Shown here: positions 1 to 64,000 of the stretch, piece by piece | How the letters are laid out: every line of letters begins with the position of its first letter | Numbering within the stretch: the stretch's first letter is position 1 | Assembly: GCF_021023085.1 (NCBI RefSeq) | Contig: NZ_PGCK01000002.1 | Span: 1-64,000, forward strand | Source of the DNA: Methanooceanicella nereidis | Lineage (GTDB): Archaea; Halobacteriota; Methanocellia; Methanocellales; Methanocellaceae | Direction of reading: 5' to 3' | Length of the DNA stretch: 64,000 nucleotides | The notes under the pieces: model-generated | The model's database searches: none | What the model was told of the DNA's origin: nothing | What the model saw: only the letters and a program-made list of their open reading frames with translations | Translations under genes and position numbers: made by a program

Positions 1-605
1 CGATACAAACCAACTAGCATACGCAAACAAACACAACGTACACCAGCCAGAAAATATCGAACAACCAACCAAACATCAGAGATCGCGATAACACCAACAA
101 ACAGGTGCACCCCTCGACTCCTCACTATTAATGTAATCATTCCCGAAAATTCTCGGGAATCTTATATTAGTTATGATTCTATATATATCTTTCGTCATTG
201 CGTTTATTTGACGAAATCAGGGCATAATTATACGACATTTATTAAAATATCGTATTAATGTCCTCGTTTTGCCGCGTTGCGTTTCATTTCGCAGCGCGCG
301 AGATTCTTGTAATAGAACTCTTAGTATTTATACCTTTCCAGACATCATTGTCCGGAAATTTTAAGGGTTCTATATCCATGCCAGGCATGGATAAAAGGAG
401 GTGATCTTTTGACGCGATCGCTTTGTATCGCGCGGGATGTAATAATCGTTGTTAGTATATAAGCATTTCTCTTTCGAGTGTCATGCTTAAACTTTGAACG
501 ATCTATCCAACAATGTCAAACGTCATTCACGTATGAATGCGCCCTTAACATTGAGCGAACCCTTATAATGCTATCAAAGGTATATATAGCTTTCGATGTT
601 GGACT
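1..605. other. Gene-poor stretch at the window start
   Basis: I see no convincing protein gene or RNA gene here. The first ~120 bases are rich in C and A on the + strand. A small perfect hairpin lies at 139-146/153-160 (ATTCCCGA/TCGGGAAT). A second, tight palindrome at 374-382/384-392 (ATCCATGCC a GGCATGGAT) is followed directly by AAGGAGGTGATC at 395-406, a very strong Shine-Dalgarno match. A 17-codon TTG-started frame follows at 409-462, but I cannot call it a gene with confidence. Confidence 0.5.
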
Positions 606-2357
606 CTAATCGCTTGGCAACCGGATATATCCTTCATAAATAATACCGCGGATAGTATCAACGGTCACCTTCATCCCGTCATTTAATATTGACGTTGCAT
701 TCTTGACGCCCACGACTACGGGAATTCCGACCTCCCTTCCGATTATCGCGCTGTAGGAAGTAAGGCCTTGCTCCTCGGTAAGTATGGCGCCGGCCTTCCT
801 GATCTTCTCGATCTTATCAACGTCGGCCTCTTTAATGACAAGTATATTCCCTTCTTTTATCTTATCAAAGTCTTCAGTTTTGACCGCCTTGACGACAGTG
901 CCTTTAACTATATTCTTACCTATACCCAATCCTTTAGCCAGCTCTTTAGCGACCACATGTATCTTCATTATATTTGTGCTGCCGGGTATACCGACCAGTA
1001 TGCCGGCAGTGATGACAACCAGATCGCCAGTATGCAGATAGCCTTTTTTAAGACAGTTTTCAATAGAGTCGCTGATCAGGCGATCTATGTCGGGCTCTTC
1101 ACCGATCTTGATAGGGAATACTCCCCATGACAGTGTTAGCTGGCGCATAACCTTCTGGTCGGTAGTTACCGCAAGTATCGGAAGCTGTGGACGGTACTTG
1201 GATACCTTCCTTGCAGTAAATCCGGTCTGTGTCGCCGTTATGATCGCCTGTGCCTTAAGGTAGCGGGCGGATTCCGTGGTAGCGAAAGCCACTGAGTCTG
1301 TTATGGATAAAGATGGTTTTGGCGTTTTGGCGGCTATGGCCTGCTTATAGCAATCCGAGTCTTCAGTGTTCTTTGCTATCAATGCCATGGCCTTAACGGC
1401 CTCTAAAGGATATTCCCCGAAGGCTGTTTCGCCGCTAAGCATTAAAGCGTCAGTACCGTCGAACACGGCATTAGCGACATCGGTCGCTTCGGCCCGCGTC
1501 GGCATGGGGTTCCTTATCATCGAATCGAGCATCTGGGTGGCCGTGATCACAGGTATGCCCTTTGCGTTACATTTAGAGATGATCATCTTCTGGACGAGCG
1601 GCACCTCCTCCATAGGTATCTCTATCCCTAGATCTCCGCGAGCCACCATTATCCCCTCTACGACGTCGATGATACTGTTGATGTTCTTTACGCCCTCGTG
1701 TTTTTCTATTTTTGCGATTATCGGGATGTCGGCACTGTTGTCTTCCATTATCTTCCGGAGGTCCAGAATATCATCCGCGCTTCGCACGAACGACATGGCC
1801 AGCATATCGACGCCCTCGTCGATCCCGAATAAAAGGTCTCTTACGTCCTTGTCCGTTATGGATTTCGCCTTTATCGAAGTATTGGGCAGATTAATGCCTT
1901 TTCTTTCCTTTAGCTCTCCGCCTCTGATCACACGCGTGATAATATCCGTTCCCGTCACGTTTTCGGCTTTTAGCTCTATCAGCCCGTCATCAATAAGCAG
2001 TGTCTGCCCCTTAGATACTGACGAAGGGAGCTCTTTGAACGGTATGTTCACCTCATGGCTGTCGCCAGGGACGTCCCGGGCGGTCAGCACATACTCTTCC
2101 CCTGGTTTAAGTATCACTTTCTCTTTTAGCGTCCCTATCCTTATCTTAGGCCCCTGCAGGTCCATCAGTATGCCCACAGGCACATCGAGGGCTTCTGACA
2201 CATAGCGAATGTTCTTAATTGTTTTCCGGTGATATTCATGGTCCGCATGGGACATGTTAAGCCGGGTGACATTCATGCCCGCCTCTATCAGTTTCTCGAG
2301 CTTTTCCTGCGTATCGCAGGCAGGGCCTATCGTGCATACTATCTTTGTCTTTCTCAT
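606..2357 (-). CDS. pyk: Pyruvate kinase with C-terminal PEP-utilising-type domain
   Basis: Catalyses phosphoenolpyruvate + ADP to pyruvate + ATP, the last glycolytic step, in the cytoplasm. The 583-residue protein opens with the family's RKTKIVCTIGPA segment. It then has the beta-barrel and the ITATQMLDSMIRNPMPTRAE active-site region, where the signature Glu and Lys lie upstream in IPIIAKIEKHEGV. An alpha/beta C-domain follows to about residue 475. The last ~105 residues are an extra domain resembling the mobile domain of PEP-utilising enzymes, as found fused to Bacillus-type pyruvate kinases. In it the usual phosphohistidine motif TSHAA reads TSYSA, so this domain probably does not carry phosphate. 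A TATA-like box lies about 35-40 bases upstream of the ATG. The gene stands alone. Confidence 0.97.
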   Translation of the reverse strand: MRKTKIVCTIGPACDTQEKLEKLIEAGMNVTRLNMSHADHEYHRKTIKNIRYVSEALDVPVGILMDLQGPKIRIGTLKEKVILKPGEEYVLTARDVPGDSHEVNIPFKELPSSVSKGQTLLIDDGLIELKAENVTGTDIITRVIRGGELKERKGINLPNTSIKAKSITDKDVRDLLFGIDEGVDMLAMSFVRSADDILDLRKIMEDNSADIPIIAKIEKHEGVKNINSIIDVVEGIMVARGDLGIEIPMEEVPLVQKMIISKCNAKGIPVITATQMLDSMIRNPMPTRAEATDVANAVFDGTDALMLSGETAFGEYPLEAVKAMALIAKNTEDSDCYKQAIAAKTPKPSLSITDSVAFATTESARYLKAQAIITATQTGFTARKVSKYRPQLPILAVTTDQKVMRQLTLSWGVFPIKIGEEPDIDRLISDSIENCLKKGYLHTGDLVVITAGILVGIPGSTNIMKIHVVAKELAKGLGIGKNIVKGTVVKAVKTEDFDKIKEGNILVIKEADVDKIEKIRKAGAILTEEQGLTSYSAIIGREVGIPVVVGVKNATSILNDGMKVTVDTIRGIIYEGYIRLPSD

Positions 2358-2385
2358 CGGTCGACCATCCAGAATAGATAAGAGA

Positions 2386-2400
2386 TACTATTATAAAAAT
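2386..2400 (-). promoter_or_regulatory. TATA-like promoter box for pyruvate kinase
   Basis: Read on the minus strand this is ATTTTTATAATAG, ending about 35 bases before the pyk start codon. Position and composition fit an archaeal TATA box with a short 5' leader. It was assigned by eye only. Confidence 0.4.
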
Positions 2401-2630
2401 TACAACAATGGACATAAATCTATCCAAAATATATTGCATAGCATCTATCGGTTAAGATCCCGTGCCGGACATCTATACCGGACCTATAATGCAATGTCAC
2501 GTACGTATAGTCGGAGAATATAGTAGATTTGGATCAACTTCCCGGGTATTGCTTAAGTATTCAAGGAGAGAAAGGCTCCTTTAAGAAGAACCATAAATTA
2601 TTATTAGTAGGATATTGTGAATGGTATATC

Positions 2631-3569
2631 ATGAAATCTATAGTGACCGGTGGAGCCGGTTTCATCGGTAGCCATCTTGTAGACAAACTGATCAGGCGTG
2701 GCGACGATGTTACAGTCATCGATAATCTATCAGGAGGCAATATAGAGTTTATAAAGCCTCATATCACTAACGGTAAGATCAGGTTCGTGCAGGCCAACCT
2801 GCTGGACAGTCAAAAATTCCAGGATGAGTTTGCAGGTGCCGGTTTCGTATACCACCTGGCGGCAAACCCGGACGTTAAGATAGGGGCGAGCGACACGAGG
2901 ACACACCTTGATAACAATATTCTCGCCACATATAATGTACTGGAGGCGATGAGAAAGAACGATGTGAGGAACATCGCGTTCACATCGACATCCACGGTAT
3001 ATGGAGAGGCGAGCATCGTGCCGACACCGGAACACTACGGCCCGCTTATCCCCATATCACTATACGGCGCATCAAAGCTTGCCTCCGAGGCGATAATATG
3101 CTCATACTCACATACCTTTGATATGAACTCGTATATCTACAGGTTCGCCAATATAATAGGTGACAGAGGTACTCACGGGGTCATATTTGATTTTATCAAT
3201 AAATTGAACAGGGACCCGGAAAAGCTCGAGATACTTGGAAACGGGAAACAGTCAAAATCATACCTCCATATAAGCGATTGTGTCGATGGCATGCTGTATG
3301 CCATAGATAACTCTAAAGAAAAGGTGAACATATTTAACATCGGTTCTGAGGATAAGATCGATGTTACGAGCATAGCAAAGATTGTCGCGGCAGAAATGGG
3401 GCTGGACAAAGTAAGGTTTGAATACACCGGCGGAGACCGCGGATGGAAAGGCGATGTGCCGTTCATGGCATTATCTATAGAAAAAATGAAGTCCGCCGGG
3501 TGGAGACCAACCCATAACTCAGAAGAGAGCGTAAGGCTCACTGTAAGATCATTACTAAAAGAATTATAA
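2631..3569 (+). CDS. NAD-dependent epimerase/dehydratase (extended SDR)
   Basis: A 312-residue extended short-chain dehydrogenase/reductase, most like UDP-glucose/galactose 4-epimerases that make sugar nucleotides for glycans. The Rossmann motif GGAGFIGSHL sits at residues 7-16, the catalytic pair is in YGASKLA, and a TSTSTVYGE strand precedes it. The ATG at 2631 gives the typical family N-terminus MKSIVTGGAGF; the reading frame is open further upstream to 2529, but that extension is not family-like. The exact substrate cannot be read from the sequence. It is followed after 12 bases by the RIO1 kinase gene, so the two may be co-transcribed. Confidence 0.9.
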   Translation: MKSIVTGGAGFIGSHLVDKLIRRGDDVTVIDNLSGGNIEFIKPHITNGKIRFVQANLLDSQKFQDEFAGAGFVYHLAANPDVKIGASDTRTHLDNNILATYNVLEAMRKNDVRNIAFTSTSTVYGEASIVPTPEHYGPLIPISLYGASKLASEAIICSYSHTFDMNSYIYRFANIIGDRGTHGVIFDFINKLNRDPEKLEILGNGKQSKSYLHISDCVDGMLYAIDNSKEKVNIFNIGSEDKIDVTSIAKIVAAEMGLDKVRFEYTGGDRGWKGDVPFMALSIEKMKSAGWRPTHNSEESVRLTVRSLLKEL

Positions 3570-3581
3570 ACAGGATGTTAT

Positions 3582-4352
3582 ATGCAACCAAGTAAGAAGG
3601 AAAAACGTATCGACCAGCGTATCGATGATTACCGGACCAAGATAAAGGACTCTAACGATCTGAAGGCATACGGAGAAGTATTTGACACCGCTACCCTGAA
3701 GTCGCTGTATAAGTTCGCGAACAAAGGAGTGATAACGGCGATGGGCGGAGTGGTATCCACAGGTAAGGAAGGCAATATATTCCATGCCATAGGCAAAGAT
3801 GAAAAGGAACTGGCCATTAAGATCTATCGTATCTCTACCACCGACTTTCAGAAGATGGAAGACTATCTTCTCGGAGACCCGCGCTTTTCAAATATAAGGC
3901 ATAGCAGGAAAGACATTATTTTTGCCTGGACGAGAAAAGAGATGAGAAACCTGGAAAGGGCGATAGAGGCAGGCATAAGGGTACCGGTACCCATAGAGAC
4001 CGACAGGAACATACTGATAATGGAATTCATTGGCCATGATGGCGTTGCTGCGCCAAGGCTTCGTGATATCGGCCTGGATGATCCGCAGCGCATATATGAA
4101 ATTGTGAAAGGCTATATGAAAAAATTATATCAGGACGCAAAGCTTGTACATTCCGACCTGAGCGAATTTAACATATTATTATATGATGATGAGCCGGTAA
4201 TAATAGATATGGGACAATCCGTATTGATAGACCACCCTATGTCGGGTGATTTTTTAGACAGGGATATAAAAAATATAGTAAGGTACTTTAAAAAACTGGG
4301 CGTTGATTGTAGTGAAGAGGAACTAAAGGCGGAAATTTTGAAAAAGGATTGA
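3582..4352 (+). CDS. rio1: RIO1-family serine protein kinase
   Basis: Atypical protein kinase of the RIO1 type, which acts in late maturation of the small ribosomal subunit. The 256-residue chain shows the RIO1 nucleotide loop STGKEGNIF, the ion-pair Lys in LAIKIYR, the catalytic loop LVHSDLSEFNIL (Asp and Asn) and the metal-binding IDMGQSV. The RIO1-type insertion STTDFQKMEDYLLGDPRF is present. Its stop codon overlaps the start of the KH-domain gene (TGATG), indicating translational coupling. In archaea this pairing is common and fits a joint role at the 3' end of 16S rRNA. Confidence 0.95.
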   Translation: MQPSKKEKRIDQRIDDYRTKIKDSNDLKAYGEVFDTATLKSLYKFANKGVITAMGGVVSTGKEGNIFHAIGKDEKELAIKIYRISTTDFQKMEDYLLGDPRFSNIRHSRKDIIFAWTRKEMRNLERAIEAGIRVPVPIETDRNILIMEFIGHDGVAAPRLRDIGLDDPQRIYEIVKGYMKKLYQDAKLVHSDLSEFNILLYDDEPVIIDMGQSVLIDHPMSGDFLDRDIKNIVRYFKKLGVDCSEEELKAEILKKD

Positions 4353-4900
4353 TGATCATGTTAGAACATATTAAAGTCCCGCAGGACAGGATCGGAGTAA
4401 TAATTGGCCCCGAAGGAAAAATAAAGGAGCAAATAGAGAAGAAGAGCGAGACCACTATAGACGTGGACAGCGAAAGCGGGGTCGTGGTCATAGAGTCGAC
4501 AGGCGACCCGTTTAAGGCATTAAAGGCCAGCGAGACAATAAAAGCAATAGCCAGGGGGTTCAGCCCCGATAAGGCATTCAAGCTGCTCGAAAATGAAGAT
4601 CTGATACTGGATATGATAGACATATCCAAGGTATCGGATTCTCCGTCGGACATCACCAGGTTAAAAGGCAGAATAATCGGAAGAGGCGGCAAGACCAGGG
4701 AAATAATGGAATCGATGACCGGTGCTAAAATATCAGTATACGGAAAAACTATCAGCATCATAGGCGACGCGGATCAGATCACGACCATACGCACAGCTAT
4801 GGACATGTTGATCGGAGGCGCTCCCCATGGCGCGGTCTACGGATACCTTGAAAGAAGGCGCCGTGAACTGAAGAGAACTCAATTCGATTCAATAACCTGA
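4352..4900 (+). CDS. KH-domain RNA-binding protein, Dim2/Pno1-like
   Basis: A protein of about 182 residues with two KH folds: the first has GVIIGPEGKIKEQIE (GxxG loop GPEG), the second GRIIGRGGKTREIME (GRGG). This layout matches archaeal relatives of Pno1/Krr1 (aDim2p), which bind the 16S rRNA 3' end. Family knowledge also links aDim2p to aIF2-alpha, whose gene lies 2 kb away on the other strand. The start is either the ATG at 4352, overlapping the rio1 stop by one base, or the ATG at 4358. A short hairpin follows downstream. Confidence 0.92.
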   Translation: MIMLEHIKVPQDRIGVIIGPEGKIKEQIEKKSETTIDVDSESGVVVIESTGDPFKALKASETIKAIARGFSPDKAFKLLENEDLILDMIDISKVSDSPSDITRLKGRIIGRGGKTREIMESMTGAKISVYGKTISIIGDADQITTIRTAMDMLIGGAPHGAVYGYLERRRRELKRTQFDSIT

Positions 4901-4936
4901 AGTTTTTTAAAAAAAGGAACATCAAGCATATTAAAT

Positions 4937-4957
4937 GAAGGGCGTAAAAAGCCCTTC
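4937..4957. terminator. Hairpin between KH gene and mini-gene
   Basis: GAAGGGC/GCCCTTC form a 7-bp stem around a GTAAAAA loop. It sits between the + strand KH gene and the minus-strand mini-gene and could end transcription from either side. Confidence 0.5.
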
Positions 4958-4976
4958 CAAATTTGCTGTTTTATCA

Positions 4977-5015
4977 TTATTTGGGTTTCTTTCCACAGCC
5001 GCAGGTGTCGCACAT
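4977..5015 (-). CDS. Possible 12-residue Cys-rich microprotein (MCDTCGCGKKPK)
   Basis: On the minus strand the frame reads MCDTCGCGKKPK and is closed by three consecutive stops (TAA TGA TAA). A perfect Shine-Dalgarno GGAGGTGA (5023-5030) lies seven bases before this ATG. A competing ATG five bases further upstream is too close to the SD to be used well. TATA-like AT-rich sequence lies at 5051-5080. The CxxCGC motif resembles the metal-binding N-terminus of HypB hydrogenase-maturation GTPases, but nothing HypB-like follows. Its function is unknown; metal or Fe-S binding is a guess. Confidence 0.5.
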   Translation of the reverse strand: MCDTCGCGKKPK

Positions 5016-5279
5016 TTCATTGTCACCTCCCGGACGATCGATATACCTGTTTATTATATAGCAAAGGCATATAATATACAAACAATATTATACAAAATGA
5101 AATCATTAAAGTTTATCAAACTTTTATTAAGAAAAACTACGGGTTATTCAATATAATAAGCGTTTTTTAAAATGATATGCCCGGAAAAAATGTTATAGAT
5201 CCGGAGACCATGCGCTTCATCCAAAAATAATTTATGCTTTAACGATAATAAGCAAATTAATCAATGATTTGGTGAGGAT

Positions 5280-5477
5280 ATGGAAGACCAAATGGAAATG
5301 GCATTATTTGTAGTATCGATGGTCTGGTTTATTTTCCTGACGGGCATATTTTTAGTGTACGTAAAGACCAGGCTTCAAAGAGATGAGATAGACGAGATCA
5401 AAAAGGTTAACGAAGAGTCCCACGTTAAGATCGGCAGGCTTTATAGATCTTTTAATAGCATAAAAAGGGTAAGATAG
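5280..5477 (+). CDS. Small single-span membrane protein, unknown
   Basis: A 65-residue protein that I do not recognise. Residues about 6-28 form one hydrophobic segment (MALFVVSMVWFIFLTGIFLVYV). The rest is a charged, probably helical tail (LQRDEIDEIKKVNEESH) facing one side of the membrane. A GGTGAGG sequence just upstream of the ATG supports translation. It ends 6 bases before the converging PAC2 gene's stop, with no clear operon partner. Confidence 0.55.
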   Translation: MEDQMEMALFVVSMVWFIFLTGIFLVYVKTRLQRDEIDEIKKVNEESHVKIGRLYRSFNSIKRVR

Positions 5478-5483
5478 AAAAGA

Positions 5484-6248
5484 TCAACCAATGTATTTGT
5501 CCTCAGCCCCATATTCCTTGGGTAACTGAGTCTCTTCCATCTCTTTTATCTTTGTTATAATTTTTTCGATCTCCTGAGCCCTTGCCTCGAGTTCCTTAGT
5601 GTCGACTTCGAAGTTCAATGCTTTACTCAGCACGCTGAGAACCGCCTGCGCGCTCTTGGGATCGACAAGATAGCCGGAAGTTTCGCCCATGATACATACG
5701 GCTTCCATCCCGCGTAACTCGCCCAATCCGAGTATCAGTCCCGATGCCCCGATGATGCCGCCTGATAGCTCGCCCTCGGTAAAAGTGGGCCCGTAGGACT
5801 TGATCTCTTCGATTATATCGGGGTTGTTTGTCGCATATAGCACATGCGGCACGTCCATAAGCTTGCCTGTGCCATATCCGCCCAGGGTATAAATGCGCTT
5901 TGTCTGGAACTTTTCTGCGATGTCCAGATATATGCCTGCCAGCTCATAATGGCCCTCGTTAGTGGCGCTTTGGTGGTCGCCAACAAGTAAAAGCAGGTCC
6001 GGGGTCTTATCGTTCCCCTTTAAAAAATATATTTCATTACTGACGAGCTTTGTCGTGCCATCCGCGTTCACCGTCACCTGCGGAGGCAGGTGCGGGGAGA
6101 ATATCTCCATTATCTTTTCGGCTTTGAGCTCGCTTATAAGATGGTCGACCACGAGCTTACCTATCAAGCCTATGCCGGGAAGCCCGACGATCATGACAGG
6201 GTCCTTTGGCGATACTTCCTTGTATTCAACGACAGTCGTCTCTATCAT
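5484..6248 (-). CDS. PAC2-family protein (proteasome assembly chaperone-like)
   Basis: A 254-residue protein of the archaeal PAC2 (proteasome-assembly-chaperone 2) family. The hallmark N-terminal MIVGLPGIGLIGKLVVDHLI is followed by a GGYGTG segment and the GGIIGASGLILGLGELRGMEAVCIMGET core. Eukaryotic members help assemble the 20S proteasome; the role of archaeal ones is not settled. The frame is open to 6302, but the ATG at 6248 is preferred because longer versions would run into nop10, whose stop lies 13 bases upstream. It is the last gene of the priS-to-pac2 operon. Confidence 0.88.
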   Translation of the reverse strand: MIETTVVEYKEVSPKDPVMIVGLPGIGLIGKLVVDHLISELKAEKIMEIFSPHLPPQVTVNADGTTKLVSNEIYFLKGNDKTPDLLLLVGDHQSATNEGHYELAGIYLDIAEKFQTKRIYTLGGYGTGKLMDVPHVLYATNNPDIIEEIKSYGPTFTEGELSGGIIGASGLILGLGELRGMEAVCIMGETSGYLVDPKSAQAVLSVLSKALNFEVDTKELEARAQEIEKIITKIKEMEETQLPKEYGAEDKYIG

Positions 6249-6261
6249 AATACCATCATTA

Positions 6262-6411
6262 TTACTTAAGGATACTTCGCCTATATTTACCATACGGGTC
6301 AAGCGGCGAGTATCTTGCGGGGACGGGATTAATGGCCGCGCCTCCGCATTTGCACCGCTCTTTAAAAGTATAGGCCCCGCATTTCTCGCATTTTTTCATC
6401 TTGGTCTTCAT
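6262..6411 (-). CDS. nop10: Nop10, H/ACA RNP component
   Basis: A 49-residue protein of the H/ACA ribonucleoprotein that guides rRNA pseudouridylation together with Cbf5, Gar1 and L7Ae. It starts MKTKMKKCEKCGAYTFKERC and ends with the family's PARYSPLDPYGKYRRSILK. The zinc-ribbon half has CEKC, while the second knuckle is CKCG rather than the more usual CPxCG. It lies 6 bases downstream of aIF2-alpha and 13 bases upstream of pac2, a gene order common in archaea. Two stops in a row end it. Confidence 0.93.
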   Translation of the reverse strand: MKTKMKKCEKCGAYTFKERCKCGGAAINPVPARYSPLDPYGKYRRSILK

Positions 6412-6417
6412 CAGGGA

Positions 6418-7221
6418 TCACGAGAATGACTTGGCCTCTTCCATATGCCTGTGGAATTCGCCTTCGCCTTCATGCTTCTCAATGTAGTCGATAGCAATCT
6501 TGGCCGAGTTCCTTAAAACGTTCTCGGCTTTCTTGTAGTCGGGCGCGATCACATTGACACGGTAACGCGGAGCGCCAACGTATGTGATGTCGACCGTAAC
6601 GCCTTCACCGCCATCGATAGAGCCCGCAGCCTTTAGGGCTCTCTTGAGGACGTCCACGCCATTCGGCAGCGGACATATAAGGTCGATGTAACCGCTGATG
6701 TTAACAGACGGCACTTTAACGTTTTCTTTAGCCACCTTAAGGATAGCTTCAGAGATATTTGCCGGTATGCCCATACCGGTGAGCTCGCCGGTCCCGCTCT
6801 GTACGGCTTCCTCAAAGACAGCATACAGGTTCCCGAACTCGTCCCTGAGCTTATCATTAAGCTCTTCAAGCTCGGCCGGGCTCATCTTAACTTCATCCGC
6901 CGCGAACTGAAGCCACTTTGAGGCTTTCTGATCATTCTTCCAGAGCTGGATCGTCTCTCTTCTCTGATGCTCGTTTACATCTTTAAAGGATAGGTCGATG
7001 TGCCCTCTCTTGGGGTTAACGTCAAGCACTTTGCATACTATTTTTTGACCCTCTCTTACGTGGTCTCTGATATACTTAACCCATCCGGATGCGACTTCGG
7101 AAATGTGTATAAGGCCTTCCTTGTTTTCATATTCATCCAACTGTACGAAGGCTCCGAAATCGACCACCTTAGTGACCGTGCAGACGACTAATTCACCTTG
7201 ATTAGGCCATCCCTTGCTCAT
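6418..7221 (-). CDS. eif2a: Translation initiation factor aIF2, alpha subunit
   Basis: A 267-residue alpha subunit of the heterotrimeric factor that brings initiator tRNA to the small ribosomal subunit. Residues 8-80 form an S1 RNA-binding domain (GELVVCTVTKVVDFGAFVQL, then EGLIHISEVASGWVKYI). A helical middle domain and an alpha/beta C-terminal domain follow (GVTVDITYVGAPRYRVNVIAPDY). It is in an operon with rps27e upstream (13 bases) and nop10 downstream (6 bases). Confidence 0.97.
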   Translation of the reverse strand: MSKGWPNQGELVVCTVTKVVDFGAFVQLDEYENKEGLIHISEVASGWVKYIRDHVREGQKIVCKVLDVNPKRGHIDLSFKDVNEHQRRETIQLWKNDQKASKWLQFAADEVKMSPAELEELNDKLRDEFGNLYAVFEEAVQSGTGELTGMGIPANISEAILKVAKENVKVPSVNISGYIDLICPLPNGVDVLKRALKAAGSIDGGEGVTVDITYVGAPRYRVNVIAPDYKKAENVLRNSAKIAIDYIEKHEGEGEFHRHMEEAKSFS

Positions 7222-7234
7222 GATTACCTCTTTT

Positions 7235-7411
7235 TTACTCCAGAACTTCGATTATCTGGGTCTTAATGACGGCTTTGCCGCCCTTCGGCTCGGCGATAGT
7301 CCTGCCGCATACCGTGCAGTCTACCTTGGAGGTCGCGTTGCCGAATATGATCTGCTCGTTCTCGCAGTCATTACACTTAACTCTCAGGAACTTGCTCTTT
7401 GGTCCTTCCAT
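7235..7411 (-). CDS. rps27e: Ribosomal protein S27e
   Basis: A 58-residue small-subunit protein with a four-Cys zinc ribbon, C-x2-C in VKCNDCEN and C-x2-C in VDCTVCGRT, and the family tail [15 protein letters not shown]. The ATG at 7411 ([13 protein letters not shown]) is chosen over an in-frame GTG at 7420 that would overlap the end of L44e. It is part of the ribosomal/initiation operon. Confidence 0.96.
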
Positions 7412-7416
7412 TTTAA

Positions 7417-7698
7417 TCACTCCTCAACAAGATCAAACTTCTGTACCTTGAAACACGGTCTCAGGTGAGCCTTCTTGCAGGTCAGACACCTGTAGCGTAG
7501 GTTCACGCGCTTTGTCGGCTTGTCTCCACCGGGTACTTTTGAGAACTTACCGCGGTTACCGATGCCGAATGATCTCCTCTTCTGCCTCTCGATCCTGGTC
7601 ATGGTGGAGGCTCTTCCTTTCTTTACCTTCTCCACCTCATGCTCCCGGTGCGTCTTGCAGTACGGACAGTATGTCCTGAACTTCTTTGGCATCTTCAT
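7417..7698 (-). CDS. rpl44e: Ribosomal protein L44e
   Basis: A 93-residue large-subunit protein. The start [16 protein letters not shown] and the basic core [20 protein letters not shown] are typical. Zinc ligands are CPYC near the N-terminus and CLTC near residue 76. The true start may be the third codon (MPKKF). It lies between gins51 and rps27e. Confidence 0.97.
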
Positions 7699-7741
7699 AA
7701 TTATTCACCTTATTGAAATTTTATACGGTTTATCCCTATCC

Positions 7742-8365
7742 TTACTGGTTTTGAAGTGGTATAGCTACGTTTTTGTTACATAGCACCAACGCATTTGCCT
7801 TTGGCAGAACAACCACGTCTTCCTCGGATAATTGGTAATGTCGCCCGTCGACACCCACGAACCTGGGTATATCTTTGAGCACTTTAACCATCATAACTTC
7901 TTCCTTTAAATCACTATCATGGGTTAAAGATTTTTCGATGGGCTTTTCCTTTGTGGTCGTCCCACCTAATATATTTTTGCCCGGATTCGACCTGGAGGGC
8001 AACTCCAGGATAGGTATAAGTATCTCGCTCCTCCCCCTCTCCAGAGCGGAGACAAGGGATTCGTACAGGGATTTTTCTTTGGACGTCAGTCCTTCCGCGC
8101 TCAAGCGTGTCCCGGAAGCGGATATTGAAGCATACTCCAGTATCTTGCTGACCCGCCGGTCGAATACGCCCTCGATGATGATGCGCGCGTTCTTGATCTC
8201 GTCGTCTATCATCGACGCTTCCTTGTAGTTTGCCGCTTCCGCCTTGTCCTGCTCAAGCTGGCGGATATAGCGTGCGCACTCTTCGTAAAAAGAGTCCTCT
8301 ATGTCTTGAAGCTTATCGCTTTCCCGCTCCACTGTCAATATTCGAGCTAATTCTTCAAGGTTCAT
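7742..8365 (-). CDS. gins51: Replication factor GINS, Gins51-type subunit
   Basis: A protein of about 207 residues of the archaeal GINS complex, which joins MCM helicase to the replisome. The N-terminal two-thirds is the helical A domain (IEDSFYEECARYIRQLE onward). After a linker near residues 135-155 comes the small beta B domain (VKVLKDIPRFVGVDGRHYQL, then VVVLPKANALVL), the arrangement of Sld5/Psf1-type archaeal Gins51. The start is taken as ATG 8365, overlapping the primase gene's end by 11 bases; an in-frame GTG at 8374 is possible. The pairing with priS is conserved in many euryarchaea. Confidence 0.9.
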   Translation of the reverse strand: MNLEELARILTVERESDKLQDIEDSFYEECARYIRQLEQDKAEAANYKEASMIDDEIKNARIIIEGVFDRRVSKILEYASISASGTRLSAEGLTSKEKSLYESLVSALERGRSEILIPILELPSRSNPGKNILGGTTTKEKPIEKSLTHDSDLKEEVMMVKVLKDIPRFVGVDGRHYQLSEEDVVVLPKANALVLCNKNVAIPLQNQ

Positions 8366-9536
8366 ATTCGGCACACCCGCGGCACATGAGGAACATGGCT
8401 ACATTCTCCGGAAGGCGCCCCACGCCTTCGCTGACACGGTAAACTTTATCTTTTATCTCTACCTGCTGCGGCTTCGTCACGAGCACCCTTACCGGTGAAT
8501 CACTAAATATTATAGCGTCATTCAGAGGATTAAAGGTTTCCAGCCGGTCGCGCACTAGCGGCGTCACCCTGAACGCTGAGCCGCCATGTATAGAGCCGGG
8601 AAGCCTAATAAGCCTTTTTATATCGGCCGTGACAGGCTCGTCAGTCTTGCCGGCGAGATCGACCTTGAAATCGTCTATCGTACCGGCAAGCATGTTCTTG
8701 AAAAAATTCTCCATGTTGCCCGGGGATAGCTCGATCAGCCCTTTATTTAATATAGTTTCATAGCTTTCGGGATTGCGCGCCATCTCTAGCACTTTTTTAA
8801 GGTTTTTATCAAGCCCGAACCTTCTGAGATTCTCACGGGCCTCTTTTTCCGGCATTTTACCGATCTCCTGAAGTTTAGAGGCTATATACCTGGCCACCCG
8901 CATATTCCATCCATAGCTCCCTTTTTTATCATCATCGAAGCCCCGGATCCGCCATATGCCGGTCATCCTGGACCTGACGAACATATTTTCCGGGTCGAGG
9001 CCGGTCCCGAGCACATAATCGACGATCTCTCTTCGTTCAGGGCTTTTAAGCGACCTGACCTTTTCATCCCTGATATGGACGTGGTATCCCCTGCCGCCCG
9101 AGAACACAATATCCATATCCTTTTCCCTGAATCCCATATCATCTATGAGAAATTCGTCAATGAGCCGGATTATCTCTTTTTTTACGTTCTCAAGCATTTC
9201 AGAATAAGAATTAAAGTTACCGGGAAGATGGTCCGCGTCAAGATCAAATATGAGGTCTGCTCCCTGCCACTTTTTTTCAACCATGGTGGGCGCGGCAGGA
9301 TGAGTATAATAAGCGGTCGAGTGGTATGCATGCCTTGGCGCCATGCCGCTCAGATAATCGCTAAGCTCCCCTACGGTATTGAATGATTTATGCCTGCGCA
9401 TCGCGACGCCGGGGGTCTCGTCGAATAGTATGAACCCCCATTCACGGTCGGGTAATTCCGGCGGCGGATAAACAGGATTTTCAGAGTAATATTCTCTGAA
9501 CTTTTGTTTCAGGAATACTCTCGTTTGATCATTCAT
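8355..9536 (-). CDS. priS: DNA primase, small catalytic subunit
   Basis: A 393-residue catalytic subunit of the archaeal/eukaryotic primase, which makes RNA/DNA primers with PriL. The metal-binding motif DLIFDLDADH (DxD) lies near residue 98. The nucleotide-binding FSGGRGYHVHI and the RLPGSIHGGSAF segment near residue 320 are family hallmarks. It is the first gene of the operon running to pac2 and overlaps gins51. PriL is not in the window. Confidence 0.97.
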   Translation of the reverse strand: MNDQTRVFLKQKFREYYSENPVYPPPELPDREWGFILFDETPGVAMRRHKSFNTVGELSDYLSGMAPRHAYHSTAYYTHPAAPTMVEKKWQGADLIFDLDADHLPGNFNSYSEMLENVKKEIIRLIDEFLIDDMGFREKDMDIVFSGGRGYHVHIRDEKVRSLKSPERREIVDYVLGTGLDPENMFVRSRMTGIWRIRGFDDDKKGSYGWNMRVARYIASKLQEIGKMPEKEARENLRRFGLDKNLKKVLEMARNPESYETILNKGLIELSPGNMENFFKNMLAGTIDDFKVDLAGKTDEPVTADIKRLIRLPGSIHGGSAFRVTPLVRDRLETFNPLNDAIIFSDSPVRVLVTKPQQVEIKDKVYRVSEGVGRLPENVAMFLMCRGCAEYEP

Positions 9537-9928
9537 AGTATTGGACTATCTTATCGATTGGATATAAAATGGTTACTACCCATATGCATATAGTCATGTA
9601 CTTAAACACGAATGGTTGAATATAACCCCGGTTTTTTACAATTGATTCAAAAAATGTATAATGGTCTTGAGGATACCAATAAAGTTCTCTGCCGACTATT
9701 TTCAATCGCCAGTATTTGTTAAAGCTATTTTTCATGCAATTATAGATATGGCCGTAAAAGATACTTTTCAATTTTTGATAAATCGGCGGGGTATATACCT
9801 GTTTTTAAATTGGAATAATATTATGAAAAAAGAAAAAAGAGTTTTTATTGATTCTTCCATAAAATCAATTATTTGGATAATATTATTTTATAAAAATAAA
9901 ACAAATAAAAAATTGACAGGAGGAAAAC
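9537..9928. other. Intergenic, AT-rich, divergent promoter region
   Basis: About 390 bases between the divergent priS and membrane-protein genes. It is AT-rich with long A/T runs (9830-9910), as expected for promoters. An 80-codon minus-strand frame at 9529-9771 overlaps priS and has no family-like features. No RNA gene was recognised. Confidence 0.5.
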
Positions 9929-10420
9929 ATGTCAGCAAAAGAAATAGGTGATGGCTCTATTGCCGGTATTATAGCCGGTATAGTGATGGGGTTATTTACT
10001 ATAATTTTAGTACTTATAGGATTGGCCTCGTTGACCGCGTTCATAGACATCAGGACAGTGTTCGGCGGCCTGCTCCCGGCGGTGGGGACCGCTGCAGCAT
10101 CATTGACAGCGATGATAACGTTCCTATTGTTCACATCCATTATAGGCCTCATACTCGGAGCCGTATATGGCGCGATATATGAGAACATACCGACACGTAG
10201 CTCGATAACAAAAGGCATAGTATTTATGCTGGTGGTATGGGCGATATTCGGGTTATTATTACCTTTGGTACTGGGAGCCGGCGTAGGCCTGCCCGCAGGG
10301 ATAACCGCATCGAGCATACTATCCGCGCTTGTAGCCGCAGTGATATGGGGCGCAGTGCTCGGCCTGGCATTTGACTGGGTCTCGGGAAAGACTGTAGCGC
10401 CGGCAAGAGTGATATCTTAA
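9929..10420 (+). CDS. Four-helix membrane protein, unknown function
   Basis: A 163-residue, strongly hydrophobic protein that I do not recognise by name. It has four likely membrane spans, about residues 8-35, 50-85 (long, Gly/Ala-rich), 93-115 and 120-150, with the short charged loop YENIPTRSSITKG in between. Gly- and Ala-rich helices (IAGIIAGIVMG, GLILGAVYGAIYE) recall a tandem-duplicated helical-hairpin fold. A good SD, GGAGGA, precedes the ATG. It is followed by a strong hairpin shared with the converging valS gene. Confidence 0.75.
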   Translation: MSAKEIGDGSIAGIIAGIVMGLFTIILVLIGLASLTAFIDIRTVFGGLLPAVGTAAASLTAMITFLLFTSIIGLILGAVYGAIYENIPTRSSITKGIVFMLVVWAIFGLLLPLVLGAGVGLPAGITASSILSALVAAVIWGAVLGLAFDWVSGKTVAPARVIS

Positions 10421-10439
10421 AAAGAAAAATAAAAGTCGG

Positions 10440-10468
10440 GCATCAAATTTGGTCATCAAATTTGATGC
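10440..10468. terminator. Bidirectional terminator hairpin
   Basis: GCATCAAATTTG/CAAATTTGATGC form a perfect 12-bp stem around GTCAT. It lies between the converging membrane-protein and valS genes. A T-rich run follows on the + side and a weaker one on the minus side. Confidence 0.65.
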
Positions 10469-10488
10469 GATCTACTTTTTTATCCGGA

Positions 10489-12942
10489 TCATCTTTCGAT
10501 CTTCATCAGCACCTGGACATCGCCCAGAGTAGATACGGCGTCCGCTTCCTCAACCGGGCCGTACGAGATCTCGCCGATCTTCATGGTGTCCTTTAATACG
10601 GGCTCGATGAGCTTAATGTCCTCTTCAAGTCCGTCGCTGTATATCTTAAGGCTCTTAAGGACAGAGTTTTGTGCGAGGTTATTGGAGTTCTTGTACTGCC
10701 TTAAGGTCGATACGAGAACGCCCGCCATATTACCCAGCCTTAGCGCGTCCGCATCCTCCCATGACTCGTTCGGTGTCGGCCACGAGGAGATATGCAGGCT
10801 TAACGCGCCGTGTGAATCCCTGAACATGCACTGGTATATCTCTTCTGTCACGTGAGGCGTGAACGGCCCCAGCAACTTCAGGCAGCTGAGCAGAGTGGTG
10901 TAAAGCGTATACAGGACAGCTTCTCGGGACCCGGAGCTATCAGACCCTTCCTTGTATAGCCTGTCTTTGACCATCTCAAGATAATTGTCGCACAGGTCGC
11001 CCCAGAAGAACTGTTCAGTGATAACCTTCGCTTTGCTGTACTCGTACCTGTTGAAGTTGTCAGTGCTTTCACGTATGACGTTATTGAGCTTGGTCAAAAG
11101 CCACCTGTCGATCAATTCCAGCTCGGGCAAATCATCGCCCGGCTTGTAGTCCTTCAGATGCATTGACACGAACCTTGAAGCGTTCCACAGCTTATTTATG
11201 AACTTCTGGCCGTAAACGACCTCTTTATCCTTGAAGGACAGGTCGTCGCCCAGCTTGGCGGACGCGGCCCACCATCTCAGCGCGTCGGCGCTGAACCTGT
11301 CTACGACAGGCAGAGGCTCGATAATGTTACCTTTAGACTTGTGCATCGCCTTGCCGTTCGAGTCCAGCCCGTGCCCGGATATCATCACGGTGGTCCAGGG
11401 CAGCGTGCCGGTATGCAGATAGCTCTTTATGACAGTGTAGAACAGCCATGTCCTGATGATCTCGTGTGCCTGCGGCCTGAGGCTCATCGGGTAGATCTTA
11501 TTGATGATCGAGTCCGGCTCTCCCCAGTTTGAATTGATCAGGGGCGTCACCGATGAGGTAGCCCATGTGTCCATAACGTCCTTCTCAGGCTCGAATTCTG
11601 TAGAGCCGCATTTCGGGCACGGGTGTAATGGCGATGCCGCCATCGGGTCTACTGGAAGCTGACTATCCTCGGCCACTGTCACTTCGCCGCATTTCTTACA
11701 ATACCATACCGGGAACGGTACTCCGAAGTAGCGCTGCCTGGAGATGCACCAGTCCCACTTCAGCCCGTTGATCCATGTATCATACCTGACCTTCATGTGC
11801 TCCGGATACCAGTTAATGCCGGCACCCTGCTCGAGCAGCTTATCCTTAAGGTCGAGTATCCTGATGAACCACTGCGGAGTGACAAAATATTCTACAGGAG
11901 TGCTGCATCGCTCATGGACGTTCATGACATGGGTGATGGGCTTCTGCTCGACGAGCAGTCCCGATCCCTTAAGGTCCTCCATTATCTGCTTTCTGCACTC
12001 TGCAAGAGTCATGCCCCTGTAATTGGCCGCGTTCTCGTTCATGGTGCCGTCCGCGTTTATCGAAAGTTTTAGCGGAAGGTCATATTCTCTCCACCAGTCG
12101 ATATCGGTCTTGTCTCCGAACGTACATACCATCACGAGACCGGTACCGAAGTCTATCTCGACCTTTCTGTCGGCTATGACCGGCACCTCTGCGTTAAATA
12201 TCGGGGTTATCGCCTTTCTGCCGATAAGTTTTTTATACCTCTCGTCCTCCGGGTTCACGATCAATGCCACACAGGAGGATATGAGTTCCGGCCTTGACGT
12301 CGCGATCAAAAGATCCTCGCCAGTATCGGCGGCTTTGAACTTTATAGTGTTAAGGAAAGAGCGCTTTTCGTCAGAGTCTTCCACATCTGCCTGCGCAAGG
12401 GATGTCTGGCAAAGCGGACACCATATGGCTGGCTCATTGCGGCGCTCCATGCGCTTTTGCTTATACAGGTCGATGAAAGAGCGCTGGGATATACGCTGAC
12501 AGCGCTTGTTAATGGTCGAATAGAGAAGGTCCCAGTCCACGGAGATGCCGAGCTTCGTCCATACGTTACGGTAGTTCGCTCCGCCTATCTCCGTCTCCTT
12601 TAAACAAAGCTTTACGAACTCCTCGCGCCCGATATCCTTAATGTTGACCTTATACTTTTTCTCTACGAACCTTTCCGTGGGAAGCCCGTTATCGTCAAAG
12701 CCCATAGGGTAGAAAACGTTCTTGCCAAGCATGCGCTGGTAGCGGGCCACGAACTCTGCCTGTGAGTAGGACATTACATGGCCCATATGAATGTATCCCG
12801 ACAGCGTCGGCGGCGGCGTATCGATAGAATACGTCGGCTTTTCGCTATTCGGGTCGAACTTGAACACTTTTTCATCTTCCCAGAACTTCTGTATCCCGGG
12901 CTCTATTTCCTTCGGGTCGTACTTCTTCGCTAACTCTCTCAT
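10489..12942 (-). CDS. valS: Valyl-tRNA synthetase
   Basis: Charges tRNA-Val. At 817 residues this is a class I synthetase with the HIGH-type signature SGYIHMGHV near residue 50 and the KMSKS-type MHKSKGNIIEP near residue 545. The editing domain lies between them. Zinc-type cysteine pairs occur at CPLCQ (near residue 176) and CKKC/CPKC (near residues 415-445). The tRNA-binding C-terminal helical domain includes LIDRWLLTKLNNVI. PPPTLSGYIHMG distinguishes it from IleS and LeuS. It is monocistronic, with hairpins or intergenic gaps on both sides. Confidence 0.95.
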   Translation of the reverse strand: MRELAKKYDPKEIEPGIQKFWEDEKVFKFDPNSEKPTYSIDTPPPTLSGYIHMGHVMSYSQAEFVARYQRMLGKNVFYPMGFDDNGLPTERFVEKKYKVNIKDIGREEFVKLCLKETEIGGANYRNVWTKLGISVDWDLLYSTINKRCQRISQRSFIDLYKQKRMERRNEPAIWCPLCQTSLAQADVEDSDEKRSFLNTIKFKAADTGEDLLIATSRPELISSCVALIVNPEDERYKKLIGRKAITPIFNAEVPVIADRKVEIDFGTGLVMVCTFGDKTDIDWWREYDLPLKLSINADGTMNENAANYRGMTLAECRKQIMEDLKGSGLLVEQKPITHVMNVHERCSTPVEYFVTPQWFIRILDLKDKLLEQGAGINWYPEHMKVRYDTWINGLKWDWCISRQRYFGVPFPVWYCKKCGEVTVAEDSQLPVDPMAASPLHPCPKCGSTEFEPEKDVMDTWATSSVTPLINSNWGEPDSIINKIYPMSLRPQAHEIIRTWLFYTVIKSYLHTGTLPWTTVMISGHGLDSNGKAMHKSKGNIIEPLPVVDRFSADALRWWAASAKLGDDLSFKDKEVVYGQKFINKLWNASRFVSMHLKDYKPGDDLPELELIDRWLLTKLNNVIRESTDNFNRYEYSKAKVITEQFFWGDLCDNYLEMVKDRLYKEGSDSSGSREAVLYTLYTTLLSCLKLLGPFTPHVTEEIYQCMFRDSHGALSLHISSWPTPNESWEDADALRLGNMAGVLVSTLRQYKNSNNLAQNSVLKSLKIYSDGLEEDIKLIEPVLKDTMKIGEISYGPVEEADAVSTLGDVQVLMKIER

Positions 12943-13116
12943 GAAATATGCCTCTGATGCTCGAATAAAGGTAAATTGATGACGTCGCCGGTAAATCGGC
13001 GTATATGGACCAATTTTTTTAGAGAAAATAATCTTCCTAACTATAAATAGTATTCGTCAATATGCACGATAGCAGTAGGTCCGCAGATGATACCATTGTT
13101 AAAAAAACAAAATGCC

Positions 13117-13155
13117 AAAGCATCAAAAAATGGGGGGGTTATTATTTGATGCTTT
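13117..13155 (-). terminator. Terminator hairpin after TPR gene
   Basis: AAAGCATCAAA (13117-13127) pairs with TTTGATGCTTT (13145-13155). On the minus strand the stem overlaps the TPR gene's stop and is followed by a T run. The loop contains a run of seven G/C bases. Confidence 0.6.
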
Positions 13156-14242
13156 ACTTTTTAAATAGCTCATTTAGCCGGGAATTCGCATACCTGACCA
13201 TATCAGGATGGTCATGTGCGTATTTTATGAAGTTTTGGTATGCGTTTATCGCTTCTTTGTTTATCTCAAGCTCCTCCAGCGCCATAGCCAGGTGATAATA
13301 TGCCATATCGTAATCCTGCCTGTTCATTATGGCCTTTTCAAACTCGATCACGGCATTATCCGGCTCGCCTCTGTCCATATAGATCAGTCCGGCACAATAG
13401 TGAGCCTCCGCAAATCCCTGCCTGATGCGCGACGATTCGTGGAACTCCCGTATAGCCTCTCCCAGATCGCCTTTCTTATAATAGGTCAGGGCGAGGTTAA
13501 AATGAACATCCGCATCTTCCTTTGCCATGGTAAGGGCTTTATTATATTCCTCGATAGCCCTCTCGACCAGTCCCTGGTCGTTAAGGATAACTCCTATGTT
13601 ATTATGAGCTTCATAGAGGTCGGGCTTAAGGCGTAAGGCTTCCCTGAACTCCTGTATGGCATTGGCGTATTCTTCCCTTTTAGCGAACTTAATGCCTCTG
13701 TTATAGTGTTCTTTAGCCTTATCATGCCTGATACGTTCGACAGCCTCGAACTCCTGCATGGCGTAATCCAGAAGGCCCCTGTTAGTCAGTAAAAGGCCGA
13801 GATTATAGTGTGCCTTATAATGGTTAGGCTGTAAGCGTAAAACTTTATTATATTCCCAAATTGCATTCTCATACAGGCCTTTTTTCGATAGCAGGACACC
13901 TATGTTATAGTGGGCTTCGATATGATCCCCGTCAAGGCGCGTGGTCTTGAGGAACTCTTCTATAGCCTTATCCAGCTTTCCGGCTTTTGCGTAGGCTACG
14001 CCCAGATTATAATGCGTATCGGGGTTCTTTGGGTCCAGCGACACGGAGATAAGGCAATTTTTTATATCCTTTTCCAGCTGGTTCTTACCTGTGTGTTGAT
14101 CCTTGAAGCCGATTTCAGGGGTTTCATCGCCAGTCCATGATATCAGCTTACCCCGCACTTTTCGGATGTCATCTTCAAGGTCCGGACTATCCCCGTACGG
14201 TCGCCTGAATACGACATCAAAATAATTCTTAAATACGTTCAT
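13154..14242 (-). CDS. TPR-repeat protein
   Basis: A 362-residue protein built almost entirely of 34-residue tetratricopeptide repeats. After an ~85-residue non-repeat start there are about eight, with the pattern AHYNLGLLLTNRG..DYAMQEF. TPRs form a right-handed superhelix that binds protein partners; the partner is unknown. No signal peptide or membrane span is visible, so it is probably cytoplasmic. It belongs to the same style as the large TPR proteins at 56-64 kb but is shorter. Confidence 0.88.
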   Translation of the reverse strand: MNVFKNYFDVVFRRPYGDSPDLEDDIRKVRGKLISWTGDETPEIGFKDQHTGKNQLEKDIKNCLISVSLDPKNPDTHYNLGVAYAKAGKLDKAIEEFLKTTRLDGDHIEAHYNIGVLLSKKGLYENAIWEYNKVLRLQPNHYKAHYNLGLLLTNRGLLDYAMQEFEAVERIRHDKAKEHYNRGIKFAKREEYANAIQEFREALRLKPDLYEAHNNIGVILNDQGLVERAIEEYNKALTMAKEDADVHFNLALTYYKKGDLGEAIREFHESSRIRQGFAEAHYCAGLIYMDRGEPDNAVIEFEKAIMNRQDYDMAYYHLAMALEELEINKEAINAYQNFIKYAHDHPDMVRYANSRLNELFKK

Positions 14243-14452
14243 TGCCCCCCAACCTATACTACCCGATACACCATCATCGATTTATCAATTATAGCTCGAT
14301 GAAATATATCCAGAGATAGATATTATGTATTAGTATATCCTTATTGATAAAAAGCTTATCGACCAATCAGTTACTTATGAAGCGAAGGAGTATTTCTCAT
14401 ATTTTAAAAATACAAATTTAAAGGAATTTAAAAATAATAGTCCAATTTTTTA

Positions 14453-15241
14453 CTATTCACATCTTCGCCATGCAGCGCTGAAAATCAGGTTAGCCATCTT
14501 AACTATATTCGGGTTGATGGAAGTGATGCCGGAATGCGAAGCTCCGGTCACCGGGAGCAAATATATCAGTTCCCGGTCATCGACTATGAACAATAGCACA
14601 TCATCGGATAACATCCGGTGGAACTCCGCGAAATCCTCGTCTTCCATAAATTTGCTTTTTTCCTGGCCTTTTTTGGGGTATTTGACACGCGCGTTTTTTA
14701 TCCCGTATTTTTTTGCAAGGTCAGAGGGGGCCCCGAGCACGAGAAGATCAACGAAGACCTCTTTACCCGTTAAATGCTTTAGAACGTCAACATGGTCCGA
14801 CGGGATAATGCCCTTGACAGAGCGTTTTGCCGAGGATAACATCTCCCCCAGCTTACGCTCGATGTTTCTTTCTCCGAATAGCGTCCATAGCACATCCGGA
14901 GACCCCTGAGACTCGCGATGCTTCTCAAGGTCCCTGAACTCCTCCCGGGCGGCGTCGGCAGCCCTGTGATGTGCTTCCACCATATGTTTTAGGGCGGACT
15001 CATATGGGACCGCCCGGTATATGGCAGGCCGGGAACTGACCACCATTACCAGCCCTTTATCAGTAAGGCTCTTCAGGCTCTGGTATACGTTCGGCTTCGA
15101 CGCTCCCCAAAATTCATATATCTGCTTTACATCGGCGGTCTCCAGTAAGACCAGCGCGGAATAGACCTTGGCCTCATATTCGGTAAGACCCAGAATATGA
15201 AGAGAATCGATAAGCCTGCCTGTGATCGGGTTCATGGTCAT
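14453..15241 (-). CDS. TrmB-family transcriptional regulator
   Basis: A protein of about 262 residues. The N-terminal winged helix (LGLTEYEAKVYSALVLLETADVKQI, then KPNVYQSLKSLTDKGLV) is the TrmB DNA-binding domain. A coiled-coil linker (residues ~85-110) follows. The C-terminal part resembles the phospholipase-D-like effector region of small TrmB proteins (ERKLGEMLSSAKRSVKGIIP). Sensed ligand and targets are unknown. Nearby candidates are the adjacent UspA gene (31 bases upstream boundary) and the MFS exporter at 16 kb. Start is ATG 15241 or 15235. Confidence 0.82.
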   Translation of the reverse strand: MTMNPITGRLIDSLHILGLTEYEAKVYSALVLLETADVKQIYEFWGASKPNVYQSLKSLTDKGLVMVVSSRPAIYRAVPYESALKHMVEAHHRAADAAREEFRDLEKHRESQGSPDVLWTLFGERNIERKLGEMLSSAKRSVKGIIPSDHVDVLKHLTGKEVFVDLLVLGAPSDLAKKYGIKNARVKYPKKGQEKSKFMEDEDFAEFHRMLSDDVLLFIVDDRELIYLLPVTGASHSGITSINPNIVKMANLIFSAAWRRCE

Positions 15242-15274
15242 CAATATTAATAGCCTGTACTGCGGTGAATCCTG

Positions 15275-15718
15275 TTATTCTTCCGGGCTTTTGACCACAA
15301 GTACGGGACAATCAGCCATGCGCACGATACTTTCAGCCACGCTTCCCAGCAATATCCGGTCAATGCCGCTCTTGCCAAGCGTGCCGACAACTATCAGGTC
15401 TATGTTATGCTCTCCGGCAAATTTCGTGATCTCTATGGCCGGGCTTCCTTCGACGACGTGTGCCTCTATGGCCACCCCGTCACCGGCAGCCTCTTTGACC
15501 ATATTGATGGCTTCATTGCCCTCCTTCTCCAGAAGGTCGTGCATGCCGGTCCACACTGAATCGACAGGTATGTTATTGAACACGGTATTATCAATGACAT
15601 AGACCGCATATATGGAGGAGTTTTGAAGCCTTGCCAGTTCAACTCCCTTTTTTATAGCGTTCATCGTTCGTTTAGACCCGTCCGTCGCGATCAGTATGTT
15701 CTTGAAAATTTCTGCCAT
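15275..15718 (-). CDS. Universal stress protein (UspA family)
   Basis: A 147-residue single-domain USP. The opening KNILIATDGSKRTMNAI and the ATP-binding signature GTLGKSGIDRILLGSVAE (G-x2-G-x9-G-S form) show an ATP-binding subtype. USPs act as small nucleotide-dependent stress regulators in the cytoplasm. ATG 15718 has GGAGATTGACC just upstream and is preferred to an in-frame TTG at 15724. Just downstream lies the TrmB regulator on the same strand. Confidence 0.93.
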   Translation of the reverse strand: MAEIFKNILIATDGSKRTMNAIKKGVELARLQNSSIYAVYVIDNTVFNNIPVDSVWTGMHDLLEKEGNEAINMVKEAAGDGVAIEAHVVEGSPAIEITKFAGEHNIDLIVVGTLGKSGIDRILLGSVAESIVRMADCPVLVVKSPEE

Positions 15719-15932
15719 GGTCAATCTCCGATAAAACTATAATTTGCTTTTTCATATAATAAGGTTGTTATACAGGACACAACCGAACCATAAAAGATAA
15801 GCTCATTTTTTTATAGCCTATGGATATATGATTATTTTTTAGTTGTACTGATAGCAACAACTTTAGAAAATTATTTAAGCATGAATTGACATTGTTCTGC
15901 AAGGCCATAAAAAACCATGGCCGTATCGTTTG

Positions 15933-15950
15933 CCCATATCAGCATATGGG
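15933..15950. promoter_or_regulatory. Inverted repeat upstream of MFS gene
   Basis: CCCATAT/ATATGGG with a 4-base gap lies 30-48 bases before the exporter start, where a repressor operator would fit. A second small inverted repeat, GGCCAT/ATGGCC, lies at 15903-15922. The link to the nearby TrmB protein is a guess. Confidence 0.35.
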
Positions 15951-15980
15951 AACAGTCTGTGATAACGAACCCTTACAGGG

Positions 15981-17504
15981 ATGATAGAAATGGAAAGTGT
16001 TGAAAAAAGCAAGAGCATATCGCCTGTTTACACCCTGGCAGTACTGGCCATAGGCGTCTTCATGGCTCAGCTCGATGTGACTATATTTGTTCCGGCGCTG
16101 AACAGCGTAGTCTCTGAATACAAGACGACCTTTGAATGGGTCATCTGGACCGTCACGATCTATATGCTTGCGTTTACGGTCACCATGCCGCTGGCCGGCA
16201 AGATATCCGACCTGTATGGAAGAAAAAGGTTATACATCTTTGGTGTCGGCCTATTCTCTATAGGTTCCCTCGCCTGCGGCCTCGCATGGGATATTAACTC
16301 GCTGCTGTTTTTCAGGATAATCCAGGCCATAGGAGGCGGTATGATATTCCCATCCGCGCTTGCGGAAATAGGGAGCAGCATATCAAAAGAGAAGAGAGGC
16401 ATGGCCCTTGGCATAATGATGGCTGTGAATGCTGTCGCAGCTATAATAGGGCCTAACCTGGGAGGCTTCCTGGTAGAAAACCTGGGCTGGAGATATGTTT
16501 TCTACATAAACCCGCCCATCGGCATACTGGCGATCTTGCTGGCATTAAAGTTCCCTGAGACCTATGGGACTGAAAAGCATAAGATAGATATTGTGGGCGC
16601 GATCCTGCTTGCAGGAGGCCTGCTGTCGTTCATGCTCGGAATCGTAAGGATCGAGAAACTACCCCTGAGCGACGTTACCGTATACCCGTTCTTTATAGCA
16701 GCCGCGGCTCTTGCCATATTACTTGTCATGTATGAGAAACGCACAGTTGAGCCGATACTTAATATACCGCTGCTTTCCAGAGGGGACCTGCTTGCAGTTA
16801 ACCTGGCAGCACTGACATTCGGCTTCTGTTTCTTCTCAGTGGTCCTATACATACCCTCATTTGCCCAGCTCATACTCGGCCTCGGGATACAGGATAGCGG
16901 CACGATACTTACACCGCTTACATTATCCGTGCTGGTGATGGCCGTTTTAGGCGGTAAGCTGATGGACATGTACGGCATCAAGCCGATCATATTGCTGGGA
17001 GCCGCCATTATGTGCATATCGTTGTTCGGCCTGGTATATTTCTCCACCAGTTCACTGATACTGGCAACCATACTTCTCGTGATGGGAATAGGCGTGGGCT
17101 TCTGTATGGGCTCTTTCCAGAACCTTATGATGTCCCTTGTGCCAGACTCGTACAAAGGCAGCGCAAGCGGCATAGTCAACGTTTTCATGAATATTGGAGG
17201 CATCATAGGACCGACGATAGGAAGCTATTACCTGTCAAGAGGCTCTAAAAAGATCGAAGAACTTAAAGCCTCAATGATGCCCGGAACCGGCGGGGATACG
17301 CCGATGACGATGCCTCCGTCCGGAACAGGCATGGATCAGATGATGCTTAACCTGGTAAAGGATTGTATGGGAGAAGCCTTCAGCGATATATTCATGCTTA
17401 CCGCAGCAGTGTCCGTGCTGACGATCATCCTGCTTGCATATCTTGTGATAAGAGGTCGCCGGGCAGTATCCGGGGATACGGCAGGGGAGCTAATGGAAAA
17501 TTAG
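15981..17504 (+). CDS. MFS drug exporter, DHA2 (14-span, EmrB/QacA) type
   Basis: A 507-residue integral membrane transporter that by family exports drugs or other hydrophobic compounds using the proton gradient. Motif A, GKISDLYGRKRLY, follows span 2. The DHA2-type LDVTIFVPALN is in span 1 and the motif-C region GPNLGGFLVENLGWRYVFYINPP in spans 5-6. There are about 14 hydrophobic segments. A Met/Pro/Gly-rich extracytoplasmic loop lies before the last span (MMPGTGGDTPMTMPPS). ATG 15990 with AGGGATGA upstream may be the real start. Confidence 0.92.
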   Translation: MIEMESVEKSKSISPVYTLAVLAIGVFMAQLDVTIFVPALNSVVSEYKTTFEWVIWTVTIYMLAFTVTMPLAGKISDLYGRKRLYIFGVGLFSIGSLACGLAWDINSLLFFRIIQAIGGGMIFPSALAEIGSSISKEKRGMALGIMMAVNAVAAIIGPNLGGFLVENLGWRYVFYINPPIGILAILLALKFPETYGTEKHKIDIVGAILLAGGLLSFMLGIVRIEKLPLSDVTVYPFFIAAAALAILLVMYEKRTVEPILNIPLLSRGDLLAVNLAALTFGFCFFSVVLYIPSFAQLILGLGIQDSGTILTPLTLSVLVMAVLGGKLMDMYGIKPIILLGAAIMCISLFGLVYFSTSSLILATILLVMGIGVGFCMGSFQNLMMSLVPDSYKGSASGIVNVFMNIGGIIGPTIGSYYLSRGSKKIEELKASMMPGTGGDTPMTMPPSGTGMDQMMLNLVKDCMGEAFSDIFMLTAAVSVLTIILLAYLVIRGRRAVSGDTAGELMEN

Positions 17505-17780
17505 CATTAACCCCCTTTTCTATTTTATATTATTTTATACCCTTTACAACATTTTTGATTACGATTTAATTAGTAAAACTACTATTTTTAGTGTAAACAG
17601 GGATAAATTTAGCTATATTTTGATTAATAAAAGGTAAAAATAGGATATTATTACAAAATAACCAATAATATATACTTATTATTCATAATAAGTAAAATTT
17701 TAGTATATTTCACTAAAAGCCCAGATAATCTTAAACATTTTATCCTTATATCTTATTTATAGAGGAGGTATACCAATACT
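17505..17780. other. AT-rich intergenic region
   Basis: Very AT-rich, with several A/T runs; probably the exporter terminator and the promoter of the Gly/Tyr-rich protein. TTATATCTTATTTATA at 17746-17761 could hold the TATA box. I see nothing else. Confidence 0.4.
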
Positions 17781-18122
17781 ATGCTTAAAAAAATCTTATT
17801 GTTGGCTACCGTAATGCTTCTTCTGGCAGCATTCATTATACCGGCGGAAGCTTTCTACGGTTATCGGGGATGTGCGCCTTATGCAGGCTTTTGCGGATAC
17901 CCCGGATCTCTGGGCAGTCCCGCGCTATATGGCTCTCTCGGGTACGGTGGATATCCGGGATCATATGGATCTCTTGGGTATGCGGGATATACGGGACTGT
18001 ATGGCAGCCTGGGATATGCCGGATACCGGGGCTTATACGGAGGCCTGGGATACGGAGGTCTTTTAGGTAGAACCGGCCTTCTTGGATATCCCGGAATATC
18101 CGGAATATGCGGATTCTGCTAA
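17781..18122 (+). CDS. Secreted Gly/Tyr-rich repeat protein
   Basis: A 113-residue exported protein of unknown function. A clear signal peptide (MLKKILLLATVMLLLAAFII, cleavage likely after PAEA) is followed by a low-complexity mature part of about 88 residues. This is made mostly of G, Y, L and S in repeats such as YGSLGYAGYTGL with a period of about 10-14. Four Cys form CAPYAGFC at the start and CGFC at the end, suggesting disulfides or metal. Such sequences recall Gly/Tyr structural or adhesive proteins. GGAGGT lies 11 bases upstream of the ATG and a hairpin terminator follows, so it stands alone. Confidence 0.75.
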   Translation: MLKKILLLATVMLLLAAFIIPAEAFYGYRGCAPYAGFCGYPGSLGSPALYGSLGYGGYPGSYGSLGYAGYTGLYGSLGYAGYRGLYGGLGYGGLLGRTGLLGYPGISGICGFC

Positions 18123-18153
18123 ACATAGACGACTGACATGATAAAAATAAAGC

Positions 18154-18180
18154 GGGGTTGAGATACACCCCTGATTTTTT
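18154..18180 (+). terminator. Terminator after Gly/Tyr-rich gene
   Basis: GGGGT/ACCCC stem with an 8-base loop, followed by a run of T from 18174. It lies between converging genes. Confidence 0.55.
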
Positions 18181-18205
18181 AATTATAAGGCCTGGCCTGA
18201 TGGCT

Positions 18206-18934
18206 TTATGCCACCAGGTTCATAAGAGTGCCCACTTTCTCGATCTCGATCTCTATGACATCGCCCTTTTCCATAGGCCCGATGCCGGACGGGGTGCCCG
18301 TCGCTATTACGTCGCCGGCTTCCAGTGTCATGACGCCGGAAACGAACTCGACTAACCTGCGGACATCGACGATGAGATTTTTAGTGTTCGAGCTTTGCTT
18401 TACCTCGCCGTTCAACCTGGACTTTATCGAAAGGCTTGAAGGATCTACGCCCGTAACAATGAACGGCCCGATCGGCGAGAAGGTATCGAAGCTCTTGGCA
18501 CGCGTCCACTGCACATCTTTCTTTTGTAAGTCCCTGGCCGTGACATCGTTAAGGCAAGTGTAGCCGAGTATATGGTCATCGGCCTTATCTGCACGGATAT
18601 GGCCTGTCTTTTTCCCGATCACGACAGCAAGCTCGGCCTCATAATCAATACGCTTAGATTGCGCCGGATAAATGATATTGTCCCCGTGGCCTATTACACT
18701 GGAAGGCGGCTTCAGGAACAGGACAGGCTCATCGGGTATCCTGTCCTTCATCTCTTCCGCGTGGTCCCTGTAGTTGAGCCCTACGCAGACGACCTTTGAG
18801 GGGCTGCACGGAGGAAGTATCTTTAGCTCATTGAGGCCATATTCCCTGAAGTCTGCCCGGGAAATCACTTTGTCCCCGACTACCTCGCCCTCGAATATCA
18901 TACCGTTATCCATGAATCTGCCTATCACTGTCAT
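18206..18934 (-). CDS. Fumarylacetoacetate hydrolase-family protein
   Basis: A 242-residue metal-dependent enzyme of the FAH fold, a family that hydrolyses, isomerises or decarboxylates small keto acids. The metal ligands are visible as the E-x-E in DYEAELAVVIG and the Asp in LGYTCLNDVTARD, with PVLFLKPPSSVIGHGD before them and the C-terminal GDVIATGTPSGIG. The substrate cannot be assigned. It overlaps pyrK by ATGA, making a three-gene operon pyrD-pyrK-FAH; whether it serves pyrimidine metabolism is unknown. Confidence 0.9.
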   Translation of the reverse strand: MTVIGRFMDNGMIFEGEVVGDKVISRADFREYGLNELKILPPCSPSKVVCVGLNYRDHAEEMKDRIPDEPVLFLKPPSSVIGHGDNIIYPAQSKRIDYEAELAVVIGKKTGHIRADKADDHILGYTCLNDVTARDLQKKDVQWTRAKSFDTFSPIGPFIVTGVDPSSLSIKSRLNGEVKQSSNTKNLIVDVRRLVEFVSGVMTLEAGDVIATGTPSGIGPMEKGDVIEIEIEKVGTLMNLVA

Positions 18935-19707
18935 ATGTTGATCCTCCTTCCGCTAGCATCTCTGGTATAGCGCCCCATCTCAGAATCTATCAAAACGTCC
19001 CCTTTAAAGACCGGTCCGTCTCTGCATACCCTTAATCCTTCCGGGTCCATGCAGCAGCTTCCGCAGACCCCCAGGCCGCATTTAATATATCTCTGCAGGC
19101 TGAACTGTGACCTTGACGCCACACCGGCGTCATCCAGGATGCCCAGCACCCTGAACATCATCTTTTCGGGGCCGCAGCAGTATATTTGAGAGAACGAGCT
19201 TAAGTCGAGGGTCTTTAATAGTTCCGTGACGAATCCCTTATGGCCATAGCTGCCGTCGTCCGTGGCTATGATCGTCTTTCCGGACTTTCTGAACCGGGAG
19301 TCAAAGTGCACTTCTTCCTTCGTACGGTATCCTGCCACAGTCGTCACACTGACGCCTGCCGACGCCGCCTTTTCGGCGAATGGTGCGAGTGGCGCAGAGC
19401 CGACGCCCCCGGAGACTATCAGTATATCGTCGCCCACAAGTTCCCATCCGTTGCCGTATGGCCCCCTGATGCCGACCGAGTCCCCTTCATTAAGGCCGAA
19501 CAGCGCTTCGGTGGCTTCGCCAACCTTCTGGACAGTGATCGCATTATCGTATGAAAGCGTCATGGGCACTTCGTCGACGCCCCTTACCCATACCATGACG
19601 TACTGTCCCGGCCTGCCGTTTAGCCAGTGGCTCACGTCAAGCCTGAACGTTTTTATCGTAGGCGTCTCGTCAATGATCTCAGTGATAGTAGAGCTGATAG
19701 GCCTCAT
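18931..19707 (-). CDS. pyrK: Dihydroorotate dehydrogenase, electron-transfer subunit
   Basis: A 258-residue iron-sulfur flavoprotein that passes electrons from PyrD to NAD or another acceptor. The N-terminal FAD-binding barrel contains GRPGQYVMVWV. The NAD-binding part includes DILIVSGGVGSAPLAPFAE. The C-terminal [2Fe-2S] cysteines lie in CGLGVCGSCCMDPEGLRVC. It overlaps both neighbours by 4 bases (ATGA), so expression is coupled with pyrD. Confidence 0.95.
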   Translation of the reverse strand: MRPISSTITEIIDETPTIKTFRLDVSHWLNGRPGQYVMVWVRGVDEVPMTLSYDNAITVQKVGEATEALFGLNEGDSVGIRGPYGNGWELVGDDILIVSGGVGSAPLAPFAEKAASAGVSVTTVAGYRTKEEVHFDSRFRKSGKTIIATDDGSYGHKGFVTELLKTLDLSSFSQIYCCGPEKMMFRVLGILDDAGVASRSQFSLQRYIKCGLGVCGSCCMDPEGLRVCRDGPVFKGDVLIDSEMGRYTRDASGRRINI

Positions 19708-20609
19708 TTTTTCACCAACCTGTGTGACAACCCTATAAGTTCCTTTAGCCGCATTCCTTTTCTATCGAGGTAATCGGATATTCCCATCGACACCGAAGCG
19801 AACACCCCGATGTCCTCGTAAACGGCGGAGCCGATCTCGACCGCGCTCGCTCCCGCCATCATGAATTCCACGGCGTCCGCCCAGTTAGATATGCCGCCGA
19901 CACCTATAACGGGGATATCAAGCGCCTCATATAGATCATAGACACACCTGACAGCCACTGGTTTTATCGCAGGCCCTGAAAGGCCCCCGTGGACGTTACC
20001 CAGTATCGGATAGCCCGTATCGATGTCTATCGCCATCGCCTTTAACGTATTTATGGCCACTATCGCGTCAGCGCCCCCGTCCTGCGCCGCAATGCCCAGG
20101 TGCCTTATATCTGTGACGTTGGGCGTGAGTTTTACCCAAACTGGCGCGTCGACCGTATTTTTTACGATGCGAGTGATCTTCTTTACAAGCTCCGGGTCGG
20201 TCCCGACCTGCATCCCGTAGCCTTTGGCGTGAGGGCAGCTCACGTTGAGCTCGTATGCCGAAGCTCCCGGAAGCCCCTCCGCGACCGCCTTAAACTCATC
20301 CTCGGTACCCCCGAATATGCTTGCTATGACGGGCACGCCGGACTCTTTAGCGATATTTAATTCCTGTAAAAATTCCTTAGACGACGGGTTAGGCAAGCCC
20401 ATGGCGTTGACATAGCCGCATTCGAGCCTTACCATAGACGGGTTAGGATGCCCGTACTTTGGCTCCGTCCCTATCGACTTAGTGACAACGGCACCGGCAC
20501 CCATACGGGCGACGCGCTTCAGGGAAGCTCCGGTAGTGCCGAGCACGCCCGCGGCCAGTATGGTCGGGTTGTCAAGCGTGAGACCGCCTACTTCAGTGGT
20601 GAGTTTCAT
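19704..20609 (-). CDS. pyrD: Dihydroorotate dehydrogenase, catalytic subunit (class 1B)
   Basis: Oxidises dihydroorotate to orotate in pyrimidine synthesis. A 301-residue FMN barrel with the segment AYELNVSCPHAKGYGMQVG, where the class 1B catalytic Cys sits in the NVSCPH loop. FMN-phosphate binding is seen in IPVIGVGGISNWADAVEFM and the Lys in VWVKLTPN. The PyrK partner follows directly. Confidence 0.96.
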   Translation of the reverse strand: MKLTTEVGGLTLDNPTILAAGVLGTTGASLKRVARMGAGAVVTKSIGTEPKYGHPNPSMVRLECGYVNAMGLPNPSSKEFLQELNIAKESGVPVIASIFGGTEDEFKAVAEGLPGASAYELNVSCPHAKGYGMQVGTDPELVKKITRIVKNTVDAPVWVKLTPNVTDIRHLGIAAQDGGADAIVAINTLKAMAIDIDTGYPILGNVHGGLSGPAIKPVAVRCVYDLYEALDIPVIGVGGISNWADAVEFMMAGASAVEIGSAVYEDIGVFASVSMGISDYLDRKGMRLKELIGLSHRLVKK

Positions 20610-20654
20610 AGTATCCCATTAAGAAATGGCACCTAGAAAATATATTTTTCGGCA

Positions 20655-22814
20655 TCACTTATATGCCGCTTTTTTGATGATCGTGAAACGGTCCTGTGCG
20701 GATATGCCGTCCGCTAATTTTTTGATGATCTTGTTCTTTGACAGTATATCAGGGATATGTTCAGGCCCGTAATGTTCGATCAGCCGGCCCGCGGTTTTTA
20801 TCAATCCGCCCTCTCCGGCACCTAAAAAGTACAGTTCATATGCCATCGCGTCCATGATCGTCCTGTCCAAAAACTCTCTATTCTTTCCGCCGGCGATAAT
20901 AATGCTTTCTGCGACCCTGGCGAATATGTCCTGTACGCCCTTCGACGCACGAGGGATGGGCAGTGCCTCTATGCTGTAGTTCCTGATATTATTCTGGGAG
21001 CAGAAAAGTTCAAAGTACCAGTTCAAGACAGAGGAGTTAAGCAGCGCTAAAAGGTATAGCCCGTTCATATCCTTATCCGTCACGACTATCTGTTTTATAG
21101 AATTTCCGCATAAATAGCCCGGCGGGAGCGGCGCGAACTTAAGCCTTCTCCTGCAGGCCTTATTTTGCGTATTCCTGCCGATGATCCGCGGCTTTGATAC
21201 GACCATTTCCGCAGAGGGCTTATCTTTCATGAACTCGGTCTTCTTCACGTACCTGGGCTGCTTTCCTTCCGGGGAAAGATCTACGGAATATTCTTTCAGG
21301 TGTATCCCTTTTACAAATATGCCGTCCTCCTGTGAGCTCGAAATATAGGACCTATATATAGTCTCGTCCACATGGCCTACGCTGATAGTCCCCACCGGAG
21401 GGGCTGAGCCGTCTCCTTTGAATGGAGGAAATCGCCTGACATCTTTAATCATGTCCCATTCTGCCGCAGGACATGATAACAGAGGCACTTCCATGCCGCC
21501 GCAAGTCATTTCATCAAGCTCTTTATAACCTATGTTGATCCTATCGTCCCGATCTTCGTTCAGGCTTTCAAAGTGCACGCCCTGCCTTATGCAAAAATTT
21601 CCGTTACCTGGTGCTTCCTTCCTGCAAACTAATATTACCGTCGCCTGGTTCACGTCCCCGAACATCCGGGATCTTTCCGGGAACTCGACGATCTCCTCGA
21701 CAGTGTTTTCCCGGAATATGTGCTGCCTCAATTTTTGCGAGGATATCTCATTCAAGAACGAAGAAGGGAATATAAGCCCCATGCTCCCGCCATCGCGAAG
21801 AAGCCCGAGATTGCGCTCTATGAAAAGCTTATACAGGTTAAGATTGCCCTCCTGTAACCGGTATAGTCCGGAGCCCGAGATCAAGGCAGACATTTCCTTC
21901 TTTAGTCCCGCCCTGTCCTGAAGGTCGACGTCTGAAAACATGCTTTTTATACGCATGTAAGGAGGGTTTCCGGCTATGACATCGAAACTGCCGGCATGCT
22001 TCAAGCCGCCATCCGGCAGAAGGGCATTCCCGCATGCGACATTGATATTCGGTGTTTTAAAGGGAACGTTTTTTCTATACGCGCATTTTGCGAGGGATAA
22101 GATCAATCTTTTTCTTGCGATCCCGACCGAATAACCGTCAATATCCATTCCGTAGAGGTTACCGGCGATAACATCCGATATTATCCCGTATTCGATATCC
22201 GGCACATTATCACAGCATTGAAGCGCTTTTAGCCTTAGCCCTAAAAGCTCTTCTAGTGCCGCTTCAAGAAAGATCCCGGTGCCGCACGAACTATCTATGA
22301 TCCTGATGTTTTTGATCTTCCCGATAAGATCATCTATTTCCCCCGCGTTCAGTCCCCGCAGCATCTCATCGACAGTGCGATGCTCTTTACCGAAGGCTTT
22401 TCTTGAATAGTTCAGGATATAAGAGCCTATAGCGGCTTTACAAATATACCTGGCAAGGGGTTTCGGCGTAAAGAACGCTCCGTCATCCCGCAGCTTTATC
22501 CCGTGCATAATGCTTGCGGACCTGTCCAGTAAAATGCAAACCCTGCCGGTAATATCGCCGTTGTTTTCCAGCAACTTACTTATGTTTGAATGTATGGACG
22601 TGGCCATAGAAGAGGGGATTTCACCGCCATCCGGTGACATATCGCTGACATCTATCCCGAGCTTATCCATCGCGCGCTGAAAAATGATATTATCAAGATA
22701 TGTACGGGCCAGAGCTCCCTTATCGCCGTCCCGGCCGCCAAAAGCTTCGAGCAATTGCCCGTAAAGAGAATCATACATATAAAAAAGGCTTGCTTTATCT
22801 TCGATCCCGGGCAT
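20655..22814 (-). CDS. Eco57I-like adenine-specific DNA methylase
   Basis: A 719-residue protein with an N6-adenine methyltransferase core: motif X-like GAFFTPKPLARYI, motif I RIIDSSCGTGIFLEAALEEL and motif IV DVIAGNPPYMRI (NPPY). The C-terminal third (residues ~400-650) looks like the TaqI/Eco57I target-recognition domain, with YLCGNSIKQIVVT and LLALLNSSVLNWYF. The ~100-residue N-terminus shows no clear PD-(D/E)XK nuclease motif, and no restriction gene is adjacent. It could be an orphan methylase, a type IIG relative without a nuclease, or a BREX/PglX-like protein, though none of those neighbours is present. Confidence 0.85.
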   Translation of the reverse strand: MPGIEDKASLFYMYDSLYGQLLEAFGGRDGDKGALARTYLDNIIFQRAMDKLGIDVSDMSPDGGEIPSSMATSIHSNISKLLENNGDITGRVCILLDRSASIMHGIKLRDDGAFFTPKPLARYICKAAIGSYILNYSRKAFGKEHRTVDEMLRGLNAGEIDDLIGKIKNIRIIDSSCGTGIFLEAALEELLGLRLKALQCCDNVPDIEYGIISDVIAGNLYGMDIDGYSVGIARKRLILSLAKCAYRKNVPFKTPNINVACGNALLPDGGLKHAGSFDVIAGNPPYMRIKSMFSDVDLQDRAGLKKEMSALISGSGLYRLQEGNLNLYKLFIERNLGLLRDGGSMGLIFPSSFLNEISSQKLRQHIFRENTVEEIVEFPERSRMFGDVNQATVILVCRKEAPGNGNFCIRQGVHFESLNEDRDDRINIGYKELDEMTCGGMEVPLLSCPAAEWDMIKDVRRFPPFKGDGSAPPVGTISVGHVDETIYRSYISSSQEDGIFVKGIHLKEYSVDLSPEGKQPRYVKKTEFMKDKPSAEMVVSKPRIIGRNTQNKACRRRLKFAPLPPGYLCGNSIKQIVVTDKDMNGLYLLALLNSSVLNWYFELFCSQNNIRNYSIEALPIPRASKGVQDIFARVAESIIIAGGKNREFLDRTIMDAMAYELYFLGAGEGGLIKTAGRLIEHYGPEHIPDILSKNKIIKKLADGISAQDRFTIIKKAAYK

Positions 22815-22883
22815 ATGGTCCCATGCTCCTTAGCCGGTAATATGGGCCCCATATATTAAAAAGATTAAGTTTCAGCCCATGAC

Positions 22884-23195
22884 TTATTCGCTAATGTGAT
22901 CCCGGTCAAGTATCTCAGTCGTATATTTACCGCTTTCGCTGCTCACATGCATCACCAGGGCATCGCAAAGAGGGCAATAATAATCTATCTCGTTATCCGA
23001 AGGGTAAATTATGGCATATTCCTTGAACCTTTTTTGCCTTACAGGGCACATTTTTTCCATGCCTTCCTTTAGAATGCGCTCAATATCTTCGCTGCCCTCT
23101 CCCGGCTTTTCCCTGAACTCTACGGCCAGGTCTTTCCTGTACGCGTGCGTACCCCGGTCAAGATGAAATGGCATATCTTTTGCTCTTCTGGGCAA
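22884..23195 (-). CDS. Conserved-looking small protein, unknown
   Basis: A 103-residue soluble, charged protein that I do not recognise. It has a CPLC pair near residue 75 and one further Cys in MCPVRQKRF near residue 50, enough perhaps for a metal site. A TTG start at 23195 has GGGGAGAT upstream; ATG 23174 (MPFHLDRGTHAYRK) is the alternative. It is divergent from beta-RFAP synthase and downstream of nothing obvious. Confidence 0.55.
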   Translation of the reverse strand: MPRRAKDMPFHLDRGTHAYRKDLAVEFREKPGEGSEDIERILKEGMEKMCPVRQKRFKEYAIIYPSDNEIDYYCPLCDALVMHVSSESGKYTTEILDRDHISE

Positions 23196-23317
23196 AAATA
23201 TCTCCCCGAAATATTATGTTCTAGCCGTAAATATAAAAATTAGATTCGGGATAATATCGGTTAGAAAACATTATGTACGATGAACGTGCACGTTTGAAAA
23301 ATAATACCGGAGGATAG

Positions 23318-24256
23318 ATGATCAGAATTAAAACACCCTCCCGCATACACCTTACACTCATCGACCTTAATGGCTCCATCGGGCGAGTGGATGGCGGAGC
23401 AGGCATAACTCTTGAGGAACCATCCATCGAGATCACGGCCGAAAAAAGCGACAAGGTCGAGGTCAATGGAGACCCGCAGCTTACGGAGCGAATGAAAAAG
23501 GCCTGCGAAGTCGTATGTCCCGGGGAAGGTATTTCGATCAACATCATAAGGTCTTACTGGAACCACATAGGGCTCGGCTCCGGGACTCAGGCGGCCCTTG
23601 CAGCCGGCACTGCCATGGCGAAACTTTACGGCCTGAACATTTCGGCGAGGGATATCGCGTTTTTGATAGGCAGAGGAGGGACTTCCGGGATAGGGATAGG
23701 AGCTTTTGAGACAGGCGGCTTCATACTGGACGGAGGCCACCGCATGAACTCTAAAAAAGCATTTTTACCAAGCTCGTTCTCAAAAGGAGTGCCGCCAGCC
23801 CCCATACTGCTTAGATACGAGTTTCCCGACTGGGACATTGTGCTCACGATACCTCCGGCAAAGGGAGCCTATGACGTCTATGAAAAGGACATGTTCGCGA
23901 AATTATGTCCCATACCCCTGAACGAGGTGGAAAAGATCTCGCATATCATATTGATGCAGATGCTTCCTGCCATCGTGGAGAAAGACATGGATAACTTCGG
24001 CAAGGCGGTAAACTCGATACAGGAGATAGGATTTAAAAAGAGAGAGCTGGACCTTCAGAAAGGGGCAAGGGAGCTGATAGACGTCATCAGGTCGGCTGGC
24101 GCCGCCGGTGCAGGCATGAGCTCGTTCGGGCCTGCGATCTATGCCGTCACGGATTCGCCCGGTAAGATAGAATCTGCAGTTAAAAAATATAATCCCGATT
24201 GTATCGTAATAAAGACAAAGGCAAAAAATACTGGTTGCGAGATAACATACGAGTGA
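23318..24256 (+). CDS. mptG: Beta-ribofuranosylaminobenzene 5'-phosphate synthase
   Basis: A 312-residue enzyme that joins PRPP with 4-hydroxybenzoate (or pABA) in the first committed step of tetrahydromethanopterin synthesis, hence strong evidence for a methanogen or related archaeon. It belongs to the GHMP kinase superfamily: start RIKTPSRIHLTLIDLNGSIG, the Gly loop IGLGSGTQAALAAG near residue 88, and the C-terminal GAAGAGMSSFGPAIY. GGAGG lies just upstream of the ATG. It is followed after 5 bases by nop5. Confidence 0.93.
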   Translation: MIRIKTPSRIHLTLIDLNGSIGRVDGGAGITLEEPSIEITAEKSDKVEVNGDPQLTERMKKACEVVCPGEGISINIIRSYWNHIGLGSGTQAALAAGTAMAKLYGLNISARDIAFLIGRGGTSGIGIGAFETGGFILDGGHRMNSKKAFLPSSFSKGVPPAPILLRYEFPDWDIVLTIPPAKGAYDVYEKDMFAKLCPIPLNEVEKISHIILMQMLPAIVEKDMDNFGKAVNSIQEIGFKKRELDLQKGARELIDVIRSAGAAGAGMSSFGPAIYAVTDSPGKIESAVKKYNPDCIVIKTKAKNTGCEITYE

Positions 24257-24261
24257 AGAAT

Positions 24262-25191
24262 ATGAAAGCCTGGTTCGGGGAATTCGACGCTGATAACATT
24301 AGAAAGGAAAATATCCGGCTGGCCGGGAGCGATCCGGGAGAGCTTGCGCGATGGGCAGGCGTTATCGGCAGTAAAGACACCTGCACAGGCATTGACTTCG
24401 AAGAAGTCTCCATAATGGGAGGCCTCTGCGGATCGCCCACAGAATATAAGAGGCTGATGCATGAGACAGCGATGGCGGTCGCCAGGGAGCGTATCTCGCT
24501 AAGCCTCTCCGGTAAGGACATGTATGTTGCCCAGGCCGTCAAATCACTGGACGATGTTAATTTTTCATATAACCGTTTAACAGAAAGGCTTGCAGAATGG
24601 TATGGGATCCATTTCCCGGAGTTCAAGGCAAGGCCTCAGGAACTGATAAAGGCCATAATGAGAGGCACCAGGGAAAATTCAGGTGACGAAAGTTCCTTAA
24701 CTTCTATGGGAGCCCCGATGTCCCCGGACGATGTGGCAGCAATACAGGGAATGGCGTCGGGCGCACAAAGATTGTTCGATGAGAGAAAGTCCCTGGAAAA
24801 ATATATCACTGAAAGCATGGAAGAGCTTGCGCCGAACTTATCGGACGTGCTGGGACCGCTTCTGGGCGCGAGGTTCATAGCCCGCGCGGGAAGCCTCGAG
24901 AAGCTTTCCCGGATGCCGGCAAGCACTATACAGGTTATGGGCTCGGGAGAAGCCCTTTTCAAGCATCTCAGGGAAGGTACGCCGTCGCCAAAGCACGGGC
25001 TTATATACCAGCATCCGCTGGTAAGCGGCTCACCTAAAAGGATCAGGGGAAAAGTATCGCGAATGCTCGCCGCAAAGGCAGCCATTGCCGCCAGAGTCGA
25101 TAATTATTCGGGAGAGCGCCTGAACCTCGGCCAGGGGCTTAAAGAGAAAGTCGAAGCCATGAAAGCAAAGACTCCCCGGAGGAAAAAATAA
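24262..25191 (+). CDS. nop5: Nop5 (Nop56/58), C/D-box RNP scaffold
   Basis: Scaffold of the C/D-box guide-RNA ribonucleoprotein, which binds fibrillarin through its N-terminal domain and L7Ae-RNA through its C-terminal Nop domain. The 309-residue chain has a coiled coil after about residue 150 (DERKSLEKYITESMEELAPN) and the Nop signature GARFIARAGSLEKLSRMPAS with GSGEALFKHLREGTPSPKHG. The frame is open to 24199, but ATG 24262 (MKAWFGEFDADN) gives a family-like start. The TAATG overlap with flpA couples the two partners. Confidence 0.95.
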   Translation: MKAWFGEFDADNIRKENIRLAGSDPGELARWAGVIGSKDTCTGIDFEEVSIMGGLCGSPTEYKRLMHETAMAVARERISLSLSGKDMYVAQAVKSLDDVNFSYNRLTERLAEWYGIHFPEFKARPQELIKAIMRGTRENSGDESSLTSMGAPMSPDDVAAIQGMASGAQRLFDERKSLEKYITESMEELAPNLSDVLGPLLGARFIARAGSLEKLSRMPASTIQVMGSGEALFKHLREGTPSPKHGLIYQHPLVSGSPKRIRGKVSRMLAAKAAIAARVDNYSGERLNLGQGLKEKVEAMKAKTPRRKK

Positions 25192-25871
25192 TGCCGTCAG
25201 TCAGGCAGGTAAAGAGTATCCGGAAATACATGCCGGATAATACCTATATCATTAAAACCGAAAGCGAAGAGCTTCTTGCCACGTCCTCGGCATTCATGGA
25301 AGAGGATAGCATCATGCACGGCGGTATAATATACAGGCCCTGGAACCCGTCCACGAGCAAGCTCGCCTCTATGCTACTTAAAGGGATGAAAGTCCCCATT
25401 AAAAGCGACTCAAAAGTCCTGTACCTGGGGGCGGCGAGCGGTACGACAGTTTCGCATGTCGCCGATATAGCGAGCGACGGTATCGTGTTCGCGGCAGAGT
25501 TCGCGCCCAGGCCGACACGCGACCTGTTACAGGCAGTAAGGGACAGGATAAACGTCGTGCCCATGCTCGCCGACGCAAGGTACCCGGAAAGCTATCCGCC
25601 ATTCATAGACAGCGTGGATATTATCTACCAGGACATCGCACAGCCCAATCAATCTGAGATAATGGTATCAAACGCTACAAAGTATCTTCGTCCCGGCGGT
25701 ATAGGCGTCATGGCCATAAAGGCAAAAAGTATCAGTATCTCGGAAGACGTAAAAAGTATCCTGGAAAGAGAGGTAAGCTTACTGGAAGAAAGTTTTGAGA
25801 TACTGGAAAAGGTATCCCTTGAGCCGCTCCATCATGACCACCTGGCTGTGATGGGAAAATTTAAAGGTTAG
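25191..25871 (+). CDS. flpA: Fibrillarin-like rRNA 2'-O-methyltransferase
   Basis: A 226-residue SAM-dependent methyltransferase guided by C/D-box RNAs. The motif YRPWNPSTSKLASMLLKGM, SAM motif I VLYLGAASGTTVSHVADI, then GIVFAAEFAPRPTRDLLQ and the Asp in VDIIYQDIAQPNQ fit archaeal fibrillarin. The catalytic Lys-Asp-Lys-His pattern is consistent. It overlaps nop5 by one base. Confidence 0.97.
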   Translation: MPSVRQVKSIRKYMPDNTYIIKTESEELLATSSAFMEEDSIMHGGIIYRPWNPSTSKLASMLLKGMKVPIKSDSKVLYLGAASGTTVSHVADIASDGIVFAAEFAPRPTRDLLQAVRDRINVVPMLADARYPESYPPFIDSVDIIYQDIAQPNQSEIMVSNATKYLRPGGIGVMAIKAKSISISEDVKSILEREVSLLEESFEILEKVSLEPLHHDHLAVMGKFKG

Positions 25872-26305
25872 CTTAGTTCTACGATCACAAGCTCATTTTT
25901 TATCAGCTTGTTTATAAACTTAAAAAGCCGCTTCTCGATGTCTTTTTCATTTCCTTTCGAGCGCTTTATTATTATGTCCTTGATCTCCTGCACCGTATGA
26001 GTCCCGTCGCATAGCTCCCATACCAGAGACCCGAGCGGGTTGAACCTGAACATCCTTTCATCAGGTATGTCAACGAATTTGCTTAATACCTTTAATACAT
26101 GGGTCTTTTTGTAGGGTACATACAGTTTTACGACGTCGGAGTTCATTTTGTCCCATTCAATATCCGGGTCCCTTTTCGGCTTTGATAGAAGAAGTTTCTT
26201 GTACGGGATCTTCATACCGGAACCTTTGAACGTTACGAATAACGGCATACAGAATAAAAATATCACTATTATGCTATATATCTTTCCTGCTCTATGCATC
26301 ATCAT
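25868..26305 (-). CDS. PqqD-like peptide-chaperone family protein
   Basis: Up to 145 residues. The C-terminal ~85 residues match the PqqD/RRE fold (FRFNPLGSLVWELCDGTHTVQEIKDII), which in other systems delivers a peptide to a radical-SAM enzyme; none is found nearby, so its job is open. If the start is 26305 the protein begins with a hydrophobic span (IYSIIVIFLFCMPLFV); if ATG 26215 (MKIPYKKLLL) is used it is soluble, 115 residues, which I favour slightly. It converges on flpA with a 4-base overlap of stops. Confidence 0.75.
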   Translation of the reverse strand: MMMHRAGKIYSIIVIFLFCMPLFVTFKGSGMKIPYKKLLLSKPKRDPDIEWDKMNSDVVKLYVPYKKTHVLKVLSKFVDIPDERMFRFNPLGSLVWELCDGTHTVQEIKDIIIKRSKGNEKDIEKRLFKFINKLIKNELVIVELS

Positions 26306-26490
26306 AAGGCTATTAATACAATGATGCCCTGTACCTCAAAGCAAAAGTATGAGAAATGCTTCGATATTATATTAAGGCTCTCTGGATTCTGAAGTGTTAT
26401 TGAGTATCATTGAACATAATCATAAATATACAAAATTGGAATATTCTATGGGAAAGATTGGAACTTTTCATAACTATAACTGATCAGACT

Positions 26491-27152
26491 CACCATAAAG
26501 GCGAGTAAGGAACACTAAACTGCTAACCGCAAAATCTTTTATGAGCGGGGTCTTGCTCAGGTTTTAAGAATGAAAAAGTGTCTTACTTACTGGTCTTTGA
26601 GATGAAGTTTTTATGGTTGTGCCTGTCAGATGGCAGGTAGGCACGTAACCTCACAGAAACACGGAAACACAAAATTTTTTTTATATGATTTTTTAAGGGC
26701 ACGAAAACCCTAAGAATTTACTCACTAAACCACGAAGGGCTCTAGTATCACTGTCAACGCACTAACACCTCTAACGCCCGGCTCAACGCACCAACCTCTC
26801 TAAGTCACCAACGCTAAAACAAGACACGAACATTCCCCAAATCACTAAAGTTTAATATCCCGGTCTGTGTTCCCCTTGACCTATAACAGGGATATTGATC
26901 GTGTAAGCGTCAACCGTGCAGTTAAAATTTCGTGTTTTTGGGAATATTCGGGCCTTGTTTTAGCGTTGGTGAATTAGAGCACTTCGAGCATTAAGCCGTG
27001 CATTAGAGACTTTAGTGCGTTGACGGTGATACTAGAGCATTTGTGGTTTGGTGAGTGAACCTTTGGGTTTTCGTGACCTTAAATTCTAAAAAAAAATTTG
27101 TGTTTCCGTGTTTCTGTGAGGTTACGTGCCTGCCTGCCATCCGACAGGCACA
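26491..27152. repeat. Family B inverted repeat without gene, with left flank
   Basis: A left arm from about 26621 (GCCTGTCAGATGGCAGG) to 26860 is followed by a ~75-base core (26861-26935) and an inverted right arm (26931-27152, ending CATCCGACAGGCAC). A flank of ~90 bases outside the left arm (ATGAGCGGGGTCTTGCTCAGG) recurs at 59.06 kb, preceded here by an A-like unit at 26491-26535. The core is the reverse complement of the core at 59.39-59.46 kb. Short frames inside encode only repeat-derived peptides, so this is non-coding. Confidence 0.85.
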
Positions 27153-27228
27153 ACTGCAGAACATCGATACCATAATAGATGTTACATGCAAGTCTTTACA
27201 GAGACCATTAAAAAGTTTTTCATGGGAG

Positions 27229-27330
27229 CGCACAAAGGCAAACAAGGAACACAAAGAACTTTTTTAGAAGATTAGCATTTTTTAAAAAAATTTTGTGGTC
27301 CTTACTCGCCTTCGTGCGCTTCGTGGCGAA
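27229..27330. repeat. Family A minimal inverted pair
   Basis: One left unit (GCGCACAAAGGCAAACAAGG) and one right unit (TACTCGCCTTCGTGCGCTTC) face each other across ~45 bases of AT-rich core containing ACTTTTTTAGAAGATTAGC. It directly follows the family B copy, joined by a segment GAGACCATTAAAAAGTTTTTC also seen at 59.74 kb. Confidence 0.85.
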
Positions 27331-27398
27331 AAATGTTAGGCGTATGTGCTGGAAAAGAAGATGAAATAAATTATCTATAAAAAACTCACATGCGTGTA

Positions 27399-27713
27399 TC
27401 AATTTTCTTTCACTTCACGGGAAGTTGTTACCGCCCGGTTGATCTCGTTCAATAATTGCTCTTCGGTCTTACCTTCAACGGATATTCCCATTTTCTTCGC
27501 TATCTCGATGACCTTTTCAGACGGCATTTTCGGGACTATGGAGCTCTGAGATATCAGCGAATCCTTATTGATCTCCATCTCGAACTCTCGCTGTGCCTTC
27601 TTGACTTCAGCGTAAAACTTACCGATCTGGCGTATGTATTCGGGCATCTTATCCGGCCCGAAAAGCAGAAGCGCGATCACGGCGATGAAAATAATCTGGA
27701 TGAAATCGACCAT
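27399..27713 (-). CDS. tatA: TatA/TatE-type twin-arginine translocase subunit
   Basis: A 104-residue component of the Sec-independent export machine for folded proteins. One N-terminal membrane helix (FIQIIFIAVIALLLFGPDKM) ends in the TatA hinge FGPDKMPEYIRQIGKF, followed by an amphipathic helix and a charged tail. ATG 27713 has AAGGTG 7 bases upstream; an upstream start at 27731 is unlikely. No tatC is in the window. It lies 80 bases after oppF. Confidence 0.9.
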   Translation of the reverse strand: MVDFIQIIFIAVIALLLFGPDKMPEYIRQIGKFYAEVKKAQREFEMEINKDSLISQSSIVPKMPSEKVIEIAKKMGISVEGKTEEQLLNEINRAVTTSREVKEN

Positions 27714-27793
27714 TAAAGGACACCTTAGCAATAATGAAATGCTTTACAAGATATAAACATTTTCAGGCAAAAAAGACAGAAAGGATAAACAGG

Positions 27794-28768
27794 TCACTGT
27801 TTATCCATTAAATGACAGGCCACGAAATGCTCGTTGCCGGTATCCTTCATCTCGGGCTCGACCTTGCTGCAAATATCCATCCTGTGCTTGCACCTGGTAT
27901 GGAACCTGCAGCCTGAAGGCGGGTTTATCGGTGTCGGAACGTCGCCTTCGAGTATGATACGGTTCCTCTTACAGTTCGGGTCGGGGACCGGTATCGCCGA
28001 TAGTAACGCCTGGGTATACGGGTGTAGCGGCTTATCGAAAAGCTCCTGCGTCTTTGCGGATTCCACGATCTTACCGAGATACATCACGGCCACCCTGTCG
28101 CTGAGATATTTCACTACTATCAGGTTGTGCGAGATGAACAGGTACGTAAGGCCTAACTCTTTCTGCAGGTCTTTAAGCTTGTTAAGGATCTGCGACTGCA
28201 CAGAAACATCTAAAGACGATGTCGGCTCGTCAAGCACCACGAACTTCGGGTTCAGCGCAAGCGCCCTTGCGATGCCTATCCTCTGCCTCTGCCCGCCGCT
28301 GAACTCATGCGGATACCTGTGGAGGTGCTGAGGGTTAAGGCCCACGGCCTCTAAAAGCTGGGTAACCGTGTTCTCGACATCCTCGCCTTTCACAAGCCCG
28401 TTAATTATCAGCGGCTCTGCAATGATGTCCTTGATGGTCATCCTCGGGTTCAGCGATGAATTAGGGTCCTGGAAGACGATCTGCATGTTCTGCCTGAGCT
28501 TCAGCATATTCTTTTTGTTATATTTCATTATGTCTTCATTGTTGAACAGTATCTGCCCGCCGGTAGGCTCCAGAAGCCTTAATATTGTCCTGCCAACGGT
28601 CGTCTTGCCGCAGCCGCTCTCGCCTACAAGGCCCAGCGTCTCCCCTTTCTTGATATAAAGATCGACGCCGTCGACCGCCTTGACGTTCTGTACGGTCTTT
28701 GAGAATATGCCGCCCTGGATCGGGAAATATTTTTTAAGGTCCTTAACTTCAAGGAGTATTTCCGACAT
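27794..28768 (-). CDS. oppF: Oligopeptide ABC transporter, ATP-binding protein (OppF type)
   Basis: A 324-residue cytoplasmic ATPase powering peptide (or nickel-like) uptake. Walker A is [12 protein letters not shown], the signature is [15 protein letters not shown], and Walker B is [16 protein letters not shown]. The C-terminal oligopeptide extension [18 protein letters not shown] has the family's cysteines. It starts directly after oppD's stop, with the SD GGGTGAG inside oppD's end. Last transporter gene of the operon. Confidence 0.94.
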
Positions 28769-29758
28769 TTAGCTCACCCTCTTTTTATCGGCATACAGAT
28801 GGCACATCACAAAGTGCCCGCCCTCTACCTCGTAAACATCCGGCTTTTCTTTCCTGCAAATATCTATCGCCTTGCTGCACCGGGGATGAAACCTGCATCC
28901 GTTCGGGGGCGTGATAAGGTTAGGCACCGAGCCCGGTATCGTATCCAGACGCGAAGCGACGTTCTGCGATATCTTCGGGATGGAGCCGATAAGGCCTTTC
29001 GTGTACGGGTGTAACGGGTTAAAGAATATGGTCCTGACATCGCCCAGCTCTACTATGCATCCCGCGTACATCACGCCTATGCGGTCACATACGTCCGCGA
29101 CCACGCCAAGGTCGTGGGTGATCATTAAGATCGATGCTCCTGTGCGCTTCTTCAGGTCTTTCATCAGCTCAAGTATCTGCGCCTGGATCGTCACGTCAAG
29201 AGCAGTCGTCGGCTCGTCGGCGATGAGAAGCTTTGGATTACAGGCAAGCGCCATCGATATCATCGCCCTCTGGAGCATTCCTCCGGACAGCTCATGCGGG
29301 TAGCTCTTCGCTACCCTTTCGGGAGCCGGAATGCCAGTGAATTTAAGCATCTCGATCGATTTGTCGTGGGCGGCCTTTTTATCCAGCTTCTGGTGCAGCA
29401 TTATGACCTCGGCTATCTGATCGCCTATGGTGAACACAGGATTGAACGAGTTCATCGGCTCCTGGAATATCATTGAGATCTGATTACCGCGTATGCTGCG
29501 CAGCTCATGGTCCTTTAACTTAAGGATGTCCTTACCTTCGAACAGTATGCTGCCCTCGTCTATCCTTCCCGGAGGCGACTGTATAAGCTTTATGATAGAG
29601 AGCGCAGTGACGGACTTTCCGCATCCGGTCTCCCCCACCAGCCCGATAGTCTCTCCCTTAAAGATGTCCAGGTTGATCCCGTCCAGAGCCTTAACTACGC
29701 CTGCATAAGTGTAGAAGTTAGTTTTCAGGTCCTTTATGCTAAGAAGAACTTCTGACAT
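28769..29758 (-). CDS. oppD: Oligopeptide ABC transporter, ATP-binding protein (OppD type)
   Basis: A 329-residue ATPase partner of OppF. Walker A GETGCGKSVTAL, signature LSGGMLQRAMISMAL, Walker B LLIADEPTTALDVTIQAQ, and the C-terminal PPNGCRFHPRCSKAIDIC segment. ATG 29758 with SD GGAGG 8 bases upstream is preferred to a longer frame that would run into oppC. Confidence 0.94.
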   Translation of the reverse strand: MSEVLLSIKDLKTNFYTYAGVVKALDGINLDIFKGETIGLVGETGCGKSVTALSIIKLIQSPPGRIDEGSILFEGKDILKLKDHELRSIRGNQISMIFQEPMNSFNPVFTIGDQIAEVIMLHQKLDKKAAHDKSIEMLKFTGIPAPERVAKSYPHELSGGMLQRAMISMALACNPKLLIADEPTTALDVTIQAQILELMKDLKKRTGASILMITHDLGVVADVCDRIGVMYAGCIVELGDVRTIFFNPLHPYTKGLIGSIPKISQNVASRLDTIPGSVPNLITPPNGCRFHPRCSKAIDICRKEKPDVYEVEGGHFVMCHLYADKKRVS

Positions 29759-29771
29759 GTTTTTCCTCCGG

Positions 29772-30695
29772 TTATCTCCTCTGCCTCGGGTCAAGTATGT
29801 CTCTCAATCCGTCTCCGAACAGGTTGAACCCAAGACAAACGATCAGGATCGCAAGCCCCGGGAACGTCGCCATCCACGGCTGGTTCATCATGTAAGCGGC
29901 ACCTTCGGATATCATCCTTCCCCATTCGGCCTGCCCCGGCTTGGCGCCGAAACCTATGAAACTCAGGCCGGCTGCGACAAGTATGACAGTACCGAGGTCC
30001 ATCGTCGCCTGGACGATTATAGGGGATAGGCAGTTAGGGGCGAGGTGCTTGAGAATGATCCTTCGGTCGTTAGCGCCTATCGCCTTTGCGGCTTCGATAT
30101 ATGTCCGTTCTCGAATCGATAGCGCCTGCCCTCTCACCAGCCTGGCATATATCGGCCACCACACGATAGTCATGGCCAGCATGACATTCTCGATGCTTCT
30201 GCCCAGCGACGCGCAAATGACCATCGCCAGTACAAGGCTGGGGAAAGCGAGGAAGATATCCGTGATCCTCATCATCACTTCGTCTATCTTGCCACCGTAA
30301 TAACCCGATATGGCTCCCACTACGGTCCCCACTAAAACGGAGACCAGCACTACGCTGAAACCGATATACAGGGATATACGGGTGCCCCATATCACTCTGC
30401 TAAAGATATCTCCGCCGGTATCATCGGTACCGAACAGATGCTCGTCGCTGGGTGCCAGCTTTAGCTGCTTCCAGTCCCTGTGCTCGGCGCTGTACGGCGC
30501 TATCCAGGGAGCGAATATAGCTACAAGGAAGAATGATAATATGATCAAAAATCCAAGGACTGCCAGAGGGCTCTTCCTGAACAGGTGGATCGAATACTTA
30601 ATCTCTTTTATCTTAGATTCGTTTTTCGTTTTCCAGTCCTGGACCATTGAGCCTTTCCTGGATGCTCCTGTTATGACCTCTTGTGACGTTGCCAT
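29772..30695 (-). CDS. oppC: Oligopeptide ABC transporter, permease (OppC type)
   Basis: A 307-residue inner-membrane permease. The N-terminal tail leads into the first span (LAVLGFLIILSFFLVAIFAP), the OppC-specific loop HLFGTDDTGGDIFSRVIWG follows, and the EAA loop EAAKAIGANDRRIILKHLAPN, contacting the ATPases, is near residue 205. About six spans. Start has GGTGATC just upstream. Confidence 0.94.
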   Translation of the reverse strand: MATSQEVITGASRKGSMVQDWKTKNESKIKEIKYSIHLFRKSPLAVLGFLIILSFFLVAIFAPWIAPYSAEHRDWKQLKLAPSDEHLFGTDDTGGDIFSRVIWGTRISLYIGFSVVLVSVLVGTVVGAISGYYGGKIDEVMMRITDIFLAFPSLVLAMVICASLGRSIENVMLAMTIVWWPIYARLVRGQALSIRERTYIEAAKAIGANDRRIILKHLAPNCLSPIIVQATMDLGTVILVAAGLSFIGFGAKPGQAEWGRMISEGAAYMMNQPWMATFPGLAILIVCLGFNLFGDGLRDILDPRQRR

Positions 30696-30701
30696 TTTTG
30701 A

Positions 30702-31721
30702 TCACCCGTATTTGACCCTCGGGTCAAGATATGCGTACAGTACGTCTACCACCAGGTTCGTGAATACATAGATCAAAACGACAAGGAGCGTGAACCCCAT
30801 GATCGAAGCGAAATCCGATGAAGTGATAGCGCTGACCGAATATTTGCCGATACCCGGCCACATGAATATTGTCTCCGTAAGCACAGCACCCGAAAGAAGC
30901 CCTCCGAAAGCTAACCCTGCCACGGTCGTGGTCGGAGTAAGCGCGTTCCTGAGAGCGTGCTTGAAGATCACGGCCTTCTCTGAGAGACCTTTTGCCCTTG
31001 CCGTCCTAATGAAGTCCTGCGTCATGGTCTCAAGCATGCTCGATCTCATCATCCTGGATATGACCGCCAGATAAGTGAAGCACAGGCAGAAAGCCGGCAT
31101 GACAAGATGCTTTAGCGACTCAAAGAAAAGGTCGACGTTCCCTGCTAACAGGCTATCGATCAGGTAAAGCCCCGTGACGTTGGGAGGCGGAGTAGTAAAT
31201 AGAGGAAGCCTGCCTCCGAGCGGGAGCATGTCAAGCTGTAAATAGAATATGTATTGCAGTATGAGACCGAACCAGAATATCGGTACGGAAACGCCGCAGA
31301 GGCTGAACAGCCTAACGACATGATCAGGAAGCTTATCCTTTTTAATGGCAGAGATAATGCCAAGCGGGATCCCAATAAACAAACACATCGTCATCGCCAC
31401 CATCGTAAGTTCGAGCGTGGCCGGGAAGTAGTTGATGAGACAGTTGATCACAGGCCTTTCGCCTTGAGACGCCGAATTTCCCAGGTCAAGATGAACGAGG
31501 TCGTTAATATAATACATATACTGGATCGGTAAAGGATCGTTAAGATGATGCTGCTCAATAATTATCGCATATCGTTGCGGTGTAGTCTTATCGGATACCC
31601 AGGCAGCGGCAGGGTCTCCCACCATATGCGATAAAGTGAATGTTATGAATGTTATCCCTATAAGCACAGGGATCAACAATAAAAATCTTCTGAAGATATA
31701 ATCGCGTAACTTCATACCCAT
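30702..31721 (-). CDS. oppB: Oligopeptide ABC transporter, permease (OppB type)
   Basis: A protein of about 339 residues with an OppB/DppB start (LRDYIFRRFLLLIPVLIGIT) and EAA loop RTARAKGLSEKAVIFKHALRN. Six spans; the loop after span 1 contains YIIIEQHHLNDPLP. ATG 31721 or 31715 is the start. A stem-loop separates it from the binding-protein gene upstream, likely lowering its level relative to that protein. Confidence 0.93.
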   Translation of the reverse strand: MGMKLRDYIFRRFLLLIPVLIGITFITFTLSHMVGDPAAAWVSDKTTPQRYAIIIEQHHLNDPLPIQYMYYINDLVHLDLGNSASQGERPVINCLINYFPATLELTMVAMTMCLFIGIPLGIISAIKKDKLPDHVVRLFSLCGVSVPIFWFGLILQYIFYLQLDMLPLGGRLPLFTTPPPNVTGLYLIDSLLAGNVDLFFESLKHLVMPAFCLCFTYLAVISRMMRSSMLETMTQDFIRTARAKGLSEKAVIFKHALRNALTPTTTVAGLAFGGLLSGAVLTETIFMWPGIGKYSVSAITSSDFASIMGFTLLVVLIYVFTNLVVDVLYAYLDPRVKYG

Positions 31722-31764
31722 CACGTTTTCTAGATTGTTTCAACACCCCTTAGTAAAAAATTCT

Positions 31765-31796
31765 AAGTGGCTGTTTATTTGGTCCAACAGCCACTT
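31765..31796 (-). terminator. Intercistronic stem-loop between binding protein and oppB
   Basis: AAGTGGCTGTT/AACAGCCACTT form a perfect 11-bp stem with a 10-base loop. On the minus strand a T run follows. It may end or pause part of the transcripts or protect the binding-protein mRNA. Confidence 0.65.
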
Positions 31797-31822
31797 AAAG
31801 CTCATTTTATTAATACATTCTG

Positions 31823-33502
31823 TTACTTATACAGGGTATAGTAGATCAGGTTGCTGTTCATCGGATTGTACCAGTAGCCTTTCAGTTCCTTCCTCATCGG
31901 CTGGAACTCTACTGCCTGGGCTGTCCAGATGTATGCGCAGTCCTCATTCGTACCCTCGATGATCTGAGTGTATGCTTCGGTCTGCTTTGCCTGATCGGTC
32001 TCCCACTTTGCGTCAGCATAGATGCCGTCTATGGTCTCGTTAACGTATGAGACCTTGTCAGCGTAGTAACCGTATGATACGCAGAACGGCTCTATGAAGC
32101 TGTCAGCGGACGGGTAGTCGGCGATCCATCCGAGGTAGAATATCGGAAGTTCCTTATCCCTGTTCTTCTTGACGTAGGTCGGCCAGTCAAGTTCCTGGAC
32201 ATCGACGCTAATGCCTAAGTCGTACTTCTCGATCTGGTCCTTCAGCATCAGGCATGCGCTCTTACGGCCATCGTTACCTGCGTTGTAGTAAAGGATGACG
32301 GATGTGGGCTTGCTCTTGCTGTATCCGGCGTCGATAAGAAGCTGCTTTGCGTGCTCGGGATCAAATTTCTGCTTGGGTATGCTGGGATTGTATCCGGGTA
32401 ATCCTTCGGGGATAGGTCCGTTCGGGATCTTACCGTAGCCGAGGTTAACGACGTTAACGAAGGTCTCGGTGTCGAACGACTCGATGAATGCCTGCCTTAC
32501 CCTCTTGTCAGTGAACATCGGGGTTATCGATGCGTTCTGGTTGAAACCGATGTATGACACTGTAACGGTCGGATCTCCAGCCTCTAACACAAAGTCCGGC
32601 TCTGCAAGAATGTCGTTAGCGTACTGGAACGGAGCGTATATGATGTCGGCCTCACCCTTCTTCATGGCAAGGAACCTGGTGTTCCAGTCCTCTACGTACC
32701 TGACGATGACCTTGTCACACTTTGCGGGGGTTCCCCAGTAGTCATCGTTCTTGACCATGGTGATCTTGTCCATGTGGTCCCAGGAGACGAACTTGAGCGG
32801 ACCGGTACCGCACATGTGCTCGGTCATGAACTCGCTCTGCTCGTTGGGCTTGTATCCACCGTTCGCCTGGTCATATGACGGGCTTATGATTGAAGCTGCG
32901 TAGAAAGCGAGACAGTCAAGGAACGGCCTGTATGGCTTCGCTAACTTGACCTGGACGGTGTTCTCGTCGATGACCTTGACGGTCTCCTTTGCGAGATATG
33001 CGTCAATGTCGGCCTGTGACTGCTCGGAGTTCATATACTCTGAACCGCCGTATAACAGCGGGGTTATGACTGCCTGCCACGGGTCGAGGTTCATGATAAC
33101 GCCCCTGTCGAAGGAATACTTGACAGCGGATGCGTTGAATGCAGTTCCATCATGGAACTTGACTCCTTCCTGGAGGTGGAACGTGTATGTGAGACCATCT
33201 TCAGATATGTCCCAGGACTTTGCCAGAACGCCGACAGGCTTGGTTATGTCGGAACCCTCATAAAATATAAGTGTCTCGTAAACGTTCTGAATTATCTCTC
33301 CGCCGGCGGATTCATAATCATATGCCGGGTCAAGCGACTCCGGCTCTCCGGATACCATCGATACGATCGTGATCGGCTCCCCGGTCGTCGGTGTCGGTGT
33401 CGCAGTAGTTTCAGGCTGGGTACATCCTGCTACCAGTATAGCTGCGGTCGCTATAAAGATCATAAGGGCTGTAGCCAGTTTCCTCCCAAATCTCTTATCC
33501 AT
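31823..33502 (-). CDS. oppA: Oligopeptide-binding lipoprotein (ABC solute-binding protein, family 5)
   Basis: A 559-residue extracytoplasmic binding protein feeding OppBCDF. A signal peptide with lipobox ILVAGC (Cys near residue 26) is followed by a Thr/Pro linker (TTATPTPTTG) tethering it to the membrane. The family-5 signatures ESLDPAYDYESAGGEIIQNVYETL and YTFHLQEGVKFHDGTAFNASAVKYS are present. ATG 33502 with SD GAGGTG 6 bases upstream is chosen over GTG 33511. Ligand (peptides, nickel, or other) cannot be told. Confidence 0.94.
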   Translation of the reverse strand: MDKRFGRKLATALMIFIATAAILVAGCTQPETTATPTPTTGEPITIVSMVSGEPESLDPAYDYESAGGEIIQNVYETLIFYEGSDITKPVGVLAKSWDISEDGLTYTFHLQEGVKFHDGTAFNASAVKYSFDRGVIMNLDPWQAVITPLLYGGSEYMNSEQSQADIDAYLAKETVKVIDENTVQVKLAKPYRPFLDCLAFYAASIISPSYDQANGGYKPNEQSEFMTEHMCGTGPLKFVSWDHMDKITMVKNDDYWGTPAKCDKVIVRYVEDWNTRFLAMKKGEADIIYAPFQYANDILAEPDFVLEAGDPTVTVSYIGFNQNASITPMFTDKRVRQAFIESFDTETFVNVVNLGYGKIPNGPIPEGLPGYNPSIPKQKFDPEHAKQLLIDAGYSKSKPTSVILYYNAGNDGRKSACLMLKDQIEKYDLGISVDVQELDWPTYVKKNRDKELPIFYLGWIADYPSADSFIEPFCVSYGYYADKVSYVNETIDGIYADAKWETDQAKQTEAYTQIIEGTNEDCAYIWTAQAVEFQPMRKELKGYWYNPMNSNLIYYTLYK

Positions 33503-33511
33503 AATTTTCAC

Positions 33512-34126
33512 CTCTTAATATAACAAAAAATGTCAGTGTGTCAGTGCTTGACAACTAACAGCTAGCATATCGTATAAGATTCTTGGTACTTATTAGTATC
33601 GTTATTAGAATAAATTTGGCTAATGCACAGGAAAATTGGTTGGAGAATAAATATTGGCTTCAATGTATTATTTTCGATGTTTATGTACAAATAAATACAT
33701 AACAAAACATATTCAATGAATAATACTATTAAATTATTAATTAATTTTATTCGATAACTAAACTTGCGTAAAGCAATCGCCATAAGCTCAATTGTCATTG
33801 TATTCATGGAAAATAGTAAATTTTATACTCTTTGATGAGTCCCGTTAACTTGTTGGTTTATATTATCTTATAATCTGATAGTATGTGATTTGATTTTGTA
33901 TGCTGTGCCTGAATATGATGCACGTTCATATCAAAGACTCAAAGTTTCTTTTAAAAATCATTGAGATCTTCTTTGAGTCTTTGATATGAAGATGCATTAA
34001 GTTCGTGCATAACTTCCTGCATCAGAGACTGTGAAAAACTTGAAAACACAGCTAATAAAAATGAACGCAGGAAAGCAAAAGGTTTAAAAGATAAAGCTGT
34101 ATCTTAATACCACGGAGTTACACGGG
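33512..34126. other. Divergent intergenic region, AT-rich
   Basis: About 615 bases between the divergent oppA and thrC genes, AT-rich throughout. It contains a perfect 20-bp hairpin (listed separately) and presumably both promoters. An 81-codon frame at 33562-33807 (minus) has no family-like features and is not called. Confidence 0.45.
33925..33990. repeat. Perfect 20-bp inverted repeat (hairpin)
   Basis: TTCATATCAAAGACTCAAAG (33925-33944) is matched exactly by its complement at 33971-33990, with a 26-base loop. It sits 136 bases before thrC. With no T run beside it, it looks more like an operator, an RNA structure or an insertion remnant than a plain terminator. Confidence 0.7.
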
Positions 34127-35332
34127 ATGTACCACCTTGAATGTATAAAATGCGGGGCAAAGTACGCACCCGACGAGATCATATATACCTGTAAAAAATG
34201 TGACGGACTGCTGGACGTCGTTTATGATTATTCTAAGATCGAGCTTAGCAAAGAGGACCTGAAAGGCCCCTTGTCCGTATGGAAATACAGGGCGCTCCTT
34301 CCGGTCAGCAGGGAGCCGATATCCCTTAAAGAAGGCGGCACGCCAGTATATCACATACGCCGCATAGGAGAAGAGATCGGCATTAAGGACGCCCATGTCA
34401 AGCACGAGGGCATGAACCCGACAGGATCCTTTAAGGACAGGGGCATGACCGTAGGCGTCACCAAGGCGCTCGAACTGGGAATGACAAGCGTCGCATGCGC
34501 ATCTACCGGTAACACCTCGGCGTCGCTGGCAGTGTATGGTGCCAGGGCCGGAATACCTGTGATAGTATTACTTCCGCAGGGCAAAGTGGCCCTGGGCAAG
34601 ATCGCACAGGCATTGATGCACGGCGCCAAAGTTCTGAGCATACGCGGGAATTTCGACGATGCGCTCAGGCTCGTAAGAGAGATGTGCATCGAGAACGGCG
34701 TATATCTTCTGAACTCGATAAACCCGTACAGGCTTGAAGGCCAGAAGACTATCGGGTTTGAGATCGTAGACTACTTCGGCTGGGAAGTCCCCGACCGCAT
34801 CATACTGCCGGTAGGCAACGCGGGTAACATCACGGCAATAACAAAGGGCCTTAACGAGATGAAAAAGCTCGGATTGATCGACCGCGTCCCGATGATGACG
34901 GGAATTCAGGCAGAGGGCAGCGCACCCATAGTAAAGGCGATAAAATCCGGCTCCGAGAACATCACTGTCGAGTCCAAGCCCGAGACTGTCGCTACCGCTA
35001 TCAGGATAGGAGACCCCGTGAATGCGGTTAAAGCGCTTAACGCTATCAGGACCACTGGCGGAACAGCTGAGACTGTCACCGACGAAGAGATACTTGCGGC
35101 ACAGAGGATGCTTGCCGTAAAAGAAGGTATCGGCGTAGAGCCTGCATCAGCGGCATCTGTCGCGGGAATGATAAAGCTTAGAAAGATGGGCGTCATCGAA
35201 AAGGATGAACGTGTGGTCTGTGTAACCACGGGACACCTGCTTAAGGACCCCGAGACGGTCATTAAGATGTGCGAGAGCCCCATAGAGGTCGACGCCACAA
35301 AAGAAGCTATCAGAAAAGTCCTCGGACAGTAA
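34127..35332 (+). CDS. thrC: Threonine synthase
   Basis: A 401-residue PLP enzyme converting O-phosphohomoserine to threonine. An N-terminal zinc ribbon (CIKCGAKY, then CKKCDG) precedes the catalytic domain. The PLP-binding Lys lies in GSFKDRGMTVGVTKALE (near residue 102), and the phosphate-binding loop is in LPVGNAGNI. This is the archaeal/plant-like class with a short N-terminus. It stands alone. Confidence 0.95.
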   Translation: MYHLECIKCGAKYAPDEIIYTCKKCDGLLDVVYDYSKIELSKEDLKGPLSVWKYRALLPVSREPISLKEGGTPVYHIRRIGEEIGIKDAHVKHEGMNPTGSFKDRGMTVGVTKALELGMTSVACASTGNTSASLAVYGARAGIPVIVLLPQGKVALGKIAQALMHGAKVLSIRGNFDDALRLVREMCIENGVYLLNSINPYRLEGQKTIGFEIVDYFGWEVPDRIILPVGNAGNITAITKGLNEMKKLGLIDRVPMMTGIQAEGSAPIVKAIKSGSENITVESKPETVATAIRIGDPVNAVKALNAIRTTGGTAETVTDEEILAAQRMLAVKEGIGVEPASAASVAGMIKLRKMGVIEKDERVVCVTTGHLLKDPETVIKMCESPIEVDATKEAIRKVLGQ

Positions 35333-35472
35333 ATAATAGAACTTGATCATCATCAAGTTCATCTTTTTCTTTAATTTTTGTTTTAGGTCTTTCGTGAGAG
35401 ATAATTATTGTCATACCTGCCATCCGAAAGAAACAACACAAAAACATTCCCTAAAAGCCCAATCATCTTAAT

Positions 35473-36054
35473 TTATTCTACCAATATTATGGATATCATA
35501 GATACGATATCGTCCTGCATTAACCGGTCCCTTCCCCGGACAAAGGGTCCCCATCCGGCATTTTCCAGCGTCTGCTGGACATCGATGCCGCAAGCCTCCA
35601 GTGACGGCCTCGCTATAACAGGATACAGGCAGGGAGCGTCAGGATCGCTCAGCACGATGCATTCTTCGCAGCCGGGACAATAGTTCAGCCCGAAAACGAA
35701 AACTTTTCTGTAGCCGTTAAGAAAAGTAAAGCGCTCCAGCTTGAAGAATGTGTCAAGCGCTACGCTCAGCCCGTCAAGATGTGACCCGTTCTGCATATTT
35801 TCCTGGCCTCCGGGAACATCGTATCTTATGATGAAAGCCTTGCTGTAGCTTTCTAGTATTTTTCTCATCGCATCGGGTGCAGGGCTGTGCGGAGGGCATG
35901 TAAGCCTCCTGCCATAGTTAGGACAGCCGTACTGGCACTTCAGCCTGACCCAGTCATCGACGATTATATCCATGACCGGTATACGCTTTATGTCGGTGAT
36001 GCCGAGCTCCTGCGCGAAACTTTTTAGATGCTGGTCGAAGTCTTCAGACGGCAA
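35473..36054 (-). CDS. DUF2284 metal-binding protein
   Basis: A 193-residue protein of the DUF2284 family of predicted metal-binding proteins. Many cysteines: CQYGCPNYGRRLTCPPHSP near residue 40 and FGLNYCPGCEECIVL near residue 127, followed by DAPCLYP and a final conserved block ending ACGIDV. The spacing suggests one or two Fe-S clusters. Biochemical role unknown. It starts at a TTG (36054) with GGAGGG 6 bases upstream. Confidence 0.88.
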   Translation of the reverse strand: MPSEDFDQHLKSFAQELGITDIKRIPVMDIIVDDWVRLKCQYGCPNYGRRLTCPPHSPAPDAMRKILESYSKAFIIRYDVPGGQENMQNGSHLDGLSVALDTFFKLERFTFLNGYRKVFVFGLNYCPGCEECIVLSDPDAPCLYPVIARPSLEACGIDVQQTLENAGWGPFVRGRDRLMQDDIVSMISIILVE

Positions 36055-36263
36055 ATTTAACCCTCCACTAATAATGAAAACTTATTTTTGTGTTTATTTT
36101 TATGTTCTGTGAGAAACAGGCGGTGAAAGCAGGATATACCAAGATTTTTAACGTTTGGTGGTTCGTCCGTCTTTGTTATTTTTATACTCAGGGAATATTG
36201 ACAGGAGCGGACTGCTATCAAATCGCCACGTACACTTATGCAATGATCGCCCCAGAATTTTCA

Positions 36264-36375
36264 ATCACTAATCGCACAAAGGCGAACAAGGAACACAAAG
36301 GACTTCCTTTAGAAGAATAGTATATGCTAAAAAAATTAGTGGTCCTTACTCGCCTTCGTGCGCTTAGTGATTAAC
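36264..36375. repeat. Family A minimal inverted pair
   Basis: A left unit (ATCGCACAAAGGCGAACAAG) and right unit (CTTACTCGCCTTCGTGCGCT) are inverted around a ~45-base AT-rich core; the ends read ATCACTAA/TTAGTGAT. It is the simplest, single-unit version of the family. Confidence 0.85.
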
Positions 36376-36416
36376 CTGCGCGATTTTGTTTGTCGCCATG
36401 TATAAAAAATATTAGA

Positions 36417-37538
36417 TCATACATTGCCTGTCTGAATATAATAGTAATCTTTTTTAATGGGATCAATTGCCACGACCTCCCCGTCCGCAGGTTTACCGCT
36501 TGCGCCCACATAGCCGTATATACCGGCAGTGGGGTCGAGGACGATGCAGGTCTGGTTATTTACGACGCATGAAGTCATATCCTTATCCTTCAGGAAGTCC
36601 TGCGTGGAATAGCTATAATAGGTCTTTATCAATACGTCGACGATAGAATCCTTTCCGGCATCATTCTTGAGGACCAGGCCGCCGTGGGAGAGCATGGTCT
36701 CGCAGATGTCGCTTATCTTCAGGATGTTCTCAGCCCTGTTCGAAGGATATTCGTTAAAGTTCTTACTCGTGCGAAGAGCCTCATAGTCTGCTTTCGAAGG
36801 CACTACGTATATTGATATCGGCTGCGTTGAAGTGACGCTGTATTCCATGTTCATGTACTGGATCGGCAGATTGAACTTTGAACCGTCGCCGCCGTAGTAC
36901 CAGAGGTAGTTATCCTTAAGCACCATCGATTCGCTCTTTTCGTTGACCAGGTACAGCTTGCCGTCCTCGATCAACGTGTCCATTTTTTCCTTTTTAGCAA
37001 GTTCGCCGGCAGCAACCTCTATAATGGAACCATCGACATACCCGCGAAGCTTTTCCTCGTCCAGTCCAGCCACCAGACAATACGTGTGGTTCTCGGTCAT
37101 CACGAAATACGACCTTATACCGATATTCTCAAGCAGGGAGCAGAGCAATATGGTAAGGTCCTCGCAGTCCCCTCCGCCTATCTGTATCGTCTCGAACGGG
37201 TCCTGGATGAACTCTCTTGACCTTGGATCGCTGTAATAGGCATAATTTTCGACTACATACCGGTACAGCTTGTTCACCTGGTACTCCTTGTCCCCGGACG
37301 GCCCTCCGCTTACTGCCGTGGCCGCATAAGCCCTGAGAGTCACATTGTCGAAGACCATCTCGTCAAGGTACGGGTCTGCTTTTTTGAGGACGGGGTCCGA
37401 CAAGTCCGGAATAGCAGTCTCTTCCAGGCTCCTGACAAAATCAACACAACCCGAAACTGAAACTATCAATAATAGCACTATAAGCCCGATGATGATCGGC
37501 TGCTTTATTATGTGGTCTATTATCCTGGCCAAGGTCAA
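36417..37538 (-). CDS. Lipoprotein with transglutaminase-like domain
   Basis: A 373-residue protein with a hydrophobic leader and lipobox-like IVSVSGC near residue 31, so exported and probably lipid-anchored. Residues ~95-190 are transglutaminase/cysteine-peptidase-like: KEYQVNKLYRYVVENYAYYSD, the Cys in GGGDCEDLTILLCSLLENIGI, and the His in TENHTYCLVA. The C-terminal 170 residues are unlike anything I know. The start is TTG 37538; no ATG occurs before the lipobox. The enzyme activity is inferred from the Cys-His pair. Confidence 0.8.
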   Translation of the reverse strand: MTLARIIDHIIKQPIIIGLIVLLLIVSVSGCVDFVRSLEETAIPDLSDPVLKKADPYLDEMVFDNVTLRAYAATAVSGGPSGDKEYQVNKLYRYVVENYAYYSDPRSREFIQDPFETIQIGGGDCEDLTILLCSLLENIGIRSYFVMTENHTYCLVAGLDEEKLRGYVDGSIIEVAAGELAKKEKMDTLIEDGKLYLVNEKSESMVLKDNYLWYYGGDGSKFNLPIQYMNMEYSVTSTQPISIYVVPSKADYEALRTSKNFNEYPSNRAENILKISDICETMLSHGGLVLKNDAGKDSIVDVLIKTYYSYSTQDFLKDKDMTSCVVNNQTCIVLDPTAGIYGYVGASGKPADGEVVAIDPIKKDYYYIQTGNV

Positions 37539-37711
37539 TTCACGAGTATAGAATTAACAGGTATGCTACTTAAAGGTTATTTTATTATTGGGCATTATAG
37601 GCTCGTTTACGAGGCGATCGCAGGATATACGGGATACCGATTTCAAAATAGTAATTTCAAATAACGTATCTTACATAACGATTATATCTAAGAAGGCCAA
37701 TCAATTGCTAT

Positions 37712-38881
37712 ATGAAAAATTGCAGACCTGCCTTAATTATCTCTATATTACTTATCACATCGATTCTTGTAGTGCCTGTTTCGTCGCTGGGATATGGCGA
37801 GCTTAAGGTCATTAAGCCGCAGTACAAGGCATGGTCATTTTCCAATAATGTTGGCAGCTATAAGGGGGAGATCTGTGACCCCTGCTGCATTAAGATAGAC
37901 TCAAAAGATAACATATACGTGCTCCAGAGAATAAACTACGGGAGCAAGTACAGAAAGATAATTTCCGTATATGATAAAAACTTCAGTTTCATCAAAAGCA
38001 TCGATATAATAAAAAGATCAATGACGATGGAAGGTGTCGGAGATAGCGCCGGGCATTATGGGCCAGGGTTCTATTATGACCAGACGTCAAGCGATTTTGA
38101 CGTCGGGAAAGACGGCAGGATATACGTGCTGAGCGCGTATGATATTCTGATGTTCGAAAACGACGGCAAATATAAAGCACAATTCTCGGTCTCGTCATCG
38201 ATGTCATATGCAGAGAATACCACTGCAGGAATGAGATTCATGTACCCGGCCGGCATAGTGATCGGTGACGACAATACCATATATACGACAACAGGCGACA
38301 GTATAAAAGAGCATGAGATACTGGCATTTAATCCTGACGGCAGGCCTGCTACGAGGATCCAGTCACCGGCAAACCAGACATCCGCTTTCTTTAAGGATGC
38401 AAGAGACAACATCTTTTTGATAGAGTCAAAGACGAATAAAGCCTATAAGTATACGGGCGACCTTAGCGGAATCAAATTCCTTGAACTCGACATGGGAGGA
38501 TATGAAGGCCAGATAACATCCCTTACAGAGTTCTCCGACGGTAAAATAGCCGTTAGTGCTGACGGCATATACATATTTAATGAGGATGGGACCCTGAAGG
38601 TGCGCATTGCCGATAACGGGATCGCGAACGGAGTCGACTGGAAGAGGCTGGTAGCATCGGATTCGAGTGACCGACTTTTAGTCCTGGCAGGGTTAAACAG
38701 CCAGAGCGGCGCTCCCGCACCACTGACCGGATACGACCGGCTGTCCTGGGAACTGGCATCCATGGAAAATAATCCGCTGTCAGCCCTGTCCAATTACGGG
38801 GATTCGCCATGCTGTGTTGCTCCGCTGGCGCCATTCTATCTCTTGTACAGCGGATTATGCGCGGTCATGGAGGCATTGTAG
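37712..38881 (+). CDS. Secreted beta-propeller (NHL-like) protein A
   Basis: A 389-residue exported protein: signal peptide to about residue 25 (ALIISILLITSILVVPVSS), then NHL/six-bladed propeller-type repeats such as KIDSKDNIYVLQR, VGKDGRIYVLSAYDILMF and IGDDNTIYTTTGD. An early CDPCC motif is present. The C-terminus is a hydrophobic tail containing SPCCVAPLAPFYLLYSG. A paralog with the same order and the same tail follows (38972-40207). The pair is likely extracytoplasmic, perhaps membrane-tethered; function unknown. Confidence 0.8.
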   Translation: MKNCRPALIISILLITSILVVPVSSLGYGELKVIKPQYKAWSFSNNVGSYKGEICDPCCIKIDSKDNIYVLQRINYGSKYRKIISVYDKNFSFIKSIDIIKRSMTMEGVGDSAGHYGPGFYYDQTSSDFDVGKDGRIYVLSAYDILMFENDGKYKAQFSVSSSMSYAENTTAGMRFMYPAGIVIGDDNTIYTTTGDSIKEHEILAFNPDGRPATRIQSPANQTSAFFKDARDNIFLIESKTNKAYKYTGDLSGIKFLELDMGGYEGQITSLTEFSDGKIAVSADGIYIFNEDGTLKVRIADNGIANGVDWKRLVASDSSDRLLVLAGLNSQSGAPAPLTGYDRLSWELASMENNPLSALSNYGDSPCCVAPLAPFYLLYSGLCAVMEAL

Positions 38882-38971
38882 ACAGGCTACAGGACACATG
38901 ATCAAGCGATTAGCTCATATACATTAATTTCATAAATATATAAACGCCTTCAATTGGGGTGGGGGTTGGAT

Positions 38972-40207
38972 ATGAAAATAGGATACTGGATAATAGGATT
39001 ATTGCTAACTTTGTTTATTTTAGCCGTGCCTGTGACAGGGCTGGCGCAATACGACAATAAGGTCTTGAAGCCCGACATGATGCAGGGCGAATACGGTAAC
39101 GGGACTGGGCAGATATACAGGCCCATTTCAGTGGCCACAGATAAGGACTGTAACATCTACGTGCTCCATGATTCATACATTGATATAAACGACAGCAGCC
39201 GCCATAAAAGGGTCGTTTCGATATACGACAAATATGGCAACCACCTGATCACGTTTGACGTCGTAAAGAGAACGACGAAGGAATTGAACCCGGCACCGCT
39301 GGGAGATTTGATATCATCCAATTACTATTATGATGTCACCGCTTCGGAACTGTACGTAGGCGAGGACGGCAAGATATACGTCCTTAGCGCATATGACGTG
39401 CTCATCTTCGATGAGAAGGGCAAATACAGGTCGCAGTTCACCGTATGGCCCAACGCTAACTGGATATACAGGTACAAGGATACCTCATACCATTATCCGA
39501 AAGGTATCTACGTGGACAATATGACCAGAATATATACGTCGACGGGAAGCCTGCCGTCAGAACATGCGATCCTGGTCTACAGCTATGACGGAAGGCTGTT
39601 GAACAAGATGAACACGCCCACGAACGGACTTACAGACCTGTTCGCGGACAAGGACGGCACTATCCACCTCCTTGAAGAGGACAGCAAGACAATTACGCTT
39701 TATGACAGGTACCTGAACAAAATAGACACAATCAAGCTGGACTATAAAGGCGAAGATAAGATCACGTCCATTACGATGATGCCTGACGGCAAATTCGTCG
39801 CCAGCGCTAACGGTGTCTTCGTATTCGGCGAGAACGGAAGATACGTTAACCATTTCAAAGACTATGACGCGGCTAAAAAGATGAACTGTACAAGGCCTGT
39901 CGCTACTGACATTGAAAAAAGGATCATAACCATAAGCGGCCAGGAAGACTCTGATAAAACTGCACGGCCGATCCTGATATATCTCACGGAAAGAAATGGC
40001 GCAAACCCCACGGCAGGCACAGGATATGATCCAAATAATACGCCTGCACCGACATATAACGGTAACATTGAACTTACTCCTGACTATGAAGGAGGATGGA
40101 TCAAGGCTTATCGTAAAGACTATCAGCCGGTGGCATGCTGCGTGCCTTACGCGCCGCTCTATTTGATATTTCAAGGGTTTAACCTGATCGCGGGCTCTAT
40201 CCCCTGA
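38972..40207 (+). CDS. Secreted beta-propeller (NHL-like) protein B, paralog
   Basis: A 411-residue paralog of the preceding gene. Signal peptide IGLLLTLFILAVPVTGLAQ, matching start of mature chain (KVLKPDMMQGEYGNG), propeller repeats (TDKDCNIYVLHDSY, VGEDGKIYVLSAYDVLIF, ADKDGTIHLLEED) and tail VACCVPYAPLYLIFQGFNL. The frame is open to 38954 (TTG), but ATG 38972 behind GGGGGTTGG is better. The gene follows protein A by 90 bases and is probably a tandem duplicate. Confidence 0.8.
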   Translation: MKIGYWIIGLLLTLFILAVPVTGLAQYDNKVLKPDMMQGEYGNGTGQIYRPISVATDKDCNIYVLHDSYIDINDSSRHKRVVSIYDKYGNHLITFDVVKRTTKELNPAPLGDLISSNYYYDVTASELYVGEDGKIYVLSAYDVLIFDEKGKYRSQFTVWPNANWIYRYKDTSYHYPKGIYVDNMTRIYTSTGSLPSEHAILVYSYDGRLLNKMNTPTNGLTDLFADKDGTIHLLEEDSKTITLYDRYLNKIDTIKLDYKGEDKITSITMMPDGKFVASANGVFVFGENGRYVNHFKDYDAAKKMNCTRPVATDIEKRIITISGQEDSDKTARPILIYLTERNGANPTAGTGYDPNNTPAPTYNGNIELTPDYEGGWIKAYRKDYQPVACCVPYAPLYLIFQGFNLIAGSIP

Positions 40208-40302
40208 CCTGCTAAAGGGATACCCCTGCCCACCTTTTTTATCTTTTTTATACGCTGCATTAAAGTATGATGAACGGTTAATTACTCGGGGAGATAGGTC
40301 CT

Positions 40303-40773
40303 ATGTCTGACGAATTTTTCATGAGGGCGGCCATAGAGAAAGCCAGGGAAGGCATCAAAGAAGGCCAGACACCGTTCGGAGCATGTATAGTGAAGGACGG
40401 TAAGATCATAAGCTCAGCGCATAACCTTGTCTGGGAAAACACGGACATCACGGCTCACGCTGAGATAATTGCCATCAGGGAAGCATGTGAAAAATTGAAC
40501 ACTATTGATCTTTCGGGCTGTGAGATCTATACTACCTGTGAGCCCTGTACTATGTGCTTCAGCGCCTGTCACTGGGCGAAGATAGGGAAGATCGTATACG
40601 GCGCGCTTATCGAGGACGCTAAGAAAGCCGGCTTTAGCGAGCTAACTATACCGAATGAGGATATGAAAAGGCTCGGGAATAGCCCTGTGGAGATAGTCGG
40701 GAATTTTATGCGGGGAGAAGCGCTGGAGCTTTTCAGGGAATGGGAGAAAAAAGGAGTTAAAAGAGTCTATTGA
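40303..40773 (+). CDS. Nucleoside/guanine deaminase (CDA superfamily)
   Basis: A 156-residue zinc deaminase. Zinc-binding HAEIIAIREA (His, catalytic Glu) and CEPCTMCFSAC (two Cys) are intact, with the N-terminal RAAIEKAREGIKEGQTPFGA of the GuaD/TadA-like group. The lack of a TadA-specific N- and C-terminus and the C-terminal FRGEALELFREWEKKG favour guanine deaminase or a related nucleobase deaminase. SD GGGGAGAT precedes ATG. Confidence 0.87.
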   Translation: MSDEFFMRAAIEKAREGIKEGQTPFGACIVKDGKIISSAHNLVWENTDITAHAEIIAIREACEKLNTIDLSGCEIYTTCEPCTMCFSACHWAKIGKIVYGALIEDAKKAGFSELTIPNEDMKRLGNSPVEIVGNFMRGEALELFREWEKKGVKRVY

Positions 40774-40830
40774 TATAACATGCCCGGTATTTATTAGCAG
40801 GATCCCAAATTATTAGGCCAGTATAAAATT

Positions 40831-41040
40831 GTACACAAAGGGCTCGAAGGAACACGAAACTGCTAACCACAAAGCGCACAAAGGCAAACAAGGAACACAA
40901 AACTGCTAACCACAAAGCGCACAAAGGCAAACAAGGAACACAAAACTGCTAACCACAAAGCGCACAAAGGCGAACAAGGAACACCAAACTGCTAACCACA
41001 AAGCGCACAAAGGCGAACAAGGAACACAAAGGATTTTTAA
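40831..41040 (+). repeat. Family A tandem array, 43-bp period (left arm)
   Basis: Four units with a 43-base period (the GCG of GCGCACAAAGGC recurs at 40874, 40917, 40960, 41003), preceded by a degenerate unit from 40831. Each unit reads roughly AACTGCTAACCACAAA then GCGCACAAAGGCAAACAAGG. The array runs up to the GxxExxY gene's end and is inverted relative to the array at 41617. Confidence 0.92.
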
Positions 41041-41066
41041 AAAATAAAATTGTAGCATATTTTAAA

Positions 41067-41525
41067 TTAATAGACTATCCGGGAAATGCCATCTCTGAGA
41101 TGCTGTGCATTAAAATTAACTATAAGCCCTACTCTGTTACCGGATAGTTTCAGATAGGTTATCAATTGTGATTTATGAAGAGGTAGTATTGAGTCAATGG
41201 CCTTAAGTTCGATAATTATCTGATTCTCGACTAACAAGTCCAGCCTTAATCTGGATCGGATCTTAGTGCCTTTATATTTTAATGGGATCTCAACCTGTGA
41301 TTCTGAGAATATGCCCCTCATTCTTAACTCTTCCAACAAGCAATCCTCATAGACACTTTCCAGCAATCCCGATCCGGTCTCATAATGTACGCTAAAACAT
41401 GCATCTACGACCTCTTTAACTATCCTTTCTGTCTCCTCAGGTATAGGTTGAAAATCCCGTGCTTTTCTCTCATTAAGAACATATTCAGCAACCCTTCTTC
41501 CAGAACGTTCCTCATCAAAATCCAT
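41067..41525 (-). CDS. GxxExxY protein, intact (PD-(D/E)XK-like)
   Basis: A 152-residue protein of the GxxExxY family (PDDEXK_3). The name-giving motif is in GSGLLESVYEDCLLEELRM. The nuclease-like core has LRLDLLVENQIIIELKAID (Asp...Glu-x-Lys) and the hallmark end LPLHKSQLITYLKLSG, then VGLIVNFNAQHLRDGI. Function is unknown; nuclease activity is plausible but unproven. ATG 41525 or 41531 is the start. It lies exactly between inverted family A arrays. Confidence 0.9.
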   Translation of the reverse strand: MDFDEERSGRRVAEYVLNERKARDFQPIPEETERIVKEVVDACFSVHYETGSGLLESVYEDCLLEELRMRGIFSESQVEIPLKYKGTKIRSRLRLDLLVENQIIIELKAIDSILPLHKSQLITYLKLSGNRVGLIVNFNAQHLRDGISRIVY

Positions 41526-41616
41526 TATCATCACCAAACAATAAATTTTTAATACAAAATTATGAGAAAAAGTATTAAACATTAACAATGACCAATCCGA
41601 AAATAATAAAAAAATT

Positions 41617-41771
41617 GTGTACCTTGTTCGCCTTCGTGCGCTTCGTGGTTAACAGTTTCGTGTACCTTGTTCGCCTTCGTGCGCTTCGTGGTTAACAGTT
41701 TCGTGTACCTTAGTCGCCTTCGTGCGCTTCGTGGTTAACAGTTTCGTGTACCTTAGTCGCCTTCGTGGTAA
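41617..41771 (-). repeat. Family A tandem array, 43-bp period (right arm)
   Basis: Units start at 41617, 41660, 41703 and 41746 (last truncated), period 43, each GTGTACCTTGTTCGCCTTCG then TGCGCTTCGTGGTTAACAG. This is the reverse complement of the array at 40831-41040, so the GxxExxY gene is bracketed by inverted arrays. Confidence 0.92.
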
Positions 41772-41795
41772 AATAATAGAGATTTGTAACAATTA

Positions 41796-44700
41796 TTAAC
41801 GCGCTGATGATGATTCTTTTGTTTCATAGACGGGCAGCATCACTACGAACCTGCAGCCTTTGGTATAGTCCCCTTCTACGCGGTCCTCTACCCAGAAACG
41901 CCCGTTGTAATCATCCACCAGTATCTTTATCAGGCATAGCCCGAAGCCTTTGCCTGACTCCCGTGTCCTGGCAAGAGACAGCCTTTCGAACAGCTTTGTT
42001 TTTATATCATCCGGTATTCCTGGGCCGTTATCCTCCACCATCACCTTGTAATACTCCCTGCCCATGTCGCAGACCTTTTTGAGTATTATGTTAATGGTCA
42101 GCGGTCCTGTGGAGTGTTTTATCGCATTGCCCACAAGGTTAGAGAAGACATCCTTGATCAATTCGTTGGCCAGTACATAGCAGCCTATGACAGGGATATA
42201 GTTTATCGTGATCTCCCTGCCGGGTATCTCCGCATATTGCTTCACCACGTCCTGTAAGACTACACCGAGATCCATCACCATAGGCTTGATCTGGCCCGTG
42301 CGCTCTCTCTGTATCTTCTTGACGTTCTCTATTAGCTTGGAGTTACTCCGTAACATCTCTATAGGCTTCTCCAGCATGGTCATATTATCTTTTTCGAGTA
42401 TCCCCTGCGTTTTAAGGATGTCAAGTGCCATTTCAAGGTATCCCATGGCGATCTGGTTGAGGTTATTGATATCATGGCCCATCAGATCCACGTATAGTTC
42501 AGACTGTGCCTTTGCCTCTTTTAGCTCTTCTTCCGTACGCTTGCGCTGCGTTATGTCAAGATTTATCCCTACCCAGGAAGTTATATCGCCTTTTTCATCG
42601 CGGATCGGCACTCCGCGGGATAACAGGATATGGCATTTTCCGTCAGCCCCTATGATACTATACTCATAATCCCAGAAACAGGCTGTATCCATACACATTT
42701 TCCAGTCGTTTTTCGTTCGCTTCCTGTCCTCAGGCGTAAGAATATCCATCCACCCATATCCTTTACACTCTTCCATGGTCTTGCCTGCCATTTCGAGGAA
42801 AGACCTGCTTAAATATTCCATTCCGCCATCCGGACCGGTTATCCAGACGCCATAAGGTATGAGTTCCCCTATGGAGCGATACCTTTCTTCGCTTTCCCTG
42901 AGCGCCTTTTCAACCTTATCGCGCTCGGTCATATCCCTGGCAGCGGCGAACACGCCTATTACGTTACCATACTCGTCGCGATAGACTGATGCGTTATAGA
43001 GGACTGGTATGATGTGGCCGTCCCTGTGCCGGATCTCAAGGCGGTAATCAGTTACGAAACCCTCCTTGAACGCTTTCCTGTAACCCTCCCGGGCCTTCCC
43101 GGGATCCATGAAATAGTCAGAGAAATCGGTGCCTATAAGCTCATCTCGAGAGTACCCGGTAACTTTCTCGGTCGCCATGTTAACATCGGTGATCTTACCG
43201 CCGGGGGATATCGTCACAAGAGGGTCGAGACTCGCTTCGATCAGGCTGCGGTTATAAGCGTTGGCTAGCTTTAAAGCCCGTTCGACAATATCGCGCTCGG
43301 CCATATCCCTGGCCGCGGCGAACACGCCTATTACGTTACCATACTCGTCGAGATATACAGACGCGTTATAAAGGACAGGTGTGATATGGCCGTCCCTGTG
43401 CCTGATCTCAAGACGGTAGTCCTTTACCAGCCCTTCTTTGAACGCTTTTCTATATCCTTCCCTTGCCATTTCCGGATCGGTGAAATAATCAGAGAAATCC
43501 GTCCCTATCAGTTCATCACGGGAATAACCTGTAACGATTTCCGTGGCGATATTGACGTCGGTGATCTTGCCCTCGGGCGAAATGGTCACAAGAGGATCAA
43601 GGCTTGCCTCGATAAGGCTGCGGTTGTACGCGCTGGCAAGCTTTAGTGCATCTTCCGCCATCCTGAGCTCGGTGACATCCCTGGCCGCAGCGAACACTCC
43701 TATGACTTCACCTGACTCGTCCCGATAGACTGACGCATTATAGACTACGGGAGTAATATGGCCATCCTTGTGCCTGATCTCCAGGCTATAATCCTTAACG
43801 GAGCCTGTTTTGAACGCTATCCTGTAGCCCTCTCTCGCCTTCTCCGGGTCCAGGAAATAGTCAGAGAAATCGGTGCCTATAAGCTCTTCCCGTGCAAAGC
43901 CGGTGATCTTTTCAGTAGCGGCATTGACATCGGTTATCTTACCATCGGGAGAGATCGTGACAAGAGGATCCAGGCTTGACTCTATAAGGCTGCGGTTATA
44001 TTCATTGGCGCATTTTAAAAATCTCTCATACTCTTTATGCTCGGTCATATCTCGCCCCACTGCCTGGTACTCGATGACTTCGCCCTTTTCATTAAAGAAC
44101 GCGTGGTTTATCCACTGCATCCATTTGATCTTTCCATCCGGAAGAACAACACGCTCTTCCAGTGTCTTCAGGGGATTCTCAGGAGAAAGAGAATAAATTG
44201 TATCAATAACTAATTGCCGATCTTCAGGCTCGACCAGGGGCAGGAAATTTTTGCCCAAAAGCTCTTCCTTCGTCTTTTCGAAGTACCTGGCATACGCATC
44301 GTTCACGAACGTCAGGAGGAGATCGGGAGTGAACCTGCATATCAGCTCAGTCTGGTCCTGGACTATGCGCCGATACTTTTCCTCACTCTCTTTTAAGCCT
44401 TTCTCGGCCTTTTTACGCCGGCTGATGTCTCTGACAAAAGCGCAGTGGAAATCTTCGTCATGGAAAGTGAATTTATAAACGGATACCTCGACCGGGAAGA
44501 TCCTTCCGCCTTTAGTCTTATGCTCTGATTCGAATTTGCAGGGGGATTTTATCTCGATCTCTTTCCAGTGACTCGGCCATCGTTCTTTTGTGAATAGCGG
44601 GTCGATGTCCCACACTTTTAAGGATTGTAACTCCTTGCAGGTATATCCTAAAGAGTTGCAGGCAGCGTCGTTGACATAGTGGAAATTACCTTCGATGTCC

Positions 44701-45281
44701 ACCAGGAATATCGCGTCGGCGGCCTTGTCCACAAGGAACTGGTCAAGCTTTAACTCTTCCTCGAATTTCTTACGCTCGGTGATGTCGGTGATGAAGCCTT
44801 CGAGCATCATCTCTTTTTCTTTAAATGAATATACTCCGCGTCCCTGCTCCCATACCCACTTTTCTTTTCCCGTGGCGGTTTTTATGCGGTAGATTATCCT
44901 GTAAGGCTCGTGTTTTTCCAGTGCCTTTTGTATGTTCGTCCATACATGCTCTTGATCTTCGGGGTGTATCAGGTCATTGTATGCGAGCTTGTTGTTATGT
45001 ATAAGGTCGGACGGGAGATATCCTGTGATCTGATAGCAGCCTTCGCTCACGAACTCCATCGTGAAATCTTTGTCGTTGCGGCAGCGGTAGACCATGCCTG
45101 GGAGGTTGCTTATGAGTGTTGAGAGAAATCGCTGGCTTTCTTTTAGCGCGTCTTCGGCTTCTTTTTGTTTTCTTCTTGCTTCCTCGAGGCCGTTCACGCG
45201 GCTGCGAAGCTCATCGAGTTCATTTTTTAGCTGGTCGAGGGTTTTGTCGTTATCGCTGGCTTCGCTTTTGTTATCGGGCAT
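41796..45281 (-). CDS. Soluble histidine kinase with seven PAS domains
   Basis: A 1161-residue sensor kinase without membrane spans. After a short coiled coil it has seven PAS domains, near residues 45-170, 175-295, 300-420, then three near-identical 124-residue repeats (428-551, 552-675, 676-799, starting YNRSLIE), then 805-925. The kinase domain follows: a HisKA-like LYVDLMGHDINNLNQIAMG (phospho-His) and HATPase boxes N (VGNAIKH), G1 (DNGPGIPDD) and G2 (GKGFGLCLI). The HDINN phospho-acceptor is typical of methanogen sensor kinases. No response regulator is adjacent. Confidence 0.93.
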   Translation of the reverse strand: MPDNKSEASDNDKTLDQLKNELDELRSRVNGLEEARRKQKEAEDALKESQRFLSTLISNLPGMVYRCRNDKDFTMEFVSEGCYQITGYLPSDLIHNNKLAYNDLIHPEDQEHVWTNIQKALEKHEPYRIIYRIKTATGKEKWVWEQGRGVYSFKEKEMMLEGFITDITERKKFEEELKLDQFLVDKAADAIFLVDIEGNFHYVNDAACNSLGYTCKELQSLKVWDIDPLFTKERWPSHWKEIEIKSPCKFESEHKTKGGRIFPVEVSVYKFTFHDEDFHCAFVRDISRRKKAEKGLKESEEKYRRIVQDQTELICRFTPDLLLTFVNDAYARYFEKTKEELLGKNFLPLVEPEDRQLVIDTIYSLSPENPLKTLEERVVLPDGKIKWMQWINHAFFNEKGEVIEYQAVGRDMTEHKEYERFLKCANEYNRSLIESSLDPLVTISPDGKITDVNAATEKITGFAREELIGTDFSDYFLDPEKAREGYRIAFKTGSVKDYSLEIRHKDGHITPVVYNASVYRDESGEVIGVFAAARDVTELRMAEDALKLASAYNRSLIEASLDPLVTISPEGKITDVNIATEIVTGYSRDELIGTDFSDYFTDPEMAREGYRKAFKEGLVKDYRLEIRHRDGHITPVLYNASVYLDEYGNVIGVFAAARDMAERDIVERALKLANAYNRSLIEASLDPLVTISPGGKITDVNMATEKVTGYSRDELIGTDFSDYFMDPGKAREGYRKAFKEGFVTDYRLEIRHRDGHIIPVLYNASVYRDEYGNVIGVFAAARDMTERDKVEKALRESEERYRSIGELIPYGVWITGPDGGMEYLSRSFLEMAGKTMEECKGYGWMDILTPEDRKRTKNDWKMCMDTACFWDYEYSIIGADGKCHILLSRGVPIRDEKGDITSWVGINLDITQRKRTEEELKEAKAQSELYVDLMGHDINNLNQIAMGYLEMALDILKTQGILEKDNMTMLEKPIEMLRSNSKLIENVKKIQRERTGQIKPMVMDLGVVLQDVVKQYAEIPGREITINYIPVIGCYVLANELIKDVFSNLVGNAIKHSTGPLTINIILKKVCDMGREYYKVMVEDNGPGIPDDIKTKLFERLSLARTRESGKGFGLCLIKILVDDYNGRFWVEDRVEGDYTKGCRFVVMLPVYETKESSSAR
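42885..44000 (-). repeat. Three tandem 372-bp PAS-coding repeats
   Basis: Units begin at 44000, 43628 and 43256 (minus) and each encodes a 124-residue PAS domain, mostly identical, showing recent duplication or gene conversion within the kinase gene. Confidence 0.85.
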
Positions 45282-45441
45282 GGATACTGCCTGATTTAAT
45301 ATATAATAGTCATTGACCTTAATATTATTGAAAAAAATATTAAGATTGGATTAAAATTACTGAATATTAGAAATAATTCGAGAAATAGGGTGTTTTATTT
45401 TATGCTTTCAACTTGAACTATATTGTTGATCTTGTGGTTGT

Positions 45442-45691
45442 GCCTGACGGATGGCAGGTAGGCACGTAACCTCACAAAAACACGGAAACACTAAAATTTT
45501 TTATATGATTTTTTAAGGGCACGAAATTCTCTAAGAGTTACTCACGAAATCTCTAAGGCTCTAGTATCACTGTCAATGCTCTAACACCCCTAATGCTCGG
45601 CTTAACGCTCAAATATCTCTAAGTCACCAACGCTAAAACAAGGCACGAACATTCTCCAAAACACGAAAGTTTAATATCCCGGTTTGTGTTG
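45442..45691. repeat. Family B left arm (with GxxExxY gene)
   Basis: About 250 bases from GCCTGACGGATGGCAGG to TTAATATCCCGGTTTGTG, matching the arms at 26.6 and 59.2 kb. It ends 15 bases before the GxxExxY pseudogene stop and is inverted to 46211-46461. Confidence 0.88.
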
Positions 45692-45706
45692 TAAAAAATT
45701 TGCGTT

Positions 45707-46110
45707 TTAGTTAATTATTCTTGTTATTCCCTTTCCTATGTTCTGTTCGTTGAAATTTATCAATAGGCCGAGTCTTTTTCCGCTAAGCCTTAAGTAGTTG
45801 AGTAATTGTGCTTTGTGTATAGGCTGTACCTGGTCTGTGGATTTGAAGTCCACTACCAGGCAGTCGTCGACTAGCATGTCCAGGATGAAATACTCATCAT
45901 CATACACGATGCCGTCATACACTATAGGTATCTTGATCTGTGTCTTGACATTGAACCCTCTGCTTCTGAGTTCTTTAACCATGAATCTCTCATAGGTCTT
46001 TTCAGGAAGCCCGACCCCAAGCCTTTTATGGATGGTTAAGCCGAATCCACAGTATATTTTGCTGCTGTTTCAACGATATCAGGTAACTTCTCGTATTTTC
46101 TTTCCATCAT
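45707..46110 (-). pseudogene. GxxExxY gene broken by one frameshift
   Basis: A second GxxExxY gene between inverted family B arms. Starting at ATG 46110 (with GGTGATC upstream) the frame reads MMERKYEKLPDIVETAAKYT and hits TAA at 46036-46038. One frame over the protein continues at once: LTIHKRLGVGLPEKTYERF (GxxExxY motif LPEKTYE), then LDMLVDDCLVVDFKSTD and PIHKAQLLNYLRLSG to the end at 45707. A single base gain or loss near 46040-46055 restores a ~134-residue protein. Its core has Asp in place of Glu (DFK). Confidence 0.85.
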
Positions 46111-46210
46111 GATCACCTTAACAAAACAATACTAATTTGCTATTAGTTGCAATAAAGTATTATAAGTTTATCCATCAGACTAAAAAAGTGAACAGGTATA
46201 CGATCATTGA

Positions 46211-46461
46211 ACAACACAAACCGCGCCATTAAACTTTAGTGTTTTGGAGAATGTTCGGGCCTTGTTTTAGCGTTGGTGAATTAGAGAAGTTAGTGCGTTG
46301 AGCCGAGCATTAGAGGTGTTAGAGCGTTGACAGTGATACTAGAGCCTTCGTGGTTTGGTGAGTAATTTTTAGAGATTTAGAGCCCTTAAAAAATCATATA
46401 AAAAATTTTGTGTTTCTGTGGTTCTGTGAGGTTATGTGCCTACCTGCCATCCGTCAGGCGC
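46211..46461. repeat. Family B right arm (with GxxExxY gene)
   Basis: Inverted copy of the 45442-45691 arm, about 250 bases, ACACAAACCGCGCCATTAAA to CTGCCATCCGTCAGGCGC. With the left arm it frames the GxxExxY pseudogene and its own promoter region. Confidence 0.88.
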
Positions 46462-46490
46462 AATTATTCTCTTTATAAAGCGCTAATACG

Positions 46491-47360
46491 TCATTCTTTA
46501 TACAGGGTATACCTGTACTGATGCATCCTTAACGCTATTTCCATATCCAGCTCGTTATACATGTCATATTGCAGCTTCATTGTGTCTTCTATCATGACTG
46601 ATTGTATGACATTTACTCCGCTGTCGAATAGTGAGTCGGGCAAGAGCTGCGCGCTGGGGCCGTAGATGCTTATGATACGGGCGTTCTTAGCATAGCTCAC
46701 CAGATCATCGAAGGTGCCGTTCATCAGCGTTGAGCCGGTGATTAAAACGACGTCCGACCTGGACAAGACTTCTTCATTTTCTTCTGCGCCGTGCAGGATG
46801 ACGTCCCTGGGGCCGTGTTCTATCTTATCGCCTACTATTATTGTCTCGAAGAATTCTTTTGGCCTGATGTCGGTTACATGAAGCTCTTTGGATTTTCCAA
46901 GGAACTCTTTTACCATGCCGCCGTAGCCTACTATCGTTATTACGTCCGTAGGCCTGGTGAAGTCTTTTATGGCCTTATCGCTGCGATAGCCTTTTTCGTA
47001 GAGACGGTCTCCGATTATGAGTGGCCCGGAGAGGGCGTTTAATGCTGCCAGGCCGATGGATCTTTTATGGATGTCGTCGGTGTTTATTGTTTCTTCCGCG
47101 ATCTCAAAAAGAGGCTTACCCACTAGGGTTTTTATGTAGTTTATGTATTCCTGTTTGTCTAACTTGCCGTAGACCGAGTGGATGCCCGTATAGTTCATTG
47201 AAATACCGCATTGTTTCTTTGAGCCTATAAGGACATTCCACTGGGGCTTGACCGCAAGACGGATAAGGTTGCCTGGCTCGAAGCCTTCTTCCCTGTACAG
47301 CGACTTTAGGTCGTTTAGTGCTTTGTTTAGGATCTTACTTGTTTTTATGTCTGAGGTCAT
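46491..47360 (-). CDS. DUF364/DUF4213 Rossmann-like protein
   Basis: A 289-residue member of the putative heavy-metal chelation family (DUF4213 N-terminal, DUF364 C-terminal). Key segments: SIGLAALNALS near residue 102, VITIVGYGGMVKEFLGKSKELHVTDIRP near 137, and SDVVLITGSTLMNGTFDDLV near 208. The fold suggests substrate or metal binding; activity is unknown. It stands alone. Confidence 0.85.
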   Translation of the reverse strand: MTSDIKTSKILNKALNDLKSLYREEGFEPGNLIRLAVKPQWNVLIGSKKQCGISMNYTGIHSVYGKLDKQEYINYIKTLVGKPLFEIAEETINTDDIHKRSIGLAALNALSGPLIIGDRLYEKGYRSDKAIKDFTRPTDVITIVGYGGMVKEFLGKSKELHVTDIRPKEFFETIIVGDKIEHGPRDVILHGAEENEEVLSRSDVVLITGSTLMNGTFDDLVSYAKNARIISIYGPSAQLLPDSLFDSGVNVIQSVMIEDTMKLQYDMYNELDMEIALRMHQYRYTLYKE

Positions 47361-47601
47361 TATGGAAGCCTCTTTTGTCGATGAGATCAGGAGGGTTATG
47401 GTTAATTATTGTTGGTAACTTATTTAAAGGTATGTTAAGCTGAAGGGATTAACGTAAGTGATTAGATCAGAAAATCAATAAATTCTTATACTAATTTTCA
47501 CTATATTGTATAAAACATTAGTATTTGTTTCGGGAGATCAACTCATGTCTTTAATAAGGCATAATATATTTAAAATCGCAGGGATCAACGTTATTATAGA
47601 T

Positions 47602-47796
47602 ATGTCCAAAAGATTTTCTGCTACTTTTAAAGTCGAAGTCGATAAGGACGGCTATTTTTGTGCCGCTGATCTTGAGCAGGGCATATTAACGGATGGAAAA
47701 GATAGGGATGAGCTATTAAAAAATATCGATGAAGCCGTAGAATGCCATTTTGATGTGCCTTCCATGGAAGTCGACATCAGGATCATTGGCCTGTAA
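47602..47796 (+). CDS. hicB: HicB-like antitoxin
   Basis: A 64-residue HicB-fold protein: FSATFKVEVDKDGYFCAADLEQGILTDGKDRDELLKNIDEAVECHF is the usual partial RNase-H-like domain. No separate DNA-binding tail is present. ATG 47602 (MSKRFSATF) is family-like; ATG 47545 with GGGAGATCA upstream would add 19 residues. A HicA-like frame follows 26 bases after its stop, which supports a toxin-antitoxin pair. Confidence 0.82.
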   Translation: MSKRFSATFKVEVDKDGYFCAADLEQGILTDGKDRDELLKNIDEAVECHFDVPSMEVDIRIIGL

Positions 47797-47822
47797 TAAT
47801 TCTTTTTTCTGGCGATACCCGG

Positions 47823-48071
47823 TCAAAGTTACCGGTCATTAAAGGTAAAGACATTTTTAAGTATCTAAGAAAACATGGATACGTCAAGAGATCGTGCAAG
47901 GGTAGCCATCACAGTTATAAGAGAGCTGATGGGAAAGGTTCAATTATCACAGTTGCAGTGCATGGAAATGATGAGATCCGGGAAGGAACACTGAGAAATC
48001 TTATTAAATACCTGGCTATGAATGAGGGTAAGAGCGAAGAAGAGATCAAAAAAGAATTAATGGAACTATGA
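47823..48071 (+). pseudogene. hicA: HicA-like mRNA interferase, no usual start codon
   Basis: The frame reads SKLPVIKGKDIFKYLRKHGY, then VKRSCKGSHHSYKRADGKGS with the catalytic His in GSHH, then ITVAVHGNDEIREGTLRNLI: a clear HicA dsRBD-fold toxin. No ATG, GTG or TTG is in frame ahead of it; where Met is expected the codon is CGG. It may therefore be dead, or start at a rare codon such as ATA/ATT just after hicB. It extends 15-20 residues past the usual end (NEGKSEEEIKKELMEL). Confidence 0.75.
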
Positions 48072-48086
48072 TCATTATCTGGATAC

Positions 48087-48455
48087 TCAGAGTTCAGTGT
48101 ATTTTTTGTTTGACCCTCGAGCTTTTTCTACCGGGTATTTTTTCTCGTTGATCTCCATCTTTTTTGTAAGCTCTTCGGCCAGGTCGATGTCGTATACCTG
48201 GGAGAACCTGAGGATGAAGAACATGACGTCTGCCAGCTCTTGGGTTATCTGCTCGCGGGTCTCGTCCTTGAAGAATAAGCCTTCTATCTCATTGTTTGAC
48301 TTGAAGCGGAAGTTATCAAGTAGCTCGGCGGCTTCCGTAGAGATGCCTATCGCCAGATCCTTTGCGTTGTGGAAACGGTCCCAGTCGCGGTCTTCGCAGA
48401 AGCGCTGGACTTCGGATTTCAGGTCGTTGACGGTGGATGAAGAGTCGGAAGGCAT
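48087..48455 (-). CDS. MazG-like nucleotide pyrophosphohydrolase
   Basis: A 122-residue all-helical enzyme of the MazG/dCTPase group that removes pyrophosphate from (d)NTPs. The metal-binding motif is EAAELLDNF (ExxE) near residue 41 and ELADVMFFILRFSQ (ExxD) near residue 73, with RDWDRFHNAKDLAIGIS before it. The small size and sequence suit the dCTP/house-cleaning subgroup. It converges on hicA. Confidence 0.88.
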   Translation of the reverse strand: MPSDSSSTVNDLKSEVQRFCEDRDWDRFHNAKDLAIGISTEAAELLDNFRFKSNNEIEGLFFKDETREQITQELADVMFFILRFSQVYDIDLAEELTKKMEINEKKYPVEKARGSNKKYTEL

Positions 48456-48537
48456 GATAGGATGGTTTTATTTGGAGAGTATAAAAGGTTTTCGTAAAAA
48501 TAATATATTAATAATAAAATTAAATATTGAAACATCT

Positions 48538-48987
48538 TTAGTAATCGATATTCGAGATATATTCATGTATTTGGTCTACACATTTTTGCAAATCGGATTC
48601 AATCTCACATTCCCAAAAAACAAAAACTTTCCATCCCGTATTTACTAAAGCTTCAGTTTTTTTCTTATCCCTTTCAACATTTTTCCTAAATTTTTCGTCC
48701 CAAAAATTTTTATGTGTTTTCGTTGTCGGGGGATTGCATTTAGGGCATCTATGCCAAAAACAACCATGAACGAATATTGCGATTTTTTTCCCAGGATAAG
48801 CAATATCAGGTCTACCAGGTGCTTTTTTCCAATGTAACCGATAACCTGATAGCCCTGCATCTCTTAATGCTTTTCTTAATTTTAGTTCAGGTTTGGTATC
48901 TTTTCCCCTTATCGAGCTCATAACTCTTGAGGTTACTTCTGACTCGGGTATAGGAGACCTTCCGTCCCTTATGAATTCCATATACAT
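48538..48987 (-). CDS. vsr: Vsr-type very short patch repair endonuclease
   Basis: A 149-residue mismatch endonuclease that nicks T:G mismatches produced by deamination of 5-methylcytosine. The start SRVMSSIRGKDTKPELKLRKAL, RLHWKKAPGRPDIAYPGKKIAIFVHG (catalytic Asp) and GCFWHRCPKC with later Cys/His zinc residues are hallmarks. It is divergent from the cytosine methylase at 49 kb, its usual partner. AT-rich codon use unlike the neighbouring core genes. Confidence 0.95.
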   Translation of the reverse strand: MYMEFIRDGRSPIPESEVTSRVMSSIRGKDTKPELKLRKALRDAGLSGYRLHWKKAPGRPDIAYPGKKIAIFVHGCFWHRCPKCNPPTTKTHKNFWDEKFRKNVERDKKKTEALVNTGWKVFVFWECEIESDLQKCVDQIHEYISNIDY

Positions 48988-49091
48988 TACCTATTCTAAT
49001 TTGCTAATATCATAGTAAAATACTTTTACCGCGGTCTATAATTAGTTATAAGTCCAAGGAGAATAGTAAGGATTGATCGTCAATCTTATAT

Positions 49092-51173
49092 ATGAAAAGT
49101 GACATCTATAAGGACAGTGACTACAAAATGAATGAAAAAGCATCAGGAATAACAGTTATCGATTTATTCTGTGGAGGAGGGGGTTTTAGCGAAGGATTCC
49201 ATCAAGCAGGTTATAATGTAGTGTATGGTATCGATAATTGGAAGCCCGCATGCGATACACATACAATTAATGGCTTAGGTGAAACTGATCGCATAGATCT
49301 TTTAAAAATTGATGTTGATGGTATATTAAATATTAAAAAAGAACTTGAAATAAAATATAATAAAATAGACATCGTTATTGGAAGCCCACCATGTACAGAA
49401 TTTTCCTATGCTAAGAAAGCCGGTAGAGGGGATATTGAAAAAGGTATGCTTTTAGTAAGAAAGCACTTATTGTTCGTCACATTATTTAAACCAAAATATT
49501 GGCTTATGGAGAATGTTCCAAGATTAGAATCAGTATTAAACGAAGAATGCGATGGTTCAAAAAACTCCGGTTGGACTATATCATATGAAAAATTAGGGAT
49601 ACCCACCCATAGATTTAGAGAATTAGGTCTAGAAGGATCCTCATTAGAGATACCATATGGTGAAGTATTCACAGCTTCAGATTTTGGTGCGCCGGAGAAT
49701 AGAAAAAGGTTCATAGCGGGTAACTTTCCAATAGGATTAATGAATGACCAAAAAGTTGGAAAGGATGTTGATGTAAGTTTAGGTGGACTCTTAAAAAGAT
49801 TAAAAGACAGTTTAATTGTGAGTGAAAAAACTGGCTTTATTGAAGACCCTAACTATAGAGGACACTTTATTAGAAAAGATGATCTGAGAGATTATAATTA
49901 TAATACTTCTTTACATCCAATGTATTGGGAAGAGATGCGACATTTAAAAAGACGACATATTCAGTATGGTAGAATGAACTTGCCAGAAGACCCAAGCGTA
50001 CCGGCAAGAACTATCATGGCAACAGCGACATCGTCCTCAAGAGAGTCATTGATATTCGAGACAGATGAGTATCAATTATACCAAGGTAAAAAAAGAAAGA
50101 TATTTAGACAGCCAAAAGTTCGAGAAGTAGCCTGCATACAGGGATTTCCCCTCGACTTTCAGTTAGTGGCATCTAGGTTGAATGATAGATATAAATTGAT
50201 TGGAAATGCAGTCCCATGCCAGTTATCTTATGCGCTTGCTAAAGCAATATCTACAAAAATAAAAATGAACTATTCAAAAATAAAAGATATGGATTTTAAA
50301 GAAAGGGCAAAATCGACATTAGATATGCAAGTTTTGAATAATAATGGACCTATAGTATCAAGACCAGTACAGATAGTTGATGAAGCAATAATTAATGGTA
50401 ATGTTCATAAGACCTTTAAAGCAAAACCATTGAAGAACATTCGTAGAAAATTATTATCTTCAAAATTAGAGCAGGATTCAAGTGTAGTAATATTTGAGAA
50501 TGCAGACTCTGAAGATGGGAAGGTCTCTGGTAGTTTAGTTTGGAAAGCGTGTATACAGAGGGGAATGGGTAGTAAATTTTATAAAGTATATATAGACGAG
50601 ACAAGTATATCAAATATATTGTTGGATTTAAGTATACCATTTGATTCATTTTTATTAAGAAAACTGGTAAGAGAAGGAATAAATGAGGTTGATAAGGGAG
50701 CACCAAAATTCACAGATAATTGGTCAGAGTTCCCGGGATGGCTGGCGGATAATAATGAGTATTTATCATATATTACCGCAGAAAGAATAAATTTCCCAGC
50801 GACAACGTTGTTACAAAAAGCATTTACAACTGATGTCCCGGATTTGAATGGATATGTAGGCCCAATAGACATATTCGACAGTATAGATGCAATTATGTTA
50901 TTATTATTTAATAACGAAGAATTTTTACATTTAAAAAATAGAATGATTAGAATCAGTCATATTAAAGATAATAATAATTATCCGAATCGAATAGATCCTA
51001 GAATTATAAACGAGATTAATAATACTGATATACCTCTAGTGACCTTGACTGCTGCAACATTAAATATTTGTATTTTAATAAAAATGTATGAACAGGATGA
51101 AGATATTAATAATCCATATTATAAATCTTTAATTAAAGCAAAAGATATGATAAAAAAATGGTGTAAAAAATAA
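49092..51173 (+). CDS. dcm: DNA (cytosine-5) methyltransferase
   Basis: A 693-residue C5-methyltransferase of a restriction-modification system. Motif I VIDLFCGGGGFSEGFHQAG near residue 22, motif IV with catalytic Cys GSPPCTEFS, motif VI WLMENVPRLES, motif VIII APENRKRFIAGNF, motif IX REVACIQGFP and motif X IGNAVPCQLSYALA. After about residue 400 comes an unrecognised ~290-residue tail that may be extra specificity or protein-interaction region. Strongly AT-rich, suggesting transfer. ATG 49092 or 49128. Confidence 0.93.
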   Translation: MKSDIYKDSDYKMNEKASGITVIDLFCGGGGFSEGFHQAGYNVVYGIDNWKPACDTHTINGLGETDRIDLLKIDVDGILNIKKELEIKYNKIDIVIGSPPCTEFSYAKKAGRGDIEKGMLLVRKHLLFVTLFKPKYWLMENVPRLESVLNEECDGSKNSGWTISYEKLGIPTHRFRELGLEGSSLEIPYGEVFTASDFGAPENRKRFIAGNFPIGLMNDQKVGKDVDVSLGGLLKRLKDSLIVSEKTGFIEDPNYRGHFIRKDDLRDYNYNTSLHPMYWEEMRHLKRRHIQYGRMNLPEDPSVPARTIMATATSSSRESLIFETDEYQLYQGKKRKIFRQPKVREVACIQGFPLDFQLVASRLNDRYKLIGNAVPCQLSYALAKAISTKIKMNYSKIKDMDFKERAKSTLDMQVLNNNGPIVSRPVQIVDEAIINGNVHKTFKAKPLKNIRRKLLSSKLEQDSSVVIFENADSEDGKVSGSLVWKACIQRGMGSKFYKVYIDETSISNILLDLSIPFDSFLLRKLVREGINEVDKGAPKFTDNWSEFPGWLADNNEYLSYITAERINFPATTLLQKAFTTDVPDLNGYVGPIDIFDSIDAIMLLLFNNEEFLHLKNRMIRISHIKDNNNYPNRIDPRIINEINNTDIPLVTLTAATLNICILIKMYEQDEDINNPYYKSLIKAKDMIKKWCKK

Positions 51174-51202
51174 TTTTGTGAAAATAAATATTTATATTAT
51201 TT

Positions 51203-51985
51203 TTATTGATATAGAATCGGAGACAGCCATTCCAACAATTGTGTTTGTGTAGGAACACATGTACCTCTTGATACCGCTAATTGCTGCATTTGAGTAAATA
51301 CTTTTTTATAATCGATATTATTCAAATTAGGAATATCGTGCACATATTCAACGAATTTATAAGTCTCATAGGGTATCCTAATACATGTTAGGAGAGTATT
51401 TATCCGACCGACATTATAATCATATTTTCCATCAAATGTAGGTTTACCATCATCAGTATGATGATATTTAACATCCTCATTCCATCCCAGAATATTTAAA
51501 AAATGCAAAAAACCTAATGTGCCATATGGCAGATACTTCCCAACAGAATCATCAATATCAGTTATTACAGATAGAATCTGCTCGTTAGGTTCATATCTTA
51601 CTTTCCCATTCACTATAGTGTGATCCAATAAATATGCATTTCTATATATTAAAACCAATAGATACTTAAAATAATCTTCATTAATTCCAGCGATTTTAGA
51701 TAAGGGTCCCCAGATGTCTTGAAAAGTCATTTTTATACCTGAGTTTCCTACCTGAGGGGTCATATCAAATGGATTATTGTTTTTCTCTCTTTCTGTTTCT
51801 TTTCCAGGTTTTAAAAAATAGACTTCTACGTTGTCGGATAAAATTTCTACCACATGTTTACAAGGATTGTCTATTGTGCCTTTATTCCAAGATATTGCTT
51901 CACTTATCATTTTTTCCCTATTAATTCGTAAAGGTACAGGTTTTCCTCTTTGATTTTTTGTTCTTAAAATACTTTCATGATGCAT
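51203..51985 (-). CDS. Unknown protein, candidate restriction partner
   Basis: A 260-residue protein that I do not recognise. It converges on the cytosine methylase with a 29-base gap and shares its AT-rich composition, so a restriction endonuclease is the leading guess by position. Visible features: KPVPLRINREKMISEAISWN near the start, GTLGFLHFLNILGWNEDVKYH in the middle, and conserved-looking HHTDDGKPTFDGKYDY. I see no clear PD-(D/E)XK or HNH motif. Confidence 0.6.
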   Translation of the reverse strand: MHHESILRTKNQRGKPVPLRINREKMISEAISWNKGTIDNPCKHVVEILSDNVEVYFLKPGKETEREKNNNPFDMTPQVGNSGIKMTFQDIWGPLSKIAGINEDYFKYLLVLIYRNAYLLDHTIVNGKVRYEPNEQILSVITDIDDSVGKYLPYGTLGFLHFLNILGWNEDVKYHHTDDGKPTFDGKYDYNVGRINTLLTCIRIPYETYKFVEYVHDIPNLNNIDYKKVFTQMQQLAVSRGTCVPTQTQLLEWLSPILYQ

Positions 51986-52634
51986 AATAACATAGAATAT
52001 TTTTAATATGCATGATATAAAAATTGTTCTAACAAGAAGAGGAATATTCTTAAGCTAACCAAATGACCCGAGTAATATTTAAAGAATGTATTACCCAACA
52101 TTTATCACAGAAAAATCGAGAGCACTAAGTGTATTCCAAATATAAAACATGAAATATAGTTTAGGCATATAGGTTTTGTCGATAATAAATAAGATATATT
52201 GTTGGATTTTTAGAGATTTGTATTTGTATTTTAATAGAGATGTTTTATATAAATGGGTAAAAGTATTTGGATATGTGTGCCGAGTGATTTTTCATACTAA
52301 CCTACCTAAAGTATGTAAACATCACTTAAATATTTATAAAACTGATAAAAACATGATTGACACAAATAGTAAGACAAATACAGGTACTTCACCAGAAAAA
52401 AGATAGCAAACCCAAGAATAATAATCATAAAATAAATTATACAAAAAACCTCTATTATCACAAATTTTTAATATTTATGATAAATGAGAATTAAAATATT
52501 GGGGATTGTTTTAGGGACTGCGCCATATGAGTGAGTAAAAATTAAGGAATACGTTTCACTAAGTTAAATTATGTGGAGGTTACTCAATTAGAAAGAAAAA
52601 AATTTGTTATCATATATTGTATACTCACGAAATA
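51986..52634. other. AT-rich gap at the edge of the methylase island
   Basis: About 650 bases of very AT-rich sequence. A 76-codon + frame (52176-52406) is of low complexity and not called. No repeat arm was seen here. Confidence 0.4.
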
Positions 52635-55600
52635 TTAACTCCATTTCGGACAATACATCTGGTACGGGCAATATCTCCCCGGCCCCGTATTCCCACCGCA
52701 GTTCTCTATCACATTAAACCCTTTCTCATAGTCATTTTTAATGCCATCTGCAAGCTTGAGTAAATCCGCCAGGGTATCCTCAATCTTAACCGCCTTGCAT
52801 CTCCCATTGACATTTTTCATACATCCATCATCTGAAACCTCAAACACCCTAGGAACCTCATCTTCAAGAAGCTCCAATGTCAACCTCTTAGGATTGTACC
52901 CCAAAGCCTTCAAAGCAGGATCATTCTCAAATGCAAGTTTATAAACCACAAGCTGGCTATCCCGGTCAACGGCAGCAGGCTCCTTTCCAGTCTTATAATC
53001 AATGATCTCGATGTCGCCATTGCTGCCAATTCTATCTATACGGTCTATCTTGCCGGTAAAGTGATACCCGTCAAGAACGAAATTGAACATCTGCTCAGTC
53101 ATCAGGTTATTTGACATCCTATCCTTATTACGTGCCCAAAACACGTCAAATATCAAATTAGCCCTCTTGATGTTTACTCCATTATATTTCTGCATCTTAG
53201 CGAGGTCTTTTGCAATCTTATCAATGTCCTCTCTCGAATTCACTTTATTCTTTACCGCAAGTTCGAGCACTTCATGAACAAAGCTTCCAAACCCTAACGC
53301 GCTGTCCCCTTCGCTGTCATCGTCGCGCGAAGGCATCCTCAACACATAGGAAAGCTCAAATTTCTTAGGACACTCGCGGTAAGTTTTCAAAGCGGAGAAA
53401 GATAACTTAAACTCTTCAGGAACGAATTTTAAGCCTCTGGGAATACCGTCGCTAATATTCGATAGAATGATCCCGGCTTCTTCTGCAGCAGTCTTCGCTT
53501 CAGGTATGTTTATCGAATGCCCGTTCCCTGAAAGGCTCTGATAAAGTAAAAGATTATAGAGAGCCAGTTCCGGATCGGAATCCATATTGGCCAGTAATAG
53601 ATTTTTGATCTCTGCTTTCTTCCTATCGAGATCAGAATCCCGGTCCATTCCGACGACTATTGCAGTTATGTCCTCAACAAATTCTACATCCTTATGCAAT
53701 TCATCGTTTTCATAACATGCTTCATCGATAAATTCAGACGGATCCCTTTCTTTATCCCCATAGCTTCTCGCATAACAAAGATTCAGCACCTTCTTTGCCC
53801 TGGTATATGCGACATATGCAAGACGCCTTTCTTCTTTGATCCTCAACTCTTTTTTCCTGGCTTTCAACGCTTCTTCCATCTCTTTTTCAGATCCGTACCC
53901 GGCCTCGAATATCGCCTTATAGCGGTCATTCATTTCATCGGGGATCAAAGGTTCCCTTCCACCCGACGTTATGGGGAACTTACTTTCCACAAGATCAGCG
54001 ATATAGACATGATCAAACTCCAGCCCTTTCGCCGCATGACAGGTCATCAAGACCACGCCATGAGCATCCTCGATCTGTGGAGACTCAAGGTCATCGCCAA
54101 GCTCGTCCAGCATCTCCATGTACTCAATAAATCCGGGCAGGTCAGTCCCGTAAAACTCCTGGAATTCCAGTATGACATCATAAAGATGCTTTAAATTAAG
54201 CATCGAAAGGCGATTATCAATAGTCGCCTCATGCGAGAACTGTCTCGAAAGCCCGGAAACATCATAAATATCAAGCAAGAGTTCCTGTAAAGGCTTATTT
54301 TTATTATTCCTCAATTCCTGTATCTTTGCCAGCAGTAAACGGATCTTATTTCTTCCTTCCTTAGACAGGCCGGAAGGCAAAGCTCCCATCATGACATTTT
54401 GTATGCTGCCCCTTTTTGCCGCTTTTGCGAGAACGTGAGAATCAGACATAGACAGTCCGTACTTATAATGTAAAAGACTCCACCACTGCTGGTCCGCGCT
54501 ATATCTCGGGTTTTCCAGGTTAGCAATAACGTAAAGATAAGCCAGAGCGGTCCTGATCTCCTGCCTCTTCAGGAAACCTGTATTGCTTACAAGCTGGAAC
54601 GGCACACCCCGTCGCTGAAAAGCAGTCTGGATCATAGACGCGGACGAGTGAGAACGGAAAAGAACAGCGATATCATCATGCTTTATGCCGTTATTGACTA
54701 ACAGTTCAACTTCCTCGACTATCCTTCTGGCCTGCTCATTCGGGTTTTTCAAGCTGATAAGCCTTACCTTATCCCCTTCAGTATTATTTGCCGATCTTAA
54801 CAGAGGAGTATCTTCAGGATCATCATAATTATTGACAATAAGCCTGTGCGCAGTCCTCAATATCGTATCTGTCGAGCGATAATTTTCTATAAGCTTATAC
54901 TCTTTAGCTTTCAGTTCCTTCTTAAAGTCCCCGATATTTTCCGGATATGCACCCCTGAAAGCATAGATAGCCTGATTCTCATCTCCGACGACTGTGATAT
55001 TCTTACATTTAGATGTCAATATCTTAAGGAGCTTGAACTGCTGCCTGTTAGTATCCTGGAATTCATCGACGATAACATAATCATATAGATCGGCCAGTAC
55101 TTCATCATCGATATCGCTGGCATACTCCAGCGTCAATTTAATGAGGTCGGCATAGTCAAGCATTTTCTTTTCGGCTTTCTTCTCTTCATAGCCTTTCCAT
55201 GCTTTTAAAAACTCGACATATTTCTCATATTCATCATACAGCGCAAGGAATTCGTTGAGCCGTTTCTTTTCTTCCCTCAGCTCCTTTGTCTGCACATCCA
55301 GATGTAAAGTCTTGATCCTGAAACGTGCATTATAAACTTCCGTTTCAAGATCGCTTTTCTTAGAATAATACCCCTTCAATTGAGATTCAAGACCCGAAAT
55401 ATATTCTTCAAAGTCATGCTGATACAGGTCAAGGTCTTTCGCCCTCTGTATACTGGTAATGTAATTACCAATCTTATAAGCAGGCACATCCAGTTCCTTA
55501 AAAAGTAAAAATTTAGCGTCAGTCTCATCCAGTATCTTATGATCATCGGTGATGCCAGTAGTATCCGAATTATCCCTCAGAAATTTAGAGCAAAACGCAT

Positions 55601-55883
55601 GAAACGTATTAGCGTAAACATCGCGCCCTTCAGGAACGACCTTAACAAGCTCATCTTTCATATGTCCGGCGGCTTCGCGCGAAAAAGTAAGCATCAATAA
55701 CCTTTCAGGCTTCAATTTTTTCTCTTTGATCAAATAAGCGGTCTTGGCAGTGATCATAGTGGTCTTTCCAGTACCTGCGCCTGCCGTGACCAGTACAGGG
55801 CCTTCAACATCCATTATCGCCTGTTTTTGCTCATTGTTAAGTATCCTCCCCGTGATCTCCCTGAAGGACTCGAAAAAATCCAT
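52635..55883 (-). CDS. UvrD-type helicase with RecB/AddB-like nuclease domain
   Basis: A 1082-residue superfamily I 3'-5' helicase: Walker A VLVTAGAGTGKTTMI near residue 34, Ia LLMLTFSREAAGHM, DEFQDTNRQQ (Walker B) near residue 280, VGDENQAIYAFRG, AKGLEFDHVYI and RLAYVAYTRAKK. The C-terminal ~260 residues resemble a RecB-family nuclease: LSFSALKTYRECPKKFELSY, IEIIDYKTGKE (motif II/III Asp-Lys), and CPYQMYC near the end, where four Cys could hold a 4Fe-4S cluster as in AddB/Cas4. Likely DNA repair. ATG 55883 with GGGTG upstream; the longer open frame is not used. Confidence 0.9.
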   Translation of the reverse strand: MDFFESFREITGRILNNEQKQAIMDVEGPVLVTAGAGTGKTTMITAKTAYLIKEKKLKPERLLMLTFSREAAGHMKDELVKVVPEGRDVYANTFHAFCSKFLRDNSDTTGITDDHKILDETDAKFLLFKELDVPAYKIGNYITSIQRAKDLDLYQHDFEEYISGLESQLKGYYSKKSDLETEVYNARFRIKTLHLDVQTKELREEKKRLNEFLALYDEYEKYVEFLKAWKGYEEKKAEKKMLDYADLIKLTLEYASDIDDEVLADLYDYVIVDEFQDTNRQQFKLLKILTSKCKNITVVGDENQAIYAFRGAYPENIGDFKKELKAKEYKLIENYRSTDTILRTAHRLIVNNYDDPEDTPLLRSANNTEGDKVRLISLKNPNEQARRIVEEVELLVNNGIKHDDIAVLFRSHSSASMIQTAFQRRGVPFQLVSNTGFLKRQEIRTALAYLYVIANLENPRYSADQQWWSLLHYKYGLSMSDSHVLAKAAKRGSIQNVMMGALPSGLSKEGRNKIRLLLAKIQELRNNKNKPLQELLLDIYDVSGLSRQFSHEATIDNRLSMLNLKHLYDVILEFQEFYGTDLPGFIEYMEMLDELGDDLESPQIEDAHGVVLMTCHAAKGLEFDHVYIADLVESKFPITSGGREPLIPDEMNDRYKAIFEAGYGSEKEMEEALKARKKELRIKEERRLAYVAYTRAKKVLNLCYARSYGDKERDPSEFIDEACYENDELHKDVEFVEDITAIVVGMDRDSDLDRKKAEIKNLLLANMDSDPELALYNLLLYQSLSGNGHSINIPEAKTAAEEAGIILSNISDGIPRGLKFVPEEFKLSFSALKTYRECPKKFELSYVLRMPSRDDDSEGDSALGFGSFVHEVLELAVKNKVNSREDIDKIAKDLAKMQKYNGVNIKRANLIFDVFWARNKDRMSNNLMTEQMFNFVLDGYHFTGKIDRIDRIGSNGDIEIIDYKTGKEPAAVDRDSQLVVYKLAFENDPALKALGYNPKRLTLELLEDEVPRVFEVSDDGCMKNVNGRCKAVKIEDTLADLLKLADGIKNDYEKGFNVIENCGGNTGPGRYCPYQMYCPKWS

Positions 55884-56072
55884 AATTACACCCAAATAAT
55901 TGATACTAATATAATGGATTACTATCCAGGTTATAAAAGATATAGCTGATGATATATAAATATTATCAATTTTTGTTTTATAACATAATTTTATGTTATT
56001 TATAAATAAAAAGAACGTGTAAAACAAAAATGTCAAAAGAGTACAAGTTTATACCACCAGCTTTTTTAACCG

Positions 56073-56317
56073 AAACCGGGTTATTAAACTTTCGTGCTTT
56101 GGAGAGGTTCGGGCCTTGTTTTAGCGTTAGTGAATTAGTGTATTTTTGTGCATTGAGTTGAGCGTTTGAGGCGTTAGTGCATTGACGGTGATGCTAGAGC
56201 CTTAGAGGTTTTGTGAGTCAACTTTTAGTGCCTTAGAGACCTTAAAAAATCATTTAAAAATTTTTGTGTTTCCGTGTTTCTGTGAAATTTGTATCTACCT
56301 GCCATCCGACAGGAACA
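56073..56317. repeat. Family B single arm (solo)
   Basis: One right-type arm, about 245 bases, from AACCGGGTTATTAAAC to CATCCGACAGGAAC. No partner arm was found in the neighbourhood. It sits between the divergent helicase and TPR genes, 190 bases upstream of the helicase ATG. Confidence 0.8.
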
Positions 56318-56555
56318 ACACAAAAACATCATGATAAAACACAAGAAAAATTCGTTAAGGCCATTCATCCTTTCTTAAAATCCACGACATAAAATAACCA
56401 TTGAATAAATATTCATACTATCAGCAATATAACCATTTGTTATCCAAAGAACTACCAACCAACCGTAACCATCACAAGTATTAATATACTTTGTCATAAA
56501 ACAAATATTTATAACATAACACACTAACATACTAAATTCACGAACGAGGGACAAG

Positions 56556-58994
56556 ATGGCAGAACAGGACATACAGCAACAGGTCACCCTGAACATAGAA
56601 GAACTACAAGAAATGGTCCGAAAGAACCCTCAGGACCCGTTAGCCCACAACACGCTTGGCATAGCCTACGCCACCAAAGGCGACATAGACGCCGCCATAC
56701 AAGAATTCAGGGACGCCATAAAGATAGAGCCAAAATACGCCGAAGCCCAGTTCAACCTCGGCTACGCATGCTACCAAAAAGGCCTCATAGACGACGCCAT
56801 CCACGCTCTCCGCGAATCCATCTGGCTAGAACACGGCGAGTCCGAAGCCCCTCACTACGTCCTCGGTCTAATACTCAGCGATATTGGACAATTAGACGAC
56901 GCGATGAAAGAGTTCCGCGACGTCATAAGAATAAGGGCCGACAACGCCGAATCACACTTTAACCTGGGCGTCATACTATCCAGAAAGTCCCAGATCGAAG
57001 AAGATCCTATTCTACTATACAACTCGATCCTCGAATACAGGGAAGCCATCAGGATCAAGCCCAGCTATGCGGAAGCGCACAACAACCTCGGAACATCCCT
57101 GGCGGACAGAAAGCAGATCGAAGAGGCGATGAAAGAGTTCGAGGAAGCGATAAAGATCAATCCCGAGTATGTCGACGCCCATTACAATCTCGGCAGATCT
57201 CTCGGCGATCTAAAAAAGTCGGACGAAGCGATAAAAGAGCTGAAAGAGGCCCTGAGAATAAAGCCCGACTATTCCCTTGCAAGATATTTCCTCGCAAAAG
57301 AGCTCAGGACGCAGGGCAAATACGATGAGGCCATCCAGGAATACAAAGAGGTCATAAAAGCCCATCCCGACAAAGCCATAGTCCGCGTCGACCTCGGCAT
57401 CGCATATGCCCAAAAAGGCTCGCATGTAGAGGCAGTAAAGGAATTCAAGGAAGCCATAAAGCTAGATCCGCAATACGTCGACGCCAGAAGCAATCTGGGC
57501 AAGGCACTCACCGAGGCAGGATTGCTGGACGAGGCAATAAAAGAGCTGAAAGAAGCAGTCAAGATCAACCCTGACTCCCCCGGAGCCCATTATAATCTGG
57601 GCATAGCATACGGGCTAAAAGGCAGCCTCAAGAATGCCATAAAAGAATTCCGGGAAGTCGTAGACATAGTGCCGGAATATGCCGACGGCCACAACAACCT
57701 CGGCCTCGCGCTCGCAAGAAAAGGCAGCTATAACGAGGCTATCAAGGAATACCATGAGGCCATCAAGCTAAACCCGTACGACGCTAACGTTTTTCATAAC
57801 CTCGGATATGCGCTTGACGCAAAGGGAAGGTTCCACGAGGCCACCCATGAGTTCCGGGAAGCCGTGTACCTGCAAAAGGATAACCCGCTATTCCACAAGA
57901 GCCTCGGCTACATCCTGGCAAAACAGGAGTTTTTCGACGAGGCCATAGGGGAATTTAAAGAAGCTATGAAGCTGGCCCCTCAGGATGCCGAAGCTTACTA
58001 TCATCTCGGCGACAGCCTGTTCAAGAAAGGAAAGATAGACGATGCCATTTCTAATTTCAAAGAGGCACAAAAACTGGGCCACGACAGCGCCATAGTACAT
58101 AACGCGCTTGGAGCCTGCTATGCCAATAAAGGCATGATGGACGAGTCCCTTGAAGAGTTCAAGAAGGCAGTGAAGCTTGAGCCCGGAAACGCCGAGTATC
58201 ATGTCGACCTGGGTAACATCTACTGTGAAAAGAACATGTATGAGCAGGGGATCAAAGAGTTCAAGAAAGCCCTAAAGATCAACTCAAAGAACGTTTCAGC
58301 ACATCTGTTCCTTGGCATATCCCTGACAGAGACCGGTAAATTCGACGAGGGCATCAAAGAGTTCAACAAAGTCCTGGAGATAACTCCGGACGACATCATC
58401 GCTATCAACAATCTTGGTAACGCATATCATTACAAAGGCGAGTATGATAAGGCCATAGAAGAGTATAAGAGATCGCTGGAAATGGACCCGTATGATTACA
58501 AGGTCCATTACTGCCTTGCTAACACCTACATGAGCAAAGAGATGCTAGAGGAGGCTATCGAAGAGTTCAAGTGGTCGCTGATGCTTAACACGAATGATTA
58601 TAAGACTCACAACAATTTCGGGTTATTGCTCATGGAAAAAGGCATGATATACGATGCGATTTTGGAGTACCGCGAGGCGATAAGGCTGAACCCTGACGAC
58701 TTCCTTGCCCATACTAACCTCGGCGTCGCGCTGTTAAAGAGAGACCTGTACGAAGAGGCCATGAAAGAGTTCGCGCAGGTGCTGTGCCTGAACCCGGACT
58801 ATTATGATGTGTATTACCACCTGGGCTACGTCCATGAAAGGGTAGAGGACTTGAAAAAGTCCATAGAGGAGTACGAAAAGTTCCTGAAGCTCGCGCCAGA
58901 GGAAGATGAGCGCCTGGAGTATATAAAGCAGCATATTTCCGAGTTAAAAGACAAGGAAAGGACTATCGAAAGACAGGAACAGGTTTACCAGTAG
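56556..58994 (+). CDS. Very large TPR-repeat protein (about 22 repeats)
   Basis: An 812-residue protein almost wholly of 34-residue TPRs: AHNTLGIAYATKGDIDAAIQEF, AHYNLGIAYGLKGSLKNAI and so on, with about 22 units. No signal peptide or enzyme domain. It ends with a short charged tail (LKDKERTIERQEQVYQ). It should form a long superhelical scaffold in the cytoplasm; partner unknown. TATAAC at about 56510 and GAGGGAC before ATG give its promoter and SD. Confidence 0.92.
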   Translation: MAEQDIQQQVTLNIEELQEMVRKNPQDPLAHNTLGIAYATKGDIDAAIQEFRDAIKIEPKYAEAQFNLGYACYQKGLIDDAIHALRESIWLEHGESEAPHYVLGLILSDIGQLDDAMKEFRDVIRIRADNAESHFNLGVILSRKSQIEEDPILLYNSILEYREAIRIKPSYAEAHNNLGTSLADRKQIEEAMKEFEEAIKINPEYVDAHYNLGRSLGDLKKSDEAIKELKEALRIKPDYSLARYFLAKELRTQGKYDEAIQEYKEVIKAHPDKAIVRVDLGIAYAQKGSHVEAVKEFKEAIKLDPQYVDARSNLGKALTEAGLLDEAIKELKEAVKINPDSPGAHYNLGIAYGLKGSLKNAIKEFREVVDIVPEYADGHNNLGLALARKGSYNEAIKEYHEAIKLNPYDANVFHNLGYALDAKGRFHEATHEFREAVYLQKDNPLFHKSLGYILAKQEFFDEAIGEFKEAMKLAPQDAEAYYHLGDSLFKKGKIDDAISNFKEAQKLGHDSAIVHNALGACYANKGMMDESLEEFKKAVKLEPGNAEYHVDLGNIYCEKNMYEQGIKEFKKALKINSKNVSAHLFLGISLTETGKFDEGIKEFNKVLEITPDDIIAINNLGNAYHYKGEYDKAIEEYKRSLEMDPYDYKVHYCLANTYMSKEMLEEAIEEFKWSLMLNTNDYKTHNNFGLLLMEKGMIYDAILEYREAIRLNPDDFLAHTNLGVALLKRDLYEEAMKEFAQVLCLNPDYYDVYYHLGYVHERVEDLKKSIEEYEKFLKLAPEEDERLEYIKQHISELKDKERTIERQEQVYQ

Positions 58995-59046
58995 ATACAT
59001 CAGATAATTAATCGGGTAAAATAGATCACTCATAGTCCCACAACTT

Positions 59047-59684
59047 TTTCACCACGAAATCTTTGATGAGCGGGTTCTTGCTCAGGTTTTAAGAATGAAA
59101 GAACGTGTCGTACTTACCCGGTCTTTGAGATGAAGTTTTTTATGGTTATGCCTGTCGGATGGCAGGTAGGCACGTAACCTCACAGAAACACAGAAACACA
59201 AAAAATTTTTTATATGATTTTTTAAGAGCCCCAAGACCCCAAAATCTTACTCACTAAATCACGAAGGGCTCCAGTATCACCGTCAACGCACTAACACCTC
59301 TAACGCCCGGCTCAACGCACCAACCTCTCTAAGTCACCAACGCTAAAACAAGACCCGAAGATTCTCCAAGGGCACGAAAATTTAACTGCACGGTTGACGC
59401 TTACATGATCGATATAATCCTTGATGGGATCAGGGATACACAAACAGCGGTTTTAAACTTTTGTGCCTTGGAGAATCTTCGGGTCTTGTTTTAGCGTTAG
59501 TGAATTAGAGCGCTTCGAGCATTAAGCCGTGCATTAGAGACGTTTGTGCGTTGACGGTGATACTAGAGCCTTCGTGATTTCGTGAGCATTTTTTGTGATT
59601 TAGTGACCTTAAAAAATCATATAAAAAAATTTGTGTTTCTGTGTTTCTGTGAGGTTACGTGCCTACCTGCCATCCGACAGGCAC
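59047..59684. repeat. Family B inverted pair without gene, with left flank
   Basis: Left flank 59047-59149 (AATCTTTGATGAGCGGG, matching 26.53 kb), left arm 59150-59394, core 59391-59459, right arm 59451-59684. The core is inverted relative to the 26.86 kb core while the flanks keep the same order. Non-coding. Confidence 0.87.
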
Positions 59685-59757
59685 AACGCCAGAACTCAAT
59701 CACAGAACAGATGTAATATGTCCATTTTAACTGAGACCATCTAAAAGTTTTTCATGG

Positions 59758-59910
59758 GAGCACACAAAAGCGAACAAGGAAAACAAAGGACTTTTTAGTA
59801 TATTAGCTTATACTTAAAAGAATTTTGTATACCTTATTCGTCTTCGTGCGCTTCGGGTTTAACTGTTTAGTGGTCCTTTGTGTGCCTTTGTGCGCTTAGT
59901 GGTGAAAAAA
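59758..59910. repeat. Family A inverted pair, degenerate
   Basis: Left unit ACACAAAAGCGAACAAGG and two right units (CCTTATTCGTCTTCGTGCGC, GCCTTTGTGCGCTTAGTGG) around a core with GGACTTTTTAGTATATTAGC. It directly follows family B at the same spacing as at 27.2 kb. Confidence 0.8.
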
Positions 59911-59969
59911 TGGTGACCTTAGTTTCCTTTGTGTTAGACATAATCAAAGATGGAATTTTTCATTTAGGA

Positions 59970-60794
59970 TCATATCGGGAAATATTTGCTTATCAGACCT
60001 ATTATACCGTCCATCCAGTCGATATTTAAAAAACTGGTTAATGATGCGCTAGGAGCGGACGCTGGCACTTTTGTAGCTGATGGCACGGGAGTCGCAGTTA
60101 CGGATGGTGTTATGGTGCCGGAAGGTGTAGGAGTTACACCCATGGTCGTTGTAGTGTATATTACGACATCACCCGTATCTTCAGTGTCTGATGTCATATC
60201 GGGTGCAGGTATACCATAGTAAATATCCGATATATGTTCCCCGTTAGCTTTTACATGATATATTCCATATGGAAGACCGGAGGTGCTCATGGATACGCTA
60301 TAATCTCCCTGCGCATCTGAGATAGTTTCCATAGTAGCACTGACAATGAGAGATACTTTATCCGCGGAAGATTTCCCGGATACACCGACATCATATTTAC
60401 CTCCCGGGACCTTATTCACGGCGAAGCCGCATTTATTGTTAACCACGGCCATATCCATGCTTTGAGTAACCCCGAATGCTTTACCTGTGATAGTTAAAGT
60501 AGTTACGGGGCTGATCGACATGCTCAGGCCGCTGCCTTCAGGTATCTGTAATCCATTTATACTATACTCATAGTTCCCGCCTGTAACAGGTATGCTGATC
60601 GTCGTCGTACATACTATGCTTACCGGGCTATTCGGCGTCGTATGGCCTGCAAATGTAAAATATTCTCCGTTCGCCTGAATGATCTGTGCCGCAGCATTCG
60701 CGTTCGATGATAATAAGTTCAGCGATATTATCAGGCATATGAACATAGCGATGATGCTCGTTCTTTTCAGGCTATTAAAAAGGTGGTTAAGCAT
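59970..60794 (-). CDS. Secreted protein with Thr/Pro/Ser-rich C-terminus
   Basis: A 274-residue exported protein, function unknown. Signal peptide in MFICLIISLNLLSSNANAAA, then two Ig-like/beta segments with similar wording (ITVTTTISIPVTGGNYEYSI and SLIVSATMETISDAQGDYSV, paraphrased from the reading frame). A low-complexity linker (TPTPSGTITPSVTATPVPS) leads to a short hydrophobic end (IDWMDGIIGLISKYF). The linker suggests surface exposure, possibly glycosylated. A transcript terminator was not found. Confidence 0.75.
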   Translation of the reverse strand: MLNHLFNSLKRTSIIAMFICLIISLNLLSSNANAAAQIIQANGEYFTFAGHTTPNSPVSIVCTTTISIPVTGGNYEYSINGLQIPEGSGLSMSISPVTTLTITGKAFGVTQSMDMAVVNNKCGFAVNKVPGGKYDVGVSGKSSADKVSLIVSATMETISDAQGDYSVSMSTSGLPYGIYHVKANGEHISDIYYGIPAPDMTSDTEDTGDVVIYTTTTMGVTPTPSGTITPSVTATPVPSATKVPASAPSASLTSFLNIDWMDGIIGLISKYFPI

Positions 60795-61002
60795 AGAGGG
60801 TCCCAGGGTATAATTACAACAATGATAGTGAATGAAATATAATTTTTGTTATAAATATGAAATATAGCAAAGTAAATTTACATTTTTGAAAGTAAATGAT
60901 ATATTAAGTATTTTACGATCATGTTTCGCTGAATACTGTTTGTAGCCATGCACAAAAATAGCAATAAAATATCAGTATCACTTTTAAAAAATGAAGCTAT
61001 CT

Positions 61003-62754
61003 TTACGTAGCCCCGATCTTACCCCTGATCTCTTCCATTTTCTCTCTAGCCTCTTCAAAGTCCGGGTCTATTCTCAGCGCCTCCGAAAGCTCCATCAAAC
61101 CGCTTTCCATATCCCCGGTCGTCGCCAGCGTCACACCAAGGTTAAAATGTGCCTTGACCATTCCGGGATCAATATCAATGGCCTGCCTGAACTCTTTAGC
61201 CGCATCTGCGTACATACCTTTTTTAAAGTAGCATACGCCAAGCTTATCGTGTGCTTTAGCATACAGCGGAAGAAGCCGTATGCACTCTTTAAATTCTTTT
61301 ACTGCATCATCGATCCTTTCCAGGTAAACGTACAGCAGCCCGAGATCGTAATGAGCTTCAAGGTAGCCGGGTTTTAATTTGATGGCCTCCCTGAGCTCGC
61401 GTATGGCCTCATCGGGGCTATTCAGCTGTTCATACATTAATGCAAGGTTATATCTTGCCTGTGGATTATCGGGGCAGATCCTTACTACTTCTTTAAGCTC
61501 TTTTAATGACTCCCCGTATCTCTCCAGCATCGAGTAGATGATGGCGAGCCTGTTATGTGCCTCGGCATGGTCAGGGAACATTTTCGCTGTGTATTCCAGC
61601 AATCCCAGTAATTCATTGATCTTCCCGGCCCTGTAAAGCGCCGTAGCAAGATTATCCCTGGCCTCAAGATAGCCGGAGTCAAGGTCAATGGCCTTACGGA
61701 GCTCGCTTATCCCTTTATCGAATTCGCCTTTAACGAAAAGGGCACGTCCAAGATTATTATGCGCCTCGGGGAAATCCTCCTCCAGCCTGATAGCTTCCCG
61801 ATATTCTTTTATCGCCTCTTCGATCTCGCCTTTAGCCTCTAGCGCCCTGCCCAGCCTGCTGTGGACCTCGGCAGAATTGGGGTCGATAGACAGCGATTTC
61901 CTGAACTCGTCGATAGCCTCGTCCAGGCTTCCCTGTATCCCGAGAATGTCCCCCAGCATGCTGTGAGCGAGAGGATCGTCCGGGTTCCTCCGTATCACTC
62001 TCTGGTATTCAAGGATAGCCTCGTTCAGAGAGCATTTCATCTCAAGCGCTTTGGCTTTATTATAATGTAATTGCGGATTATCGGGATCCAGCTTGATAGC
62101 TTCGTCATAGATATGAGCGGCTTCGTCGGGCATGCCTTTTATGCGGTAAGCGTTACCTATCCGGTTGTAGGCGTCTACAAGCCTTGGATTTAAACGTATC
62201 GCTTCCTTTAGCTCATCGATAGCGTCATCGGGCAAACCGTTCAGGAGGAGCGTCCTTCCCAGATGATAGTGAATGATGTCGGAACCCGGCTCGATATCCA
62301 GGGCTTCCCTGAACTCCCTTATCGCATCGCCATATTTTCCTTTAAACTTATACACGATCCCGAGACCGTCGTGAGCGTCGGCATATCTCGGGTTAATGTA
62401 GATGGCCTCGTTAAATTCTTTGAAAGCATCATCCGCATGATTCGTGAGGATATAGCAATATCCTAAGAGATAGTGCGCCTCCGGATGCATGGGATTGATT
62501 TTTATTGTTTCTTGAAAATGTCTAATGGCATCGTCATAATCGAGCGTCATGGCATAAACGTTACCCAGGCCAAAATGTACCTCAGCGTCGTCAGGTTTTA
62601 TTTTTAAAGCTTTGTTGAACTCCTTTATTGCTTCATCAAAGTCCTTTGACATGGTTAGCTCATAAGCCAGTTGCTTGTGCGCGTCAAAATTATCAGGGTT
62701 TTTCTCTATCTCCTCTCTCAACGATTTTATCGGGTCCTGATTATCATCTATCAT
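61003..62754 (-). CDS. Large TPR-repeat protein (about 16 repeats)
   Basis: A 583-residue TPR protein: AHYLLGYCYILTNHADDAFKEF, AEVHSRLGRALEAKGEIEEAI and about 16 units. Each is more diverse than in the 56 kb gene. No signal peptide. ATG 62754 is used; the frame is open one codon more at a TTG. Probable cytoplasmic scaffold. Confidence 0.9.
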   Translation of the reverse strand: MIDDNQDPIKSLREEIEKNPDNFDAHKQLAYELTMSKDFDEAIKEFNKALKIKPDDAEVHFGLGNVYAMTLDYDDAIRHFQETIKINPMHPEAHYLLGYCYILTNHADDAFKEFNEAIYINPRYADAHDGLGIVYKFKGKYGDAIREFREALDIEPGSDIIHYHLGRTLLLNGLPDDAIDELKEAIRLNPRLVDAYNRIGNAYRIKGMPDEAAHIYDEAIKLDPDNPQLHYNKAKALEMKCSLNEAILEYQRVIRRNPDDPLAHSMLGDILGIQGSLDEAIDEFRKSLSIDPNSAEVHSRLGRALEAKGEIEEAIKEYREAIRLEEDFPEAHNNLGRALFVKGEFDKGISELRKAIDLDSGYLEARDNLATALYRAGKINELLGLLEYTAKMFPDHAEAHNRLAIIYSMLERYGESLKELKEVVRICPDNPQARYNLALMYEQLNSPDEAIRELREAIKLKPGYLEAHYDLGLLYVYLERIDDAVKEFKECIRLLPLYAKAHDKLGVCYFKKGMYADAAKEFRQAIDIDPGMVKAHFNLGVTLATTGDMESGLMELSEALRIDPDFEEAREKMEEIRGKIGAT

Positions 62755-62860
62755 CAATAATTAATTTATTAATTTAATTATATAAAATTTATATTCTAAG
62801 TGATTTGTATGATGATCTTTAACAAATTCTGATCCATAGTAGTGTATATAGCAAGTTCAT

Positions 62861-63290
62861 CGCCACAAAGGCAACCAGGGGCACGATTTTTTAACCACTA
62901 AGCGCACGAAGGCGAATAAGGACCACAAAACGTTAACCACAAAGCGCACAAAGTCGAAAAAGGAACACGAAGGACTTTTTAGAAAAAGCATACTCATAGT
63001 ATAAAAAAAATTTTAGTGTACCTTATTCGCCTTCGTGCGCTTCGTGGTTAACAAAATTTGTGTACCTTATTCGCCTTCGTGCGCTTCGTGGTTAACAAAA
63101 TTAGTGTACCTTATTCGCCTTCGTGCGCTTCGTGGTTAACAAAATTTGTGTACCTTATTCGCCTTCGTGCGCTTCGTGGTTAACAAAATTAGTGTACCTT
63201 ATTCGCCTTCGTGCGCTTCGTGGTTAACAAAATTAGTGTACCTTATTCGCCTTCGTGCGCTTCGTGGTTAACAAAATTAGTGTACCTTCG
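62861..63290. repeat. Family A inverted pair with expanded 44-bp right array
   Basis: A left arm of about two and a half units (62861-62980; TTAACCACTAAGCGCACGAA) faces a right array whose units GTGTACCTTATTCGCCTTCG start at 63016, 63060, 63104, 63148, 63192 and 63236, with a partial at 63280, all 44 bases apart. Between them is the AT-rich core GGACTTTTTAGAAAAAGC. Units alternate between AAAATTT and AAAATTA linkers. No spacer between units, so not a CRISPR. Confidence 0.92.
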
Positions 63291-63378
63291 AGCACTTACA
63301 GCCCTTCTTGATGAAGATAGTGTCTTTCAAATTATTCTTACTGCAATAAGCCGATTTTATATCACCAGTAGAAATCTA

Positions 63379-64000
63379 TCAGCCCTTTTTAACACTTTTT
63401 TCCAGGACCATGTCAAGAGCGTTTCTAGCATCCTCATAATCCGGGTCTATCTCCAGAACTTTCCTGAACTGCCCTTCGGCTTCATCCAGCATACCTTTTT
63501 CAAGGTAAACGACACCGAGATCATAGCGCACCTCAGCATATTCAGGGTTAATCCGGATAGCAGCACACAATTCTTCGATAGCCTCATCAGGCTTCTCAAG
63601 GTCCAGATACAACAGGCCGAGAGCATAATGCAGCTCATCACCATCAGGAAAGGCCTTCAATCCGCCTTTCAATTCCGAGACTGCATCATCCGCACGATCT
63701 TCATCCAGCAGATAGTCGGATATTGCTATATACGCCTCCTGGTGATAGGGATTGATCTTTATAGTCTTCCTGAGCTCCGCCATAGCCTCGTCATACATTT
63801 CATTAGCTAAAAGGGCCATCCCGTAGGAATAATGAAATTCAGGGTTTTCCGGCTCAAGCCCGATAGCTTTTTTGATCTCTTCCAGAGACTCTTTATTATT
63901 ACCCCTCATGGAAAGAAGGTTACCAAGGATAATATGAGCATATGCGTTACCCGGATCAAGCCGGATAGACTCCCTGGCTTCGGCTATCGATTCCTCGATA
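63379..64000 (-). CDS. TPR-repeat protein, cut by the window edge
   Basis: The C-terminal part (~207 residues) of a TPR protein running past the end of the window. An internal Met at 63909 is not the start: upstream codons in frame give GNAYAHIILGNLLSMRGNNK, a continuing TPR. Repeats such as PEFHYSYGMALLANEMYDEAM and AEVRYDLGVVYLEKGMLDEA. It is the third TPR gene in this cluster; the previous one (61003-62754) is on the same strand, after the repeat array. Confidence 0.88.
   Translation of the reverse strand, partial: IEESIAEARESIRLDPGNAYAHIILGNLLSMRGNNKESLEEIKKAIGLEPENPEFHYSYGMALLANEMYDEAMAELRKTIKINPYHQEAYIAISDYLLDEDRADDAVSELKGGLKAFPDGDELHYALGLLYLDLEKPDEAIEELCAAIRINPEYAEVRYDLGVVYLEKGMLDEAEGQFRKVLEIDPDYEDARNALDMVLEKSVKKG

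Follow-up and report, generated by a model that had tools for sequence, protein, structure and literature searches.

The locus studied here raises the question of why a small gene of the GxxExxY family lies between two facing tandem arrays, and whether gene and arrays form a single unit. It is found in a window of 64,000 nucleotides from Methanooceanicella nereidis, the window being the whole stretch of DNA analysed. The first-pass annotation had placed the gene between two facing 43-bp arrays, and this placement is borne out by TRF, an inverted-repeat search and profile searches. The element has the following parts.

40834–41030, minus strand: left inverted tandem array, downstream of the gene, with a 43-bp unit repeated about 4.3 times and CACAAAG-type heptamers.
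41067–41525, minus strand: GxxExxY gene of 152 aa, PD-(D/E)XK superfamily (TIGR04256/PF13366), Cas4-like predicted fold, under purifying selection.
41526–41614, no strand: AT-rich leader from the gene start to the right array, from direct reading of the sequence.
41617–41767, plus strand: right inverted tandem array, upstream of the gene, with a 43-bp unit repeated 3.5 times and CTTCGTG-type heptamers.

TRF delimited the left array at 40847–41030 (period 43, 4.3 copies, 97% matches) and the right array at 41617–41767 (period 43, 3.5 copies, 98% matches). The inverted-repeat search paired arms of 153 nt at 40877–41029 and 41615–41767, which are 85% complementary and have 585 nt between them. 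The description as inverted tandem 43-bp arrays thus holds, but not that of the same unit in opposite orientation: the arrays are 97–98% uniform internally and only about 85% alike across the arms. Since each array is homogeneous while the arms differ, we infer from the sequence that the arrays expand and contract independently. GxxExxY is the sole ORF within the element, which encodes no member of a known transposase family. A PAS-type histidine kinase-like gene at 41796–45281 contains a 372-bp tandem repeat of about 2.9 copies (42917–44000).

The window protein scored 136.7 bits against TIGR04256 (cut-off 35, E 4.4e-40) and 133.8 bits against PF13366 (PDDEXK_3; cut-off 22, E 4.7e-39). In an alignment of 63 sequences, G51, G53, E56, Y59, D96, E106, K108, Q120 and Y124 are invariant, and the last five are the PD-(D/E)XK and QxxxY residues of RecB/Cas4-type nucleases. 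The best PDB match of the AF2 model (pLDDT 89.9, pTM 0.79) by Foldseek was SSO0001 (4ic1; probability 0.99, E 5.6e-3, TM 0.49), a Cas4-family exonuclease, followed by lambda exonuclease; the match is moderate, and the resemblance to a nuclease fold is one of predicted structure with a moderate E value. A sequence search against the PDB found no relative. From these results, GxxExxY is predicted to be a Cas4/lambda-exonuclease-like PD-(D/E)XK nuclease. It resembles Cas4, RecB and lambda exonuclease in its predicted fold and in the catalytic D...ExK and QxxxY residues, but is much smaller (~120–150 aa), has no invariant cysteines in its alignment and lies in inverted-repeat elements. The dN/dS ratio was 0.09 between the window gene and its copy on contig 12, and 0.09–0.24 between GxxExxY copies, which indicates that the protein is selected for function. 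No PADLOC-DB family matched GxxExxY, and its reading as an anti-phage defence system was rejected on this ground. No PHROG family matched either. Carriage by phages or conjugative plasmids was likewise rejected, as GxxExxY had no phage match and occurred in only eight plasmid-collection records, all typed as non-mobilizable.

Gene-free copies of the same arm family had been listed at 27.2, 36.3, 59.8 and 62.9 kb. All four are real, but those at 27.2 and 59.8 kb are interrupted by a second, gene-less inverted-repeat composite of ~695 bp. The window also contains a second GxxExxY element that was absent from the first-pass annotation and lies 4 kb from the element with the intact gene.

26510–27330: gene-less copy of the window gene's arm family, with a nested gene-less second-family composite (26533–27226) placed seamlessly in a heptamer unit.
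36261–36376: gene-less short hairpin of the window gene's arm family, with a single unit in each arm, core of about 45 nt, RNA fold z of −6.1.
45424–46463: second GxxExxY element (L004), of the other arm family, with arms at 45424–45692 and 46211–46463 and a gene at about 45716–46048 on the minus strand, the N-terminus of which is out of frame.
59046–59910: gene-less copy of the window gene's arm family, with a nested gene-less second-family composite (about 59057–59758).
62863–63288: gene-less copy of the window gene's arm family, with two units on one side and six on the other.

Across the genome of M. nereidis, TIGR04256 gave seven matches, two of them from one gene, and thus six genes. The window gene and the copy on contig 12 (L001) are both flanked by tandem arrays whose units are related. 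Three further genes (L003, L004 and the broken L006) lie between 250–290-bp inverted arms of a second family, and form near-identical dispersed copies with unrelated flanks; the sixth, L005, is not flanked by arms. About 40 sites belong to the first arm family, 2 gene-bearing and 38 gene-less, the latter mostly with a conserved AT-rich core of 33–42 nt. The second family, with 74 arm matches, comprises 37 elements, of which 3 carry the gene and 34 do not. Between the paired first-family arrays of this genome, GxxExxY was the only ORF found. A related archaeal genus offers an orthologous site at which the gene lies between the arms in one genome (L231, G265), and a gene-less hairpin with the same flanks is present in another (L219, G236). 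The shared arms, the copy numbers in both families and this orthologous site support the earlier proposal that the gene sits at the core of an inverted-repeat element and that the copies without a gene behave like derivatives of this element. The combination of terminal inverted repeats with copies that carry or lack the gene is also a feature of MITE/TIR transposons.

A scan of 84,980 species genomes yielded 80 GxxExxY loci in at least 21 phyla. Inverted repeats (E ≤ 1e-4 within 300 bp) flanked 47 of 69 GxxExxY genes and 4 of 171 other ORFs on the same contigs (Fisher p 4e-28). The expectation that such repeats flank GxxExxY more often than other genes was therefore confirmed, and the repeats are not equally common beside unrelated genes. 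One of the four control ORFs with repeats is itself another GxxExxY gene, and one is probably of the S23p type, by reading and without a profile. When flanks were cross-paired between loci, inverted repeats appeared in only 17 of 333 combinations, and the arms are thus locus-specific pairs. At least two inward-facing CRCRRAG repeats on both sides were present at 39 of 73 testable genes and at 0 of 944 control spans (Fisher p ~2e-50). Intergenic hairpins are common in general, and the arms might be no more than bidirectional terminators of the ordinary kind, or repeats that surround a small gene by chance; none of our results favours this explanation, which both sets of controls contradict and which we find scarcely credible. 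The association is not universal: about 30% of the genes, including L005 and L013, have no detectable arms, so that genes without detected flanking repeats do exist beside the bracketed majority. Long inverted repeats, of other sequences, also enclose nearly all GxxExxY genes in three further genomes of the family, and near-identical dispersed copies there, the gene-bearing L018/L019 and L011/L014/L016, define the ends of the elements. Mapped on the protein tree, the heptamer type of the arms changed 28 times, compared with 37.4 ± 1.8 changes after shuffling (0 of 300 shuffles) and 35.8 ± 2.0 after shuffling within phyla (0 of 300). The arm type thus tracks the protein tree, also within phyla, which argues that gene and arms travel together. 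In the open-licence literature on GxxExxY, PF13366, TIGR02436 and the repeat strings, we found no prior description.

GxxExxY loci occupy gaps between genes of like orientation, often within operons. Among 62 loci with both neighbours called, the left neighbour was on the strand of the gene at 50 and the right neighbour at 48; 46 loci have a long ORF on either side, the two being co-oriented, and most of the gaps measure 20–150 bp. Junctions tested with profiles involve trpE (L078), trpG (L114), leuC–leuD (L101), carA–carB (L120), T2SSE–T2SSF, lytB–squalene-hopene cyclase and transketolase–GAPDH, and those identified by annotation are fabD–fabG and ade–mannose-1-phosphate guanylyltransferase. 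The trpE–trpG junction is common to four betaproteobacteria (L078, L087, L111 and L114; flanks of L087 and L111 assigned by eye), and leuC–leuD to two Bacteroidota (L080 and L101; flanks of L080 by eye). In Roseibacillus ishigakijimensis (L051), the methionine synthase MetH is distributed over two ORFs, covering profile positions 100–337 and 341–1231 and thus divided near position 338, with the GxxExxY gene in the gap. A homing-type endonuclease could explain the reused junctions and the split metH: it would target conserved junctions in operons and spread through the repair of breaks, and the arms would be secondary. Most loci occupy differing junctions, however, and the gene-less hairpins have dispersed to many non-homologous sites, unlike homing; this explanation seems to us very unlikely.

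The gene-plus-arms unit is thus widespread, co-inherited and dispersed, is accompanied by gene-less derivatives, and is located at operon junctions. Its recurrence at conserved junctions in at least 21 bacterial and archaeal phyla, together with its many gene-less derivatives, points to an undescribed and very widespread selfish mobile element. With a probability of about 0.58, we consider the GxxExxY gene and its inverted CRCRRAG arms to be one selfish mobile unit of ~0.5–1 kb, with the nuclease as its sole protein. Most likely, it is a selfish inverted-repeat element that encodes a nuclease and inserts at operon junctions with no duplication of the target, and we infer that movement is driven by the nuclease through its action on the arms. 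In such a mechanism, the arms would extrude as a hairpin or cruciform, or pair in single-stranded form at the replication fork. The nuclease would recognise, and cut at, those CRCRRAG repeats that belong to its own type of arm, and host repair would join the freed or copied element into another break, leaving no target duplication. Gene-less hairpins would be internal-deletion derivatives, mobilised in trans by an intact copy, and the arms may fold in the operon transcript, shielding host genes from the insertion.

The target-site duplication of a transposon/MITE-like element, which the first-pass annotation had suggested looking for, did not appear: in 33 gene-less first-family copies, the score of a copy's own flanks equalled that of cross-paired flanks (2.45). 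One junction in an archaeal genus (L235) is occupied by a gene-bearing element in G198 and by a gene-less heptamer hairpin in G283, and is free of the element in six other relatives; the intergenic sequence there is too diverged for a base-exact junction, and an empty site that corresponds perfectly to a gene-bearing copy was not obtained. Gene-less second-family composites of ~695 bp (CCCATGAA...CAAAGATT) were found at one point of the first-family heptamer units, between GTGCGCT and TCGTGGTG, at 21 loci (among L344–L375). Joining the flanks restored the intact unit with 0 extra bases in 18 of the 19 composites with a match, and the insertion of these composites is apparently site-specific and without target duplication. 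One composite (L346) lies in the array type of L001, which makes independent insertions likely.

The elements resemble pairs of MITEs and autonomous transposons in having inverted repeats at their ends, a few copies with the gene and many without it that share arms, an AT-rich core and an intergenic position. They differ in having no detected target-site duplication, in arms that are tandem arrays which expand and contract, and in encoding only a PD-(D/E)XK protein in place of a DDE, HUH or serine transposase. With the REP/RAYT (REPIN) system they share dispersed intergenic palindromes tied to a single-copy-type enzyme gene that is flanked by them. The RAYT enzyme is a Y1/HUH transposase, whereas the enzyme here is a predicted Cas4-like PD-(D/E)XK protein, and the gene-bearing copies are themselves multicopy.

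A further parallel is found in the intervening sequences of 23S rRNA genes. In Coxiella, such a sequence contains an S23p ORF, terminal inverted repeats and heptamer repeats, is excised by RNase III, and has been proposed to be the remnant of a mobile element (PMC4990558). GxxExxY loci likewise have an ORF between inverted repeats with tandem short repeats, and share with the intervening sequences of Coxiella and Leptospira the short length, the single small ORF, the tandem heptamers and a strong RNA stem. They differ in lying outside rRNA, in encoding a PD-(D/E)XK protein and not the four-helix bundle, in the heptamer CRCRRAG, and in having many copies per genome with gene-less derivatives. 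Being outside rRNA and without target-site duplication, the element is assigned neither to the intervening sequences nor to the MITEs, its closest known kinds. S23p (TIGR02436) genes themselves, in archaeal MAGs (L171, L173, L180 and L184), and a probable S23p gene in L103 (2472–2828) occur between inverted arrays of other heptamers (TAGCTCA, ACTAGCC, CTAAAYY and CATGATR); no S23p/TIGR02436 ORF was found in the genome of M. nereidis. The two kinds of ORF in equal architecture may be alternative enzymes for one mode of life, or cargo.

These parallels raise the alternative of an RNA-level module, in which the transcript stem is cut out by RNase III-type enzymes and insertions are neutral, mobility arises by recombination, and the protein has an RNA-related or other role. 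The RNA folds are very strong (z of −19.5 for the window element, and −10.9 and −6.1 elsewhere, the last for the 36261–36376 hairpin), and the co-orientation with the host operon, the Coxiella layout and the heptamer arms of the S23p loci fit as well. Set against this, the predicted fold resembles that of a DNA nuclease and all catalytic residues are conserved, the window element is adjoined by protein genes and does not lie in rRNA, no Rfam family matched positions 40300–42300, and RNA excision alone does not explain the dispersal. We judge an RNA-level module to be unlikely.

Among 296 genomes of the phylum, at least three matches to the hairpin pattern were present in 8 of 27 genomes with GxxExxY and in 9 of 269 without (odds ratio 12, p 2e-5). 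The hairpin-richest genomes, G150 (170 matches), G300 (134) and G261 (83), had no detected GxxExxY gene, while G267 had 87 matches and one gene; the gene is thus not needed to keep the hairpins, at least now. Such genomes would be expected if the CRCRRAG hairpins were moved by another enzyme or by recombination, with GxxExxY as cargo, hairpin parasite or maintenance nuclease. The S23p genes, which are not PD-(D/E)XK nucleases and have the same architecture, and the seamless insertion of gene-less composites at one point of the heptamer unit, in at least 18 copies, would agree with this. It accounts less well for the presence of the gene between arms far above chance, for an arm type that tracks the protein tree even within phyla, for the enrichment of hairpins in genomes with the gene, and for the finding of no other ORF in the core in the genome of M. 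nereidis. A cargo or parasite role is therefore somewhat unlikely in our view.

The reading as a selfish, nuclease-encoding element can be extended, tentatively and as a possibility that falls short of probable, to a domain-spanning class of mobile elements that had gone unrecognised, in which a solitary Cas4/lambda-exonuclease-like nuclease would recognise CRCRRAG hairpins and move copies with and without the gene into operon junctions, leaving no target duplication; a parallel class would be based on S23p and other heptamers. Proteins are very commonly annotated as GxxExxY (PF13366) of "unknown function", and the architecture found in at least 21 phyla provides the family with a testable role. 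This link would account for where the abundant CRCRRAG hairpins of genomes and metagenomes come from, and offers a counterpart to 23S rRNA intervening sequences, the mobility of which is an open question. If the nuclease does mobilise the elements, a PD-(D/E)XK enzyme would be carrying out transposition with no classical transposase involved.

Hairpins at L251–L266, in the related archaeal genus, are embedded in larger repeated units, the outer ends of which are like TAGGACTTACGCGGTG; these resemble MITEs of conventional insertion sequences. As arms there are part of larger repeated units, another transposition system may contribute. Several GxxExxY elements of one archaeal genus have a multicopy coding sequence of ~580 bp (L219, 1860–2445; also L220, L221, L223 and L224) within ~1.5 kb.
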